From assembly GCA_963575745.1 (NCBI GenBank), contig CAUYUJ010010458.1, positions 139,623 to 203,622 on the forward strand: a DNA stretch of 64,000 nucleotides, read 5' to 3'. This document shows positions 1-64,000 of the stretch, piece by piece. The stretch's first letter is position 1; every line of letters begins with the position of its first letter. Position numbers and translations under genes: made by a program. Source of the stretch: Prorocentrum cordatum. Its lineage: Eukaryota; Sar; Dinophyceae; Prorocentrales; Prorocentraceae. Below the pieces are notes generated by a model that did not search any database, was not told the DNA's origin, and worked only from the letters and a program-made list of their open reading frames with translations.

Positions 1-56
1 GCTCGGGATGCGGATTCTTAGTGTGTTCATTTGTCACAGACTCTTTGGGTACGCTC

Positions 57-330
57 CACCTCCTCCTCCTCCTCCTCCTCCTCCTCCTCCCCCTCCTCCT
101 CCTCCTCCCCCTCCTCTCCTCCTCCTCCTCCTCCCTCCTCCTCCTCCTCCTCCTCCTCCCTCCTCCTCCTCCTCCTCCTCCTCCTCTCCCTTCTCAGAGG
201 CGTGGTTGGAAAGACTTCCGACCCCAGCCTCCATCCTCCTCCTCCTCCTCCTCCTCCTCCTCCTCCTCCTCCTCCTCCTCTTCCTCCCCCTCCTCCTCCT
301 CCTCCTCCTCCTCCGCCTCCTCCTCCTCTG
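57..330. repeat. TCC/CTC triplet microsatellite
   Basis: Two long runs of TCC/CTC triplets (about 57-190 and 230-330) are separated by about 40 bp of ordinary sequence. All six frames stay open as homopolymeric Pro, Ser, Leu, Gly, Glu or Arg, so the apparent ORFs here are a by-product of the repeat. Confidence 0.95.
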
Positions 331-619
331 AAGCACATGTGTTCCTAGGTGCGCGTCGTACCCATTTGGGGTTGATCCGGCCGTGAAACACCCAGTTCCG
401 CGCCTCCACGTCGGCGCTTGAGGGGCACCGGGCAGCATCCTTGTCCAGCGACAGTTTTCCCGGTAGCTAAGCGGAGCGAATACGATCAATGTATGTTTAT
501 TATGCCGTTCTGGGCTTTCGAGGGATCCGCATTTGGTGCTATCATGTGCCTGGTGGGCAACGTGTGGCGATCTTGCAAGCTGCGAGAATACGTCGCGGCC
601 CATCAGCGCTCAGTGCTTG
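331..619. other. Unassigned spacer
   Basis: No convincing coding pattern, repeat or RNA was seen between the triplet microsatellite and the PPR relic. Confidence 0.5.
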
Positions 620-800
620 GCCCACAGTGCTTGATTCTGAGCGTGCGAAAAAGGCAGGCAGAGGCAGCGGGTGGTGTCGCTGCTGAGCGAGGCGGAAAGG
701 CGAAGTATGCGCCAACCGTTTTCAGCTACAATGCTTGGATCAGCACGTGCGAGAAGGGCGGGCAGTGGCAGCAGTTTTGTAAGACGCGGCCCGTCGGCAT
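620..800 (+). pseudogene. Broken pair of pentatricopeptide (PPR) repeats
   Basis: PPR proteins bind organellar RNA through 35-residue helical hairpins, and the family is greatly expanded in dinoflagellates with a typical SYNAxISACEKGxQWQ signature. Here one frame reads ACEKGRQRQRVVSLLSEAE (about 634-695), preceded by in-frame stops where SAxIS would be. The next repeat continues in another frame as KYAPTVFSYNAWISTCEKGG (about 702-762) and then QWQQ. Two consecutive units are therefore recognisable but separated by a frameshift near 697 and damaged by stops. No further units are readable on either side. The signature motif makes the family call firm. The breaks make a functional product unlikely unless unseen introns explain them. 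Confidence 0.72.
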
Positions 801-1324
801 GTAGTCCCCTTCAGTGCCACAATGGGCCCGCGCCGAACCGTGCACAGCATCATGGTTCGACTCGTTTGGTGTGCACGCTTGTTTGTCCATTTCCCTTATT
901 CGTTGATTTGGTAAATTGAGGAATCAGTCGATATGCGGTAGCAGGTCACACGCCTTTATGGTCAGCGTGTTTAGGTTGTGGTCAGGCAGGCTGTTTGTCC
1001 AACGAGTGCTTTCCATTCTCGTCTCTCAATTCATCAATACGCGCAGGTGGTCAATTTCTCGTGCGGGAAATGCCGAGGGACATGAGATTAAATATCCGCT
1101 TAGCCAACAAGGTGAAGGCCTTATGTTTCATGTTACAAAATGGTGGGTTGAGATATATCACGTTCCTATCGTTCGGCGGCGGGTCGCGTGGCTATCAGAG
1201 GGGGCTTCGGTTTTCACAGTGGTGGCATGCACTGGTCGTGAAGTTGTCGCCCCTGTGAAGGTCAGAGGGGGCATCATCACATGATCAGGGTTGTATCGCA
1301 CATGCGATGGCGATAGTCATGGTA
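801..1324. other. Unassigned, less GC-rich stretch
   Basis: A lower-GC stretch with only short ORFs on either strand. Nothing recognisable was found. Confidence 0.4.
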
Positions 1325-1409
1325 ATCTTCCTCCTCCTCCTCCTGCTCCCCCTCCTCGGACCCCACCACAGCTCCGTGAAACGCAGTAGACGCAGTAGAC
1401 CAGTAGAAA

Positions 1410-1442
1410 GGGGGAAGGAGGAGGAGGAGGAGGAGGAGGAGC
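1410..1442. repeat. Short GGA microsatellite
   Basis: About ten GGA/GAG triplets. A shorter CTC run lies at about 1328-1345. Confidence 0.85.
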
Positions 1443-2780
1443 TCTATAGCAGTGATCCTTCGCAGGAAAGTGGTTTGGCAGAGTGTGCCCAGATTGCAAG
1501 GTAAATTTCCGAATGGGAGCCGGAGCGACTATCAGCGTGTGAGTTGGGAGCGTGCTTGTGGGGCGTGGCCTTTGTGGCAGCCCCTCTCGACGGCCCCAGG
1601 GAGGCAGAGGATTGCGCAGCATGTTGGAATGCTGTAGATGTGCAGATGTTCATATAATACGCCTTGCTGACGTTGTGCTGGGCGTATGCAGCAAGCGATG
1701 GACATTCCCGTGAGGGGTGTTCACAGAAAGCTGTTTGCACGCGCATGACCAGACACTATCTCTAACACGGTAAACGGGAAACACGGACACAAGAGGAGGG
1801 GGACGAGGAGGAGGGGGTGGGATCCGCGGACACGAGACCGTCTCGACAAGGACTGTTTCCGCTGGCGGACAGCTTCGCCAGCCCCCGTTTCTCCGGCTGG
1901 CCGTCTCACGAGTGGGCCGCCGCGCCGGACAAGGAGCAGGAGGTGGGGCAGGATTCACCATAACAGAAAGGCGTCCCAAGGGAAACGGGTTTTCGACCCT
2001 GGGACGTTCCCCCGGACCAGCTCTTCATCCTGAGTCATCCTGGGGCCAAGGGAAGCCCCCAGGAGCTCGAAAGTTGCGAGAATTGACTCAGGAACGTTTC
2101 TCTCGGGACCCGAGGATCCCAAGGCTGCCAGGTCGGTGAAAGTCCGCATCGTAGGGACGGCCGTCGTCTCGGTCGCGGTGTTTCTTGTATGGTTAGAGTG
2201 GTCGGTTGTCCTGTCCGGGGATATGTTGTCGTGCTTGCTGTAGGGCTGCTAAGGTCGTTGCTTCAGACCTGGGCGACATTACCTTGTGACGTACCCAACC
2301 CATTTGCATCAAGTGACAAGAGGGGGGGCCAAAACTTGGCAGGACAATGACAGTGCAGGCTCCGTTCTATGTTGTGCAAGCTGCGTGGGATGCGTTCACG
2401 TGGCACGATTCACAGAATAAGGACGAGGAGCGAAGGCCCAGACTTGAAGAGGACATGGGGGCGGGAACGAAAGGCAGGAGAAGGACGCGTGGAGGGCCCA
2501 CCCGTCAGCGCGGCAGCAGCAGAGGGAAGGTGGAAGGTGGCAGAAGACGACGACGGAAAGTGACGGAAAGACACCGAAGAGTGATGTGTTGTCTGTAGTT
2601 CGCTAAAGATGCAGCGTTGCCTGTACCATGTCGCCGCGGCGCTCGACAACATGATTCAACCTGCGTATAGTGTGTGCAAGAAGCGAGCGAGGCCTAGCTC
2701 CCCCGCCAACTTCCCTGGTTTCTTCCTGCCTTTTTCTTTAGTGCGGGAGCCAAACGCTCGAAGGCGCGCCGCCAGGTTTG
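1443..2780. other. Unassigned region
   Basis: Only short overlapping ORFs on both strands. A purine-rich block lies at about 1785-1825. No family was recognised and no tandem structure seen. Confidence 0.4.
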
Positions 2781-3480
2781 CGGGCGGCCCGCGACAGCGC
2801 CCCGCTGGACCCCCCAGCAGCCTTCGACAGTGGCGACACTTTCGCAGACTGCAAAAACACAAGGACGGCGAGGTTTAATTTGAGTCCACGTAGGACGTCA
2901 TTCCGCTGGACCCCCCAGCAACCCGCGAAAATGGCGACAGTTTCGCAAATCGCAGCGCTCAAGGATGACGAGGTCGAATCTGAATCTGCGTGGGACCCCA
3001 CTCCGCTGGACCCCCCAGCAGCCGTCGAAAGTGGCGACACTTTCGCAGAGCGCAGCCCCCAGAAATGACGAGGTCTTATTCGAATTTGCGTGGGACCCTT
3101 TTTCCGCTGGACCCCCCAGCAGCCTTCGAAAGTGGCGACAGTTCCGCAGATCGCAAACCCCCAGGGAGGACGAGGCCTAATCTAAATCTGCGTGGGACCC
3201 CACTCCGCTGGCCCCCCCAGCGGCCTTCGTCGAAAGTGGCGACACTTCCGCTGATCGCAGACCTCCAAGGATGACGAGGTCTAATCTGAATCTGCGTGGG
3301 ACCCCTTTCCCGCTGGATCCCCAAGCAGTCCTCGAAAGTCACGACGTTTTCGCAGATCGCAGCCCCCCATGGATGGCGAGGTCTAATATGAGTTTGCGTG
3401 GGACCCCACTCCGCTGGACCCCCCAACGGCCCCCCAAAGTGGCGACAGTTTCGCAGATCGCGGCCCCCCAGGGATGGCCA
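2781..3480. repeat. Seven-copy, about 101-bp tandem minisatellite
   Basis: The anchor CCGCTGGACCCCCCAGC (with variants) recurs at about 2802, 2903, 3003, 3104, 3205, 3310 and 3411, i.e. spacings of 101, 100, 101, 101, 105 and 101 bp. Each unit also carries a block like GTGGCGACAGTTTCGCAGAT and a GATGACGAGGTCTAAT-like segment. Short ORFs here repeat DPPAAFESGDTFAD-like strings in several frames and end at stops, so the array is unlikely to be coding. Confidence 0.93.
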
Positions 3481-5020
3481 GGTAGGAGGCAAGCTGGCAC
3501 CCAGGAGGGAGCGAGGTGAGAAGCAAGAGAGAAGGGGAGAGGGAGGCAGCAGGAAGGAGGATGCGACCACAGTGCTCTATTCAAAACGAGATCCCAACGC
3601 AGGAGGGTTGGGAAAAAACGTGGCATCCAGTTTCTGTACGTATCCCGCCTCTGGAGGCCGTCCCCTGGCCCCAGGACCTGGAAAGGATCGAGATCCCTTG
3701 GGGCCGACGTCACGAAAAAATGCGACGTCGGAGGAGAGGTTTGGTGTTCACGATTGGGTTGTTAGGGTTGATCTAGCTGCTCATTTGCAGGCTGCTTAGG
3801 TCGGTCGTACTCGTGGCAAGGTCGCTGGATTCAGTCGAGGCTGCTGGCGTTAGTGGCACTCGGTGTGGTCAAGGCTCTCCCGATGGTTCGTCTGGGACTA
3901 CGATGTACTTGTAGGTGTGGATCTTCGTGGTTCTGCACTGGTCTCTGTTGGCCGGACGTGTGGCCCTAGCGGCGACGGCCGCGCCGACCAGCGTGAGTTC
4001 GGATGTTCGGACGTGATGTTCGAACGTCGCGCGTCCGCGGTGTTTCAATGGCGCGCGCAGCGTGCCAATCTTGGCGAGCAAATGACTGGATGGGCCTCGG
4101 CAACTTCATTGGGCGGGACCAGCTGTGGCATCGTATCCGTCCCTGGGGCATTGGCGAGGGATACCCTTTGTCGGGTACGACCTCGCAGAGCATGGGCTCC
4201 TCGTTCGGGCGCTTGGCGATCGCGGGCTCTGTGCCAGCTGAGCCCAGCGGCCGCCCCAGCGCGAGGGCGCCCGCTGCGGCGCGGCGGGGCGCGTCACAGC
4301 TGGCGGGCGCCCCACCTTGCCTGCCGCCCTCCCGCTCCCCCCCCCTCCCAATCGCGCCCCTTCTGGTGGGGCTGGGCGGGGAAGGCCCCCCCCGCGAGAG
4401 GCAGCGGCTCCTTGTTCGTCACACCGACGTTGATCGAAACGATCGCCGCGCCTGATCGCTCGTGCTGCAAAAAAATAGGAGAGCACATGCGTGAGCGCAA
4501 CATGAACATACGAGCGGTGCGTGCGCAAGAGGAACAAGAAGGGCAAGTAGAAAAAGGTGGGAAAGTGGAAAAGCCCGCCAAAAAATAGAGAAGCGCACAT
4601 CGGCAAGGATGCACGGCAGCGGCTCTCCCTCTCCTCCTCGAAGGTGGGAGGGGGGACGTGGCGGGTGTGGCGGGGGTCTCCCCGAGGCGTGGATGTTCGG
4701 GGCGCAGGCCCCTCCGAAGTGGTGCGGCACGGACCTGTACAGGACGTTCCAGAGCCCAAACATCCCAGGCAGTGCCACAGCGGGGTCGGCAATACTCCAA
4801 GTTGTTCTGTCAGCGTGAGAGGGGTAGGAATGGGCTATCCTTCGACGGGCGCAGGGGGGATACTGGGGTCGAGATGCTGAAAGAAGGGCCGCGTTGGGTC
4901 AGAAGGGGCTCTGGTTTTCGGGCCGTTCCGTAGATCGAGGTCGGAGAATTTATCAAGTCGCTTCGCTCGTTCCGCCGGCCCACATTGCGCACCGTGGTCG
5001 ACTGGCTGCAGCGATCTTTG
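3481..5020. other. Unassigned region
   Basis: Overlapping ORFs of 100-240 codons occur on both strands (for example 3863-4588 plus and 4106-4792 minus), but none shows a recognisable domain. The long frames at 4230-4420 follow the strong GC bias. No RNA gene or terminator was seen. Confidence 0.4.
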
Positions 5021-5170
5021 GGGCCTCTTGAGGGTATTTTTGGAGCGTCTTGGAGGCCTCTTGGGGGCCTCCTGGGGGCCTCTTCAGAGCCTCTTGGGGT
5101 TCCTTGGCGGCGTCTTGTGGGCCCCTGCAGCCTCTTGGGGGGCTCTTGGGGACCTCTTGGGTCAGGAGGG
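5021..5170 (+). repeat. Dispersed CCTCTTGGGG-type repeat, short copy
   Basis: A degenerate run of GCCTCTTGGGGG-like words at roughly 15-bp spacing. In one frame this gives a loose pentapeptide periodicity (GASWRPLGGLLG). The same words build much larger copies at 7555-8265, 37907-39003 and elsewhere, so this is a fragment of that family. Confidence 0.8.
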
Positions 5171-5534
5171 AGGGTAATCGATTGCGCCCCTCCCCTCGGA
5201 GGCCACGATCCTCATGAGGGGTGTCGAAAAATTGCCCGGTCTGGCATCTCTGATCCGAGTGTCCCAGGGGTCTCCCGGGGTACTTTTCGTCCGGGGACCC
5301 CCAGGGGCGGCCCCGCGCGCGCGAACTAAAATATTGTCAACCAGTTACCGGAGATCTTTCCACGCCCTTGGCCCGTTGGGCCGGCGAATTCGTAGCCGAA
5401 GCTCGCCGCGGCCAGAAAGCCCGTTCGGTTCTTCGGCGTTCCTTCTGGTAGCATGATGGCTCCAGGTGGTGGGTTCGGTGCGCGGAGGGGGGAGTGGTGG
5501 GCGCGGGGGCAGAGCGGGCTGTCAGACGGGGTGG

Positions 5535-5785
5535 CGTTAGGGTCGCCACCTCCTGAGGATCGAGGAGCGAAAAAATATATGTGAAGGCTTTGGGGCGCTT
5601 CGGGTGACTCTGGGGAGGGAAGGGCGTCCTGGGGAGTCTTCCCCTCGTCCTGGAGTAGGGGGTTCGCCACCTCCTGGGGATCGAGGATCGAAACGGTTTA
5701 TGGGCGCTTTGGCAGCGCTGCGGGTAGCTCAGGGAGGGGTGGGGGGGGGAGGGGGGGTCCTGGGGGGTCTTCCCCTCCTCCTCCT
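5535..5785. repeat. About 121-bp tandem duplication flanking a microsatellite
   Basis: TCGCCACCTCCTG occurs at 5543 and again at about 5664, with similar flanking sequence (GATCGAGGA, CGAAA, GTCTTCCCCTC). In the first copy the motif GTCTTCCCCTCGTCC is followed by unique sequence. In the second copy the equivalent point runs straight into the long TCC array at 5770-5882. Confidence 0.8.
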
Positions 5786-5882
5786 CCTCATCCTCCTCCT
5801 CCTCCTCCTCCTCCTCCTCCTCCTCCTCCTCCTCCTCCTCCTCCTCCTCCTCCTCCTCCTCCTCCTCCTCCTCCTCTTCCTC
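5770..5882. repeat. TCC triplet microsatellite
   Basis: A near-perfect run of about 36 TCC units. On the minus strand it produces a long poly-Glu frame that should not be read as protein. Confidence 0.95.
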
Positions 5883-6002
5883 GGGAGGAGGCGGTGACCC
5901 TCGTAGTGGGGATCCCCCTCTGGCATTAGCTGGAGCATCCTGGCCACCGATTTCTTCCGCTCGTGCTGGTGGCGGTGTCACCGCGGGCTCGTCAAGGATG
6001 GC

Positions 6003-6356
6003 ATGGCAGCGGACGCTGCCAGCGACATGCCAGCACATCCCAGCATTCAGCTCGGGGTACCAGTGTTTGACATCCACGTGCGCCTCGTGGACGTAGACAC
6101 AAAGGTGGTCCACTGGGACTCGACATACCACCTGCGGTGCCCTGGCCAGCTCGGGCAAGACGAGTCGTCGAACGGAGGCGAGAAGCCGGACTTTGACTCG
6201 GTCTGCCCAAGCGCGGAGGACCAGATACCGAGGCGGCTGGAGCTTACCGTGACGAAGGTCGGCGGCGCGCAGGGGGACGTGACGCGAGGGGAGGCAGCCT
6301 TGAAGAAGGCAGGGGCGTGTCAGAGGTCCGCACGCCATCCGAGGATGCCCCATTGA
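6003..6356 (+). CDS. Hypothetical coding segment, possibly retroelement-derived
   Basis: An ATG-started plus-strand frame of 117 codons with mixed composition and a GC-rich third position. It includes VFDIHVRLVDVDTKVVHWDS and LRRLEL-like stretches that look more protein-like than the surrounding low-complexity frames. The VF-D-H-V then WDST pattern vaguely resembles a short part of the gag-like ORF at 46570 (VFHVNAW, then LDSTAWLS), but this is too weak to assign. The competing minus-strand frame owes its length to the neighbouring TCC array. No start context or splice site was identified, and the function is unknown. Confidence 0.35.
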   Translation: MAADAASDMPAHPSIQLGVPVFDIHVRLVDVDTKVVHWDSTYHLRCPGQLGQDESSNGGEKPDFDSVCPSAEDQIPRRLELTVTKVGGAQGDVTRGEAALKKAGACQRSARHPRMPH

Positions 6357-6684
6357 AAGCCTCCGACCTCTCAAGATGGCGGCCTTGCTGGCCAGAGTTG
6401 AGGCTGAAGAGGAGGCGAAGCGCTCCTCCAGAGAGGTCTAAGCTAGGGCCGATCTCTTGTATCGCTTTTGATGCTGCCACCTCCCGACCTTTCTGAGGCG
6501 TCGATCTATCTGCCTTCTGAGAGCCCCCTGCCTTCCTAGAAGGTCGCCCCCCTCAGTTTGACCCCGACCAGGTACCGCTCACAACTGGACCCCAGACCCC
6601 TACAGGGGTACATCCTGGCCAATTTTACCAGCCGCGTCCAGCCATGACGGCCAGGACTCCCAAGATTCCCAATAAGCCTCCAAA

Positions 6685-6865
6685 CTGGCGACGTCGTCGT
6701 TTTTTGCGCCGCCAAGAAGGAGCCGTACTTCGGGCCCGAGGACTTCATAGGGCGGGTCATTGCCCGCACGGCAGATCGACCCGGCAGGACGGCCTCCTTC
6801 CTGGACTCCGGAGGGCCCCCGTCCGCGCGGCCGACGCGGCGGCGGCCGCCGCGCGGGCGCGGCTG
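6685..6865 (+). CDS. Exon-like segment of unknown function
   Basis: A plus-strand frame without its own ATG reads TGDVVVFCAAKKEPYFGPED, then FIGRVIARTADRPGRTASFL and DSGG. It is balanced in composition, unlike the Arg/Ala-rich alternative frames over the same bases. Its start and end are not fixed, and after about 6830 it runs into biased Pro/Arg codons. It could be an internal exon or a relic. I do not recognise the family. Confidence 0.3.
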
Positions 6866-7279
6866 AGGGGCCGCCGATGGGGCACGGCCCAGACGTCGTG
6901 CATGCCCCGGACCTCGGCTGGCAAAAATTCGGGAATCGAGATTCGAGGGTGAGTCTCGCAACGGCTTTTCGACAGTTGCTGGCCTCTTTGGAGCTTCCGA
7001 AGGCGTCTGGAGGCCTCCGCGAGACCCTCTGGTAACATCCAGGGATCTCCGGAGTTGTTTCCCCGACGCCTGAAATTGGGGGCGTTAGAATGTTATCCAG
7101 GACGACAACCAGCCCCGTGGACCCCAGGGAAGGTGTCGAGAGCTCCAGGGTCCACAGATCAACAAGATCAGTCCGCCACAGGCATTGGTCTCGTCAGGGC
7201 ACACGTCGGGGCTTTCGGGCTGGGGGCGTGGGCTGAACGGGAAGGCCACGCTTCGCGCTCGTCCTTCTTCTCAGCCTCA

Positions 7280-7425
7280 GCCTCCTTGGCCCCCTCCTCG
7301 TCCTCGCCGTCCTCCTCCGCCTCCACATCCTCCTTATCATCCTCATCATCGTCGTCGTCGTTGTCGTCATCATCATCGTCATCGTCATCCCCCTCATTAT
7401 GCTCCTCCTCACTGACTTTCATTAT
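7280..7425. repeat. Imperfect TCC/TCA triplet repeat
   Basis: Degenerate TCC then TCATCG/TCATCC triplets give acidic or His-rich frames on either strand. Confidence 0.85.
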
Positions 7426-7554
7426 CATCTTCACGGAGTGCCACTCTTATTGATTCATTGGCAGGTGTTTTCCAGCAGCAGGGTATCTAATGGCCGTCGG
7501 CCCATCCCGCCACCGTGCTTGGGTTGTGGGTATGAAGCCTATTGGATGTTCGTT

Positions 7555-8265
7555 GGGATCTCGTGGGAGGCCTCTCGAGGGCCTCCTGGAGGCAGTTTGG
7601 AGGCATCTTGAGGGCCGTTTGGGAGCCTCTTGGGGCTTCTTTGGGACCTCTTGGGGCCTCCTGGGGGCCTCTTTGGGCGGAAGGCTCGGATTTTCGGTTC
7701 GTGGTCCCTCCCTTCTGCCACTTTTGGGACCGTCTTGTGGCCCTCGTGGGCCTGGGCCGCCGTAGGGCGCTCTGAGGCCGTCTTGGGGCCTTATTGAAGG
7801 CCTCTCGGGCTGTTTTGGAGTGGTCTTGGGGACCTCTAGGGCCGCTTTGGAGCGTCAAAAAGCCCGAAAGGCGAGAGCGCCAAAATTCTTCACAAACTTA
7901 TGGGGATCAATAATTGTTGCCTCTTGCGGCCCTCTTGGGAGGCCTCTTGGAGGCCTATTTGGGAGTCTTGGAGGCCTCTCAGGCCATCTTGAGGCCATAT
8001 TGAGCGTCTTCGGTCGATCTTGAGCCGTCTCGGGGTCCTCTTGGGCCGTATTGGAGGCCGCTTGGGGCCCTCGTGGTCAGTCTTGGAGCCTTCCTGGGCC
8101 CGAAAAATTCACGCGCCACCACTTGGCAAAGTCCAGGGGGCACGCGGGAAGCCCCAAGAGCTTTCGGAATTTGGGGTCCAGGCGTTGTGGGATTGAGGCT
8201 TAAAGGATTGGGCCCAGGACCTGAGGACACGCCTACTCCGTGCCCAGCGGCACGGAGGAGGATGC
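7555..8265 (+). repeat. Half copy of the CCTCTTGGGG foldback-repeat family
   Basis: The block begins with dense GGCCTCTTGGGG words. It then contains a GATTTTCGGTTCGTG...CCCTCCCTTCTGCC module that corresponds to the start of the right arm of the element at 37907-39003 (GAAATGTCGATTCGTG...). It ends with a segment resembling that element's terminus (AGAGCTTTCGGAATTTGGGG, then GTGCCCAGCGGCACGG). The opposite arm is missing, so it would not fold on itself. Confidence 0.75.
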
Positions 8266-8330
8266 CTGATATTCGATGTCAATGAGAGCACGAAGGGCCA
8301 GCATAGGGGGAAAGGTGCTTAGTCATTCAC

Positions 8331-8335
8331 GTTTC
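8331..8335. repeat. Target-site duplication, left copy (GTTTC)
   Basis: This directly precedes the TGCAG start of the left LTR and is identical to 15915-15919. Confidence 0.9.
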
Positions 8336-8422
8336 TGCAGAATGGCGGTAGCCTTGGATTCCTTTTCTTGAACCAAACATCACCAGTTCTGAATGTAAAC
8401 TTTGACGTCGTGAAACCCTTCA
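8336..8422 (-). repeat. 3' LTR (left end on the plus strand), 87 bp
   Basis: It runs from TGCAGAATGG to CCCTTCA and matches 15827-15914 with about a dozen substitutions and one 1-bp indel. The longest shared blocks are CCAAACATCA and TGACGTCGTGAAACCCT. Confidence 0.92.
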
Positions 8423-8432
8423 GCCCTCCTCG
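8423..8432 (-). promoter_or_regulatory. Polypurine tract of the Copia element
   Basis: On the minus strand the ten bases before the 3' LTR read CGAGGAGGGC. This is the purine-rich position expected to prime plus-strand DNA synthesis. Confidence 0.7.
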
Positions 8433-8570
8433 AAGCTGTTGTGCTTGCTGGCAGGCTCGTCAACCCACCAGCTCAATTACACAGTAACTCCGCTGAGCTG
8501 CCTCAGGCTCGCGTCCTCTCGCAAGTGAAACTGAAACAGCCTCGGCATAGGAAATCTCACTATCTGAACG

Positions 8571-8581
8571 CTCTCTCTCTC

Positions 8582-8622
<41 letters not shown>
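8571..8622. repeat. CT dinucleotide microsatellite
   Basis: About 25 CT units, nearly uninterrupted, in the 3' non-coding part of the Copia element. Confidence 0.95.
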
Positions 8623-8624
<2 letters not shown>

Positions 8625-8699
8625 CTAGCATTCTCGCGCGCCACGGTCTCTGGAGCTGATCAAACCCCGCAGTATCTCCCCAACGGTCAAGCATCGCTT

Positions 8700-9240
8700 C
8701 ACATCGCTCGGGCGTTTCGGACCTGCCGTTGAGGATCTGTGCATCATCATGTCACCCAAACTCCCCAGTCCCTGACACCGAGCGGGGTTTACCTCCCGTC
8801 GGCCTCGTGGCAAAGCTTGCTCCTGGTCTTGTACGTCACTGGACCTTGCACTCCAACTGACCTGAACTTCTTTGTCTGCACCTCTGGCTCTGGCGAGGCA
8901 TCTCGCCTTCGCCGCCTCGACAGGGATGCCTCCAGCTGCAAATCTCCATTTCGAACAGCCTCTGGTACAATGTGCAATGGCGTAGTCCATGTCTCTATCT
9001 CAGCTTCCGTTGCCCCTGCACCCAGCACCACAAACACATGATAACTAAAACCAATCACCAGCAAGATAACCACCACATGGGACAACCCAGTCCACCAACT
9101 GAAGTCGCTCTTCATGTTGACGTGGATGTTTACCCTGTCTTCGTAGTAATACTCCTTCGCGTCCGTCTGCGCGGTCATGAGCACCGCCGCCAACACCTTG
9201 GTCAGGATCTCGGGCTCTCTGAACGTCGTCAGCCTCAGCT
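8700..9240 (-). pseudogene. C-terminal tail of Copia polyprotein with a membrane segment
   Basis: Downstream of the RNase H part the minus-strand frame stays open and includes SHVVVILLVIGFSYHVFVVL (about 9005-9070). This is a clear single hydrophobic helix, followed by a charged Arg-rich tail (SLSRRRRRDAS). Standard Copia polyproteins end soon after RNase H, so this is an extra C-terminal extension. From memory, other dinoflagellate Copia-like proteins carry comparable hydrophobic tails, but I cannot verify this here. An env-like role is speculative. Confidence 0.6.
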
Positions 9241-9640
9241 GAATGAGTCCCCGCATCCGCATGTGACTCCTCAACGTGTCTTTGTCCACCCGCTTGGTAC
9301 CTATGTCCGCCACGTGGTCCTTGGCGCTCACTTGTGTCACCTCCATCTCTCCGTCACGGACCAGATATTGATGCCAGATCCATCGCGTCTGTAGATGCCG
9401 TGCCCGTCCAGGTCCACGTTTGTATATCATCCCCCTCGTTGTTGCAGACTCCGTCTTCAACTCCAGCGTGATCTTGACCTGATCCTTTCTCGTCTATGCC
9501 GTTCCATGCAGCACGTGCTTGATGGTGAGACTTATTGCCGTGCCCGACAGCATGGAATAGAATTCCGACTCCCCGCTTGATAATGTTACCGCCGTTTGTA
9601 CCCCACTCTCCAGCAGACGAGTGCCTAAGCGAATACAATC
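9240..9640 (-). pseudogene. Copia RNase H region
   Basis: Minus-strand frames give SEFYSMLSGTAISLTIKH-like sequence, then, after a shift, LKTESATTRGMIYKRGPGR, HLQTRWIWHQYLV and VSAKDHVADIGTKRVDKDTL. These correspond to the Copia RNase H core and its end motif (ADIxTK), where the enzyme degrades the RNA strand of the hybrid. The domain is split over at least two frames, with the break near 9455-9500. Confidence 0.8.
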
Positions 9641-9979
9641 CGACTACATATTCTTGCTGTTCGCCCCTTGTCCAGCCCAGCTTGCGTCCACCGACACCTT
9701 CACCTTGAAAGTCATCTCCTGATGCGGGTAGAGAATCATTATCTCGGCCGCACCCTTCAGGTACCTCACCTAACGCTACTGCTTAAGGATGCGATTCACC
9801 CTCGGGTCGCTGTACGAACAACTCGGATCTCGACTAGCTTCTCGAATGCCATAGCGGTCGCTTGTCGAGCATTGGCCAATCCCACAACAACTCTTATGTC
9901 ATAGAATTCTGTCTTGCTACTCGATCTTCTGCTTCACGTACTCCGTTCGCCGTATGCTTTGAGTTCGGCGTGCCTGCCA

Positions 9980-11050
9980 GCTTGGCCTGCTTGAACTCAT
10001 AGTTCCGTTATATTCAGGATCAGCTTCAGTTCTGGCAAGATACCGAAGCCCTCCTCGCCCCACATCATTGTCCTGTTGCAAAACGGGTCTTCAACTGCCC
10101 CTCCAGGTCCAACTCGCAGTTGAGGTTTCACCTTGGATCGATCGGCCATGATCTCATCGAATGTGTCCAGCTCATCATAGGGCTCCACAACGAAGTAGCC
10201 CCCATGACCAGCACACAGAGAATCGACACCAGGGCTGTAATATAAGCAGCACACCGTCTTCAACTCCACATACCCGTTCTGCATGAAGTTGTCTCTCATC
10301 CCGCCTTGGAATAGCATCGACGCCCCTGGCGCCCCATACGTCGCCTTCTGTAGATTCCAAAGAATCCCATGTCTTCACTGCTCAGGTGGAGGCCAGCAAT
10401 ACTGTGGCTCCTTCAGCGAGGCGTGAAAGAAAGCAACTGATCTGCCGTAGAGCCCGAGGTTCTTCCTCCGACTCTCCTGTGGACTCAACGACGCTGCCTT
10501 CGAGATAACCATCTTCACCGCCCACAGCGCTGGTCTACCCGCGAAATTGGCGGGGCGGGGTCAGTCCCGTCACTATATCTCCTGTGGACGCATCGGCTTC
10601 TCACGATCCACTCGCTGTTCTGAAGATCGTACTTCTTGCTATCGATCCACTTGGTGCCAAACGGCTACATCCGCACCTCCAGCTGAACCCATTCGAACAC
10701 CTCGAACTCCTCCATGTTCTTCATCTCCTAGGTCCTCCCCTCTGTGACCATGTCCTTCGGTAGCTCATCACCTCTACACGTGTCCCTGTAGACTCCATTT
10801 CCCACCAGCTTCTCGTAATTCACTCTCGGCTCGATCCCCTCGCAGACGTGCCTGTCCTCCTCTCGCGTGATCGCCATCAGAATACCTACATCCATGTTCT
10901 GGTCCTCCCATGTTGGCGCGGTGGGTGCAACGTCTCCTCCAGCAACGATCGCCACCCCACTCATCTCCACGTCTTCCATCATCGGATCACGGCCAAAGTA
11001 ATGTCCCACCGGTGTTCTAGGTGCTCGTAGCCTTGCATCTACTAACATCG
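9980..11050 (-). pseudogene. Copia reverse transcriptase relic, catalytic Asp pair lost
   Basis: Minus-strand fragments include CCLYYSPGVDSLCAGHGGYF, VEPYDELDTFDEIMADRS and RVGPGG. In related dinoflagellate Copia proteins the motif after the large hydrophobic block is HGDDF, where DD binds the catalytic metals. Here it reads HGGYF (about 10197-10211), so the active site is gone. N-terminal pieces lie at 10728-11048 (ITREEDRHVCEG, VGNGVYRDTCRGDELPKDMV). Several frameshifts separate the pieces. Confidence 0.75.
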
Positions 11051-11069
11051 GTTCTTGTACCCGAGCTTC

Positions 11070-12210
11070 TTCAGGTGATACTGCTCATGCTGGTGGTTCC
11101 TGTTGAGCTCGTCCTGCGGCTTGATCTGGGTTCGGCTCGCCCTCGTCAAAGATCTTGGCGAACCTCGTCCCGCGCCTCGCGTTGAGAACAGCCGAGTTAC
11201 CCTTGCAGGCTGCACAGCCATCTGTTGGCCCATGCTCCTCGGTCAACGACTTCGTGATGTACCTCCTCCGTCGCCCTACCACGTTCTGGTCCTTCACCTC
11301 CAGGCCTCTCGGATTCCACGGTACACCAATGAACGTGCCGTATACCTCTTTGTTATGTTTGTCCCCGGCGCTCCTCAGTTTCATCGTCCTGGCATGCTCA
11401 ATCCCGCGGGCAGTACCTACGATGACCTCGTCGTTCTCGTCACGCCTGCCAAGAAAAATCCCTTCACTCCACATCGGTTCCATCGTCGAGTAGTCGTTCG
11501 CTTGGATCTTCTAGTCAATCGTCTCTCCAATCTTGCCAAGCTCCGAATTTTACTTTGCTTGTCCCCATAGTCCCCACGCTGTCCTGCCGTCCGTCTTGAT
11601 CGCAAACCTCGCAAGCAAGAACCCCACGTGTTAACCAGCCAGGGCATGACCAAACTCTTTGGACCGATCTTCAACGTCAGGTTGAGCTCCAGCTCGCTGT
11701 GTAGCGTCCGCAGTTAAGATTCCACGCGTTCCACGGCATTCTCGATCGCCCTTTTACTCTGGTGAGGAGCCTTCGGCGACTTCTCCACCTGCGTGCTGTG
11801 CTTTCTCCTGTTCTTGACCGCCGTGATCACCGCCTGCAACGATGCCTCCTGGTCATGATGTCGGCTGAGCCCCAAACGTCTATGTCGAACTCCACCGCTG
11901 ACTTGACATACTCGCTCGGTCCCTTGTGGACGACCATGATCGACGCTACGTGTCCTCAGGCTTCTGAACCATAACCAGGATCGTCACCATCTCCGTTTCC
12001 AACTCGGTGTTCACGAAACAGTCGCCCATGCTGATGATTGGCAGTGTTTGCGCCTCCGCTGGATTTGCCGCCTAATTAGCCTCCGCTTTGCCGCGCCCCC
12101 ATAAGCACCATCTGCACCAGTCTCTGAACGGCACGTGCGTGCGCTCGTGCATGGCAATCTCCTCAGCGGTCGGTTTGTATCTATTATTATTTGTTTTCGG
12201 TCGCTGGACC
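11070..12210 (-). pseudogene. Copia integrase relic
   Basis: Read on the minus strand, the order is a zinc-binding-like end (HVPFRDWCRWCLWGRGKAE, about 12095-12155), then ILVMVQKPED, DQEASLQAVITAVKNRRKHS (second catalytic Asp) and SPKAPHQSKRAIENAVERVE (catalytic Glu). The C-terminal block follows, with PMWSEGIFLGRRDENDEVIV at about 11420-11480. The DDE-type integrase inserts the cDNA. The first Asp block is disrupted (ISMGDCF), and at least four frameshifts and one stop interrupt the domain. Confidence 0.82.
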
Positions 12211-12449
12211 TCGTCACAATCTTCCGCCTGAGGCAGGCATTTCTTCTCCACCCAGTTCGACCTGCATTCAACTCCTTGCTCACTACGGCTCCGCCTTGAT
12301 CATCAAATCAAACTCCCTGCGAACCCTTCGTAATGTCACTCACCGCAATGATTGTCGTGTGAACGTCTCGTACATAAGCTAACCTTGTACTGGTTGACCC
12401 GGGTCTGCAATTTGCATACATATTGTCTTAAAACCGTCAGCATAGATTC

Positions 12450-12960
12450 AGGCACCATCAGCTTGTCGCAGAGGTGGTCCATCTCCTTCTTGTGGAATCT
12501 GCGCATGAATCGACTATCACCTCGATCTTCCCGTCATCTGTCCGCGAGCCCTGCTCGTCAATTGGAATCAGGTAGCTCTCGTCATTCTTGTCCTTGTCGT
12601 TGTTGGACTCCTCACCGTGGTCCTTCTCCTCGTCCTCGCTGTCGCCCATGGCTCTCATGAAGATGTAGCCCTCCTCGGCATAGTAGTAGTCGTGACCCAA
12701 CTTCATGTGTCCGTCCTTGCCCTTGTCAGCTGGTTGATCCCGTCGCGACTTGTCTGCTTGATCTTGGTTTTTGTTGTTCCCTTTGCTTATCTTGCGCAGG
12801 TATTCCTTCGTGATGTTGCCGTCCTCCATGTCTTGCGTAGCTTTCCTGCGCTCCATCAGCTTGTGACCCTTCTTCCTGCAGCACTCGCACGGCATACTCG
12901 TGGTGGATGTGTCGTTTTTGTTGCCTCTCGCATTCGCAAGGGCTTCGCCCCCTGCCGCCG
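12450..12960 (-). pseudogene. Copia gag zinc knuckle and start of protease
   Basis: The minus-strand frame 12895-12458 begins with CECCRKKGHKLMERRKAT, a CCHC-type zinc knuckle with the last Cys replaced (usually GHxxxxC). An acidic linker follows, then IEVIVDSCADS, which resembles the aspartic protease start (DSGA or DSCA). The linker carries a DKGKDGHMKLGH segment. The protease is then lost in a frameshift. The knuckle normally packages genomic RNA. Confidence 0.72.
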
Positions 12961-13129
12961 GCCCCGTCTTTCGGATAATGGGCTACGCAAGAGCATGAGG
13001 CCTCGGCGCCGCCGTGAAGCAGCATCGGCAGGAGAAATTGAGATTATGATCATATTGTTGAACTCAGTGTTACATTTTGAACCTGCCCCATATGCCGTGC
13101 ACTGAGGTTTCCCATAGAATTTCGGACAT

Positions 13130-13690
13130 GTGGCAAATCCCATTGGTTTTTCGACCCTGACCCTGCTGACCTGCGTGAGGGGTGCCGCCGAATTTCAGAA
13201 ATGTGGCAAATCCCATTGGTTTTTCTACCCTGACCCCGCCGATCTGCGTGAGAGGTGCCGCCGAATTTCAGAAGGAAAATCCCATTGGCTTTTCGACCCT
13301 GACTCCGCCGATCTGCACGAGGGGTGCCGCCGAATTTCAGAAATATGGCAAATCCCATAGGCTTTTCGACCCTGACCCGCCGATCTGCCGCAGGGACGCC
13401 GCCGAATGTAACAAGTGTGGCAAATCCTATAGGTTGTTCGACCCTGACTCCGCCGATCTGCACGAAGGGTGCCGCCGATTTTCAGACATGTAGCCAATTC
13501 CATTGGTTTTTTCGACCCTGACCCCGCCGATCTGCGCGAGGGGTGCCGCCGAATTTCAGAAATGTGGCAAATCCCATTGGTTTTTGGACCCTGACCCCGC
13601 CGATCTGCGTGAGGGGTACCACCGAATTTCAGAAATGTGGCAAATCCCATGTTTTTGGACCCTGACCCCGCCGATCTGCGCGAGGGGTGT
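13130..13690. repeat. Eight-copy 73-bp tandem array
   Basis: The word TGGCAAATCCCATTGG (with variants) recurs at 13131, 13204, about 13275 (copy short by a few bases), 13346, 13418, 13491, 13565 and 13638. Each unit continues with TTTTTCGACCCTGACCCCGC and GGGTGCCGCCGAATTTCAG. Both strands give repetitive ORFs that should not be annotated as proteins. Confidence 0.95.
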
Positions 13691-13930
13691 CAAGGGTTTC
13701 TGGCTTCGGGGACGCGAATATTGCATGATTTGCAAGCGGTTGCGGCCTCGGTGACGCAAGCATTGCGTAAGTTACGATGGTTTATGGCTTCGGGGACACG
13801 AATATGGCGTATTTTGCAAGGGGTTATGGTTTCGGGGAGGCGAATACTTAGTAATTCACAAAGGTTTATGGCCTCGGGGACGCGAACATTGTATAATTTA
13901 CTAGGGTGAATGGCCTCGGGGCGCGAATTT
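13690..13930. repeat. Six-copy 42-43-bp tandem array
   Basis: The core GGCTTCGGGGACGCGAAT (or GGCCTCGGGG) recurs at about 13704, 13747, 13790, 13832, 13873 and 13915, separated by AT-richer spacers such as TTGTATAATTTAC. It follows the 73-bp array without a gap but has an unrelated unit. Confidence 0.9.
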
Positions 13931-13956
13931 TATATATTTGTTCATGTCCCACGCCC

Positions 13957-13974
13957 CCCCCCCCCCCCCCCCAG
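13957..13974. repeat. C homopolymer tract
   Basis: About 17 consecutive C residues just after the 42-bp array. Confidence 0.9.
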
Positions 13975-14187
13975 GAATTCAGAGCACGCGACCCGGGCGC
14001 TGTAATCCGGACGCTTTTCGGCTCCCCCCCTTCGCGCTTTCAGTAACAATTAACCGTCGGAAGCAGAAAGTGGAACTATCACATTGGAAGCTGGAAACTG
14101 GAACTGGCGCAGGGAACAGCAAACCTTTGCCCTACAGCCTTGTGACCCCGCAAGGGGGCTGGCGGATTTGTCATACTCTTTTCCTTA

Positions 14188-14865
14188 TTGCAGGCCCTCG
14201 ACTGGGTCCGTCAGTTGCAAAATGACTTGCAGTATGTGGGGAAGAATGGACCAGCCTTCTCCGTACTGCCTGAGCCACTCCTCCATGCCGATGTTTGGCA
14301 TGAGTTTATCTTGCATGATTTGAATGCGTGGAGGGAACTAGTGTTGCGGATATTTGTTCACACTTCCGTCTGTGATTCGTCGTCGTCGTTGATGTCGTCG
14401 TCCGAGCAAGGTTAGACAGTTGCAGCATTCCCTTTTGTTTGCGGTCTCTGCTCTGAGCGCCCTGCCCTCCTCACGAGTAAGGCGCGCAAGATGCATCAGA
14501 GAATGAAGCATCAGCTCAGATGTCCAGCACGTTTGTATATCGACGAGCGTGGAGTATGCCCCGTGTGCAAGACAGATTTCAAGCAGAGGCTTCGATGCAT
14601 CGCACATCGGTATGACAGCAGGCGCCAGCGTTGTTGGAACCAGATGATGCAGGCGCCTCCACCTCCCCTCCCGCCAGAGAGAGTGGTTGCCCTCGACCTC
14701 GCCGACCGCGAGGCGCGTCGCGCCGCTCGGCGAGGAGGCCACACCCACCCGCTCGCCGTCTTGAGCGCATGCACGCACGAGGTTAAGTGCATGAGTTGTG
14801 CACGCATGCGTTGTGCACCTGAGTGGAACTGCTTGAGACACCCCTGGGGTAGCCTTGCCGAATAA
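14188..14865 (+). pseudogene. LINE-like 3' ORF tail with a zinc-finger motif
   Basis: On the plus strand, opposite to the host Copia element, one frame reads ALDWVRQLQNDLQYVGKNG, then HADVWHEFILHDLNAWRELV. After a shift it reads ERGVCPVCKTDFKQRLRCIA and HRYDSRRQRCW (about 14545-14640). A CxxC finger with a trailing H and C plus Trp-rich helices is typical of the C-terminal tail of dinoflagellate non-LTR ORFs, by my recollection of that family. No reverse transcriptase is left upstream, which fits a 5'-truncated insertion. Confidence 0.5.
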
Positions 14866-14869
14866 TTGG

Positions 14870-15760
14870 ATTTCTTGCTTGCCCTTGCCGTCCTTACCTT
14901 CGCCTCCGAACGCGAGAGCGTCTAAGTCCATCGGGGCTGGACCGCTCAATGCCAGCGCCGCCTGCTTCGATCTCAATTAGTTCAGCACCTCACCCCTCAC
15001 CAGCGCGCACAATGCGAACCGAGTAGCGTTCAACATGAGAAGCTCTCTCAGCTTCTGCGGCATCAGCCGAGCACTCAGCGCCGACTTCGTGATCGAATGC
15101 ATGGCTCTCTCGCCCGTCTGCTCCTCCTTTCTCTGCACCAACGTCTCCCACGACACGATACCCTTGATCGGATCGCTCTCCTGAGTAGTAGGGTACAGGA
15201 TCGGGTCCAACATGCCTGAGAATCTCGACGGGGCTTCCGGCTCAAACTCAACACACAATATTCCATGCTTCGAGTCCTCTTCCTGGGGGAAGGCTCTTGA
15301 CTGTGCCCTGTGTTTTGTCTTTGCATAATATCACCAGGATGTAGTACAGGTTGGAGTTCATTCGCTGGGCGTCATCGTCTAGCTCCTCGTGCGCGTAGCC
15401 CTCGGCGTCGATTCTGGAAGCGTCTCTCATCAACTCTGCCATGTGCGGGTCCACCGCCATGAGTAAGCCGTCTTCACGAAATTCCAGTTTTCCCAGGTGA
15501 CGCCATCCTTGTATTTGGCATGCTCGTCTTACGCACCTGAGATACCTCTCTGGCTTGCCTAGCAGCTTCGTGTCCACCAACGATTCTGGATGGATCTGGG
15601 CTCGTGCCTCTTCGACAGGTCTATCAACTGCTGCGACTGCTGCTCCTTCTGCTGCTGCTGCTGGTCTGGCATTGTCTCGGGTTTGTCTCTCCAGCTCATG
15701 TATCTGATTCCTCTGCTGAACCACCCCTTCCATCGCCACTGTTCTCTGCAACAGCTCCTC
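14870..15760 (-). pseudogene. Copia gag, N-terminal part
   Basis: Three minus-strand frames join to give a gag-like protein. The first (15751-15248) has a coiled Gln/Arg/Glu-rich start, then DTKLLGKPERYLRCVRRACQ and HMAELMRDASRIDAEGYAHE. The second (15258-14977) has FEPEAPSRFSGMLDPILYPT and MPQKLRELLMLNATRF. The last (from 14976) has SGPAPMDLDALAFGGEGKD, a gag linker motif familiar from dinoflagellate Copia elements, ending in a Lys/Gly-rich stretch. It forms the capsid in an active element. It is broken between segments and then interrupted by the inserted block. Confidence 0.75.
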
Positions 15761-15813
15761 TGCTGTGGCAATCGCGGCGTGCGAGAACGAGAGCCTGACC
15801 GTGTGACAGACCA

Positions 15814-15826
15814 GGCTCTGCTACCA
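15814..15826 (-). promoter_or_regulatory. Primer-binding site of the Copia element
   Basis: Immediately inside the 5' LTR the minus strand reads TGGTAGCAGAGCC. This matches the well-known initiator-tRNA-Met primer site of Copia elements (TGGTATCAGAGC) with one substitution. It fixes the element's orientation and its 5' LTR boundary. Confidence 0.88.
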
Positions 15827-15914
15827 TGCAGAAGGGCTGTAGCCCTGGATTCCTTCTCTTTGGGCCAAACATCAACAGTTCTGAGTGTAAGCTCTGACGT
15901 CGTGAAACCCTGCA
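15827..15914 (-). repeat. 5' LTR (right end on the plus strand), 88 bp
   Basis: It runs from TGCAGAAGGG to CCCTGCA and pairs with 8336-8422. It is bounded by the primer-binding site on one side and the GTTTC duplication on the other. Confidence 0.92.
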
Positions 15915-15919
15915 GTTTC
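15915..15919. repeat. Target-site duplication, right copy (GTTTC)
   Basis: Identical to 8331-8335 and directly abutting the LTR. Confidence 0.9.
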
Positions 15920-16224
15920 GTTAGGAATCTCCGCCAGCACATCTAGCAACGATTCCCAGGCGAATTGTCCTCACCCAGGAAGTGTTAGGACATATAGTGA
16001 CACAAAGGGCAGCCGCCCCATTACTTGCACATCCCCCAGTGGGTTGCAGGGCCTCCGATAGAGGCGCCGCAGTGGCGCTTATGATTGGCGCCTGAGTTTT
16101 GCGTCACAGCGCCTAGGCGCGAAGCAACCAGCAGTCAACCATGAAGCTATGAAGGCTTTCTCTTCTTGTGAACGTATTGGAGCTCACTTGGAACGTTGTT
16201 GGAGATGTTTGAGGCCGCAGCGGC

Positions 16225-16530
16225 GCTTCCGTGCAGCCATCTTGGGGTCGGGGCATTCCTGAGCCGATCCGGAAGACCATCGATCAAGCAAGGGGGGCGT
16301 ATCATCGGGGCCCCCATGCCGGAGACCGACAAATTGTTCTTGGGTGCCCTCTTGGGGCTCTCTTGGGCTGTGTCTGCATGCCTTTAGGGCTGTCTCGGAG
16401 CCATTCTGGGCCCGTCTTGGGGCTCTCTTGTACCATCATGGGGCCACCTTGAAGCTTCAAGGTTGAGAAGCCGATGAGAAGCGAAAAGGCGATAAGTCCA
16501 AAAACATTTGAGCCAAATTGCAAGCGTTTG
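16225..16530 (+). repeat. Foldback-family repeat fragment
   Basis: CTCTTGGGGCTCTCTTGGGC-type words are followed by a module GAAGCGAAAAGGCGATAAG, then TCCAAAAACATTT. The copy at 53980-54265 has the equivalent module (GGCGAAAAAGCGAGAAAGG, then CAAAAACATT). A half copy without the opposite arm. Confidence 0.72.
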
Positions 16531-16539
16531 AAAAGCTCA

Positions 16540-17815
16540 TACGGGGCACAACAGGAAGAACTGCTGCTTGAGCCGCTTGTTGTTGATGCTGTTGATTGCC
16601 GTCGTTCGCGACTGCTTGATGCTCCTTGGTGTTGTTTGTTGTTGCTTTGTGTTGCGCGCTCTTGTTTCTGGAGACTGCTGCGTCATACGTTCACTCCCAC
16701 GCGAAGAATACGAGGCGCATCACAGTCAGCACTTGGGTTACACCCAGCATGAGGACTCTTGTGTCGAGGACTTCAAAGTACCAGAGTTCACGACTCAGCA
16801 TGAAGAGTTCAAGCCGTTGCACCACAGGTTCACAGTGTACATGCACAAACGGTCAAGGTTAATGGCAATGACTCGTTGTCACGCTGGAGGCTTCCTGGGG
16901 GATGCCTAGGAGCTGCACTGCAAGCAGTTCGGTCAAGCGGTAATGTTGCCCGGGCATCAGTGGAATGTCACACATACTTTAAGCAGGCACAAGAGGAATA
17001 TGAGCCATGCAAGGACGCATGCTGCAGAGACATCAGGACGGTTACGAAGTGTAGTCAGCGTCTTCTTTGATCACTGGTCATACACCATACGATTATGGTT
17101 GCACTAAACGACCTCAGGCGCATCGCATTCATCACATGTGTAGTAGCAGGACTGCAAGGATTCGGCACTCAGCACTTAGAGTGTTTTGTCAGGAGTAGCA
17201 CGCCCCACAGACATGCACACCATCAGAAAGCATGACAGTGACACAGCACGCGTCCCCGTGCGCTCGCCTCCAAGTGGCGGTGGTTGCTCAAACTGCCAGT
17301 GCGACGTTAAGGGCATGGTCAAGAAGAGCCAGGAGCGGGCACGACCAAGCAAACGGATGGTTCTACGGGTCGGCCCATCAGGGCGATGGTGGTTTCCCGT
17401 GCGTTGGAATGACGGGCTTTCTCGTGGGGTCCAGCGTGATGGTATCAGTGTTATCGGACGTCATGTCATCAATTGAAGTATGGCCACAAACGTCTTGCCG
17501 TCTCCGGCATGCCTGGCAGACTACACGAGGGTCAGTTTCCTTCTCACTCGCTTCCTTTCGATCTCGTTCGTTTCGTTGGCTTCCTTCCTCCCTCTTCCCC
17601 TCTGGCTTGCCGCTGTGCGTTTTGTTTTGCATCCTCTTGGCGGCCGTTTGGGCTGCGCGGGGACATTCGCACTGCGCCGTCGCCCCTCTTCTTCCCGTTC
17701 TTCTTCTTTCCTCCTCCCCCCTCCCGCGCTTTGTGCGACACGCCGGCGTCCACCCGGCAATGCCTCTGTCCACCTAGCTGTTTTGGCGTTGACCCTCTAG
17801 TAGGGTAATCCACAG
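16540..17815. other. Unassigned region with a pyrimidine-rich stretch
   Basis: Short plus-strand ORFs (for example 16568-16909 and 17186-17476) show no domain I recognise. 17535-17780 is pyrimidine-rich and could be an intron, since a possible ATG-led segment (MATNVLPSPACLADYTR, from 17480) lies just before it. Confidence 0.35.
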
Positions 17816-17965
17816 GTGCCGCCTCAGCCGTTCTGTGCAGACTTTGTTGGCGCCGTCCGAGGCCCTTGGAACCACACCAGAGGACTCATTTACCAGATTC
17901 TCTTGGCAGCCGGAATGTGGATCATTTCAGGCATTCAAAATTTTCCGGCCATTCGCTACGCGGGG
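17816..17965 (+). CDS. Weak exon-like segment with a hydrophobic stretch
   Basis: A plus-strand frame reads VPPQPFCADFVGAVRGPWNH, then TRGLIYQILLAAGMWIISGI and QNFPAIRYAGT. Its composition is normal and it has one likely membrane helix, between a CAG-ending pyrimidine-rich stretch and a poly-A tract. It could be a last exon, or part of a retroposed transcript given the poly-A run. The family was not recognised. Confidence 0.28.
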
Positions 17966-17968
17966 ACA

Positions 17969-18003
17969 AAAAAAAACAAAAAAAAAAAAAAAAAAAAAAA
18001 AAA
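17969..18003. repeat. Poly-A tract (about 35 nt, one C interruption)
   Basis: A run of A with a single C after the first eight or nine bases. The rest of the window has almost no A homopolymers, so it stands out. Consistent with a retroposed tail. Confidence 0.9.
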
Positions 18004-18019
18004 CGAGGGTCAGTCTCCC

Positions 18020-18540
18020 ACTCTTGGCACCAAGAGCAGCAGGTAAGGCGGAGCAAGAGGAGAAGGGAGAGGTGGAGGAGCCGCAAGGGGAGGCAAATGG
18101 GGAGATGGATTCGTCAAAAGGATGATGCAAGGTGGAGGAGGCGAGAACGGGGACAGAAGGAGGACGAGAAGGCCCAGGGTGGGAACGAGGGCGGGGACGA
18201 ATGCGAAGAGGCAGGGGAACGAAAGAAGGAGCATCATCACCACCAACAGGAGATCAGGAGGAGAAGGAGGAGGCAGAAAAGGCGGAGAAACCTGAAAGAA
18301 ACAAGCACAATGACGAGGAGGAAGAGGTGGAGGGGAGGAGGAGGAGAAGGAGGAGGAGGAGGAGGAGAAGGAGGAGGAGGAAGAGCAAGAGGTGAAAGGA
18401 CAAGAGGGAGAAAGAGGAGGGGGCGGGAGGAGGAGGAAGGAGGAGGAGGAGGAGGAATAAGAGGTGAAGAAAGCATAGGGAGGATGGAGGGAGACGAGGG
18501 AAGTGGCAGGGGAAGCGGGAAACGGAGGAGGTAGGACGTG
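18020..18540. repeat. GGA/GAG-rich purine block
   Basis: Strongly strand-asymmetric purine DNA with degenerate GGA/GAG triplets, densest at 18325-18470. All long frames are Glu/Gly/Arg or Pro/Ser/Leu runs. Confidence 0.85.
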
Positions 18541-18679
18541 TGGGGTAGGAGGTAGGAAGGCGGAGGAGAAATCCCATCGAAGCCCTCACAAACCTTCTAA
18601 CTTCTCCTTCCTCAGACTCTCCTCCCTCCCTCCCCTCCCTCCACTCCTACGCTCCCTGCCTCCTCCCAGTGCTTCCCCC

Positions 18680-19065
18680 CTCGGCGACGACGACCGACAC
18701 GACGACGGCGACGACGACGACGATCGACGACCGACGACCGACGATCAACGACGACGATGAGGACGAAGATGACGAGGACGACGAAGTCGACGACGTCGGC
18801 GACGATGACGACGGCGACGGTAACGACGATAAGGACGACGCTCACCCGACCTCGCCCAGAGCGCGCTTCGGACCAGATCTCCGAGGTGGATCTGGTCGTG
18901 GCGACGAGGGCGCCCTCGGAGGTCCAGGAAACCCTAAAGCGTTCCCAAACCCCGACTTTCCTACTCGAACCACGATGACGATCTTCGTCGTCATCTTTTA
19001 CGACGACGACGACGACGACGACGGCCGAAGGCGACGACGACGTGCCTCCGAGGCGGCCAGCACCG
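18680..19065. repeat. GAC/CGA triplet-rich blocks
   Basis: 18685-18840 and 18975-19045 are degenerate GACGACGAC repeats. 18845-18970 between them is ordinary sequence with an Arg/Gly-rich frame and no recognised family. Confidence 0.85.
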
Positions 19066-19144
19066 CGTGCAGCGCGTCGCTTCGGGCGCGCGCGACGGCA
19101 CTGCGGCAAGGCGCGCGACCCGCCGCCGCTCCTGGGCGTCGTCG

Positions 19145-19330
19145 GCCCTCGTTGGTTGGTCGGTCGGTCGTCTGTCGTCGTTCGTTCGTCGTTTGTCCGT
19201 CGTCGGTCGTCGTCGATGAGGGGGGGAGGGAGCGGAGGAGGAGGAGGAGGAGGAGGAGGAGGAGGAGGAGGAGGAGGAGGACGAGGAAGGAGAGAGGAGG
19301 ACGGGGGAGGGGGCGGGAGGAGGCGGGGAG
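19145..19330. repeat. GTCG tetramer-like repeat followed by GGA microsatellite
   Basis: 19155-19215 has GGTCGGTCGGTCGTCTGTCG words and 19225-19285 is a GGA run. Similar GTCG words recur at 52900-53345. Confidence 0.85.
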
Positions 19331-19379
19331 GCGCCTGCCTCGGCCCGCGTGTTGCGGCCCCCGCGGGCGCGCCGTTGCG

Positions 19380-19600
19380 ATCGAGCCCTAGAGGCCCTGT
19401 GGACCTCGTGAGGGGTGTTTTGGAGAAAGCGGCCTCCTTGGAGATCCTGGGGGCACCTTGGGCCAGGGACACTTCTGGGAACATCCGACTGGTCGTTGTG
19501 GACCCTGCCCTCCTTGTCGTTTTGTGGGACTCCGGGGAGCTTCGAAAACATCGGGAGACCTCCGCAGGCCTCCTCCCGCTCAGCACAAGACAGTCGACTG
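19380..19600 (+). other. Possible coding relic beside a repeat copy
   Basis: One plus frame reads RGPVDLVRGVLEKAASLEIL, then GNIRLVVVDPALLVVLWDSG and ELRKHRETSAGLL, a normal-looking composition. It merges directly into the foldback-family repeat that starts near 19600, so it may be a fortuitous frame within that repeat. Confidence 0.22.
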
Positions 19601-20345
19601 GAGCCCACAAGACCTTGCAAGATGGCTCCGAGACGGCCGAATCTGGCTACTAGACAGCCCTAGAGATCGCCAGAGATGAGCATCTTTGGAATACCAATGA
19701 CAGCATTTGGTTTTCCAAGAATTCGCCTTTTCACTCCCGACGGGCCTCGGAGGCCTCAGGATGGTCCAACACATGGCTCACGAGGAGCACCAGTTCCGCT
19801 CAAGATGATCAACTGCGGCCCCAAAGATCCTTCAAGACGGCTCCGAGGCGGCCGAAGATGACTTCGACCCAGCCGGCCTCCAGACGATCCCAGACAGCTA
19901 AAAATGGTCTCAAGACGGCCCCAGGAGGCCCTCTAGAGGCTTCCAGGAGGCCCCCAGGAGGCCCAAACCTGAAAAGCCGAAAAGGTGTTTCAAGGTCCCG
20001 TCTTTTCGCTCCCGAGAGGCCTCTGAGGACTCAGGATGGTCCAAGAATGGCTTTAGAGGAGCACCAGAGAGGTCCACTGCGGTCGACTGGGGCCCCCCGA
20101 ACCCTTCAAGAATGGCTCCGGGACGGCCGAGCATAGCAGCGAGACGGTCCACGAGCCCGCCAAGACGGCCCCAGATGGCTTGCAGGCGGCCCCAGACAGC
20201 TCCAGATGGCTCCAAGACGACCCTACCACGCTCCCAAGAGACTCCCAATACGCTTCCAAGAGGCTCCCAAGAGGCCAACATCCTTCACTCTCGACGGCCC
20301 GTCCGAGCCCCCCGCAACGCCCCGAAGCGAGATTCCAAGAGACCC
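19600..20345 (-). repeat. Foldback-family repeat, antisense copy with internal duplication
   Basis: CCAAGACGGCCCCAGGAGGC-type words represent the reverse orientation of the CCTCTTGGGG repeats. The segment TTTTCACTCCCGACGGGCCT, then GGATGGTCCAA, then GAGGAGCACCAG (about 19727-19800) recurs as TTTTCGCTCCCGAGAGGCCT and so on at about 19999-20065, i.e. about 270 bp later. This copy is therefore internally duplicated. Confidence 0.75.
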
Positions 20346-20395
20346 CAAGAGACTATTCTCACAAACACCCAGGGAGCTTCACACCCATGATAGGG

Positions 20396-20421
20396 ATGAG
20401 GAGGAGGAGGAAGATGATGAC

Positions 20422-20467
<46 letters not shown>

Positions 20468-20760
20468 GTGATGATGGTGATAACGATGATGATGATGATG
20501 ATGATGCTGATGATGATGATGGTGGTGGTGGTGATGGTGGTGATGGTGATGATGATGATGATGGTGGTGATGGTGATGGTGATGGTGATGGTGATGGTGA
20601 TTATGCTGATGCTGATGCTGATGCTGATGCTGATGCTGATGCTGATGCTGATGCTGATGCTGATGCTGATGACGATGATGCTGATGATGCTGATGATGAT
20701 GACGATGATGACGATAACGATGGCGATGACGATGACGATGATGATGATGACGATGACGAC

Positions 20761-20800
<40 letters not shown>

Positions 20801-21164
20801 CTTATGATGATGACGAGGAGAAGGAGCAGGAGAAGGAGGAGGGGGAGGATGAGGATGATGAGGATGATGAGGATGATGAGGATGAGGATGAGGATGAGGA
20901 TGAGGCTGAGGATGATGGTGATGGTGATGGTGATGATGATGGTGATGGTGACGGTGATGGTGATGGTGATGGTGATGATGATGGTGATGATGATGGGGAT
21001 GATGATGATGGGGATGGTGGGGATGGTGATTCTGATGATGATGATAATGATGATGATGATTATGATGATGATGATGGTGATGGTGATGGGGATGGTGATG
21101 GGGATGATGGGGATGATGGGGATGATGAGGATGATGATGATTGTGATGATGCTGATGGTGGTGG

Positions 21165-21218
<54 letters not shown>

Positions 21219-21345
21219 CGGGGATGGTGATTGTGATGGTGATTGTGATGGTGATGATGCTGATGATGATGGTGATGGTGATGATGATGATGACGAGGAG
21301 GAGGAGGAAGAAGAGGTGGAGGAGGATGAAAATTATGTTGATACT
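20396..21345. repeat. About 950 bp of degenerate GAT/GGT trinucleotide repeat
   Basis: Continuous GAT triplets with blocks of higher order (GATGCT at 20610-20665, GATGAC at 20690-20800, GATGGT and GATGGG further on). Two frames are open across it as poly-Asp or poly-Met/Thr. These are the longest ORFs nearby but are only the repeat read in frame. Confidence 0.95.
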
Positions 21346-21659
21346 GATACGCGAGTTTGACGTGACGGCATGGCTAGCAGCACTTGGCCAAGGATGTTCC
21401 CATTGATGCTGCGTGTGCTGATGCTGATGGTGCTTATGACCATGATGATTGTTACGATGACGAGAATAGGATGATAAGGAGGAGTATGAGGGTAAGGGTG
21501 AGGGTGAAGTTGGGTAAGACTATGGCACGTGCTTGTTCATGATAGCGCTGTCCATAAACTCTTCCAGCGACCACCCAGCAGGCGCTAGAACCTGAGCGCG
21601 CGAAGCGCGCTTGATGTTTCTTGTGTATTGCGAAGGCCTTACGGCCGGTGCCGCCGACC

Positions 21660-21965
21660 CTGAATGGCGACGACGACGACGACGACGAGCGCTCTTGGGG
21701 GCCTCTTGGGGGTAGATTGTGGGCCTCTTGGGAAGCTCTTAGGGGCCGCTTGGAAGCCTCGTGGGGGCCTCTTGGGGCTTCCTGGGGGTCTCTTGGAGGG
21801 GGCCAGGGACGTCTTGGAGGCTTCTTGGACGGTCTTGGGGCTATCTTGGGCGCTTTCGGCCGATCTTTGGGCGACTCGGGGCCCTCTTGGGCCGTCTCGG
21901 GGGCCATCTGGGGCATTGGGACCTCATTTGGAGTGTTTTCGAGGTTTCTAGGCCGCCCGAGGAGA
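21660..21965 (+). repeat. Foldback-family repeat, sense-orientation half copy
   Basis: Dense GGCCTCTTGGGG words at about 15-bp spacing, including GCCGATCTTTGGGCGACTCG, which matches the pattern near 38765 in the right arm of the 37907-39003 element. No opposite arm follows. Confidence 0.78.
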
Positions 21966-21967
21966 AA

Positions 21968-22036
21968 CGAATCTGCCCCCCCACCCCCCCCGGGACCCCC
22001 CCCGGGACCCCCCCCCGGGACCCCCCCCCCCGGGGA
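21968..22036. repeat. C-rich CCCGGGAC repeat
   Basis: Four near-copies of CCCCCCCGGGAC with C runs of variable length. Confidence 0.88.
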
Positions 22037-22039
22037 AGG

Positions 22040-23560
22040 GATCGAAGGGAAGGGGCTTCCCTTCGACTCGATTACGACACTGCTCGATTTTTCTCTCGCT
22101 CACGAGCTTGAGAAGGAAGCTGCAGGGAAAGGGGACGACGGAGGCGACGACCGACGGAGACGACGACTCGAACAGCCAAGCCCCTCGCACACGCCGACAG
22201 GGTCGGCGGACTTATATGTCTATGAAATCACCTAGGGGAACTTGGCCACCTTCAACGGCGAGCCTAGGCCCAATCTGTAAAAGAGGTGTCTGGCCCGAAG
22301 GCCATTCCACCCCTAAAACCAGCTGCTAGCATGGCCGGGGGATCAGCCGCCAGAGCCACGGATCGAAGATAATATGTGGCAGTCGTAGCTTTCCGCGCGA
22401 GACGAGACGTTTCCACCCACGTGGTAAGCCCAGCCTTGACAGAAGGGACGGCAGGCCGATCTGCACACTTCGGGGGTCTCGAACCTTCTGTATGATTTGC
22501 TGTCGTTGGTTCCCCCCTCCTGGGGGTCGTAAAGATAACCTCGTGACCTCAACACTTGCTTGCGTATGGCTGCGTCGGTCGCTTGGATGTACCTCCTGCG
22601 GCAGAGCTGGCACGAGGGTGCCCGCAGCAGCTCCCCGTAGACTTGTTCACAGCTGATTTCGCTAGCTACGTGTTCCTGTCTCGGGGTGTGTTGACAGCCC
22701 ACTTAAAATGTGCACGTGGGAGAGGCCAGCGCAGCCAGCCGATAGGGCTGTCAGAGCAACCCCTGGCCAGCCAGCGCGAGACAGGCATTGCGGTAGGGTT
22801 TGGGGCATGGGGCAGCTTCATTCTCGTCATCCACATGTTTCTTCTTCTCATGGCAACTTGAAAGTGCAGTTCTTGGTGCAATTGAAAGTGTTACCGTCAC
22901 GCGTTATTCCTGATATTGTCTGCAGATTACGTTCGAGATCAATGATATCAATTGATATCGGTGACTTCGCCGTCAACGGGCGCCCCATCATTGTCTTCTC
23001 CATATTCCCCCTCGTGCTCCTCTTTATTCTGCTTGAGCGGAGCTTCGTCCTGGAGATGAATGCCTCGTTTCCTCCGCCTCTGCAGTGTCATTGTGCTGGC
23101 ACCCTGATTGGAGGATCGAGCGGCGCACAAGTCGAGGCAGTGCCGCTGGAGGCGCCGAGGGGATACACCGTACACACGCCAGAAGGGGAGCAGTGGTTTG
23201 CACGGTCGGGTGCGTAGCACGGGAATCTCGATGAACCCGGGTGGAAGATGTTGACGTCTTGGACTGGAATATTGCAGTTGTCCAAGCCCCCGAGGGGGCC
23301 CTTCATCAGCTGCTCCTCGTCGAGATCCTTCTGGAAAGCCGAAAACCGCCCAGAACGGCAGTTGGGGACTTGGCTATGATTCAAAAACCCGCCAGGGCGA
23401 TGCGGGCGACAGCAGAGGATCTCAGTCCTGATCAAGAAGGAGTGTTAATCGTAGGCGTGTGCTTCTCACCCCGAAGGATTGTAATGCAGGCGTGCTAGAA
23501 GAAGAGCGGTGCTGTGGGATTCCCACAGGGTGGGCAGAAGCGTTAGCAGTCACATGTCAC
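22040..23560. other. Unassigned region
   Basis: ORFs up to 169 codons (22708-23217 plus, 22343-22702 minus and 23088-23435 minus) have mixed composition but no domain I recognise. The minus frame at 23340-23280 (FQKDLDEEQLMKGPLGG) looks protein-like but is too short to place. Decayed genes are possible. Confidence 0.35.
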
Positions 23561-23960
23561 AACTAACTCTCTCTCTCTCTCTCTCTCTCTTTCTCACTCG
23601 CTCTTTCTGAGGCATGTGTTGTCACGATTCGCACGCTCGGGACTTGACGCGATACACCTTTGTCCCTCTCCCTCACTCCCCCCCATCCCTCCTTCGCTTG
23701 TTCGCTCGCTCCCTCGCTTCCTCCCGGGGAGGGGGGACGGAGGAGAGAGGATGACGAGGAAGAGAGGGTGGGAGGGGGAGAGGGAGAGGAAACGAGAGGA
23801 GCCCCATTGCCCAGGGGTCCCCTTGTGCGATGTGGATGGTGACACACTCGGGTGCCCCTGGTCCGTAGAGGGGGGGAGAAAGGGAGGAGGAGGACGAGGA
23901 GGAGGAGGAGGAGAAAGAGGAGGAGGAGGAGGAGGAGGGAGCGGCAGGCCTGATCGGGCC
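23561..23960. repeat. CT microsatellite, pyrimidine block and GGA block
   Basis: CT repeat at 23567-23592, a pyrimidine-rich stretch at 23655-23730, then purine-rich sequence and GGA triplets at 23745-23800 and 23870-23942. Confidence 0.85.
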
Positions 23961-23999
23961 TGTTGCTCGGGCTAAGAAGTTCTAGCCATGGGGGGCATC

Positions 24000-24925
24000 C
24001 TTGGGCGAACGGGAGTCCAGTCACGAGGCTTACAGCGGCAGCGGTACTTCCAAGGTCCCTATCCCGTGTGGCCTTGGTGGGGCGGGGAGCTCTGGGCGAG
24101 ACCAGCGTGGCCCGGGATGCGGAAATGGAAAGGAGGGAGATGGGAAGGCGTTCCGCGGAGCACCCGTGCAGAGCTCATTCCGATCCAGCGATCCGTTTCG
24201 ATGTCAGAGCCGCCTGGCTCGATCCGGCTCGATCCCGGCATCCCGGCAATCCAATGCGGCCCGATCATCCCATGGGCGGTGTTGTGCATTTTGGGGCGGC
24301 CGACCCGATTCGATTTTGGCTCCCCGATCCGATCCGTTGTCCCAGCTCGGTGCTGACGGGTCCTCCCCCCGCCCCACCTTGCGGAGCGCATTCCACGGAG
24401 CACCCCAATCGTCCCCCAATGATCGCCAATCGGAGCGCACACCCCGTCCACGAACGCGCGGCCTCGCTACAGAGGCCCATATCACCGATCTATGGGCGAT
24501 GCGTCGCCTTCCACGTCAAGATTCCTCTCCCCCCCTCGAGCCAGTCCACCCCAGGGTGTTCCTCCTCACCCTCTGCTCTCCGGCCGGCATTCTGGGGAGA
24601 GCTGGGCCATGGTCGAAGGTCGGGCCCACCCAGCAGCGCATAAGCGTCGGAGAGGGACATTGCGTCCCCAGCCCCGACCGTTCTCCCTCCCCCCCCCCTT
24701 GCTCTCTGGCGGAGCGCACTCCACGGAACACCCCGTGCTGCCTCCCGCGCGCGCGGTGCTTGCCGGGGGACGGCGCGGGGAGGCGCCGCAACACCGACAG
24801 GCCGCTGCGGCGAGCGCCCACCCCCCGTACCGAGAGGAGCGAGGAGGAGCGAAGAGCGAGGAGGATGGAGTGAGGAGGAGGATGGAGTGAGGAGGAGGAG
24901 GAGGAGGAGGAGGAGGAGAGTGTGG
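24000..24925. other. Unassigned region with a dispersed GCGGAGCGCA repeat
   Basis: The motif GCGGAGCGCATTCCACGGAG, then CACCCC, occurs near 24380 and again near 24711 with a few changes, in similar C-rich surroundings, so part of the region is duplicated at about 330 bp. Overlapping frames of up to 290 codons show no domain. Confidence 0.45.
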
Positions 24926-24954
24926 AGGGGGAGCGTTATAAGGAATGCTGACAG

Positions 24955-25350
24955 GTTAGATCAGAAAGGTCAACGAAGTGTCCGGCGTGTCAGTGTTGAC
25001 AAATTTGCGTCTGTGATCACCAAAGTCGAGGAAGTATGAAGCGAGAGCTCCAGTTTTGGAAGGAGCCGCCCTGCTCCCGTGCAGCTGTCGCATCAACTCA
25101 ATCGTTTGGCATTGAACTTCGAGGAAGTCTTGCGCAAAACCACCACGATTGAAAAGGAGACGCACTCCGTCCTTGTTACTTGCCCCAGCTTTTGGGACTA
25201 ATTCGCGGCGCTAGGGCGAGAGCCCCATTTTTTTGACCGCTGGTCCTCCAGACTGGCAAGTGTTGCAAGCGTTCAAGGCGAATGAGCCCGGCGCTAAGGC
25301 AAGAGCCCGTTTTGAAAAACGGCCAGCCTTCCATTTTAGTAAGTGTTGCA
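24955..25350. repeat. Degenerate copies of the GCGAGAGC repeat
   Basis: Words such as GAGGAAGTATGAAGCGAGAG, GGCGCTAGGGCGAGAGCCCC and GGCGCTAAGGCAAGAGCCCG, each linked to AAGTGTTGCAAGC-like segments, resemble the roughly 120-bp unit found at 35335-35510 and 37320-37860. They lie at intervals of about 80-190 bp. Confidence 0.6.
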
Positions 25351-25449
25351 AGCTTGAAAGATTCAGGATGGTAAGGCGCAAAGACCTCTCAAATGAAACG
25401 CTCGGCCTGGCCTACGGGCTCGTCCGGTGGTGCGGCAGGGGGTAATAAC

Positions 25450-25650
25450 TTATACGGAAAGGAGAAGGAGAGCGAGGAAGAGGAGGAGGGGGGAGGGGGA
25501 GCGAGGATGGAGCAGGAGGAGGAGGAGGCCGATAAGGAAGGGCGGGAGGAGGAGGAGGAGGAGGAGGAAGAGGAGAGAGGAGGGTGTGGAGGAAAGGGGG
25601 GGGAAGAGCAGGAGGACGAGCGAGGACGGAGGAGACGGGAAGGGGGGAGC
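25450..25650. repeat. GGA/GAG purine block
   Basis: Degenerate GGA triplets. The long Glu/Arg frames here are repeat-derived. Confidence 0.85.
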
Positions 25651-25659
25651 GGTCCGTCG

Positions 25660-26527
25660 GCGCAGCCTACGGCGTTGGGGAGCTTTGTATTTGCTTCTAT
25701 TCGCCGCCCGTTGGGACCTCGTCGCCGCAGGCTGCCTCATTCAGGACGTTGCTGATCTCCTCGCCAACGCCCAAAGGGACGTCGCAGACTAGCTTGCTCG
25801 TGGATAGTGCCCGCTCCATCTGCTGCAGCGACACTCTGGCCGCCCTCATGCCCGCTGCCTTCCTCGGCTTGCGGCGCACAGGGCGGCTGTGCCGCGCCGC
25901 TGCAAAGCGCTGCGGCCAGTGATGAACATACCACGGCCCCGCAGATGCATTCGACATTGCCGTGCCCGCGCGGCAAGGGGCAAGGGGCTCCAAGCGTGCT
26001 GCTCGTCCAGTGCCGTGCAACAAGCTGTAGCCGGAAGTGCCAATTACCCATAGATACTTGCAGTACGCATGGGAAGCAGGAGTTCAAAGCCTCTTGTTTG
26101 TCGAGTTGATGGCCGTGCCTGTGTTTCGACATGGCTCACGACCCCCTGCCACACCATAGCGGTTCCCGCAGTCTCGACCACGCCCGCGGGGCCTGTTCCA
26201 GCGGCCCACGAGAGGTTACAAGTTGGAGGCAGGACACCGCACCCTAGCCACCACGCGGTGGCCCATGATGACATCCCACTATGGTACCGCACCAGCTGCG
26301 GATATGTTCATCCATGCGGGGGCGGAGCCCTAACTAACCTTGCCGAGGAGTGTCGCCCGCTTGGAAGAGCGGGGAGATGGAACTTTGACGAGTTATCAGA
26401 TGGGGTTTGGCCAGGCAGTTCTGCAGTGGCACTTGAATTCGACGTTCGGAGAGTCATCCTGCGGAGCAGGAAACCAGGAGCCGCAGCGAAAGGATCAACG
26501 TTCGAGGACTGATCAGCGGAATAATCC
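25660..26527. other. Unassigned region, possible decayed coding DNA
   Basis: Moderately long frames on both strands (25737-26132 minus; 26069-26512 plus) have normal composition but no recognisable domain. I cannot choose a coding strand. Confidence 0.35.
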
Positions 26528-26675
26528 ATCTAGAAGCAGCATAATCATCATCAGCAGCATTATCATCTTCTCTATCACCATGATCAGCATCATCATCATC
26601 ACCATCATCATCAGCAGCATCATCATCCTCATAATCATCAGCAGCATCAGCATCATCATCATCCCCTCCAAGGCT
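26528..26675. repeat. CAT/CAG triplet repeat
   Basis: Imperfect ATCATC and AGCAGC triplets. Confidence 0.9.
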
Positions 26676-27680
26676 ATTGTAGCGGTTGAAGATCCAGCAT
26701 GTTGGTACGAACCCGCGAAGCGCACGCAGGCTATTGCGGTCCTGGCAGGGTCCGGCTTCCCTCGCCATGTGGTCGTCGGCAGTGTACGTTGGTGCTCACA
26801 GGCGCCTTCTAGTGCTCGCAGGCTACTCGTGTGATCCAGAGAAGCTTGTTGTGCTCGGAGGCAAATAGGGATATTCACAGGCTGTCACGGTATTAACCCA
26901 GTCCAGCATACTGGTGCTCACTCTCTTCGCCGCCCAGTGGTCACAATCACTCGTGGTGTTCGCAGGCATATTGTGGTGCGCACAGGCGTCACGTCCGAAC
27001 CTCCCGCCTCGCGCAAGCGCCGGACATCCAGCTCACAACGAAGAGGAGACGAAGGTCTCGGAATTGTCCGGGGGGGGGGCACTGGCTACAGCGCCGCCGG
27101 CTCCTGGCAGCGGTGCTGCACAGCGACGGAGAGGAAGAAAGGGAACGAGAAGCAAGCAGACGACGGCAAACGCGCAGACGGGAGGCCAGAGCCGGCGGGA
27201 CGAAACAGGCAGGCTGGCAGGCGAGAAGGAACAGAAGGAAGACAGCAAGCAGGGACAAGGCGAGGGCGAGGAGGGGAGGAGGGGTGGGAGACGAGGAGGA
27301 GGGAGAGGGGAGCAGCCGCAAGCAGGCGAGCCAGAACAGGTCCCAGGAAAGAAGGGCCGTCCGAACCTCCCAACAGAGCTAAGTTGCTCGCGAGCGCTGC
27401 GGTTGTCTTGGGGGCACACTGCCAGGGAGGGGGCAACTCCCCCCCGCCTCAGCCCCATAACGCCCGTGACGTCCACGGTAAGCGAATGCTCTCCGAGGCT
27501 CTCCTACGCATCTCCCCCCATGTTTTGTTGCCCTACACCCCGCTATTCCCTCCGCCTGCCCATGGCATCTCCATCCCTCCCCCTCCTTCCTTGCCCGTCC
27601 CTACGCCTACCCGTGCCTAGTGCAGGGAGCCCGCGGACTGCACGCAGTGACAAGGCGAGGGGAGCCTAGGGGATGGTGGG
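26676..27680. other. Unassigned region with short GTGCTCRCAGGC words
   Basis: Between 26780 and 26990 the words TGGTGCTCACAGGC, TAGTGCTCGCAGGC, TGGTGTTCGCAGGC and TGGTGCGCACAGGC recur irregularly, suggesting an old minisatellite. 27040-27400 is purine-rich with long Arg/Gly frames. No gene was recognised. Confidence 0.4.
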
Positions 27681-27779
27681 TGGTTGTTGTGCCCGAGGTC
27701 TGACCCGACTTCCTGTCACGCTCACGCTTGTGCTCGGTGGCCGTTGTGGGTCAAGGCTAGGGTGAAACAGCTGAGGTGG

Positions 27780-29070
27780 GGGAACTTGCGTGCAGTGTCC
27801 GCCGAGCTTAGCGCAGCAGTCATGGCGCACATTGTGAAGCTCTTCCCAGACGGCGAGGCCAAGGCAATCCTCCCGGCCGTGAAGGCGGGGGACGAGGGCC
27901 TGAAGGATTTCTTCATCGTCGCTGCGGTTGCGCCCAGCGACTGGAGGGAGGCAGTGGGGCCCATGGGGGAGTTCAGTGGGGCGCAGACGGCCACAGGTGA
28001 ATTTGGCCGTCAACTTCATCGACGTTGTCGAACTTGTAGGGCAGGGCATCGAAATTGTCGACCTGGTAGGGCAGGTCATCGAACTTGTCCCAGGTGTAAG
28101 GTATCGAAGCTGTCGACCTGGTAGGGCCGCCACCCCCTGCAGGGCCAGCCCCCTCTATGGGTGCAATCCCGAATGGCGTAGCGAAGAACACCCTCAAGGC
28201 CAACTACGTTTTCGACCACGGCTGCCGACTGGAGGTGCTCCCAATCTATGCGCAGGAGACGCGGCTAACGCTGGGAAAGCACATCAATATTTCGGACACC
28301 CAGCTCAGCGTCCGGAAGCGCCTCACGGACTTCGACCATCGACCACAGCTTGTTCGCCTTCGACATGGGGGTATGGGGCCCGTACGGTGCTGGCCGGAAG
28401 AGGCACATCATGCTCACCATGTACCATTTCAATGTTGCCGGCCTTCTCGCGATATGATCCAAAGATGCCGTAGAACTCCGTGCTCCTCGCTGGGACCAGG
28501 GGCATGGACGCCACGCAGTTTTGGGAGAACACCCTCAAGGAGAAGTCCAGGAAGTGGATGACCACGCAGCGTGCCAAGATGCACCTATCCTGGTGCAGTA
28601 GGCAGGCGAGTCTATACTCCCCCCCCCGGATGGCGACAGCCACTTCTCGGGCGCAGCCACCCTGGAAGCAGCAGCAGCAGCAGCAACAGCAGCTGGGCGG
28701 CAGCGAAAGGGGGGCGAAGAAACGCAAGGCGGCGGAAGCACGTGCAGCTGCAGCGCCACAGTTTAGCCAGCCCGGTGCCCGCAGCGGGGCTCCAGCGGAG
28801 GACTTCAACCCCCGCTGCACGGACGGTCGTTACTGCAGGACGGCCTAGGGCGTCGAGCTCTGCTACCTATGGGGCTGGAGTCTCGGCGGGCGCGACGACG
28901 ATTGCTGGTCGACGCCAGCCCGCGCCCATGCTCGCGAGTGGTGACGCGGTCTTCATCGCAGCATCAAGCGCCCGGCGCATCCCAATTGGAAGCCCGCGTT
29001 CAGCAAGGGCGGCAAGAGCGCAGGCAAACGCCACAATTGAAACACGGCGCAAGCCTGCCGCCGGATGGCC
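27780..29070 (+). pseudogene. Gag-like region of the YR retroelement
   Basis: Frames include VMAHIVKLFPDGEAKAILPA, then KAGDEGLKDFFIVAAVAPSD (27820-27945), TLGKHINISDTQLSVRKRL (28275-28330), FWENTLKEKSRKWMTTQ (28515-28565), a poly-Gln stretch (28670-28695) and FNPRCTDGRYC at about 28804. A shifted frame then gives VELCYLWGWSLGG and ARAHARE, resembling the Cys/His finger of dinoflagellate gag proteins with several Cys lost. The split into at least three frames indicates decay. Assignment rests on position and on the weak finger, so it is tentative. Confidence 0.5.
28018..28133 (+). repeat. Four-copy 30-bp in-frame repeat
   Basis: Units start CATCGACGTTGTCGAACTTG, CATCGAAATTGTCGACCTGG, CATCGAACTTGTCCCAGG and ATCGAAGCTGTCGACCTGG at about 30-bp spacing. 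In one plus frame this gives a 10-residue repeat (VVELVGQGIE, then IVDLVGQVIE). Confidence 0.85.
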
Positions 29071-29229
29071 GCGCTCCCCGCCGGCGGAGGCAGGAAGACA
29101 GAATTCGGGAGCGCAAAATGCATGAGCCGTTGGGTCAATCCGTCATTTGCCGAAGTGAACGGTCAAGCAGCGGCGCTATATAAGGCCACCCTTCGTGGAC
29201 CTTGCGCGTCTGCGGCCGCGAGTGTGCAA

Positions 29230-29480
29230 ATGGGGACCTACGACCGCACGATGGCGCCCGATGGCGCCCGACGCTCGTCCGACGCCGCCGCCGCCGTTAC
29301 CGCAGCACCCCGGGACCACCCGACGGCGCCCCTCGCCCTCCCGACGACGCCTCAGCCGTTGTGACAGCGCACCGGCACTTCCGGCGACCGCCCGCCGCTG
29401 CCGCCGTTACGACAGCGACTTGGCGCGCCCGACGGCCGCCCGCCGCCACCGTTACGATGGCGACCTGGAACGCCCCACTA
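29230..29480. repeat. GCC/GAC-rich imperfect repeat
   Basis: Three degenerate blocks of the type CCGCCGCCGTTACGACAGCG at roughly 60-110-bp spacing. Reading frames across it are Pro/Arg/Ala-rich. Confidence 0.55.
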
Positions 29481-29519
29481 ATGCCTGACGGCGACTCGGC
29501 CGTGGTGACGGCCAGTCCG

Positions 29520-29960
29520 ATGGATCGCACGTTCGTCGGGCCCTTCACAGACGCTGGCGCACTGACGAGGGCAATCCAACGGCGTGGAGTGGTCGCCCTC
29601 TGCCCAGACACCGACGAAGTAGACATTTCCAACAGGAAGGACTACGACAAGCTCATGAAGCTGACTAGGACTGGCCGAGCACGCTGGCTACACGCAGCCC
29701 CGCCGCGCTCCACTCATGGCGCCGAGGTCCGCGGTGTCTCGCCAGCACGCCGCATGCCGTTAAAATCATCGAGGTTCCCCTTGGGCGTCGGGGCGCTGTC
29801 TGGGTGCCCGTGGCAGGTGACCGTCGCGAACCTGCTGACGCGTGGGACGCCTGCTCTGTGCGTCGCCCAGGCGCGTGCAGCAGGTCGATTCATCGCGGCG
29901 CATCCAGAGCGCAGCATGATTTGGGCGACCCTTGCCATGAAGCGCGCGCGGAGCTTGCCT
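29520..29960 (+). pseudogene. Domain with APPxS motif, possibly methyltransferase-like
   Basis: The frame contains ALTRAIQRRGVVALCPDTDE, VDISNRKDYDKLMKLTRTGR and ARWLHAAPPRST, then CPWQVTVANLLTRGTPALCV and AAHPERSMIW. In similar dinoflagellate retroelement proteins, as I remember them, the motif is APPCS and the later block is ENP- or EHP-like. This arrangement recalls a cytosine-methyltransferase PPC motif, and DIRS elements are also known to carry a methyltransferase of a different (adenine) type. Here the Cys is replaced by Arg. Enzymatic identity is an inference only. Confidence 0.45.
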
Positions 29961-30463
29961 GGGGTCCAGGCCGTCCGGGAGGACCAGCGTTGGCCGGCGC
30001 GATGGCTCAAAAGCGCCCCGCGGATGTGAAATCCTGTCCCAAGGGTGCTCTGGGCCACGCGCGCCCTCGACGACGTGGGGCAGCGGGATCATCCCGGGCT
30101 TCCAGACGAGTTCGTGCAGGAACCGGTGGCCGCCATGCAGAAGGAGTTTTTGGCTCCTGGGAATTTTCTGAACATCCCAATCGGAACAGACACGAGCTTT
30201 GTCAGGGCCCAACTCGCCGCTGGCCTCGTGGCGGCCGCGGGGGACCCGGACGACGTCATGGCGTCGCGGTTTCGGCAGGGCGCGCCCATCGGCATGAACG
30301 AGATGATCTCCGAGCGAAGCATCTTTCCGCCATCGGACGGCCTTGAAGACTCAAGAGGGTCGTTGCAGGGCGCCGAGGAGATGGCCCCATAGACGTCCAG
30401 CGTAGGAAACTACGCCTCCTTCGACCAGAACAGCGAGCTGGTTGCAAGCTGCTGCCCTCGCAC

Positions 30464-31050
30464 ATGGCAGCGATAGCGAAGAAGGCGAAGAAGAAGCATA
30501 ACAGTCACGCAAAGACCAGGTTAATCCACGATTTACGTCGTAGCCGCGTGAACGATCTTGCCAAGATCCCCGAACACCATGGCTGGCATCGCGAACAAGT
30601 ACGACGAGCGGGAGGTCCCAGAGTGCGTGGCCGTGGATTCCATGGATGCTTTCAAGCATTTGCCCGTCCGCCCGTCTGAGAAGCGGTTTGTAGTCGGGCA
30701 AGGCTGTCCTCAACCGAGAGTTTGGTTTCTTCGTGCAAGTACCACTCCGTCCTGTTCGGTGCGATTGACGGCCCACTGGTTTTTGGCCGGGTCGCCACCC
30801 CACTTCCGAGGATCGCCGCCGCTAGCAGCGAGCTTGGGCGAGCGGGTCTTCCATGAGTACGTGGACGACCCGCTCGTGGTCTCGAGAGGCAGCCCAGATC
30901 GTCGCAACCGCGTGCTCCTCATGGTCCTTTCTGCCTGGACAGCGCTGGGCGTCAAACTTTCGCGGGCGAAAGGCTCTCGCGGCCAGACCAACTGGATCGG
31001 CGCCCGCTTGCCTGAGAAGCTTATGTCCTGTGCGTGGCAGCCTGGACTTG
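30464..31050 (+). pseudogene. DIRS-type reverse transcriptase with YVDD
   Basis: The fingers read KTRLIHDLRRSRVNDLAKIP (30508-30567). After a frameshift near 30570 the palm gives ECVAVDSMDAFKHLPVRPSE (first catalytic Asp; 30624-30680) and then HEYVDDPLVVSRGSP, with YVDD encoded at 30858-30869, followed by GVKLSRAKGSRGQTNWIGAR. The order and spacing match a reverse transcriptase palm, and the catalytic Asp pair is intact. Between the palm motifs the substrate-grip region is distorted (TTPSCSVRLTAHWFLAG), suggesting further indels. Confidence 0.82.
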
Positions 31051-31484
31051 GCGCGACCTTTTGCGCTCGGCGCCGAGGCGGCTGTCCCTCCACGGCGACG
31101 CGAAAGGGGTCCTTCAGGCGGTTGTGCTCGATTACGCGAATGCCACATGATCAACGCCATCGTCGCCAAGGTGCAGCTCGCCCTGGGGAGGCACCACGCA
31201 CGCAGTCACCAGCTCGCACTTCTGGAGAGAGGAAAATCGCGCGTGCGGCGCCCTCTCGCGCCCGACCGGCGACACGGCACTCCTTCCTGAGCTTGCCCGA
31301 GCAGAGCGCTCGCAAGCCCAGCAGCGCGGGCCTTGGCGCATCCCTGGGCGCTTATAGCGCCTGGCATTTATCTCTCCAGGCCGCAGTATTCTTACGTAGC
31401 CGATTGACTGGTAGGAGAAATAGAAGGGCGCGCGCGCAGGCCGACCCTCTTTTGCCAGGAGGTGTAAAGGTGTGCTTGCGGCTT

Positions 31485-31920
31485 TCCCGTCGAGGTGCGC
31501 GGCAGATTCGCATTGCGCTGTTTAGCGGAAGCGCCATCTATTGTTGAGCGCAGGTGCGTGTTTTCAGGGCGCGGCGTCGTTGGCCAGCGTGTCAGTCCGT
31601 GCCAGATCCCCTTGTTTACGCCGGTGGATGCGTGGGGATGCGCGTGAGCCCCTTATTGTTGAGCAGAGGAGTGCCCGCGTCGTCCCGTCGAGGTGCGCGT
31701 GGTTGCAACTTGCGCTCTTCAGCGCAAGGTCGCCGCGTGCCGTCCAGGAGTGGCGCCGCTGGTCAGCGCGTCGCTTCGCGCTGGGTCCCCCTGTTTTGGG
31801 AGGTGGAGGCGCGAGTGCGCGTGGTCCTCTGCTGCTTAGCAGAGGTGTGCCCGCGTTGTCACATCGAGGCATGCGCGGGCGTGCGCGTGCTGTTTAGCGC
31901 GTCGTTGCCTGCGTGCCCTC
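31485..31920 (+). repeat. About 176-198-bp tandem repeat (2.3 copies) inside the YR element
   Basis: The word TCGAGGTGCGCG (or TCGAGGCATGCGCG) starts units at about 31490, 31688 and 31864. Each unit continues with TGCGCTGTTTAGCG-like, GGCGTCGTTGGCCAGCG-like and TTGTTGAGCAGAGG-like blocks. It lies between the reverse transcriptase and recombinase regions. Confidence 0.8.
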
Positions 31921-32839
31921 TCAGGTCCATGTCGCGAGCGACCGAATCGCTGCACGCAGAATCCCACTACGCAGGGCGGCGGTGGCGGGCTGACGAGGCG
32001 ACGGGGGCCCGTTTCGGGGGATGCCAGCCCGTCGAGGGGGGCCCGACGAGGATCCGAAGGCCGCTTACGCGCGTCGCTTGAGGGGCAGGATTTGTCCGAG
32101 AGCCTCCCGCCCTGCCGCGCGCACGCTGCGCCGTGGCCATTTCGTTGTGCTGTTCGAGAAATGCCAGAGCTGCTATGGAGTTCTTCTCTGAGGCGGACTT
32201 GGCGGCATGCGTCCCTGGAGCTACGTCACGGCGGTCCTCGCCGCATGTGGAGATGGGGCGAGTAGCTCCTTTCGCCGACGGCGTGTTTACGCAGAGCGAT
32301 GTCGGACCTGTCCGCAAGCTCGCGCCTGTCGCGCCGACGCGCCAGCTTTCCGCTGGAGCCCAGGCCGCTTCCTGAGTGGGCCGCGTCTTCGGCTTGTCGG
32401 ACGCTGCCGGCACGTGCGGCATGAGGATCGACCCCGCGCACGGCATGAGGGTCGACCCCATCGTGAAGGCGAACGTGGCGTCGACTACAGAGCCTTCGCG
32501 TGCCTGCGCGCCCCAGAAGCGCGGCGCCAAGTCGCGGCGACCGCGCCTCCTCCCTCTCAGTCGGGAGCTCGATCCCCACAGGGCGACCTGCTCCAGCTCC
32601 GACGAAGATGCCGGCGACGAGTGTGGCATGAACGCTGCCGAGGCGCTCGGCGCGGCGGACGCTGCCGCGGTGCCCGCTGCGGCGGAGGCGCATTCCCTTT
32701 AGGGCCGCCGGGCCAGTGCGACATCCGCACCGTCGCGGGTCAAAGGTGCGGGTCGACGACATCGATGGCGATGTTGCAGCGCGCGGGGACCTTGCAGCAG
32801 CCCGCGACATCGAGGGGATCCATAAGGTCGAAGGCCAAA

Positions 32840-33245
32840 TTTTGTGCAGACCAGTGCAAGGTCAGAGATATTGATCTTGTGCCCATCACGCCCAAGAAAT
32901 TCGAGTTGGCTTACACTCTGCTGAAGAAACGGGTGTACCGGAGCGGTGCACTTTACGTTGTCACCATCAAGAGGCTCCATTTTTCACGTGGCTTAGCGAA
33001 GGACTCTAACAAGGCCTTCTCGCGAGGAATGGGGCCATCGAGGCAGGCCGACCCCCTTCCTACTGAGGGGGTCGTCGAGTACGGCACCCCAGAGATCGTG
33101 CAGATCATCATTCGGCTGGGTTGTCCTCATGTCGCTCCAGCGGACGCGGCGGTCGTGGCGTGCGCCTGGCTGCTGCGCGACACTGAATCGTCTACTGCGT
33201 TCCTATCCGCGGTCACGCTCCACGACGCAAATCCAGGACAGCATA
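32840..33245 (+). pseudogene. Tyrosine recombinase, N-terminal DNA-binding part
   Basis: One frame reads CKVRDIDLVPITPKKFELAY, TLLKKRVYRSGALYVVTIKR, LHFSRGLAKDSNKAFSRGMG and PSRQADPLPTEGV, then PADAAVVACAWLLRDTE. This looks like the helical core-binding (SAM-like) domain that precedes the catalytic domain in tyrosine recombinases: helices with a YRS..YV..IKRLH pattern, then a GPSRQA-PL hinge. The frame ends at 33256 and the catalytic part continues in another frame. Confidence 0.72.
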
Positions 33246-33283
33246 GATGTGGCTGAGCATCCTGGGACCTCCCTGCGTCCAAG

Positions 33284-33700
33284 GTGGACATCCGAGCGAT
33301 CGGGAAGGTCAGGTCTTTGGCCTGCGCTTCTCCCGCGAAGTTGTGCCCCGTCGCGGCCGTGCGTCGTCTTGTCGCTGCTTCCGAGGCGGCACGGGCGTCT
33401 GCAGGCCAGGCCGCGGATTCATGGCCGCTCGTATGCGACGTCCAGGGCCAGCTGGTCACCAAGGCCGCCGTCGTGGGCATGTACAAAGCGTTGGTCGCGC
33501 TGGGTGCGGGCTCGGGCGCACGCCCCAACATCACCGGGCATTCTGCAAGAGTCACGGGTGCGATGCTCATGGCCTTGGATGGCTTCAGCGAGTGGCTCAT
33601 TCAGTTGATTGGGAGATGGGCTCGAGTGCAGTACTCGGGTACATGCGTGAAGCCCTGCTTGGCAGGAAGGGGGCGTCATCGCGAAGGTCACGGAAGCCTC
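33284..33700 (+). pseudogene. Tyrosine recombinase catalytic domain, split by a frameshift
   Basis: The frame from about 33275 has KVDIRAIGKVRSLACASPA and AAVVGMYKALVALGAGSGAR. It then has NITGHSARVTGAMLMALDGF, carrying the HxxR catalytic pair, and EWLIQLIGRWA. Directly after GRW (about 33619-33627) a one-base shift moves the rest into the frame GSSAVLGYMREALLGRKGAS, which carries the expected nucleophile Tyr. The enzyme would cut and rejoin circular element DNA. All recognisable catalytic blocks exist, but not in one frame. Confidence 0.8.
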
Positions 33701-33929
33701 CAGGGTCACAGTGGAGGATCTGAATGTTCGCGTCATGGGCATGCTGGACAAGCATCACAAGTGCAACAAGGGTCAGGCCGAAACCCGCGCCGACCCCACT
33801 CTGGGGCGCTTCGTGGCCGACATCGCGCCGCAGGTCGAGATGCTTGGCGGCAAGTGTTCCACCCTCGCCGGCACCATCGCGAGCCTCAACTAGAGGATGC
33901 AGGATGTCGATCGGGACCTGAACATTCTG

Positions 33930-34140
33930 AACAATACCGAGCAGCCCAAGGACATCAAGTGCGTAGGTGGCATGAAGAACGTTCTCTTCACGCAACACCA
34001 GACCTGCTGCGGCTGGTGCTGGTACGGCGGGAGCTTCGAGCTGCTTCGTGAAGGCCCGGGCGATGCCCCAGACAAAGAATGGTGCAGCAGATGTTTGAAA
34101 CGTACGCGCGTTTTGCTGGAGTGGATATATAGGTGCCGTG
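33930..34140 (+). pseudogene. Cys-rich C-terminal module of the YR element
   Basis: The frame gives GGMKNVLFTQHQTCCGWCWY, then FELLREGPGDAPDKEWCSRC and LKRTRVLLEW. A CGW near the start and CxxC about 30 residues later suggest a small zinc-binding tail. A coiled-coil-like segment precedes it (VTVEDLNVRVMGMLDKHHK, 33710-33765). Confidence 0.5.
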
Positions 34141-34159
34141 GGCCAGGATGAGGCTGGTA

Positions 34160-35330
34160 TAGAAGGAGGCTACCTTCAAGCGCAGTGGGCGCCTTGGCAG
34201 GCAAGTGCGCCCAGATCCCACGCCATGTCGCCAGGTCGGTGGGCCGCATAGGGGTAAGCAAGTCCCTTGGGGTGCGGCCAGGACCCCGGCACGAGTCGGC
34301 CCGCGGACCTATACAGCATGACTGCGGCGAGGAAGAAATGTGGGCGAAGTGTCGTAACGCGTCCTGCCTCCCTCACTGATGCTTGGCGTGACGATGTCCG
34401 TGTCCCCCAGAACACATGAGAACCCGCTCTCCAAACTAAAACTTCTAGAATCGTTCGATTCCTTGTCACCCTCCTCATCTGCGCCATCTGGGCCGCTCCA
34501 GGCCCTCGCCCAGCCGTGGCGACGAGGGGTGCCCCCGAATGCCCAGAAAGAGGTGAGGCGGAGGAGCACGAGGAGGAGGAGGAGGAGGAGGAGGAGCACG
34601 AGGAGGAGGAGGAGGAGGAGAAAGAAGATGAGGCGTTCCTCGCCCCCCTTTTCTCTCCCTCTTGACTGCCGCCCGCGCCCCAGGAAACGCTGGGACCCCT
34701 GCAAGGGTGCCGAGGGATGGGCCGGCTGGTTGGGAGGACCGGGCAGTCCTCCTCGTCATTGCTCTCCTCCCCTTCCTCTTGGTCTTGGTCCTTTGTTGTT
34801 GCTGTTCTCCCTCCTCCACATCAGCGGTATTCGCCCCTCCTCTTCGTCGTAGGCGACTTGCCAACCTCATGTTCATCGCTATGCTGCTCGCTGTCAGTCA
34901 TACTCCTCGTGTTCTTCCTTCCTCCTTCCTCATTATCCCCATCCTCCTGCCTTCCTGCTTATCATGGTCCTCATCCTTGTCGTGCTTTTTATCATCATGG
35001 TCATCATCATCCTTTTCATCTTCATCCTGGTTCCCATCCACCACCATCAGGCTCAGATCTGTACTCTTCCGAATTACAACCAGCAGCATCATCATCCTTA
35101 TCTTCCTCCTCGGAGGGGAAGGGAAAGGGAGGCAGGGGTAGGAAATGGAGGAGGAGGAGAAGGAGACGAGAGAGGAGATAAGCGAAGGGGAGGGGGAGAG
35201 CGAAAGAGGGGGGAGAGGGAAAAGGGGAGAGGAGAGGACCGCCGAACGGCGAACAATATGCCCAGAAGGGGGGGTCGCGGCGGAGTCATGATCTTTCGGG
35301 GGGACCTTTCGAGGCTCAGGTAAATTGTAA
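34160..35330. other. Unassigned, low-complexity-rich region
   Basis: 34555-34632 is a GGA/CGAGGA microsatellite. 34760-34850 and 34900-35110 are pyrimidine-rich with TCATC words, and 35125-35240 is purine-rich. No gene was recognised. Confidence 0.5.
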
Positions 35331-35334
35331 AGGG

Positions 35335-35510
35335 ATCTCAGGCGAGAACGCGATACCTAATCAACTTAAGCGGAGATGTCGGGCGAGAGCGCCAATCTTG
35401 AGTACGAGTGCGTCTCTGGCCAGGGCGTGTCTGAGATTGTGCGAAAGTATCGAGCGGGAGTCGTTGTTGCTGTGATAGTCGGGCCTTCGCCAAACGAACG
35501 AACGTAAGCC
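35335..35510. repeat. Isolated copy of the roughly 120-bp GAGCGGGAGC repeat
   Basis: It contains TCGGGCGAGAGCGCCAATC, TCTGGCCAGGGCGT and AAGTATCGAGCGGGAGTCGT in the same order as the tandem copies at 37320-37860, on the other side of the LINE relic. Confidence 0.82.
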
Positions 35511-35584
35511 TTGCGCCGGGCGGCGCGCGAGCAGGGTGACGCATGTGAGAATTAGCGCCGGAAAGCGGCACTGTTCACATCGTG

Positions 35585-37230
35585 TTCCACTCCTTCACTG
35601 CTGACTCCCACTACCCGCCGCTGCTCTGTCGTCCCGACAGAAGAATACAGACAGTGGCTTCTGGGAACGGCAGCGGGCGGACAATCGCGTATGACCGTGT
35701 CGCTCCAAGATTGTCTTGGGCGCCCTCGCATGCGCGGCCCAGATGGGGCTGGAGAACACATTCGACCAGTTCGAAAACCGAGCGTCACACCGGGTCTTCT
35801 CAGTTGTGTTTCTTGCGAGTTGCACCATGAGGGGCAGTCGTCGGCTCGCGCGTGTCCAGATAAGTGTGGAGCGCGCGCAGAAAGAGCGCTCCAGATTTCG
35901 AGATCTTGCCTTGCTGCCCTGTCCGGCTACTCATCTCAGACCCAAGCTTGTGTTCTGTAGAAGAACGGGTGCCCAAGCATGCGGCTGAGTTTTTGAACGC
36001 GATTGGAGCGCCAAAAGCATTCAGAATGTTGGTGTCAGGCCTGGCTTACATTATTGCACTGGTTGCCAATTCAATGTGAGTCCGCAGTGCATCCCGCAAG
36101 TCAAGATGGAATGTATGAGTGCTTGCACGGTGTAAGGATCGCTGTCAATCAATAGGGTGTCATCTGCATTGAGGAGCTCTCTGACGAAATCTCCCGGCAG
36201 CTCGCCCAAGTTCGTCTGCAACAAATTGCGCGCATCCGTCAGGAGGGTGGTCGTCACAATCTTGAAGAGGAAGGGGGAGAGTGGACAGCATTGAAACATT
36301 CAATTAAGTTCGGGCGTGCTCGGCAGACGTTTCGTCAAAGTCGCTCACGACGAAGGTGCGGTCCTGGTAGATGGAGGCCACAACGCGCACGAATTGGCCA
36401 GGACATCCAAACCTTTTCAGAGAGGCCGCGAGCGCCGTCGGCGAAACCAAGAGAGTCGAAAGCGTTGGCCCAACCTATTGCAAGCAACAGGGTCTCGCCG
36501 TCTTTGGTTGCCCAAGTACCTTCTATCACCCGTCTTGCGAGGATGGTGGCGTCTGTTGTCCCCCTGCGGGCGGAGAAGCCGCATTGCGATTTCCAAATTT
36601 TATCTTCGGCGCCAGCGTCCGTAAGACGACCCAGAAATATCGCGGCGATTACATTGTAGCCAAACTGAGGAGTAGACTAATAAGTCTGCAATTGTCGCAC
36701 AACGCCAAAATACTTGTCTTGAAGACCGGGCGAAAGTTGGTTTCCCTCCCAGCGTCTAACACGCGCGCCTGCATCCGTATCTTGTTACAGAAAGCGGTGA
36801 TCCGCGACAGCACTGTCTCGCCATCGCCAGCAGCTGCCTTCAGAACTCTAGGGAAATGTGTCCCTCCTGGCTGCTTTTCCGCCCCGCAGTCGTTTGGCCG
36901 TCTTGCGGACTTCGACTCCGGTGATTGGAACGAGTAGCATTGGCAGCTCATCGTGGATTGGCTTCTCGTCGGGCAGCACTAGCGAGGGCCCTACTGCCCA
37001 TTGCACCGTTTCCATATGCGTGGCTAACGTCTCGGCCCTGGCATCGCTGTCGACCAGGGCGCCAGCAGCATTCCGGAGGCGTCCCTGCTGCGGGCATAAC
37101 CATGTCCGTAGTTCCCGCACATCCCGAATTGCCGTCTGCAGTGAGCCTGTCAAGCTAGTTCGAGCGGTCCCGCGCCACAGATCTTCGAACACATTTGGCA
37201 AGGCTGCGCTCTTCCACAGGATCTCCTGAC
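35585..37230 (-). pseudogene. Non-LTR (LINE-type) reverse transcriptase relic
   Basis: Minus-strand fragments follow LINE reverse-transcriptase order from right to left. First come LVDSDARAETLATHMETVQW and PITGVEVRKTAKRLRGGKAA (37110-36855), then PVFKTSILALCDNCRLISLL (36735-36670; usual form CxNYRPISLL) and a fragment WANAFDSLG (about 36470-36440; usual form KAFDSL, first Asp). The palm block is CPLSPFLFKIVTTTLLTDA, then ELLNADDTLLID (36290-36145). The usual YADD is NADD here, so the metal-binding pair stays but the Tyr is lost. A C-terminal GRPRQSWSD motif lies near 35710. Multiple shifts and stops indicate decay. Confidence 0.85.
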
Positions 37231-37319
37231 CGTCGCGCCTCCCCTCGCCAGGCGATCAGATGCAAGGATCTATCCGTCACCCACGGCCTGCGCGCAGCAG
37301 CCAGTTGCACCAGCCATAG

Positions 37320-37860
37320 TAAGTTGAAGTCTCGGGCGAGAGCGCCATTGAAGTCGAATCTGGCCAGGGCGTCTTTCAGTAAGAAGCATCGAGCGGAAGC
37401 CGCAATTGTTGTAGCTTCGCCTTCCCAACCTCAATGCATTCCGAGGAATCCTCGGGCGCGAGCCCCATTCCTGAGTGTGAGGACGTCTATGGCCAGAACG
37501 TTTCTCGGCAAGTTCTTAGACAGTATTAAGCGGGCGGGGCCCGTCGTTGTCCGGCGAAGACGTCATTCCTGAGTGAAGTCTATGGCCAGGACGTCTCCGA
37601 GTAAGCATTGAGGATGTATCCAGCGGGCGCCGTTGTTGTTGCAGCCGGGCCCTCACCAACAAGGGTGAAGTTCGAGGAGGTATCAGGCGAGAGCGCCACC
37701 CCTGAGTGTGAGAATCTTTCTGACCAGGACGTCGATCAGAAAATTATGAGGAAGTATCGAGCGGGAGCCATTGTCGTCGCAGCTCAGATTTCAACAACCC
37801 AGATTTGGAGCCAAGGCCGCGCTCGAGCGGGAGCCTCGTTTTCAGAGAGATTGTAGCCAG
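37320..37860. repeat. Tandem copies (about four) of the GAGCGGGAGC repeat
   Basis: Units contain GGGCGAGAGCGCCA or GGGCGCGAGCCCCA, then CTGAGTGTGAGRA, then TGGCCAGGACGTC, then GAGCGGGAGCC (or AAGCGGGCGGGGCC) and GTTGTTG. The last anchor occurs at about 37400, 37530, 37620 and 37757, so the spacing varies from about 90 to 137 bp. Confidence 0.85.
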
Positions 37861-37906
37861 AGTCGACTCAAGAGCTCCCAGAACTGCCTCCATAGATCAG
37901 CGAGCA

Positions 37907-39003
37907 ACCGTGCCCTGAGGCACGAGTTGGAGTGTCTCCGGGCCCTTTGGAATCATCCGTCCTCAGTCCTGAGTGAACGAGTAGTGTGAATGAGGATGGA
38001 GGGGCCCAGACCAAAAAACAAATCTCTTGGGGCGTGTCGCGTGTCCCCGCAACTTGCCGCATAAAAGTCTCGGAGCCAAGAGGGGCCCAAGACGGCCCAA
38101 GAGGCCCCCGAGACGGACCAAGGGCGCCCGAGTCGCCCGAAGGTTGTTCCAAGACGCCCAAACTGGCGTCCAGACGGCCAAAGAGGCCCCGAAGACGACC
38201 CAAGAGGGCTCCAAGAGGCCCCCCGGGGGAAGGGGACCTCAGGTTTTTTGAAAGAGTTTAGCGTTCTCGGCCCCAAGAGAGCCCCAAGAGTGGCCCAAGA
38301 GAGGCCTCAGAGTGGGAACACGAATCGACATTTCGTCGCCACCGTGCCAGGTTGTAGGTCAGAGGCCTCTTTGATGCCCGGGGGGATCTCTTGGGAGGCC
38401 TCTCGGGAGCATCTGGGAGGCGGTTTTGGGGTGTCTCTGGGGCCTCTTGTTCACTTGGGATATGATGTGTGCCTCTTGGGAGTCTCCTGGAGCTTCTGGG
38501 GGCCTTCGCGGGATCCTGCTGGCGGTCTCGGGAGTCGTTTTGAGGCGGAGCGCTCGAAATGTCGATTCGTGTTCCCCCTTCTCGGGCCTCTCTTAGGCCA
38601 CTTTGGGGCTTGGGCCGTCTAGGAAGCCTTTTAGGCAGTCGGGAGAACGTCAACATCCTTCAAAACCTCGGGGCCATCAATGATGTTGGCCTTTCGGGGC
38701 CCTCTTGGGGCGTGTCGGGGGCCTCTTGGGCCGTCTGGAGGCCATCTTGAGCGTCTTGGAGCAATCTTCGGGCGACTAGGTTCGCTCTTGGACCTTCTCG
38801 GGCGCCTCCTGCGGCACTCTTGGGCCGTTTCGGGCCCCTCGCGACTCCGAAAAAAACATGGGGCAAGACGCTGGGACACGCGACGCGCCCCAAGAGATTT
38901 GAGAAGTTGGGGTCAGGATCCTGAAATCCTCATTCACTCAGGGCTGAGGACGGAGAATTCCAAAGGACCCGAGGATACTCCAACTCGTGCCTCAGGGCAC
39001 GGT
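37907..39003. mobile_element. 1.1-kb foldback element with 430-450-nt inverted arms
   Basis: The left arm (37907-38336) and right arm (38553-39003) are imperfect inverted copies. The outermost parts pair ACCGTGCCCTGAGGCACGAG with its complement at 38984-39003, and the inner ends pair GAACACGAATCGACATTTCG (about 38316-38335) with 38554-38573. Between them lies a 216-nt loop. Most of each arm consists of CCTCTTGGGG-type words, antisense on the left and sense on the right. The element encodes nothing recognisable and no clear target duplication was found. It looks like the complete form of a repeat family whose half copies are scattered through the window. Confidence 0.85.
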
Positions 39004-39289
39004 GGCGTACCTAGTTGCCTGCGTGCCAGTTCAGCACTCTGGGTGGCGACTATTCGAGGGGCGCACAGGAGGCCGGAACGTGTGGCACCTCGTGCTTCCT
39101 GGTTGGAGAGAGCCATCACATGTGACACGTTATTCCGCATCGTGTGGGTATGTCCCGCCTCGACGTCAGGCCTCGTCCAGTCCTAATGTGTCCTTCTCTC
39201 CATGTTCCTCCTAACTAACCTCCTCGCCGCTTCTCCTTAGCCCACCCTGTGAGCGGCAACGGTTGGAGCAGCGCCCAGAATGTCGTAAC
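39004..39289. other. Unassigned spacer
   Basis: One plus frame (CVPVQHSGWRLFEGRTGGR, then VWHLVLPGWREPS) is protein-like but short and unplaced. Confidence 0.3.
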
Positions 39290-39900
39290 ATGGGCCACGG
39301 GGCGCCTTATTCTGGCCGTGTTGGGTCTATCTTGGGCTCCTGTGAGGCCGTATTGCGGCCCTCTCAGGACCCTCTTGGGCTACCTTGTCGTTCGCTTGAC
39401 TTCCTTGGGCCCCTCAAGGTCATCTGGGGTGTCTCTTGGGCCTGTATTGAAGAATGTTGGAATTTCTTGGGCCATCTTAGGGCCCTCGGGGGGGTCCTGG
39501 GCCCTTCTTGGGCCGTCTTGGATCTCTCTTGGGGGTAATATGAGCTGTCTGGGAGCATTATTGGATCCCTCATGGGGCTCCTGTAGGCTCTCCTTGGTTC
39601 CTCGTAGGCCCTCTGGGGGCCATATTGAGCTGATGGGCCCGAGACGCCCAGCATTGTCCAAAAACCACCAGGGATCCGTAGATGTTCAACTGGTGTTGGC
39701 CGTCCTGAAGGCATATTGGCCTTCTTTTGGCGGTCTTGGAACGTTCTTGGAGTCTCGTTGGCGCCTCTTGGGTCTTCTTGGGTGGCTTCTGAATGCTGTT
39801 GAGGCGATGTTGGGCCATCTTGGCAGCCTTGGTGGCCTTCTCTGGGCTGTCTGGGGAGTCTTGGAGAGCCCTGGAGAACTTCAGGGAAGCGTCGGAGCGA
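39290..39900 (+). repeat. Foldback-family repeat, long sense-orientation copy
   Basis: About 600 bp of GGGCCCTCTTGGGC and TTCTTGGGCC words at about 15-bp periodicity, next to the complete foldback but separated from it by about 290 bp. Long frames (for example 39249-40109 plus, LGPSWISLGG-type) follow the periodicity and are not taken as protein. Confidence 0.78.
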
Positions 39901-40555
39901 CCAGGAACACTCCAGATGGAAGTGCGATGCACGCAGCACTGTGTGTCGACAGGCGGGGTCATCTGGAAGACTTGACTAACCCTTGCCAGAAAGAATTTAT
40001 CATTCTACAGGACCTTAGCTTACCACGGGGCACGGTGGCGGGTTCCCTAGCAATGAGTCAACAGCCGTGGCGATGGCGACAGCAACGGCGGCGGGGACGG
40101 CGGCGATGACGATGACGGAAATGTATAAACCGACGGCATGCAGGAAAGCGTTAAGAAGGCGGCAGCGAAGCGCACGATTTTCGCGAGATTGCGCAGGAGA
40201 GTGGCAGCAGAGCATCACCATCCTGCACTCACCCGAGCACGGGCCTTGCAGATGTTCACTGGCCTGGGAGGTGTTCAGAGCTGTGGCTGCTTCGGAGGGC
40301 TCTGGAGTTAAAGCTGGCCTCGCGGGCAGCAAAGAACCAGACCAGGGCGCGTCGGTGGGGGCAGGCTGACAACGTGCTCTGCGCGGTCTTGGCACTCGTC
40401 AAGGAGCCGCCAGCAGTGAGGGTGAGGCGGAGGCAGGAGGGGGCGTTGAGGGGATAGGGTGAGGGCAGATCGTTCAAGAGAAAAGATGCTTGTTCAAGCG
40501 AAAAGCTGGTTCGCTCAGGCGAAAACGCAACCAGCGAAAACTACGTAGATAGACA
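39901..40555. other. Unassigned region
   Basis: A short GGCGAYRRC-type repeat lies at 40060-40110. The rest shows only modest frames on both strands without domains. Confidence 0.4.
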
Positions 40556-41155
40556 CACATAGACACAGAGAGACACAGAGGGACGCAAAGTGACACAGAG
40601 GGACACAGAGGGACACAGAGGGACACAGAGGGACACAGAGCGATACAGAGGGACACAGAGGGACACAGTGGGACACAGAGGGACACAGAGGGACACAGTG
40701 AGACGCAAAGGGACACAGAGTGGCACAGAGGGACACAGAGGGACACAGAGGGACACAGAGGGACAAGAAGAGACACAAAAGGACACAGAGTGGCACAGAG
40801 GGACACAGAGGGACACGGAGAGACACAGAGGGACACAGAGGGACACAGAGGGACACAGAGGGACACAGAGAGACACAGAGGGACACAGAGGGACACAGGG
40901 GGACACAGAGGCACACAGAGGGACACAGAGGGACACAGAGGGACACAGAGGGACAGAGGGACGCAGAGAGAAATTGAGACACAGAGGGACACAGAGCGAC
41001 ACGGAGGGACACAGAGGGACACAGAGAGACACAGAGCACAAGGACGCAGCGAGACACAGAGGGACACCGAAGCACACAGAGGGACACAGAGGGACACAGA
41101 GGGACACAGAGAGCCAGAGAGGGACACAGAGGGACACAGAGAGACACAGAGACTC
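40556..41155. repeat. About 60-copy decamer satellite (GGACACAGAG)
   Basis: About 600 bp of the 10-bp unit GGACACAGAG with scattered variants (AGACACAGAG, GGACGCAAAG, TGGCACAGAG). Because 10 is not a multiple of 3, the three frames of one strand encode the same 10-residue repeat in different register (GTQRDTEGHR) and stay open for 200-300 codons. This explains the long ORFs on both strands. Confidence 0.97.
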
Positions 41156-41353
41156 ACTATGGCGCGCGCAGGCGCTGCGGTGTGCGCGGGCGTGTGGCGC
41201 ACGCGTCGTTGCAGCAGGAGCTGCCGTGTACTTGCACAGGCATGGTGGGTATACGCAAGCGTTGTGGTGTACACATCACAAGCTCTGTGGAGTACACATG
41301 CGCCGTGAGGTACGCGATCGCTGTAGCACCCAAAGTCGCTGTGATGTAAGTGT

Positions 41354-41355
41354 GC

Positions 41356-41413
<58 letters not shown>

Positions 41414-41416
41414 TAG
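41354..41416. repeat. GAC triplet microsatellite
   Basis: About 20 ACG/GAC units, followed by C-rich homopolymeric stretches to about 41490. Confidence 0.93.
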
Positions 41417-41619
41417 GCGGCGCGCCTCGGGGGGTGCGCGCCGCGGCCCCCCCTACCGTTATCCCCCCCGCCCCGCCCCCCCCCCCGGGTAACACGTGTC
41501 CAACCAGGACTAAAGAATGATGTCCATTTGCGGCGCGCAATTGGCGTCGGGCCCGCCGCCGGGCATTCCCCCTGGCGCGCGGCCGCCTCCAGCGCCGGAA
41601 GGCACGTCGTAGAGGAAAA

Positions 41620-42010
41620 ACATTGGAATCCAGAGAGTCAATCCGTAAACTCTGGAGTTTGGGGAATCTCCTCTTCCGATTCCACTGGGATCCAGAGGTA
41701 AGAATCCGTAATTTTCGGAGTTCAAGGTTCGAAGATCGTGGTGGCCCCCCAGGAGGCTCTTGGTTGCCCCTGAGGAAGCTCCTCGTGGTCCCTCAGGAGG
41801 CCTTTGGTGGCCCCTCAGGCGGCTCTTGGTCTCAGGAGGCTCTTGGTGGCCCCTCGCGCCGCTCGATGCAGGTCTGCGATCCCTCCAGCCGTCCAGTGTC
41901 CAGACCGCGAAGGAAGAGGAGGATCAGAAGGAGGAGGATGGAGGGAGGAAGGGGGCTTCAGGAGGATCACGAGGACGACGAGGAGGATGAAGAGGCAGGA
42001 AGGTGGAGGC
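41620..42010. repeat. Dispersed GGAATCCAGAG repeat and AGGAGGCTCTTGGTGG minisatellite
   Basis: 41620-41660 (TTGGAATCCAGAG, then AAACTCTGGAGTTTGGGG) resembles 43048-43076 (CTGGAATCCAGAGCTTACAC, then TCTGGAGCTTAGGG). 41745-41865 is an irregular array of AGGAGGCTCTTGGTGGCCCC words. Confidence 0.6.
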
Positions 42011-42455
42011 AAAAATGACGAGGAGACTTCAAGGATGATGATGGTGATAATGATGATGGTAATGTCGAGAATGATGATGGTGGTGATGATGATGGTGATG
42101 GTGCTGTCGCTGTTGTTGTTGATGATGATGGTGGTGATGATGATGAGAATGAGGCGAGAAACATCAAGATAGTAGTGGCCATGATGCTGATGAGGACGAG
42201 TGTGAGGATGGACATCTTTCCCCGAGGAGACTGTCGTAAATCATAGATCGAGATCAAATGTGGCAGCGAGGATGAGGATGCCGATCCTTCCAATGCTGGT
42301 GTTGCTGGTGATGGCGATGCGTATGAGGCTGCTGATTATTAAGAGGGTAATGATGTTGATGACGCCGGCTACGATGACAACGATGATGACGATGCGCATG
42401 AGGCTGGGCACGATGATAACCATGATGGCGATTAAGAAGATAGGTGGATGTTGAT
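42010..42455. repeat. GAT-rich degenerate triplet repeat
   Basis: GATGATG-rich stretches at 42030-42165 and more degenerate ones to 42455. No gene. Confidence 0.8.
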
Positions 42456-42534
42456 GTTTATCGTCATGACGACGTCGGCGAAGGCCTCCACAATGAGGGT
42501 GACGATGGTGATGGTGAGGACCACGGCGATACGG

Positions 42535-42589
42535 ATGATCATGATGATGAGGATGATGATGATGCTGATGATGACAAAATGAATGATAC

Positions 42590-42636
<47 letters not shown>

Positions 42637-42650
42637 CTGATGATCATCTA
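42535..42650. repeat. GAT triplet microsatellite
   Basis: Near-perfect ATGATG at 42590-42640, preceded by degenerate copies. Confidence 0.93.
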
Positions 42651-43035
42651 CTCCTGTCCACTCCTCCTCTTTTTTCCTCTACTCCTGTCCTCTCTTACTG
42701 TCCTCTGCTCTCCTCTCGTTCCCTCCTCTCCTCTCTTACTGCCCCTTTCTATGTTCCTCTCCTCCTCTCCTCTCCTCTTCTCTTCTCTGCTCATCTGTCC
42801 CCTCGTCCCCTCTGCTCTCTTCTGCTGTCCTCTCCTCCTTTCCTCTTCTCCTCCCCTCCTCTCGTCTTCTGCTCTCGACTCCTCCTCTCCTCTCCTCCCC
42901 TCCTGGTGTCCTTAGACTCCGAAGGGCCAGGCCGTGGAGGAGGAGGAGGAGGAGGAGGAGGAGGAGGAGGAGGAGGAGGAGGAGGAGGAGGAGGAGGAAG
43001 GGGGGAAAAGGAGGAGGAGGAGGAGGGGAGGAGGG
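42651..43035. repeat. Pyrimidine block followed by GGA microsatellite
   Basis: 42655-42905 is CTCCTCTCCTC-rich. 42936-43030 is a GGA run. A plus frame stays open through both, which artificially lengthens the ORF that ends in the SAP protein. Confidence 0.9.
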
Positions 43036-43099
43036 CACCCTCCCTGGAATCCAGAGCTTACACTCTGGAGCTTAGGGTTTCCGACCTGATTCCCGAGTC

Positions 43100-44005
43100 T
43101 AGGCCCTGGAGACCAGCTGCGCGCCGCCGATTTGCTACCTCCCTTTTGCTCATCCCCCTTTTTCGGCCAACCCGAGAGGATGCCGCGACGGCGGCGGGGG
43201 CCACTCCAGCCCGCGTCGCCCCCGAAGCGCCTGGGGCCCCCGCCGAGCGCGAGCGCGCTCCCGCTGCTGACACCCAGTCGGTCAGAGAGGCACCCCCAGC
43301 GGCAGCCGCGCAGAGCTCGGCGGAGGAGGCGACGAGAGGGCAGGCCCTTGGCCCCGAGGTCCGCGCGCACCTGGATGCGGCGTTGAACGATGCGCTCCGC
43401 GCCTGGGCGGACAGCGAAGCACTCGATCCAGCGGTGGGGCCAGACAGGGCTCGCCAGCGAGCGTCGGAGTTCAGCGACCTCGTGGGGCAGCAGGTCATCC
43501 TGGGCCCTTCCGAGCGCGGCGCGTTCACTGATTGGATCGCTTGGATGACGAGCGAGACGGGTCGGGATCTCGTCACTGAGCGCGATTGCGTGGCAGCGCC
43601 CGCAGAGATCCAGAGGCGCTCGGTCATCGAGGGGCTGCGAGGCCTGTCGAAGACAGCCCTGAAGCAGCTGTGCAAAGAGCAGGGGCTGTTGCAGTCTGGC
43701 GCAAAAGTGGACCTGATCGCGCGGCTGACCTCGCGCTCGGACACGCCAGCGGGGGGGGGCCCGCGGGCCGAAGCCCGGGAACAAGAAGGCGAGCCCAGCG
43801 GCCCTGCAATCGACGCTCTGAAGGAGGAAGTGGCGGAGGAGGGCGAGCCCGCGGACGACGTCGCGACGAGCGTCGCTCCAGACGAGTCCGAATCGGACGC
43901 CGCGGCGCCCCCGCCGAGGCCAGAGGACCTGCCGGAGGGCTCCCCAGGGGCGGCGGCGGAGGCCGCGGCCGCGCGCATCGCCGCCGCGGCCCCGGCAACG
44001 GGCGG
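43100..44005 (+). CDS. SAP-domain protein (N-terminal part)
   Basis: The plus frame after the GGA block has balanced coding composition: an Ala/Pro/Glu-rich start, then RAHLDAALNDALRAWADSEA, ASEFSDLVGQQVILGPSER and AFTDWIAWMTSETGRDLVTE. A clear SAP motif follows, EGLRGLSKTALKQLCKEQGL then LQSGAKVDLIARLTSRS (43629-43741), with the expected L..LSK..LK.LCK.xGL..SG.K.DLI.RL pattern. SAP domains are two-helix DNA-binding modules of chromatin and nuclear-matrix proteins. A long acidic/Ala-rich linker follows. The true start is not determined, since the frame is open upstream only because of microsatellites. Around 44005 the meaningful frame changes by one base. Confidence 0.7.
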
Positions 44006-44275
44006 CCCCGGTTCGAGCCGCTGGCCCTGGCCACCCTGCAGGCCGCGGCCGAGGAATACGTTGTCGGCGCGCTGGCCGACGGCCGCGCGCTCGCCGAGCA
44101 TCGGGGCCGAGTGACAGCGCAAGTTCGCGACTTGCACATGGGCACCTGGGCGCGCTCGGACAGCATGGCCACGCACCAGCTGCATATGCCAGACAGATGG
44201 AAGGTCCTCGCCAATAATATTGCCGCGCGCGGGCCCCCTGCGGCCCAGCGCTTGCCCCGCCCCTGGGCTCTCTAG
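43990..44275 (+). CDS. Histone H3-like fold segment (C-terminal half)
   Basis: In a different frame from the SAP part, the DNA encodes RFEPLALATLQAAAEEYVVG, then ALADGRALAEHRGRVTAQVR and DLHMGTWARSD. This aligns without gaps to the alpha-2 to alpha-3 part of histone H3 (RF....A..LQ.A.E.Y.VG...D....A.H..RVT....D). About 18 of 52 positions agree, including His, Arg-Val-Thr and Asp of the second loop region. The N-terminal tail, alpha-N and alpha-1 are missing in all frames directly upstream. After the fold come about 35 unrelated residues and a stop at 44273-44275. It could be a divergent H3 relic, a fusion to the SAP protein after correcting a one-base shift, or one exon of a gene with a hidden intron. 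Confidence 0.6.
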
Positions 44276-44289
44276 GCACTTTCGCGGAG

Positions 44290-45065
44290 GTGTCCCGAGC
44301 GAGGGGGCTCGTGGCGCCGAGGGCCGGGATTTTCGCGCCTTCCGGGCAGGTGCTCCGCAAAATTTCGGTTCCCGCCAGCTGCGGGGCGCAGAGGCGCGGA
44401 GAACTTGGCACCATGGCGCCCCTCGCGCACCGCGGCTGGCGGGAACCGGAAGTTTGGCGAGGTCTTGTCCGGGACGGGCAGAAATCCCGGCCCCCGCCAG
44501 CCGCGGGGCGAACGGCGTGGAAATCTCAGCCCCGGGCGCCCCCGCAGGCCCCGCAGCTGGCGGGAACCAGGATTTTGGCGAGGTCTTGTCTGGAACGCGC
44601 GGGCAGGGGAGTGGAAATCTCAGCCTCTGGCGCGCCCCGCGACTGGCGGGAACCGGGATTTTGGAGAGTTCCCGTCCGGAACGTGCGGAAAGACCCGGTT
44701 CCCGCCAGTTGTGGGGCGCAGGGGCGTGGAAATCTCGGCGCTCCTGCGCCCCGCGGCTGGCGGGAACCAAGATTTTGAGGAGGTCCTGTCCAGAACGCGC
44801 GGAAATCCCGGTTCCCGCCACCCGCGGGGCGCAACTGCGCGGAATCTTAGCTCCTTGCGCCCTTGCGCCCCGCGGATAGCGGGAACCGGGATTTTCGATA
44901 TTCCTGTCCGGAACGCGCGGAAATCCTGGTCCCGGCCCACGGGCGTGGACATTTTGACCCTTGTTTGGCGCCCTGGCGCCCCGCGGGTGGCAAGAATTGG
45001 AAGCGGTGAGTTCCTGCATGGACTGCGCAGGAATCCTGGTTCCTGCTCGTCGCGGGGCGAGGGGG
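44290..45065. repeat. Seven-copy, about 110-120-bp repeat with internal hairpins
   Basis: The anchor CTGGCGGGAACC recurs at about 44436, 44557, 44643, 44757, 44875 (ATAGCGGGAACC) and 44985 (degenerate), with a partial first unit from 44300. Most units also hold the inverted partner GGTTCCCGCCAG or CCCCCGCCAGCCGCGGGGCG plus GTCCGGAACGCGCGGAAATC, so single units can form stem-loops. Plus and minus frames run through it but repeat with the unit. Confidence 0.87.
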
Positions 45066-45104
45066 GGGGCCGAGCCGCAGCCCCCTTTGTCCCACGCTGC
45101 GTGC

Positions 45105-45241
45105 TCGAGAAGGAGGAGGAGGAGGAGGAGGAGGAGGAGAAGGAGGAGGAGGAACAGGAGGAGGAGGAGAAGGAGCAGGAAGAGCAGGAGGAGCAGGAGG
45201 AGGAAGAGGAGGAGAAGGAGGAAGAGGAGGAGGAGATGGAG

Positions 45242-45284
<43 letters not shown>

Positions 45285-45295
45285 TGGACGAGGAG

Positions 45296-45337
<42 letters not shown>

Positions 45338-45515
45338 AAGGAGGGGGAGGAAAAAGAGGAGGAAGGAGGAGGAGGAGGAGGAGGAGGAGGAGGAGGAGAG
45401 GAGGAAGGGAGGAGGAGGAGGAGAGGAGGAGGAGAGACGAGGACGAGGAAGAGGAGAAGGAAGAGGAGGAGGAGGAGGAGGAAGAGGAGGAGGAGGAGGA
45501 GGGGTCTGGTGACTA
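45105..45515. repeat. GGA/GAC purine microsatellite
   Basis: GGA triplets with an internal GACGAG section (45243-45340). Long poly-Glu/Asp/Arg frames are repeat-derived. Confidence 0.95.
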
Positions 45516-45814
45516 ACACCCCTGGGCCTGGAACCGGCGGCCGCTCGACGCCTACAGGCACTAGCACGACGACAGCACTACGCTACAACACGACCACAAC
45601 CACTGCTGGAGGAGGAGGGGAAGGGGCGCCGAGGAGGAACGCCGAGGAGGAGCGGCCGAAGGCCAGAGAGGAGCGGCCAGAGGCCGCGGAGCGCCCGGAG
45701 GGGCGCCGAGCCGCCCCGGCGCGCGGGCGGGCGCGCCAGGGCCCGCGCCGCGAGACCCGCTCGTGGACCGCCGCCCCGGGGCCCTCCTCGGACCCGAGGG
45801 CCCCGGGGCACCGA

Positions 45815-46262
45815 GGAGTAGGAGGAGGAGGAGGAGGAGGAGGAGGAGGAGGAGGAGGAGGAGGAGGAGGAGGAGGAGGAGGAGGAGGGAGGAGGAGGAG
45901 GACGAGAAGGAGGAGGAGGAAAGGAGGAGAGGAAAGGAGGAGGAAAGGGAGGAGAGGAGGAGGAGGGAAGAGGAGAAGGAGGAGGGGAGGAGAAGGAGGA
46001 GGAGGGAGGACAAGGAGGAGGAGGAGGAGGAGAGGAGAAGGAGGAGGAGGAGGAGGAGGAGGAGGGGAAGGAGGGGGAGAAGGAGAAGGAGGAGGAGGAG
46101 GAGGAGGAGGTCGAGGAGGATAATGATGGGGACGAGGACGAGGACGAGGACGAAGACGAGGACGAGGAAGAGGAGGAGGAGGAGGAGGAGGAGGAGGAGG
46201 AGGAGGAGGAGAAGAAGGAAGAGGAGGAGGAGGAGGAGGAGGAGGGAGGAGGAGGAGGAGGA
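45815..46262. repeat. GGA microsatellite, about 450 bp
   Basis: GGA triplets with an internal GACGAG section (46130-46170). The 45516-45814 spacer has Arg/Ala-rich frames only. Confidence 0.95.
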
Positions 46263-46569
46263 CTTAGAAAATCAAGTGGCAGCCAGAGCCCAGGACCCCA
46301 TCTTCCCGCGCAACTTTGCGAGCCAGATCGATACGCGAGGGTCCCAAGGCCCGAAAGTGGGCGAAATCGCCTGGCTCGAATACATTGAGGCGCCAGGATC
46401 TCAGGGTGGACCCCGCTGGCGGAAGCCTGCGGAGACTTCTGGGGCCCGCCAGTGTCGGCGCCCACGGGGCGGCGGAGCGAAGGCGGTGGCTGTCCGACGG
46501 GGCACCTGCTCTTCGGGAGGCCCTCCCTGCTTTCTGATTTGAGCCTTCTCCGGAGCCTCCGCGCGGGGA
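46263..46569. other. Spacer before the gag-like ORF
   Basis: A plus frame (QDPIFPRNFASQIDTRGSQG, then KVGEIAWLEYIEAPGSQGG) is protein-like but ends at 46542. It may be an upstream part of the retroelement. Confidence 0.3.
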
Positions 46570-48327
46570 TTGAAGATTGACGGGAACCAGTGTTTAGTGC
46601 GACGATCTATCGACTCCGCAGCTGTGACGGATCTTAGGGCCTACCTTGGGGGCCGCGCGGCCTTCTCTCCTTCTGGTTCTCTCCTGCGCCTGTGGCCGAT
46701 GGGATGGACTGGGCGAGAGTCCATCGCCCTGGCGGCCGCGCTGCTTCCAGGGGACGTCGTGGAGTTCGAGGTCCACGACTATTACGGCAACGGCCAGGGG
46801 TACGGCCTCGTGCAAATATTGGGGCCGCGATTCAGCGCGGCTGTTGCAGGGCCGTTTGTCCTGGCCGAGCCGCTCGCGTTCTCGGACGTTTACTTCGAGT
46901 GGTGGGTCGAGAAAACCTATGGGGCGTACGGCGCCTCCAAGAAGGCGATCACCCTTCACTTCTGCGTGGAGGAGGCCTGCGAGGCGTTCCCGGAGGACGA
47001 CGACGTCTTCCATGTCAACGCCTGGCGCGCAGCTACGGGGGCGTCCTTGGACAGCACGGCGTGGCTCTCCGTGCGCCAGCGGGACCTCGCCAAGTCTGCG
47101 GTGGCGCACGCGGCAGCAGCCGTGCCGGCGGGCGGGGGGCCCCCCGGACCAGCCGCTGGCTTGGGAACGCCGCCTGGTGTGTTCCCGCCGGCCGCGCCCC
47201 CTAGCAGAGGGGCGCCTTCGCCGGGAGCAGCAGCAGGCCAGGTCGCTGGCGGCATCGACGACGACCTTCGAGAGCTGGCCCGGGCGCTGGGGCTGACGAC
47301 GGCACCAGCTCCGGGCGGCGCGGGACCCGAGGCCCGCGGCTCGGCCCTCCCGGAAGCGGCACTGCCCGAGGCCGCCGGGGACGCAGGGCGCCGCGAGGCC
47401 CCGGGGCACGAGCCCAGAGACGCCGCCCTCCGTGCACTCTTGGAGCGCGCTCGGGCACGCAATCCGGCGGAGCCAGCTCGCCAGCCGAGCGCGGCCGTGG
47501 CTGCGCAGGAGTTGTCCACGCGACTCCGTGCCGCCATCGCGGGGCGCGTCCAGCGCGGCGGCGACGCGCACGGGTTTGCCTTGGGGGTCGGCGGCCTCGA
47601 CGACGTGTTCGAGCGCGCCCCGGCGGGGGCCGAGGACGCTGCGGCGGACCGTCGGCGGCATCTGACGGTGGCCCAGGTCGCGGCCAGATGCCCCGGAGCG
47701 TTGTCGCAGACAGCGCTCGAGAAGATGCCAGGCTACTTCGCGGATCGGTTCCGGACCGACGGCGCTGGAGCGGAGCTTTTCCCGGAGGTCGCTCGGATGC
47801 ACCTCCAGACCGTGGTCTTCGCGGCGCGCCCGGAGAATGACATCGGGTTGCGCACCAGCCGCGAGCTGGGGACGCTCGCCCTCGCCATCGACTACATCGC
47901 AGGCGGCCACCTTCTGAAGGCCGTGGACGTCCTGTGCCAGCGCTTCAAAGCCCTGGAGATCGCGACGGACCAGGGCAATTCGAACCATGCCAGGTGGGTC
48001 GAGCTGTTGCCTCCGGCCGACGTGTCATCCTGGAGCCGCGCGGACTTGCGGGAGGCCATCCGGGAGCAGGACCACGAGGTGCGGCCCGGGCTCGCTTCAG
48101 GTCCGGGCGGCGGCAGCCGGGCGAACGGCAGCGGCCAGGATCGGCGGCGGTCGAGGTCGCGGAGCTGGGCCCGGAGGTCAGGAGGCGGCAGGGACGATCG
48201 CGATCGCCGCGGGCGCTCCCGGCCCCGCAGCAGAGGCAAAGGCAAAGGCAAAGACAGGGGCAAGACCGGCGACTGGCGGGGCCGCGGCGCGGGCGGCCGG
48301 AGCCCGAGCCAGAATCGCCGGTGGTGA
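46570..48327 (+). CDS. Gag-like ORF1 of an unclassified dinoflagellate retroelement
   Basis: An uninterrupted 585-codon frame starting ATG AAG ATT GAC, with coding-like GC-rich third positions. Its N-terminal third is globular and has an aromatic YFEWWVEKTYGAYG block (residues about 114-127). The middle is Pro/Ala/Gly-rich and disordered. A second globular part (about residues 360-480) contains LTVAQVAARCPGALSQTALE, KMPGYFADRFRTDGAGAEL, then RTSRELGTLALAIDYIAGGH, LLKAVDVLCQRFKALEIATD and WVELLPP. By recollection, this last part resembles proteins encoded just upstream of reverse transcriptases in dinoflagellate elements. The C-terminus is basic and Arg/Ser/Gly/Lys-rich (RGRSRPRSRGKGKGKDRGK), suited to binding RNA. 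A reverse transcriptase fragment follows downstream. No zinc knuckle is visible. Confidence 0.65.
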   Translation: MKIDGNQCLVRRSIDSAAVTDLRAYLGGRAAFSPSGSLLRLWPMGWTGRESIALAAALLPGDVVEFEVHDYYGNGQGYGLVQILGPRFSAAVAGPFVLAEPLAFSDVYFEWWVEKTYGAYGASKKAITLHFCVEEACEAFPEDDDVFHVNAWRAATGASLDSTAWLSVRQRDLAKSAVAHAAAAVPAGGGPPGPAAGLGTPPGVFPPAAPPSRGAPSPGAAAGQVAGGIDDDLRELARALGLTTAPAPGGAGPEARGSALPEAALPEAAGDAGRREAPGHEPRDAALRALLERARARNPAEPARQPSAAVAAQELSTRLRAAIAGRVQRGGDAHGFALGVGGLDDVFERAPAGAEDAAADRRRHLTVAQVAARCPGALSQTALEKMPGYFADRFRTDGAGAELFPEVARMHLQTVVFAARPENDIGLRTSRELGTLALAIDYIAGGHLLKAVDVLCQRFKALEIATDQGNSNHARWVELLPPADVSSWSRADLREAIREQDHEVRPGLASGPGGGSRANGSGQDRRRSRSRSWARRSGGGRDDRDRRGRSRPRSRGKGKGKDRGKTGDWRGRGAGGRSPSQNRRW

Positions 48328-48875
48328 GCGCCCGTATCCAGGACGCGGAGCCGGTCGCAGTCTCCGACGTTGCTGGGACTCGGCATTGGATCGATGGCGT
48401 CTGCGTCATCGTCGGTGGCCTTCCCAGCTGGCGGAGAGACGACGGCGCCGTCTATGTGGGGCGGGGCGTTCCGCATCTCGGCCTCTCGCGCACTTGGTGG
48501 GTAGATTTCTTGGGCGGCGCCGGCAGCCCCGCTGGGCGTTCAGCTCACGCGCCGCCCTCCATTTTCGACGGGCTGGCATCCCCCAAAATCCTCTGGGGCG
48601 GAGCCCGCGAGGTGCTTCTGGGACAAGCTCTCTTGATTGGCGCCGAGAGCGAACTGGAGCATGCAAAGCTCACCATCGCGAAGTTTGCGCTCGACCAGGG
48701 TCCGCGGGCAAAGCTTCAGGAGCCTGGGGCATCGCAGGGGCTCCAGGTCCAGTTCCAAGCCGACGGGGCCTCGGTCGCGGTGGTCGGTATCGTCTTGTGG
48801 GAGCACGTGCGATCTCGGCCCGGCAGCTTCGGCACCCTTGTGCGGACCCCCCCGCAGGCGCCATGCAGTTTCTAG
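48300..48875 (+). CDS. Second ORF of the same element, overlapping the gag-like ORF
   Basis: A frame shifted from the gag-like ORF overlaps its 3' end and runs to a stop at 48873. It reads SDVAGTRHWIDGVCVIVGGL, AVYVGRGVPHLGLSRTWWVD, ILWGGAREVLLGQALLIGAE and SELEHAKLTIAKFALDQGP. Composition is ordinary. An overlapping ORF in a shifted frame would fit pol expression by frameshifting, but no slippery site was identified. No domain was recognised. Confidence 0.4.
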   Translation, partial: EPEPESPVVSARIQDAEPVAVSDVAGTRHWIDGVCVIVGGLPSWRRDDGAVYVGRGVPHLGLSRTWWVDFLGGAGSPAGRSAHAPPSIFDGLASPKILWGGAREVLLGQALLIGAESELEHAKLTIAKFALDQGPRAKLQEPGASQGLQVQFQADGASVAVVGIVLWEHVRSRPGSFGTLVRTPPQAPCSF

Positions 48876-48899
48876 CCGGGGCCCGGGAGCTCCTGCCCA

Positions 48900-50130
48900 C
48901 CGCGCTGCCTGCACCGCCAGACTTTCATCGCCAGGCGCGCGCCGCGCGAGTCACGGGGCATGCGCCCAGACGGGGAGACCTTCAGGACTCGGGGGTCTTC
49001 GCACGACTCTCCCTCATCATCGCCGCGACGAACTTCCTCTACACAGGGGGGCCTCGGCTGCTCACAGAGACTGCGGGGCATCCGGGAGCAGGAACTCCAT
49101 CGCAGAGCGCGGCCATCAACAAGATCCGGCAGCAGGTCAAGATGTGGATCAACGAGGCGCCACCTATGCAGAGAGGCTCCGTCAGGATTCAGACGGACCA
49201 GGGGGGGGGAAGTATTGGGGGTGCGCGGCGGCCCGCGCCCATTCCCTGAGCCGGTGGCCATCGCCCCGGCGCCCCCTCCAGCTGGCGAGGCGGCCTCGGT
49301 GGAGCTCGAACGGCCCCACGATGGGCCGGCACTCGCGGCGCTGCGCGACCCGTCGCGGCCGCGGCTGGCAGAGAAGGACGCCATGGAGCCTCTCCGGCCA
49401 AGTTGCTCGCGGAGTCCGACGGGGAGCATTTCAAGATCTGCCAGAACCTGCACCGGCCTGGCTTGATCGAGGCCTAGGTTGCGAATGAAACTTGGACGCG
49501 CCAGGGAAGGCCCGTCTTCAATGGGCTCTTCGGGGTCCACGAGAAGTGGATCGAGACCGACGGCGGCCCGCGGCGCGCGCCGCGGCTGATCGCGATACGG
49601 GCGCCCACCAATGCCCTCCAGCGGGCGCATGGCGGCGCTGCCCAGCGCACGGGCTATCCAGGGCTTTGGCCTGTGATGGCCATTTTCGAGGACGAGGTTG
49701 GGATCTTCTATTCGGAGGACCAGAAGGCGCGCTTCCATTTGCACGCTGTCCCGCGCCAGTGGCGCGGGGCGTTCGTTCTTGAGAAGAAGGTGCCGCGCGC
49801 TGCTTTGGGGTTCGACGGCGAGGGCGAGGTCCGGCCTCGCTTCCGCGCATGCCCTATGGGCTGGGCCAGCGCTGTGGCTTTCATCCAGGAGGCCCACGAG
49901 AATCTCGTCACCTCGCCGCCGCCACTCGGCGCTGGCATCCCCGCAAATCTTCTAGTGCACATGAGTGCGCCTGCTCCGTTGACGGCTGGCGGGGCGCCCA
50001 GGAATTGGTATTCGGCTTACGTGGGCAACTGGGACCAGGGGAAAATAGTCTTCGAAACCGAGGCTGGGGACTACCTCTACGAGACAGGTCAAGATCACAA
50101 CTGGTCGGGTGAGATCACTACCGGACGATT
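48900..50130 (+). pseudogene. Reverse transcriptase relic of the same element
   Basis: Upstream blocks include FARLSLIIAATNFLYTGGPR and AAINKIRQQVKMWINEAP (about 49005-49165). Then come LLAESDGEHFKICQNLHRPG and LIEA, followed by an in-frame TAG at 49475-49477. The same frame goes on with RPVFNGLFGVHEKWIETDGG, APRLIAIRAPTNALQ, FYSEDQKARFHLHAVPRQW, VPRAALGF and RFRACPMGWASAVAFIQEAH. The palm position reads NWYSAYVGNWDQGKIV, where related proteins have a YxDD/YxDN motif, so the first catalytic Asp of that pair is replaced by Gly. The frame ends at 50189-50191, after losing similarity at about 50090. Confidence 0.68.
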
Positions 50131-50191
50131 CAGATCCCAACCGTCAAGGACATGCGGGGCGGGTGAGATCACAACCGCTTTGGAGTTGTAA

Positions 50192-50540
50192 AACCCGCGG
50201 CTCCAGTTAACTGACGAGATTTTGACGATTCTTGGAGATTCGTAAGCCCCGCAATTTCAGCCACCCTTTGTAAGCGCGCGGTGTGGGTTGTCTCCACGCC
50301 GCGTCTTACGAGGGGCCTCTGCGTGTGTGCGGAAGCCGCTCAGCCGCTCGGAATGCCGGAAGAGGTTCGCTCTCGCCCCACAGATCAAAAATGCGCGGGG
50401 GGGGGGGCCGCGATCCGCGATTCAACATTCAACGATGTTTGTTTCTCGGAGCCTCCAGAGTCCAGTCCAGGGAGGCGGGGGGCTCGGGGCGTCTCGGCGA
50501 CCCTGCCTCTCGCTCCGGGCCGGGCTCCGCTGACCGATTA
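50192..50540. other. Unassigned spacer
   Basis: Nothing recognisable. A G10 tract lies near 50399. Confidence 0.4.
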
Positions 50541-50605
50541 CTAGATGCATATATGTATATCTGGTATATGTATTGTGTGTAGACGTATATGTATATAACA
50601 CGGAC
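50541..50605. repeat. TATATG/TGTATA-rich microsatellite
   Basis: TATATGTATAT-type words. One of the few AT-rich tracts in a GC-rich window. Confidence 0.8.
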
Positions 50606-50699
50606 GCAGTTGAGAGTCGATGGGGGGGGGCCTGGCCCGGCCCGGCCCGCGGCCCACGGCGGGGCCCGGGACTCCGGGACGGGGCCCAGGGCCTCATCA

Positions 50700-51063
50700 T
50701 CGCAGGTAGGATGCTCATTGCTCATCATTATCATCACCGCTATGATGGTGGGGGAGCCCAGACTATTGTTTGATTTTTTTTGAATAACTACTCCTCCTGT
50801 AAACTCCTGTAGAGGGACAGGGGCGGCCCGACTTAAGCTTGAATCGGCGATCCATCGCCGATAAAGATTGGGAAGTGACCCCGGAAAAAAAACTGCAGGG
50901 TGGGCCATCGAGCCCCCCCCGGCGGCGATGCCGCTGTTGCCCCCGGGCCCCGACGCCACCTCCTCCAGGAAACGCCTCCCGACTCCCGCCGCCGCCGCCG
51001 GGCCGCCGCCTCACCCCGGACCCCAGAGCGGAGCCCGGAGCCCGGAGCCCCTTCCCCCTCCTC

Positions 51064-51094
<31 letters not shown>

Positions 51095-51335
51095 TCCTGG
51101 GAGGAGGAGGAGGACGGCTACCAACTGCGCGTTGGCGCCACCGCCGCCCGCCGCCCTGCCCCATCCGCCCCTCCCGCCTCCCTCCTCTCTCTTCTCCTGC
51201 TGGTCTCCGTACTGTGCTCATCACTGTAGGATGCTCATCATAATCATTATCATCATCGTTATGGTGGGGGAGGAGGAGGACAGCTACCAAGTGCGCGCTG
51301 GCGCCACCGCCGCCCCCCGCGCCCGCTGGCGCACC
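50700..51335. repeat. Two interleaved direct duplications
   Basis: TAGGATGCTCAT...ATCATTATCATCA...TATGGTGGGGGA occurs at about 50706-50756 and again at 51228-51270. GGAGGAGGACGGCTACCAAC, then TGCGCGTTGGCGCCACCGCC (51105-51150) recurs as GGAGGACAGCTACCAAGTGC and so on at 51273-51315. 51056-51110 between them holds a CTC microsatellite. Confidence 0.75.
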
Positions 51336-52440
51336 CGCGGCGCGGGAGGGGCCGCGCCTCAATTCCTGCAGGCTTGGCAGGAATGTTTCAATTTTGGCGC
51401 ATTGTATAAACGCCCGAGCGGCCCCCTTTTTTTTGGGGGCCGGCGGTTCACGGGGGAGGAGGTGACCGTCATCATCCATCATCCCCCCTGCCGCGCCCGC
51501 CCTCCGAGGGCCGCCCTCCCTCCGCGTTCTGGCTGAGGGCCGGGCCGGGCCCACTCTCCCTCCTCCCTCCCCCCCCCTCTCCGCCCCTCCCACCTTCCTC
51601 CTCTCTCCTCTCCCTCCCTGCCTGCCCCTGCCACTTTCCACTTTCCTCTTCCTCCTCCTCTCCCGTCCCCTTGCCCCTCCCCCCTCGCCTCCGCCTGGCC
51701 GGCCTTTTTGCTGCGGCGGACGGAGCGCCGCCGCTGGCGGCGCCGGCGGCGGCAGCCGCAGCGGCAGGCGGCGCAGCGTGGATCACAGCAAGGGCGTCAC
51801 GGACGCCCACAGAGATAGCGAGAGCGTTCGCAGCGGCTGCGGATCTCCGTGGCGGGGGCCAGGGGGCGCACGTGGGAGGAGTCCCGGGAGGAGGGGGGGG
51901 GCGAGGAAAACAATGAGGAAGCAGAGGCTCTGAGGAGGATCGCGAGGGGAAGGGTGCACTGCACTCGAGGAGCGCTGGGGGAGGAGGCCACGCGAGGAGA
52001 AGGACGCGGAGCCTCCGAGGGGGAGGCGCAGCAGGAGGAGGAGGAAGAGGAGGAGGAGGAGGAGGAGAGCGAGGAGGGGAAGGACAAGGGAAGCAAGGGG
52101 GAGGGCGAGTGAGGAGAGAAGATCAAAGGGGTGTGGATTAGCGACGGCTCCTGTTTCCATGCCCGCACTCGTCCTCATAGCTATCCCGTCGGCTCTCCTC
52201 CCCTGCGCCCCGCCTGCCGCCTGCCCCCCCCCCCTGGAATTCAATTGTCCACCCACCCCCTGTCTCCGCCTCCTCCTCCTCCTCCTCCCCCCCTCCTCTT
52301 CTTCCTCGTCCTCTTCCTCCTCTCGGCGGGCGGGAGTGGAGATGGCGATCGCGAGCTGCTCGCCAACCGTGTGGTCGGCCTTGCAGCGCTGGCGCCGGCG
52401 GTCACGCTGCGCGCCGCCGACGCCCTGCAGTGGGGAAGGG
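51336..52440. other. Unassigned, low-complexity-rich region
   Basis: 51545-51680 and 52260-52320 are pyrimidine-rich, and 52030-52070 is a GGA run. Other frames are Ala/Arg/Pro-rich without domains. Confidence 0.45.
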
Positions 52441-52454
52441 GGCGGCGACGACCG

Positions 52455-52600
52455 ACGATGAGCGATGATTACGACGATGACAATGACGATGATGATGATG
52501 ATCATTACGATGATGATTGCGATGATGAGGATGCTGAAGGTGACGATGACGAGAACGACGATGATGACGACGATGATGGTGGCGGTGATGGCGAGCGGCT
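52455..52600. repeat. GAT/GAC degenerate triplet repeat
   Basis: GATGATGAT and GACGATGAC words, coding Asp-rich on one strand. Confidence 0.9.
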
Positions 52601-52894
52601 CGCCTCTTCCTCCTCATCCCGGTCGTCGTCGTCAACCTGATCGTCATCGTCGCCCCCCCGTTATTCATCCCATCCCCGTCTTTCAACTCCTAGACCCCTC
52701 CCTCCTCCCCTCAGTGCCCCTCAGCGCTCAGCCTTCAGCCTCGTCCTCGCCCATCGCCGCCCTGCGGGTTCCAGGGTAGCGGAGGCGCCGGAGCCCAGAC
52801 CAGCGCTGGTGGCAGCGCTGCTGGCAGCGAGAGGGGGCTGACCTCGTCAGCCACGACGTGATCGGGAGGGGCAGGGTCGGTCTTGCTCTCTCTG

Positions 52895-53345
52895 ATTCAG
52901 GTCGTCGTCTTCGGTCAGTCGGTCGGTCGGTCGGTCGGTCGACGTCGATGCCGTCGTCGTCGTCGTCGGAGTCCATGGATTCGCCGGTTCGCCGTTCGTC
53001 GTCGTCGTCATTCGTCGATCGTCGTTGTCGTCGTCGCCGGTCGTCGTCGCCGGTCAGTCTGTCGTTCATCGGATGGTCGGTCGGTCGACGCCGCCTGACG
53101 TTTCCTAGTTCGCCGTTCGTCGTCGTCGTCATTCGTCGATTGTCGTCGTCGTCGCCGGTCGTCGTCGTCGGTCAGTCTGTCGGTCATCGGTTCGGCTGGT
53201 CGGTCGACGCCGTCTGAAATCTGACGTTTCATCGTCGTCGCTCTTCGCCGCTGGTCGTCGTCGTCGTCGTCGTCGTCGTTAGTTGATCGTCTTCCTCGTC
53301 GCCAGTCGTCGTCGTCGTCGTCGTCGACTCTCGGCGCGACGACGA
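52895..53345. repeat. GTCGTC / GGTCGGTC minisatellite
   Basis: Blocks such as GTCGTCGTCGTCGG, GGTCAGTCTGTCGKTCATCG and GGTCGGTCGACGCCG recur at 52915-52950, 53050-53095 and 53160-53215, i.e. a higher-order unit of roughly 110-120 bp built from GTC triplets. Confidence 0.85.
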
Positions 53346-53547
53346 CGTCGCTCACTCGCGGTGCGATCGCGTGACATGAGGAGTCACGAGCAGAGGACTA
53401 GCGCGGAGGGGCGGGGTGGCCAGGGTGATGATGTTGGCCGGAGACTGCCTGCCCGAGCCGCACCTCGCGGCCAAGAGCCTCTGGACCAGGGTGACCAGGA
53501 CAGCGCGCGGGCCGGATCGACGACGATCGACGACCGACCGACGACGA

Positions 53548-53706
53548 GGATATGAGAAAAATGTCATATCCTGGCGGTCGTGGTTTCGCAGTTGCGGTCG
53601 TCGTCGGTCGACGTTCGCCGAATGCAGACGACGACCGACGACGACGACCGCGACGTCACGACGTCGAGGACCACGATCACCCGAATATGACATTTTTCTC
53701 ATATCC
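53548..53706. mobile_element. 159-bp hairpin (MITE-like) element whose ends are themselves hairpins
   Basis: The 24-nt ends (53548-53571 and 53683-53706) are inverted copies with one mismatch. Within each end, GGATATGA and TCATATCC pair around an 8-nt GAAAAATG-type loop. The interior also pairs loosely (GGTCGTGGT with ACCACGATC). The AT-rich ends contrast with the GTC/GAC-rich surroundings. No target duplication was evident. Confidence 0.72.
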
Positions 53707-53979
53707 AGCAGCCTCGTCCGCCGAGCCCCCCAGCGTGCCCCCCAGGGCGGCCGCGGGCAAAGCCAAGGACATTCCAAGGAAATTCTTGACGCTTCGCGCG
53801 CCCCCACCAGCCCATCCAGAAACGATGCCCAGGCGAATTGAGGCGATCAGGGAAGCGCGGGGGCACGCAGAGTAACAAAGGGCAGGGGGGGCCCCACCAG
53901 GAAGAGGAGGGCTCGGATGAGGAGGATGAGTAAGCGGAAGAGGAGCAGGAAACTAGCGAGCAAAATGGCCAGATGCCTC
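53707..53979. other. Unassigned spacer
   Basis: A plus frame (PPRAAAGKAKDIPRKFLTLR, ending near 53875) is protein-like but short. Nothing was recognised. Confidence 0.3.
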
Positions 53980-54268
53980 TTGGATGCCTCTCGAAGTTCC
54001 TTCGGATGTACTTTGATATATTATTGGGGCATCCCCTGGGGCTCTCTTGGGCCATCTTGGGGCCGTCTTGAGGCCTCAGAGGCTTATCGAAGGCGAAAAA
54101 GCGAGAAAGGCAAAAACATTGATTTACCTTTGGTTTGGGAGCCATGGTGCATCTTGGGGGCCACCTTGAGGCATCTTGGGCTATCTTGAGCCATCTTGGA
54201 GGCCATCTTGGGCTCTCCGAGGCCCTCTTGGAGCCGTCTTGGGCCATCTTGGACGCCCCGACGACCCG
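53980..54268 (+). repeat. Foldback-family repeat, sense-orientation fragment
   Basis: GGGGCTCTCTTGGGCCATCT-type words surround the module GGCGAAAAAGCGAGAAAGGC, then AAAAACATTGATT, which matches the module near 16475-16515. Confidence 0.78.
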
Positions 54269-54454
54269 CCGCCTTCCCGTGCAGGTCCAGGGGAGGGGGT
54301 TAGGGGGAGGGATCAAGACCCTTTCCCCGCCCGCAAGCCGCCTCACTCACTCCCACCCGCCCTCCCAACACATGCGTAGCACCCGAGCCTCAGCATATTC
54401 AGCAGTCGACTTTGGATGGGCAGCTACTGGGAACCAGTACCGAGCCCATGTGCG

Positions 54455-54670
54455 CGACGCTGGGGCGAGGTGCGCTGCGCGCGCTGGGCGCGCCACGTGC
54501 GCCAGGTGCGGCAGGCGCCCATGGGGCCCAAGCGTGCCAGGCACCTCCTGGTGCGCCAGATGCGCCAGACGCTCTGCGTGTGCCATGTGTGCCGAATGGT
54601 CCAGCCGCGCCAGGTGCGCCATGTTCGGGGCGCGCGGAGAGCGTGCCAGGTGCGTCCGCGCAAGTGTCAG
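54455..54670. repeat. Degenerate GTGCGCCAG minisatellite
   Basis: GTGCGCCAGGTGCG words at roughly 9-10-bp spacing. Frames on the minus strand show a loose AHLA/RLAH repeat, on the plus strand CARCA. Confidence 0.65.
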
Positions 54671-54699
54671 CACACATCGGAAAATATGTCGTCCCCTCC

Positions 54700-55145
54700 C
54701 CACCATCCTTCTCGAAAGCCAATGCGCAATCGCGGCGGGGTGGCCAGAGTGGTGCACGGTGGGCTTGCAAACAGCAGGCCGCCCCGCCGTCCTTGTCAAA
54801 AACCAGTCTTTGACAATGATCGCTGAGTGCCTGCACAATCCAGGTTTAGCCGCGAAGTGCATGTTACATTGTTTTTTTTGACAGGGATGGCGGCCTTGCG
54901 CGCAGCAGGCAATCTGTTGGCACCCGCGCCATCCCTGCCAACCAACAAAAACAAAACAATACAAAGTGCTCGCGGGGCTCGCGAATATAACCCAAGACGT
55001 TGGCCTCAAGTGGACTTTCCATTGTTTTTGTGAACGGAGATGGTGGTGGGGGGGGGGGGGGCGGGGCGCGTCGGCTTGGCTGCGCATGCTCCGAATTTGG
55101 AGGCAGAGTGCGTTTTGTATTGTTTTTTAGATGGGACGGCGTGGG
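54700..55145. repeat. Cluster of short inverted and direct repeats around ATTGTTTTTTT
   Basis: ACATTGTTTTTTTTGACAGG, then GATGG (54873-54897), CCATTGTTTTTGTGAACGGA, then GATGG (55019-55043), and GTATTGTTTTTTAGATGG (55117-55134) are direct copies. Inverted partners occur at about 54789 (CCGTCCTTGTCAAAAA) and 54928 (CCATCCCTGCCAACCAACAA). Poly-G tracts follow at 55044-55057 and 55160-55182. Confidence 0.6.
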
Positions 55146-55379
55146 TGGGCGGGGTGGGTGGGGGGGAGGGGGGGGGGGGGCGGTCATGGCTCCCCGTTGG
55201 CCCCCGGTCGCCTGGGGGAGGAGGTGTTTATTAATAGGAAACAATGATAAACCTTCCCGAAGGAGAAGAGGGAAGATGGGAGAGGAACCCCTCTAAACCA
55301 CATACGCCCTAAAGGGCGGGTGGGACTAAGGCCCATGACCACAGCCCGGCCAGGGGGGAGGAGGGGGGGGTGGCGGCAG

Positions 55380-55995
55380 GATCGACGACGACCGACGACG
55401 ACGACCACGATCGACGCGGCTTCGGCAGAGGGGGGGAGGGCTTCTCGGAGCCAGGAAAAGGCACGGATGGGTCATTGAGGGCAGGCCGATGCGAGGATAG
55501 AAGGGGGAGGGACATCTTAGATATCAAGGGGGAGGGATGAGGGAGCTGGGATGAGGGTCCACCGTTCGAGGGGGAGTTACGGTTCGTCGGGCGATCGTCG
55601 TCGATCGCCAGCGTCGCTGTCGATCGCCGATCGTCACCGTCGTCGTCAGCTTTCGCCGATCGTCCGTCGTGATCGTCGATCGTCGATCGTCGTCGTCGAT
55701 CTTGGCGCCGACCCCTCTTCCCTCCTTGCCTGCGCCGCGGCGGGCAGGACCTCGGCGGCGACCCTCCTCGAGCAGCTCGAGCAGGGCGACCACGCCCGCC
55801 TACAGGAGGGCCGCGGCCAGAGGAGGAGGAGGAGGAGAAGAAGGAGGAGGAGGAGGAGGAGGGCCGGCTGTCGCCTCGACGACGCGTAAGAGTCACCATC
55901 ACCATCACCATCGTCATCATCATCATCATCACCATATTCATCATCATCATCATCAACATCACCATCATCATCACCATCATCATCATGTATCAGGG
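55380..55995. repeat. GAC, GTC, GGA and CAT triplet blocks
   Basis: GACGACGACC at 55383-55415, GTCGTCGATCG words at 55585-55712, GGA at 55824-55862 and CATCATCAC at 55887-55985. No gene between them. Confidence 0.85.
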
Positions 55996-56849
55996 GCCTT
56001 AGTGCCATGTATCAGTGGCACAGAAATTGTCTATGTGGCGTTCTCGTCGTACCGGGGGCCGCGTACTTGTCGTCTCGGGGGCCTCGACAGAATCTGTCAT
56101 CTGTCACCTCTGGGGCCCGCTTCCGCGTGGACGACCCGTCCGCGATCTGCGTGGTGCGGGGTTTGCCTGTCAGGCCCCAGCCTGACGCTCCCCGCGCGCA
56201 CAATTGGCAGTGCCCCTAGGTGTTCTGGAAACACCACCACCGCCCCCCCGTTTTCGTCCCCCCACTGGCCCCTGCAGGGAGCCTCGGGAGCTTGACCGAT
56301 TGAGCTGTTGCTCTTGTGCACTCCCCCGCGGTGCGCGTGGTGCAACGGGTATCACCGTCGCCTTCATCTTTCTTCCCCTTCTCCCTGTCCTTCCCCTCCT
56401 CTTGCTTTCGCTCGCCCGTCTGGAAGCGCAGGAGTTGCGACGACTGGCTGGCGGCGCCTTGGAGGACGGGCGGGGCGGGGCTCGCTGGGCAGCGCCCTCT
56501 CTCTCATCTTGCACTCCGCGTGGTCATGTCATGGAATTTCCCTTCTCCTTCCACCCTCCCCCCTCCCCCCTCCCTCTCCCCTTTCCCTCTTCCCCTCCTC
56601 CCTCCCCCCTGTGATGTTCAGACAGGAACAATCACCGCTCCTTTTTTTGACGGAAAAGGTGGGAGCGCAAGCAGCACAGTGAGACTTGGCAGGAATAACT
56701 GAACGAGTTCCCGCCCCCGTTGGCAGGAGTAACTGAGCGAGTTTCCGCCCGCGTTGGCAGGGCCAATCCCCGCTCTATTCCCCCTCGCGCCTTCCGAAGT
56801 TGCGCTGCTCCTGCGTAGGGCGGCGGGCAGGATAGTTCCTGCGCCCTGA
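55996..56849. other. Unassigned region with a 33-bp repeat
   Basis: A plus frame at 56007-56216 (CVVRGLPVRPQPDAP and others) looks coding but is unplaced. 56540-56612 is pyrimidine-rich. At 56683-56755 the unit TTGGCAGGARTAACTGARCG, then AGTTYCCGCCC occurs twice in tandem, with the start of a third copy. Confidence 0.4.
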
Positions 56850-57005
56850 GGCTCTTCCCTGAGCAGGCCATCGCCATATTCAATCGGGCCGCGGGCAACT
56901 TCTGCTGGCCTCTGCCCTGGAAGGGCCAGAAGATGAGCCGCGTCGGCGCTTCCTTCATCAAGCCGTGGGCCCCGCCTCGAGCCGGCAGCGGGGGTCGGGC
57001 GCGAA
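56850..57005 (+). CDS. Possible upstream exon (EQAIAIFNRAAGNFCWPLPW)
   Basis: A plus frame without a local ATG reads ALRLFPEQAIAIFNRAAGNF, then CWPLPWKGQKMSRVGASFIK and PWAPPRAG before running into CGA triplet repeats. Composition and third-position GC look coding. It lies upstream of, and on the same strand as, the gene at 58261-64000 and could be one of its 5' exons or belong to a separate gene. No splice boundaries were fixed. Confidence 0.4.
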
Positions 57006-57270
57006 TGCGACGACGACGATCGCCCGACGACGACGACGACGGTCGCCGCGACGACGGCGACAACGATCGCCCGACGATCGCCCGAAGGTCGTCGACGACA
57101 TCGTCGACGTCGACGTCGACGACGACATTGAAGACGACGAAAATGACAATGACGATGAAGTCGACGACGATGCCTCCGCCTCCTCCTCATCCTCTTCCAC
57201 CTCTCCCCCTCCCCGGGCACTTCGAGCGATCGCGGCCCCCCCCCTCCCCTGTCGAGGTGTGGCAGAGCAG
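57006..57270. repeat. CGA/GAC triplet repeat and pyrimidine block
   Basis: GACGACGACGACGG and TCGACGTCGACG words at 57010-57165, then CTCCTC at 57175-57215. Confidence 0.85.
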
Positions 57271-57779
57271 GGGTTCCCTCGGCCCTCAGGGCCACCTAGA
57301 GAGTGAGGGGGGGGTGTTTTCCCCATGTTGGGGTGAGGGGGGCGTTGGATGAGGGGGAGTAGGAGAAGGAAGAGGAGGCCCACGGTGGGCCTCGAAGCTT
57401 GGGGGGTCCTTGCGACAATATTTACGTGCAGCAGCGTCGCCAGATTTTGTCGGGTCGATATTCCTGGTCTAAGGGTCAGCATATCACCGGTCACCGACCC
57501 TTGGCCCCCTCGCCCCCGATTGCCCAACCCTTTCGTTCCTGGAATGGTTCGGCGATGAGAGAGCCATTGAAAAGGCCTACAGTGGGTTCGCGCCGCGCCG
57601 ACGTGTCGGCGATCCGAGCGCGGGCGTTCAAGGTTGATTGCCGCCAGTGGCCCAGGGCTGGTCGGCGTTGAACAATCTGGCTTATCGGAGAGCAACGATC
57701 GTTCAAGGTTGAACGGTCCATGTGGCGTCGGAGCCGTCTGTGGCCGTCGTCATCGTCGCCTTCCTCTCCCCCGGGCGCC
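57271..57779. other. Unassigned spacer
   Basis: Modest frames on both strands, nothing recognised. A short inverted motif (CGATCGTTCAAGGTTGAACG) lies at 57688-57707. Confidence 0.4.
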
Positions 57780-57910
57780 CAGAGGGCGACCACCTGCCGC
57801 TGCCGTTCCTCACGTCGTCCAGCAGCGGCCGCTGGACGCGGAGTTGCTGGACTCGGTCGCCGACGAGTTCAGGCCGCGCCTGACCAGGGGGGCGGTTGCT
57901 CGCGCCCTCC
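57780..57910 (+). CDS. Possible upstream exon (LDAELLDSVADEFRPRLTRG)
   Basis: A plus frame reads VPHVVQQRPLDAELLDSVAD, then EFRPRLTRGAVARALHFF, and enters a pyrimidine-rich tract resembling the introns of the gene that follows. The segment is helical and charged like an ordinary protein. It is a candidate exon directly upstream of 58261. The splice junctions are unresolved. Confidence 0.4.
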
Positions 57911-58260
57911 ACTTCTTCCGCCTCCTCACCCCCCCACTCCTCCCCCCCCATGTCCTTCTCGACCCTGAAGGAGAGGGGTGCGTCTGAGGCTTTTCCTGAG
58001 GAGGGGGGGCTGTCTGCTCTTCGGAGAGGGGGCCCTGCCCCATTTAGTCAGCACGCCCAGCACGCCCTCCACCCCCTTCTCCTCCTCATCCTTCTCTTCC
58101 GCCTCCTCCTGGTCAGCCCTTCTGAGAGGTCGAACCCTTCCTCCCTTATCTTCCTCATCCTCCCCGCCTTCCGTCTTCCTCCCTTCGCAACGTCAAATCG
58201 CCCCCCTCCCCATTCCTCCCTCCCTTCCCCATTCCCCCCCCCTCCTCCTCCGACCAGCGC

Positions 58261-58778
58261 CCCGAAAGGGATCTGCGCAACAGAGTTCGCATTGGTGCTG
58301 GCGCCGGAGCATCAGAGGATGACCTGGCCAGGTGGAACGAAGTCGCTAGGTGGCTCGATCATGCTCGTGACGTCTTGGATCACCCGTCTAACATGGAAAT
58401 TGTCAACACAAGGCTTGCTTACAGAATGCAATTCTTAGTCACGTGCATGCTGATGGCCTCCAAATTAAAAAACCAGTCGTCATTATACGATGCGGTGAAG
58501 TATGCTTTGAAGTTGGCACTGCCGAATGGATGGGCTGAGACGTTCATCAAGCACGTTGAGACACCTGGCCAGCTTCCATCCAAGTCGACCGTGCAGCGGC
58601 ATCGCCTTACACTTCATTGTGCTTTCTTATTGCTTCTTCGTGAATGGAACAGTCGTCACTCTCAGTACGCAGTCTTCCTTAGTGCTGATAGTTCGCCTCA
58701 GGGGAAGCGGGATTGGTTCAACAGCACAATATGCAGAGTACCGTTGAACAGATTGATCGGGCTGTTGGGCGCCGCGAG
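58261..58778 (+). CDS. Exon 1 of the large gene
   Basis: Open from the pyrimidine-rich tract: PERDLRNRVRIGAGAGASED, DLARWNEVARWLDHARDVLD, then helices to KYALKLALPNGWAETFIKHV and QYAVFLSADSSPQGKRDWFN. The Asp of SADSSPQG is a candidate functional residue. It ends ...GCGAG|GTGCTC at 58778 in phase 2. The acceptor at its start is uncertain. Confidence 0.75.
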
Positions 58779-61700
58779 GTGCTCCTCCTTCTCATCCGGC
58801 TCTTCCTCGTCATCCTCTCCTTCCACTCCGCTCCCTCCTCTCCCTCTTCCTCCTCATCCTCCCTAGGCGTCCTCCTTCCTCTCCCTCCTCCCCCTCCTCC
58901 TCCTCCCCCTCCCCCCCCCTCCCCCTGCCCCCCCCTTCCCCTTCTCTCATCGTCATCTTTGTTTTGCAACCTTGCGCTCGCCTTGTCGAGCAGGCGCTTG
59001 TACGCTGCGAATGGATTGGAGTTGGACGACGATCAGACAACCGACGCTTTGCAGAGCATCAAAGCATTGAGAGAGCACTTGCGCGAGAGATCGATGACAC
59101 CAGTGTCTGTCGGGTCTGCTGCCTCGAGCTCGTTGCACAAGTTGCAGGCGCTGTTGCATCAGATTCGTCTTGAGGAACCGTCTTGGGCCCGCGCTTTGGA
59201 CACGATGCGCAGCGCTGTCAGCAGCACGACAGATTGTGGAACAGAGATGCACTTGGGGGTGCACCCCCCTTTCTTCCTTCGGAGTCTCTTCCCGTGGTTG
59301 CCCGGGGGCGAGCAGGAGTTCCAGTTCGTAGATGGTGACGATGAGGCCAATGCAATCCCAGACGAGTTCGAATATGACGTCGAGGGCGGGCCAGGCGATG
59401 CGGGTGAATTTCATTTTCTCGGCGAGGGTGAAATGCAAAGCGAGGCTCGAGACGAGCGACCTCCTGAGGCTGTTGTTGATCCTGCGGCGGCCGCAGCAAG
59501 TGATGTTGATGTCGGTGACCGCGGCGAACCAGGAGAGCTCGTCGTGGACACGACTTCGTGGCTTTTGATTCCAGGCGTGTGCCATACCATCCATAATGCG
59601 ACAGAGGAGCTCAAAAAGGTCATGGAGTATTTCCCTGATTAGACGAAGGGCCTCAAGGCCATCTGCGACATGGTTCGACGTCGGTTTAGCAATGAGCGCT
59701 TGATGGAAACGTGTTTTTCGACTGCTCCAGCTTGCTACCATAAGGACTTGTACAAGTCTTTCAAGGCGTGCGTGTATACTGGCCGATGGGGTAGCGTCGC
59801 CGATGCCACCCGGGAGCTTGCCCCGCTGCAGCCTTCTTTGCGTTTCGCGTGGGACCCGATTAAGTTCAATCGTGGCAGGCCCATTCGTGCTGACAACAAC
59901 GTTGGGGACGATGCGCAACAATTCAGGTTAGATCTGCGAGAGGTCAACAGTGCGATATCTTCTTTATTCTTCTGGGCATACAGGGGCATGGTTGAGATCA
60001 TCGCGGACACCATTTTGCACATGTTTCATTATTGCTCAAGTTGCGCATGTCATCAGACCGCAGACGAATATCATCAGTGGGTGTGCAGCGTATGCTCCGA
60101 TGCCGACCTCTGCAAAGCTGCTTGTCCCATGGCCGGGCGCCTCCTCCCTTACGCTTGTACTGGGCATATACGCAAGAAGCTGAACAATCTTTGGATTTCG
60201 TCGGAGACTACGTTGACGCTGAAGATGCGCCAGAGTCTCAGCGAGGCGGGCAGGGGTGCAGGGCGGGAAGTGCAGGGTGGTGCCATTCGTCTTCGGTATT
60301 ATGCAGTTATCCTCTTGATCATGCTTCGTCATCCTCGTCTGTCTCCTCAGCCTCTTCCCTCTATCCTCGCTTAGCCTCGTCGTCCTTCTTCCTATTTATC
60401 GGAACCTCTCCCCCCAATGACCCCCGCCACCTTGCACCTCCCATCTAGCTGCGCAGCTGCTCCAGACAGCAGGGGGGGCTGGGGAAGCCTGGTGGGGGAT
60501 CAGGTGGACAAGCGGGCATTTCTACATGATTTTCACCGGGGCCGCCAGATGTTTTGCTTTTATGTTGCTGTAAAGATTGCACCTTTTGAGCGGTTTCCGA
60601 TTGTCATTGGAGCTATCGCGCATGATGATGTTGATGTTTCCCGGCGCTACGTGCGGAAGTTGATGCGTTTGCACGACAGAGCTGTTGCAAGTGGCGACCG
60701 CGCCGTTGAGCACCCCAGAGTCGTTGCACTTTCCAGCCCGGGGCCAGGAAGGGACGCTTTGCAGGCTTACGCCGACGAGGGAGAGATGTCTGAAGCCTTG
60801 CTCGTCGAGATTGCTATGCTGCGATTCGTTTCGATCGTCGAGGTAGGCGTCGAGAGGCTTCACGCTCAAGTTTCGATGTCGATCCGACCAGCACCGCACC
60901 ACGGCCCTGTGCATATTGCCCTGTCACAGCACGGCGCACTTTTGGAGGAGTGGTTGACGGCGCACCCCGAGCAATTGAACGATTTCGCCCGGAAGCTTGA
61001 GCAGGTCAGGCGCCCTTCTGATTGCATTGACGTTCTGGGCTTCAGAGACCACGATTACTTCCAAATATTGCAGGGCACCGTGAATAAAGCTATGTCCTTG
61101 AACCGCTCCCCGCACTGCGGCCGCCTCATCGAAATCATTTACCATTGCGACCCGCATGCCTTGTTCTCGTCATTTGATATCATCAGGGCCACAGGTGACG
61201 AGGGCGGCCCTGGCGGACCAGGTGGAGGGCCTGGGGCCCCTGGGGGCCCAGGTGGCGGCGGAGGCGATCCAGACGACGCGCCTGCGCCAAGTGGCCCAGG
61301 AGGCTACTCGGGCCACGATGGAGGAGGTGGGGGTGGCGGAGGAATCGGCGGAGACAGAGGAGGTGGCGGAGGAGTCGGCGGAGGCGGAGGCGGAGGCGGC
61401 GGAGGAGGTGGCGAGGAAAGCGGAGGTCACGGCGACGACGGAGGCAGCGGGGAGGGCGGCGGCGATGGTGGCGGGGGCAAGCGTGGCACCAGCAGAGAAC
61501 CAAACAGCGACGCAAACATAACAATTGGGAGTTCCGCGCGGAGTTCTTGGATCGGCGCTGGACCACCTCCGCGGCTGGGCCCCCGTCCCTGGCGCGCGAA
61601 GCGCGCCGGCGATGGCGCCGCAGGTGCCGCCAGTGGGGTCCACCGCCGATCCAAGAAATCTGCTCGGACCTCTTATGTATGTTTATGTCGTGGCTTGGTT

Positions 61701-64000
61701 CTCTGACCAGAGTTGAAGACAGCGGTGGCTTCTTGGACAAAGTGTGGTGCCGATTGGCAGTTGATTTCTTCAGAATCAAGTTTGCTGCATGGCCCCGGGA
61801 CTCGTATTTCGCAATTGATAACGATGATGTTGCTCTCGGGCACATGGGCATGCACGGCATCCAATCTTCGGTGCAGTTCACCGCGCCAGCATTGGACGAC
61901 AGTGACTTGGAGGGCCCTTGTTTTCAAAGTTCCGACGTTGCTGACAGCGAGTTCCAATTCGGCGGTGAAGACGCGCCTGACAGTGACAGCCGTCGCCAGC
62001 CCATGATTCCCCAAGTTGGGGCTGAGAGCGTCACAGTGTTCTCGGTCACTGATATCGATCCAATGCGGATCAGAGCCGGCGCCACGTCTCAGCATCATAT
62101 GGAACTTCCATCTTCGAGCATCGGCACCTTGATCCATGGAGTTGCCCACGTCCGTTCGCCACTGCTTGGAGAACAGCTGCTTGTTCAAGGTCATTCGTTT
62201 GCAGGCAGCGTTGGCGCTGACTCGAACCACTTGGTGTTGTTGGATTTAGGGGGCCACATGCGAACCCTACCCCTGCCCCACGAGTTCTGGGAGGGTGGGC
62301 GGGGTTCACTCCGCTCGAGACCGGAGCTCCCGAGCGAAGTGAACCCCACCCTCCCCATTACAAATCGTGGGGGGTAGGGGTGGAGTTCGCATGCGCCCCC
62401 CTAGGATTGTCTCGGGCGCAAGGCGCTTAGCAACATGAGGCGATATGTTCCTGAGGATGAGCTCGTTTACATGGTCCCCATTGGTAAGTTGCGCACCCCG
62501 GTGGTCCTGCAGTGTATCCAGTCGCTCGCCAGAGCGGGTGCTCATGGTGAGGGGGGGGGAGTCGTCCTGTTCCTCTTCCTCCCTCCTCTTCCTCCTCCCT
62601 CCTCCTCCCTCCGCCTCCTGCTCGCCCTCCCCTTCTCAATGATCAATGCCGCCTCCTCCTTATCTCCTTATCCTCCTCCTCCTCCTCCTCCTCCCTCCTC
62701 CTTCCCATTCCCCTATCCTCGCTCTCCTCTTCCTTCTTCGTCCTCCTGCCCCCTCGCTGCCAGTCGGGGGGGCAGCCCCGTCGGGCCGTGCCTTCATGTG
62801 CTCGACGCTCGACTCGACCCAGGTGTTCGGCTCGACCTCGCGCCGGGTCCACAGCGATACTTGCCGTCCTCACTTCCTCCCCCTCTTCTCCACATGTTCC
62901 TCCTCGCCTCACGCCCTCTCTCGCCTTCGACTTGGACCCCCCCCTCCCCTGCCCTTCGGCCGGTTGGGGCAGGATGGCAGGACGGGGCCCGGGCTTGCAG
63001 TGCAAGTTGAGAGCGATGTGGGGGGGAGGTGCTTGGGACGCGCTGGAGGTCGGCGAGAAGGAGTTCGTCGCCCTGCGGGATTTGGCCGCAGAGGGAGTTG
63101 CAGAGAAGGTGGGCAGTGGCAATGGTAGTATTGATAGTTGTGTTGCTGGTTCATGGCGCCTGACCCGCTTTGGCCAGTCCATGCTATGTGTATGCACGAA
63201 GCTCAGAGACCCGACACGGGCCCTTGACGCCCGCGCAGATGTGGAGAAATCGCACATGCACCTTTTCGAGTTGCTCGACGGTCTACTTAACGCTGGATGG
63301 CAGGGGGTTTACACAGAGCTTCCCGCCAAAATTTTGAAGAAAATGCAGCCATTCACCCGCGGCAAGCCAAAGCGTTTCTTGCTGCGGCCTCCAAGTACTC
63401 AGCACATCCATGGCATCAATTGGTGGTATCTCTTGGCTTTGATGTGCGCAGAGGAGCACGATTTGCTGGTCCCTCATGGTTTGCCCGCTGCAGCGCACAA
63501 GAAAATATTGGCCCACGTCCTCGACATCCCGGCACCTCGGCAGAAATACAAACGCATGCAGATGTTCGCAGAGGCCGACGGCGACGAGCCTCCAGCGCCG
63601 CCTTCACCCAAGAGGCGGCGTAAAAAAGGCGCTGGCGGCACCGCCAGGATGAAGAAGGCCTCGGCGGCCCTAGACGGCTGGGAGGAGCTTGACCCCGATG
63701 AATGGGGCGAGGAGGCAGCCGAGGCAGCCGAGGAGGAAGGCGAGGAGGAGGGCGAGGAGGAGGAGGACGAGCGCGGCCAGGAAGGTTTCGCAGTCTTTGA
63801 CGATCGCCAGTTGCGGCGCGAACTTTTCAGCGAGGAGGAGGAGGGGCAGGAGGAGGAGGAGGATATTGCGCCTGGCTCCGACAGCGCGGCGGGCGAGGAC
63901 GATGAGCCAGAGGCGCCTGGGAGCGGGAGTTCTTCCGCAGCTTCCACCAGCAGCTCCAGCTCCAGCTCCAGCGGCTCGGCCCCCACAGCCAGCGAGAAGG
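58261..64000 (+). CDS. Multi-exon gene for a large protein of an unnamed dinoflagellate family (partial, continues past the window)
   Basis: Six plus-strand exons join in phase: 58261(or earlier)-58778, 58994-about 60276, about 60466-61492, 61711-62246, 62409-62546 and 62981-64000+. They give about 1,500 residues, still open at the end. Conserved-looking blocks are LSADSSPQGKRDWF, STTDCGTEMH, GVCHTIHNATEELK, a Cys cluster, VGVERLHAQVSMSIR and INWWYLLALM. From memory, comparable multi-copy proteins exist in other dinoflagellates without a name. The spaced D, D and H..N motifs recall RNase H-fold transposases, but I cannot assign activity. The protein ends in a basic patch (SPKRRRKKG) and a long acidic, Ser-rich tail, suggesting a nuclear protein. 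An in-frame TAG at 59640-59642 interrupts exon 2, so this copy may be a recent pseudogene. Introns 1, 2 and 5 are pyrimidine-rich and the two other gaps are inverted-repeat elements. Confidence 0.72.
58779..58993 (+). other. Intron 1 (GT-AG, pyrimidine-rich)
   Basis: GTGCTCCTCC...GAGCAG|GCGC, 215 nt. Phase 2 on the left and one base on the right restore a codon (AGG), giving GLLGAARRLYAANGLEL. The interior is CTC-rich and expanded. Confidence 0.72.
58994..60276 (+). CDS. Exon 2, interrupted by an in-frame TAG
   Basis: Reads LYAANGLELDDDQTTDALQS, then RSAVSSTTDCGTEMHLGVHP (59205-59260), an acidic linker and LLIPGVCHTIHNATEELKKV. The TAG follows at 59640-59642 and the same frame continues TKGLKAICDMVRRRFSNERL, METCFSTAPACYHKDLYKSF and ACVYTGRWGSVADATREL. 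A Cys cluster CSSCACH then CSVCSDADLCKAACPMAGR (60036-60137) could bind zinc. The end of the exon is uncertain, with GT donors at 60256 and 60277. Confidence 0.72.
59640..59642 (+). other. Premature in-frame stop (TAG)
   Basis: Coding similarity and frame continue without any shift on both sides (MEYFPD / TKGLKAICDM). This is therefore a point nonsense change rather than an exon end. No splice sites lie around it. Confidence 0.8.
60277..60465 (+). other. Intron 2 (pyrimidine-rich; boundaries approximate)
   Basis: CTC/TCC-rich sequence between exons that are both in the same frame. A GTGGTG donor at 60277 with a CTCCAG acceptor at 60465 would be in phase, but other choices nearby are possible. 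Confidence 0.5.
60466..61492 (+). CDS. Exon 3 with C-terminal Gly-rich segment
   Basis: VDKRAFLHDFHRGRQMFCFY, AVKIAPFERFPIVIGAIAHD, EIAMLRFVSIVEVGVERLHA, QVSMSIRPAPHHGPVHIALS and PHALFSSFDIIRA, then a GGPGG/GGGG-rich stretch (61197-61480). The frame is kept up to the inserted inverted-repeat element. The Gly-rich stretch could instead be intronic (GT at 61195-61196), because that choice is also in phase. Confidence 0.7.
61488..61710. mobile_element. Introner-like inverted-repeat element 1, with ACCAG duplication
   Basis: Element 61493-61705 (213 bp) begins CAGAGAACC and ends GGTTCTCTG. Arms of about 70 nt (61493-61564 and 61637-61705) pair imperfectly around a 72-nt loop, with a 21-nt block matching at 20 positions next to the loop. 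ACCAG flanks both sides (61488-61492 and 61706-61710). Removing element plus one duplication (218 nt) moves the frame exactly from that of exon 3 to that of exon 4. The downstream copy supplies the AG of a 3' splice site. The upstream end has no GT in any register. Confidence 0.87.
61711..62246 (+). CDS. Exon 4
   Basis: Reads VEDSGGFLDKVWCRLAVDFF, RIKFAAWPRDSYFAIDNDDV, then an acidic stretch, AESVTVFSVTDIDPMRIRAG and LIHGVAHVRSPLLGEQLLVQ, to NHLVLLD. It lies between the two inverted-repeat elements. Confidence 0.75.
62242..62408. mobile_element. Introner-like inverted-repeat element 2, with GGATT duplication and a GA-AG intron fit
   Basis: Element 62247-62403 (157 bp) begins TAGGGGGCC and ends CCCCCCTA. 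Arms of about 71-73 nt (62247-62317 and 62331-62403) pair well around a 13-nt loop. GGATT flanks both sides (62242-62246 and 62404-62408). Removing 162 nt keeps the frame and gives LVLLDCLGRKALSNMRRYVP. Sliding the cut inside the duplication gives an intron 62243-62404 that starts GA and ends TAG|G, the non-canonical GA donor with AGG acceptor reported for dinoflagellates. Confidence 0.9.
62409..62546 (+). CDS. Exon 5
   Basis: CLGRKALSNMRRYVPEDELV, then YMVPIGKLRTPVVLQCIQSL and ARAGAH, in the same frame as exon 4 once element 2 is removed. It ends CATG|GTGAGG at 62546 in phase 1. Confidence 0.72.
62547..62980 (+). other. Intron 5 (GT-AG, pyrimidine-rich)
   Basis: GTGAGG...GGCAG|GACGG, 434 nt, CTC/TCC-rich throughout. 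The phase-1 donor with two bases at the acceptor makes GGA, giving RAGAHGRGPGLQCKLRAM. The acceptor fits AG|G. Confidence 0.7.
62981..64000 (+). CDS. Exon 6 (open at the window end)
   Basis: Reads LQCKLRAMWGGGAWDALEVG, CVAGSWRLTRFGQSMLCVCT, MHLFELLDGLLNAGWQGVYT, ELPAKILKKMQPFTRGKPKR, INWWYLLALMCAEEHDLLVP and HVLDIPAPRQKYKRMQMFAE. Then a basic patch SPKRRRKKGAGG (63607-63642) and a Glu/Asp-rich, Ser-rich tail run to position 64000 with no stop. The basic patch is a plausible nuclear localisation signal. The acidic repeats use mixed GAG/GAA codons with interspersed unique residues, so they look like protein rather than microsatellite. Confidence 0.8.

Follow-up and report, generated by a model that had tools for sequence, protein, structure and literature searches.

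The closest described systems to the locus analysed here are the introners of dinoflagellates and the hairpin introns of Amoebophrya, euglenids and diplonemids, and our account of them follows portions of each source. Introners of Symbiodinium microadriaticum have terminal inverted repeats (TIRs) and 4-bp target duplications, with the element carrying the 3′ splice site and the duplication giving the 5′ site (Gozashti et al. 2022, PMC9860276). In introner families the share of GA donors can reach 40%, and GC 5′ sites also occur (PMC9860276). In Prorocentrum cordatum, 23.8% of donors are GA, 79.7% of acceptors are AGG, and introns are enriched in introner elements with inverted repeats; the search rule for such elements was 8–20-nt inverted repeats plus 3–5-nt direct repeats near the intron ends (Dougan et al. 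2023, PMC10666404). A review citing Roy et al. (2023) reports introners in dinoflagellates, including 15 families with at least 100 introns each in Polarella glacialis (PMC11453091). The literature already covers TIR introners with a duplication-borrowed 5′ site, GA donors combined with AG|G acceptors, and dinoflagellate genomes with many introner families.

We analysed a stretch of 64,000 nt, referred to as the window, in which a predicted gene on the forward strand contains two hairpin insertions, elements 1 and 2. Element 2 is read here, with slight preference, as a non-autonomous foldback MITE that acts as an introner and is spliced as a GA-AG|G intron. The features of the locus are as follows.

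61493–61705, forward strand: element 1, the second hairpin insertion of the gene, a near-palindrome between ACCAG copies (TIR scans, alignment of halves)
61712–62242, forward strand: in-frame stretch of the upstream coding exon that separates the two elements (open frame, 3-base periodicity)
62242–62246, forward strand: left copy of the target duplication GGATT, whose second G and A would form the GA 5′ splice site (sequence)
62243–62404, forward strand: putative GA-AG|G intron, 162 nt, phase 0 (sole GN-AG|G choice that exactly restores the old sequence)
62247–62403, forward strand: element 2, a hairpin (foldback MITE-like) insertion, TAGGGGG...CCCCCTA (fold, TIR scan, half-to-half alignment)
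62404–62408, forward strand: right GGATT copy, whose first G completes TAG and whose second G would be the exonic G of AG|G (sequence)
62405–62483, forward strand: downstream coding piece ending at a GTAAGT donor (frame kept after removal)
62484–62980, forward strand: predicted ordinary intron GTAAGT...GGCAG|G, phase 1 (sequence, frame kept, no periodicity)

Element 2 is a near-palindrome of 157 bp. Aligning its halves gave 62 identities, 11 mismatches and 11 gap positions, and its two ends agree at 17 of the 20 terminal bases. Folding gave a single hairpin of 62 base pairs. The RNA fold of 62242–62408 reached −109.4 kcal/mol compared with a shuffle mean of −68.87 (z −8.99), and none of 200 shuffles was as good. 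The initial annotation had described a 157-bp inverted repeat with ends TAGGGGG/CCCCCTA and a GGATT duplication about 0.5 kb past element 1; coordinates, anatomy and spacing (61705 to 62247) all agree with the sequence. The element combines TIRs, a target duplication and short length, and lacks a transposase gene, as MITEs and other non-autonomous DNA transposons do, and it shows both marks of the P. cordatum search rule, namely inverted repeats at both ends and a 3–5-nt direct repeat at the borders (GGATT). No further copy was found within the 64-kb window (blastn, word size 7, E up to 1). Element 2 almost certainly entered a coding exon as a transposon-like insertion that duplicated its target, and its transposition would have depended on a transposase acting in trans.

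Chance expectations were assessed by scanning the window and random sequences for comparable structures. Scan A (16-nt TIRs, at most 2 mismatches, flush direct repeat of at least 4 nt) returned 13 matches in the window, ten of them inside a repeat cluster at 44.4–44.9 kb, while two of ten first-order random windows had one match each. Scan B, run at 20 nt with at most 4 mismatches, gave 22 matches, 17 in the 44-kb cluster, and the remaining five include elements 1 and 2; one of ten random windows had one match. Element 2 was missed when the criteria were tightened to 12 nt with at most 1 mismatch; this third scan gave 2 matches, hardly above the controls, five of ten of which had one. In the TIR scans taken together, direct repeats of at least 5 nt outside the 44-kb cluster were confined to elements 1 and 2. 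By fold energy, element 2 ranks fourth among 3192 windows of 167 nt; the three stronger folds are found in purine/pyrimidine or GC-rich tracts (two) and in the 44-kb cluster (one). The chance of a flush 5-bp match alone is about 0.0015, given the composition of the flanks. The 5-bp duplication stands flush with the ends of element 2, and on this ground we rejected a low-complexity hairpin as its identity. The left end has a single DNA match in viral contigs, in which the right end was absent by eye (351 bases); lacking a matching right end, it was taken as chance and not as a relative. Across the whole window there was no structured-RNA match in Rfam at gathering thresholds, no tRNA or tmRNA, and no spliced-leader relic at up to 3 mismatches.

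Two other repeat structures of the window are recorded here as observations in their own right. The region 44300–44950 is a cluster of GC-rich direct and inverted repeats around CTGGCGGGAACCGGGATTTT with many nested hairpins. At 53548–53706 lies a hairpin with perfect 22-nt terminal arms (GGATATGAG.../...CTCATATCC); inspection by eye showed no duplication flush with its outermost ends.

The flanks of element 2 have the properties of coding sequence. Upstream, the exon piece runs for 178 codons without a stop, and its 3-base periodicity of 5.39 was reached by none of 500 shuffles. Exon pieces B, C, D and G of the host gene are also periodic and piece A is not significantly so (1.84, p 0.07), so that periodicity is present in five of six pieces. 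It is absent from element 2 (0.55) and from the two predicted introns (0.62 and 0.50), and not significant in element 1 (1.79, p 0.12). The other predicted intron, 58779–58993, reads GT...CAG|G and keeps the phase. Both predicted introns (58779–58993 and 62484–62980) are pyrimidine-rich over much of their length, with CTCCTCC runs. Once element 2 and one GGATT are taken out, the frame is open to the end of the window, and 61712–62242, 62405–62483 and 62981–63999 join into 543 stop-free codons in three predicted exons. The earlier claim that removal of 162 nt keeps the frame was borne out: of the three frames down to 62484, only this one is stop-free. If kept in the message, element 2 brings stops at 62375 and 62402. 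Removal of element 2 from the mRNA is probable, although an in-frame TAG stands at 59640–59642, 2.6 kb upstream of element 2, with the frame open again beyond it.

This upstream stop may mean that the host gene copy is non-functional or decaying, perhaps a recent pseudogene, or that the gene model lacks an intron. If the copy is non-functional, nothing forces splicing of element 2, which could then be an ordinary MITE in a decaying gene copy, left unspliced, with transcripts, if any, ending at the 62375 stop. Besides the stop at 59640, the presence of two such insertions in one gene fits that explanation. It accords less well with a frame that, 59640 aside, is kept across the predicted junctions 58778/58994 and 62483/62981 and also when both elements are taken out, or with the periodicity of five of six exon pieces, and we consider it unlikely.

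Database queries gave the host gene no identity. None of 23 reading frames of the window, six of them host-gene pieces of which some extend slightly into predicted intron or element sequence, matched Pfam at the curated cut-off; matches below the cut-off to BUD22, IDO and Talin_IBS2B (E 0.04 to 0.54) were set aside. Protein queries, two against viral contigs and one against prokaryote contigs, yielded 21, 3 and 26 pattern matches and no confirmed relative, in scans of low informativeness for a eukaryotic gene. On the minus strand at 8700–13000 are frameshifted, degraded remains of what we take to be a Copia-type retroelement, going by a protein style like that of dinoflagellates; four pieces of them had no Pfam match up to E 0.1.

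The borders at which element 2 would be spliced were listed as in-frame, stop-free GT/GC/GA...AG combinations. Donors were allowed between 45 nt upstream of the element and 29 nt within it, acceptors over its final 31 bases and the 44 nt that follow. There are 20 such GN...AG choices, one of which is GA-AG|G: the intron 62243–62404 would read GATTTAG...CCCCCCTAG|G. Element 2 can thus be given GA...AG|G borders like those of dinoflagellate introns with GA donors, a weak indication in itself. Among all 5-mers of the six host-gene exon pieces, 534 of 4242 (12.6%) would by chance be compatible with an exact GN-AG|G intron, a level at which an unspliced MITE could also have met a fitting target. 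Because of the 20 choices and the 12.6% chance level, the GA-AG pattern is compatible with splicing but weak evidence for it. Compared with GTAAGT, the donor of the predicted intron that follows, the donor GATTTAG agrees in its first base only. The GA...TAG|G intron with cuts inside the duplication, as proposed in the initial annotation, is possible and exactly restores the pre-insertion reading, but the case for it is weaker than was claimed, and the chances that element 2 is removed exactly in this way are about even.

Five starts share the TAG|G acceptor at 62404 (62210, 62216, 62219, 62234 and 62243), and two of them (62210 and 62234) are GT donors. Element 2 might accordingly leave the transcript via a nearby GT donor, as 62234–62404 (171 nt) or 62210–62404 (195 nt), with the loss of a few codons. 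Both would be in-frame, stop-free GT...TAG|G introns, the predicted intron at 58779 likewise has a weak donor (GTGCTC), and introner insertions that alter neighbouring codons are known from the consulted part of PMC9860276. Such removal would nevertheless not restore the pre-insertion sequence and needs an exonic donor outside the duplication, and we regard it as improbable.

Element 1 is 213 bp long (CAGAGAACC...GGTTCTCTG), with ACCAG copies at 61488–61492 and 61706–61710, and an alignment of its halves has 81 identities, 21 mismatches and 9 gap positions. Taking out element 1 and one ACCAG restores the frame, and no GN-AG intron can restore its site exactly: none of 35 in-frame choices ends AG|G, and the same-length choice (61495–61712, GA...AG|T) alters the joined sequence. 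Blastn at word size 7 and E up to 1 gave no match between elements 1 and 2 and no second full-length copy of element 1 in the window. In the proposal that two hairpin families would be making introns in one gene, the difference between the elements agrees with this search, but they share no joint GA-AG|G pattern, because element 1 permits no exact GN-AG borders and none with AG|G. Two families in one gene would be no great surprise, given that several introner families per dinoflagellate genome are reported in the consulted part of the review (PMC11453091).

Element 1 also bears on a non-spliceosomal, hairpin-guided removal of element 2, as proposed for hairpin introns of euglenids, diplonemids and Amoebophrya. 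Since element 1 has no exact GN-AG borders, it would, if removed exactly, be an Amoebophrya- or diplonemid-style hairpin intron beside GT...AG|G introns in one transcript. The ends of element 2 pair very strongly, and they are G/C-rich inverted ends as in two diplonemids, whose intron ends are described as G- and C-rich and inverted (PMC12621601). Yet element 2 does fit GA-AG|G, and the host gene's remaining predicted introns appear to be spliceosomal. In euglenids, positions +4, +5 and +6 pair with −6, −7 and −8, mostly as CAG/CTG, and a purine begins both the intron and the downstream exon, according to the part of PMC4770533 that gives the rule. At none of the six possible starts of element 2 (62242–62247, judged by eye) did pairing and purines occur jointly; start 62246 alone gives all three pairs (one G-U), and both of its purine positions are T. 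Hairpin-guided removal of element 2 is very improbable in our estimate, and it is scarcely more probable that both unrelated full-length hairpins are removed from the mRNA by such a route and not at GN-AG sites.

In the reading that we favour, a foldback MITE of the DNA-transposon type would have inserted into the coding exon and duplicated the 5-bp target GGATT. Its C-rich right end together with the first G of the target would make the 3′ splice site (CCCCCCTAG|G), and the left target copy would supply the GA 5′ splice site. The hairpin would keep the two splice sites side by side, and the spliceosome would take out 162 nt, returning the mRNA to its pre-insertion reading. Splicing and its exact borders are what we infer here. 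If element 2 is spliced, it is a cleanly caught intron birth in which the target, the element and the splice sites can all still be made out, and it shows a GA donor arising straight from a target duplication. It would then also offer a way to test whether the abundance of GA donors in some dinoflagellates is fed by introner insertion.

Compared with the described systems, within the portions of the sources considered, element 2 resembles the introners of Symbiodinium microadriaticum in its TIRs, its short duplication, a putative 3′ site in the element and a 5′ site in the duplication, but differs in that the duplication is 5 bp and not 4 bp and that the whole element is one hairpin. The window has a G+C content of about 61% (mean of rows), compared with 59.7% for the P. 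cordatum genome (PMC10666404). To judge from this G+C content, the AG|G acceptors and the Copia-like remains, the host may be a dinoflagellate, perhaps a Prorocentrum; a diplonemid, a group with G- and C-rich hairpin introns (PMC12621601), is a further candidate. With the introner elements of P. cordatum (PMC10666404), element 2 shares inverted repeats at both ends and direct repeats of 3–5 nt, whereas its arms span nearly the whole element. The introner elements of Amoebophrya A25 and A120 (Farhat et al. 2021, PMC7789003) likewise have hairpin inverted repeats and 3–5-nt direct repeats overlapping the exon borders; the introns there are mostly non-canonical, without a clear border signature, whereas element 2 can be read as GA-AG|G, and some canonical Amoebophrya introns have the same layout (PMC7789003). 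Finally, pairing of the ends, direct repeats and a suggested MITE-like origin link element 2 to the non-conventional introns of euglenids and the non-canonical introns of hemistasiid diplonemids (PMC4770533, PMC12621601), from which the locus is set apart by the GT...AG|G borders of the other predicted introns of its host gene.
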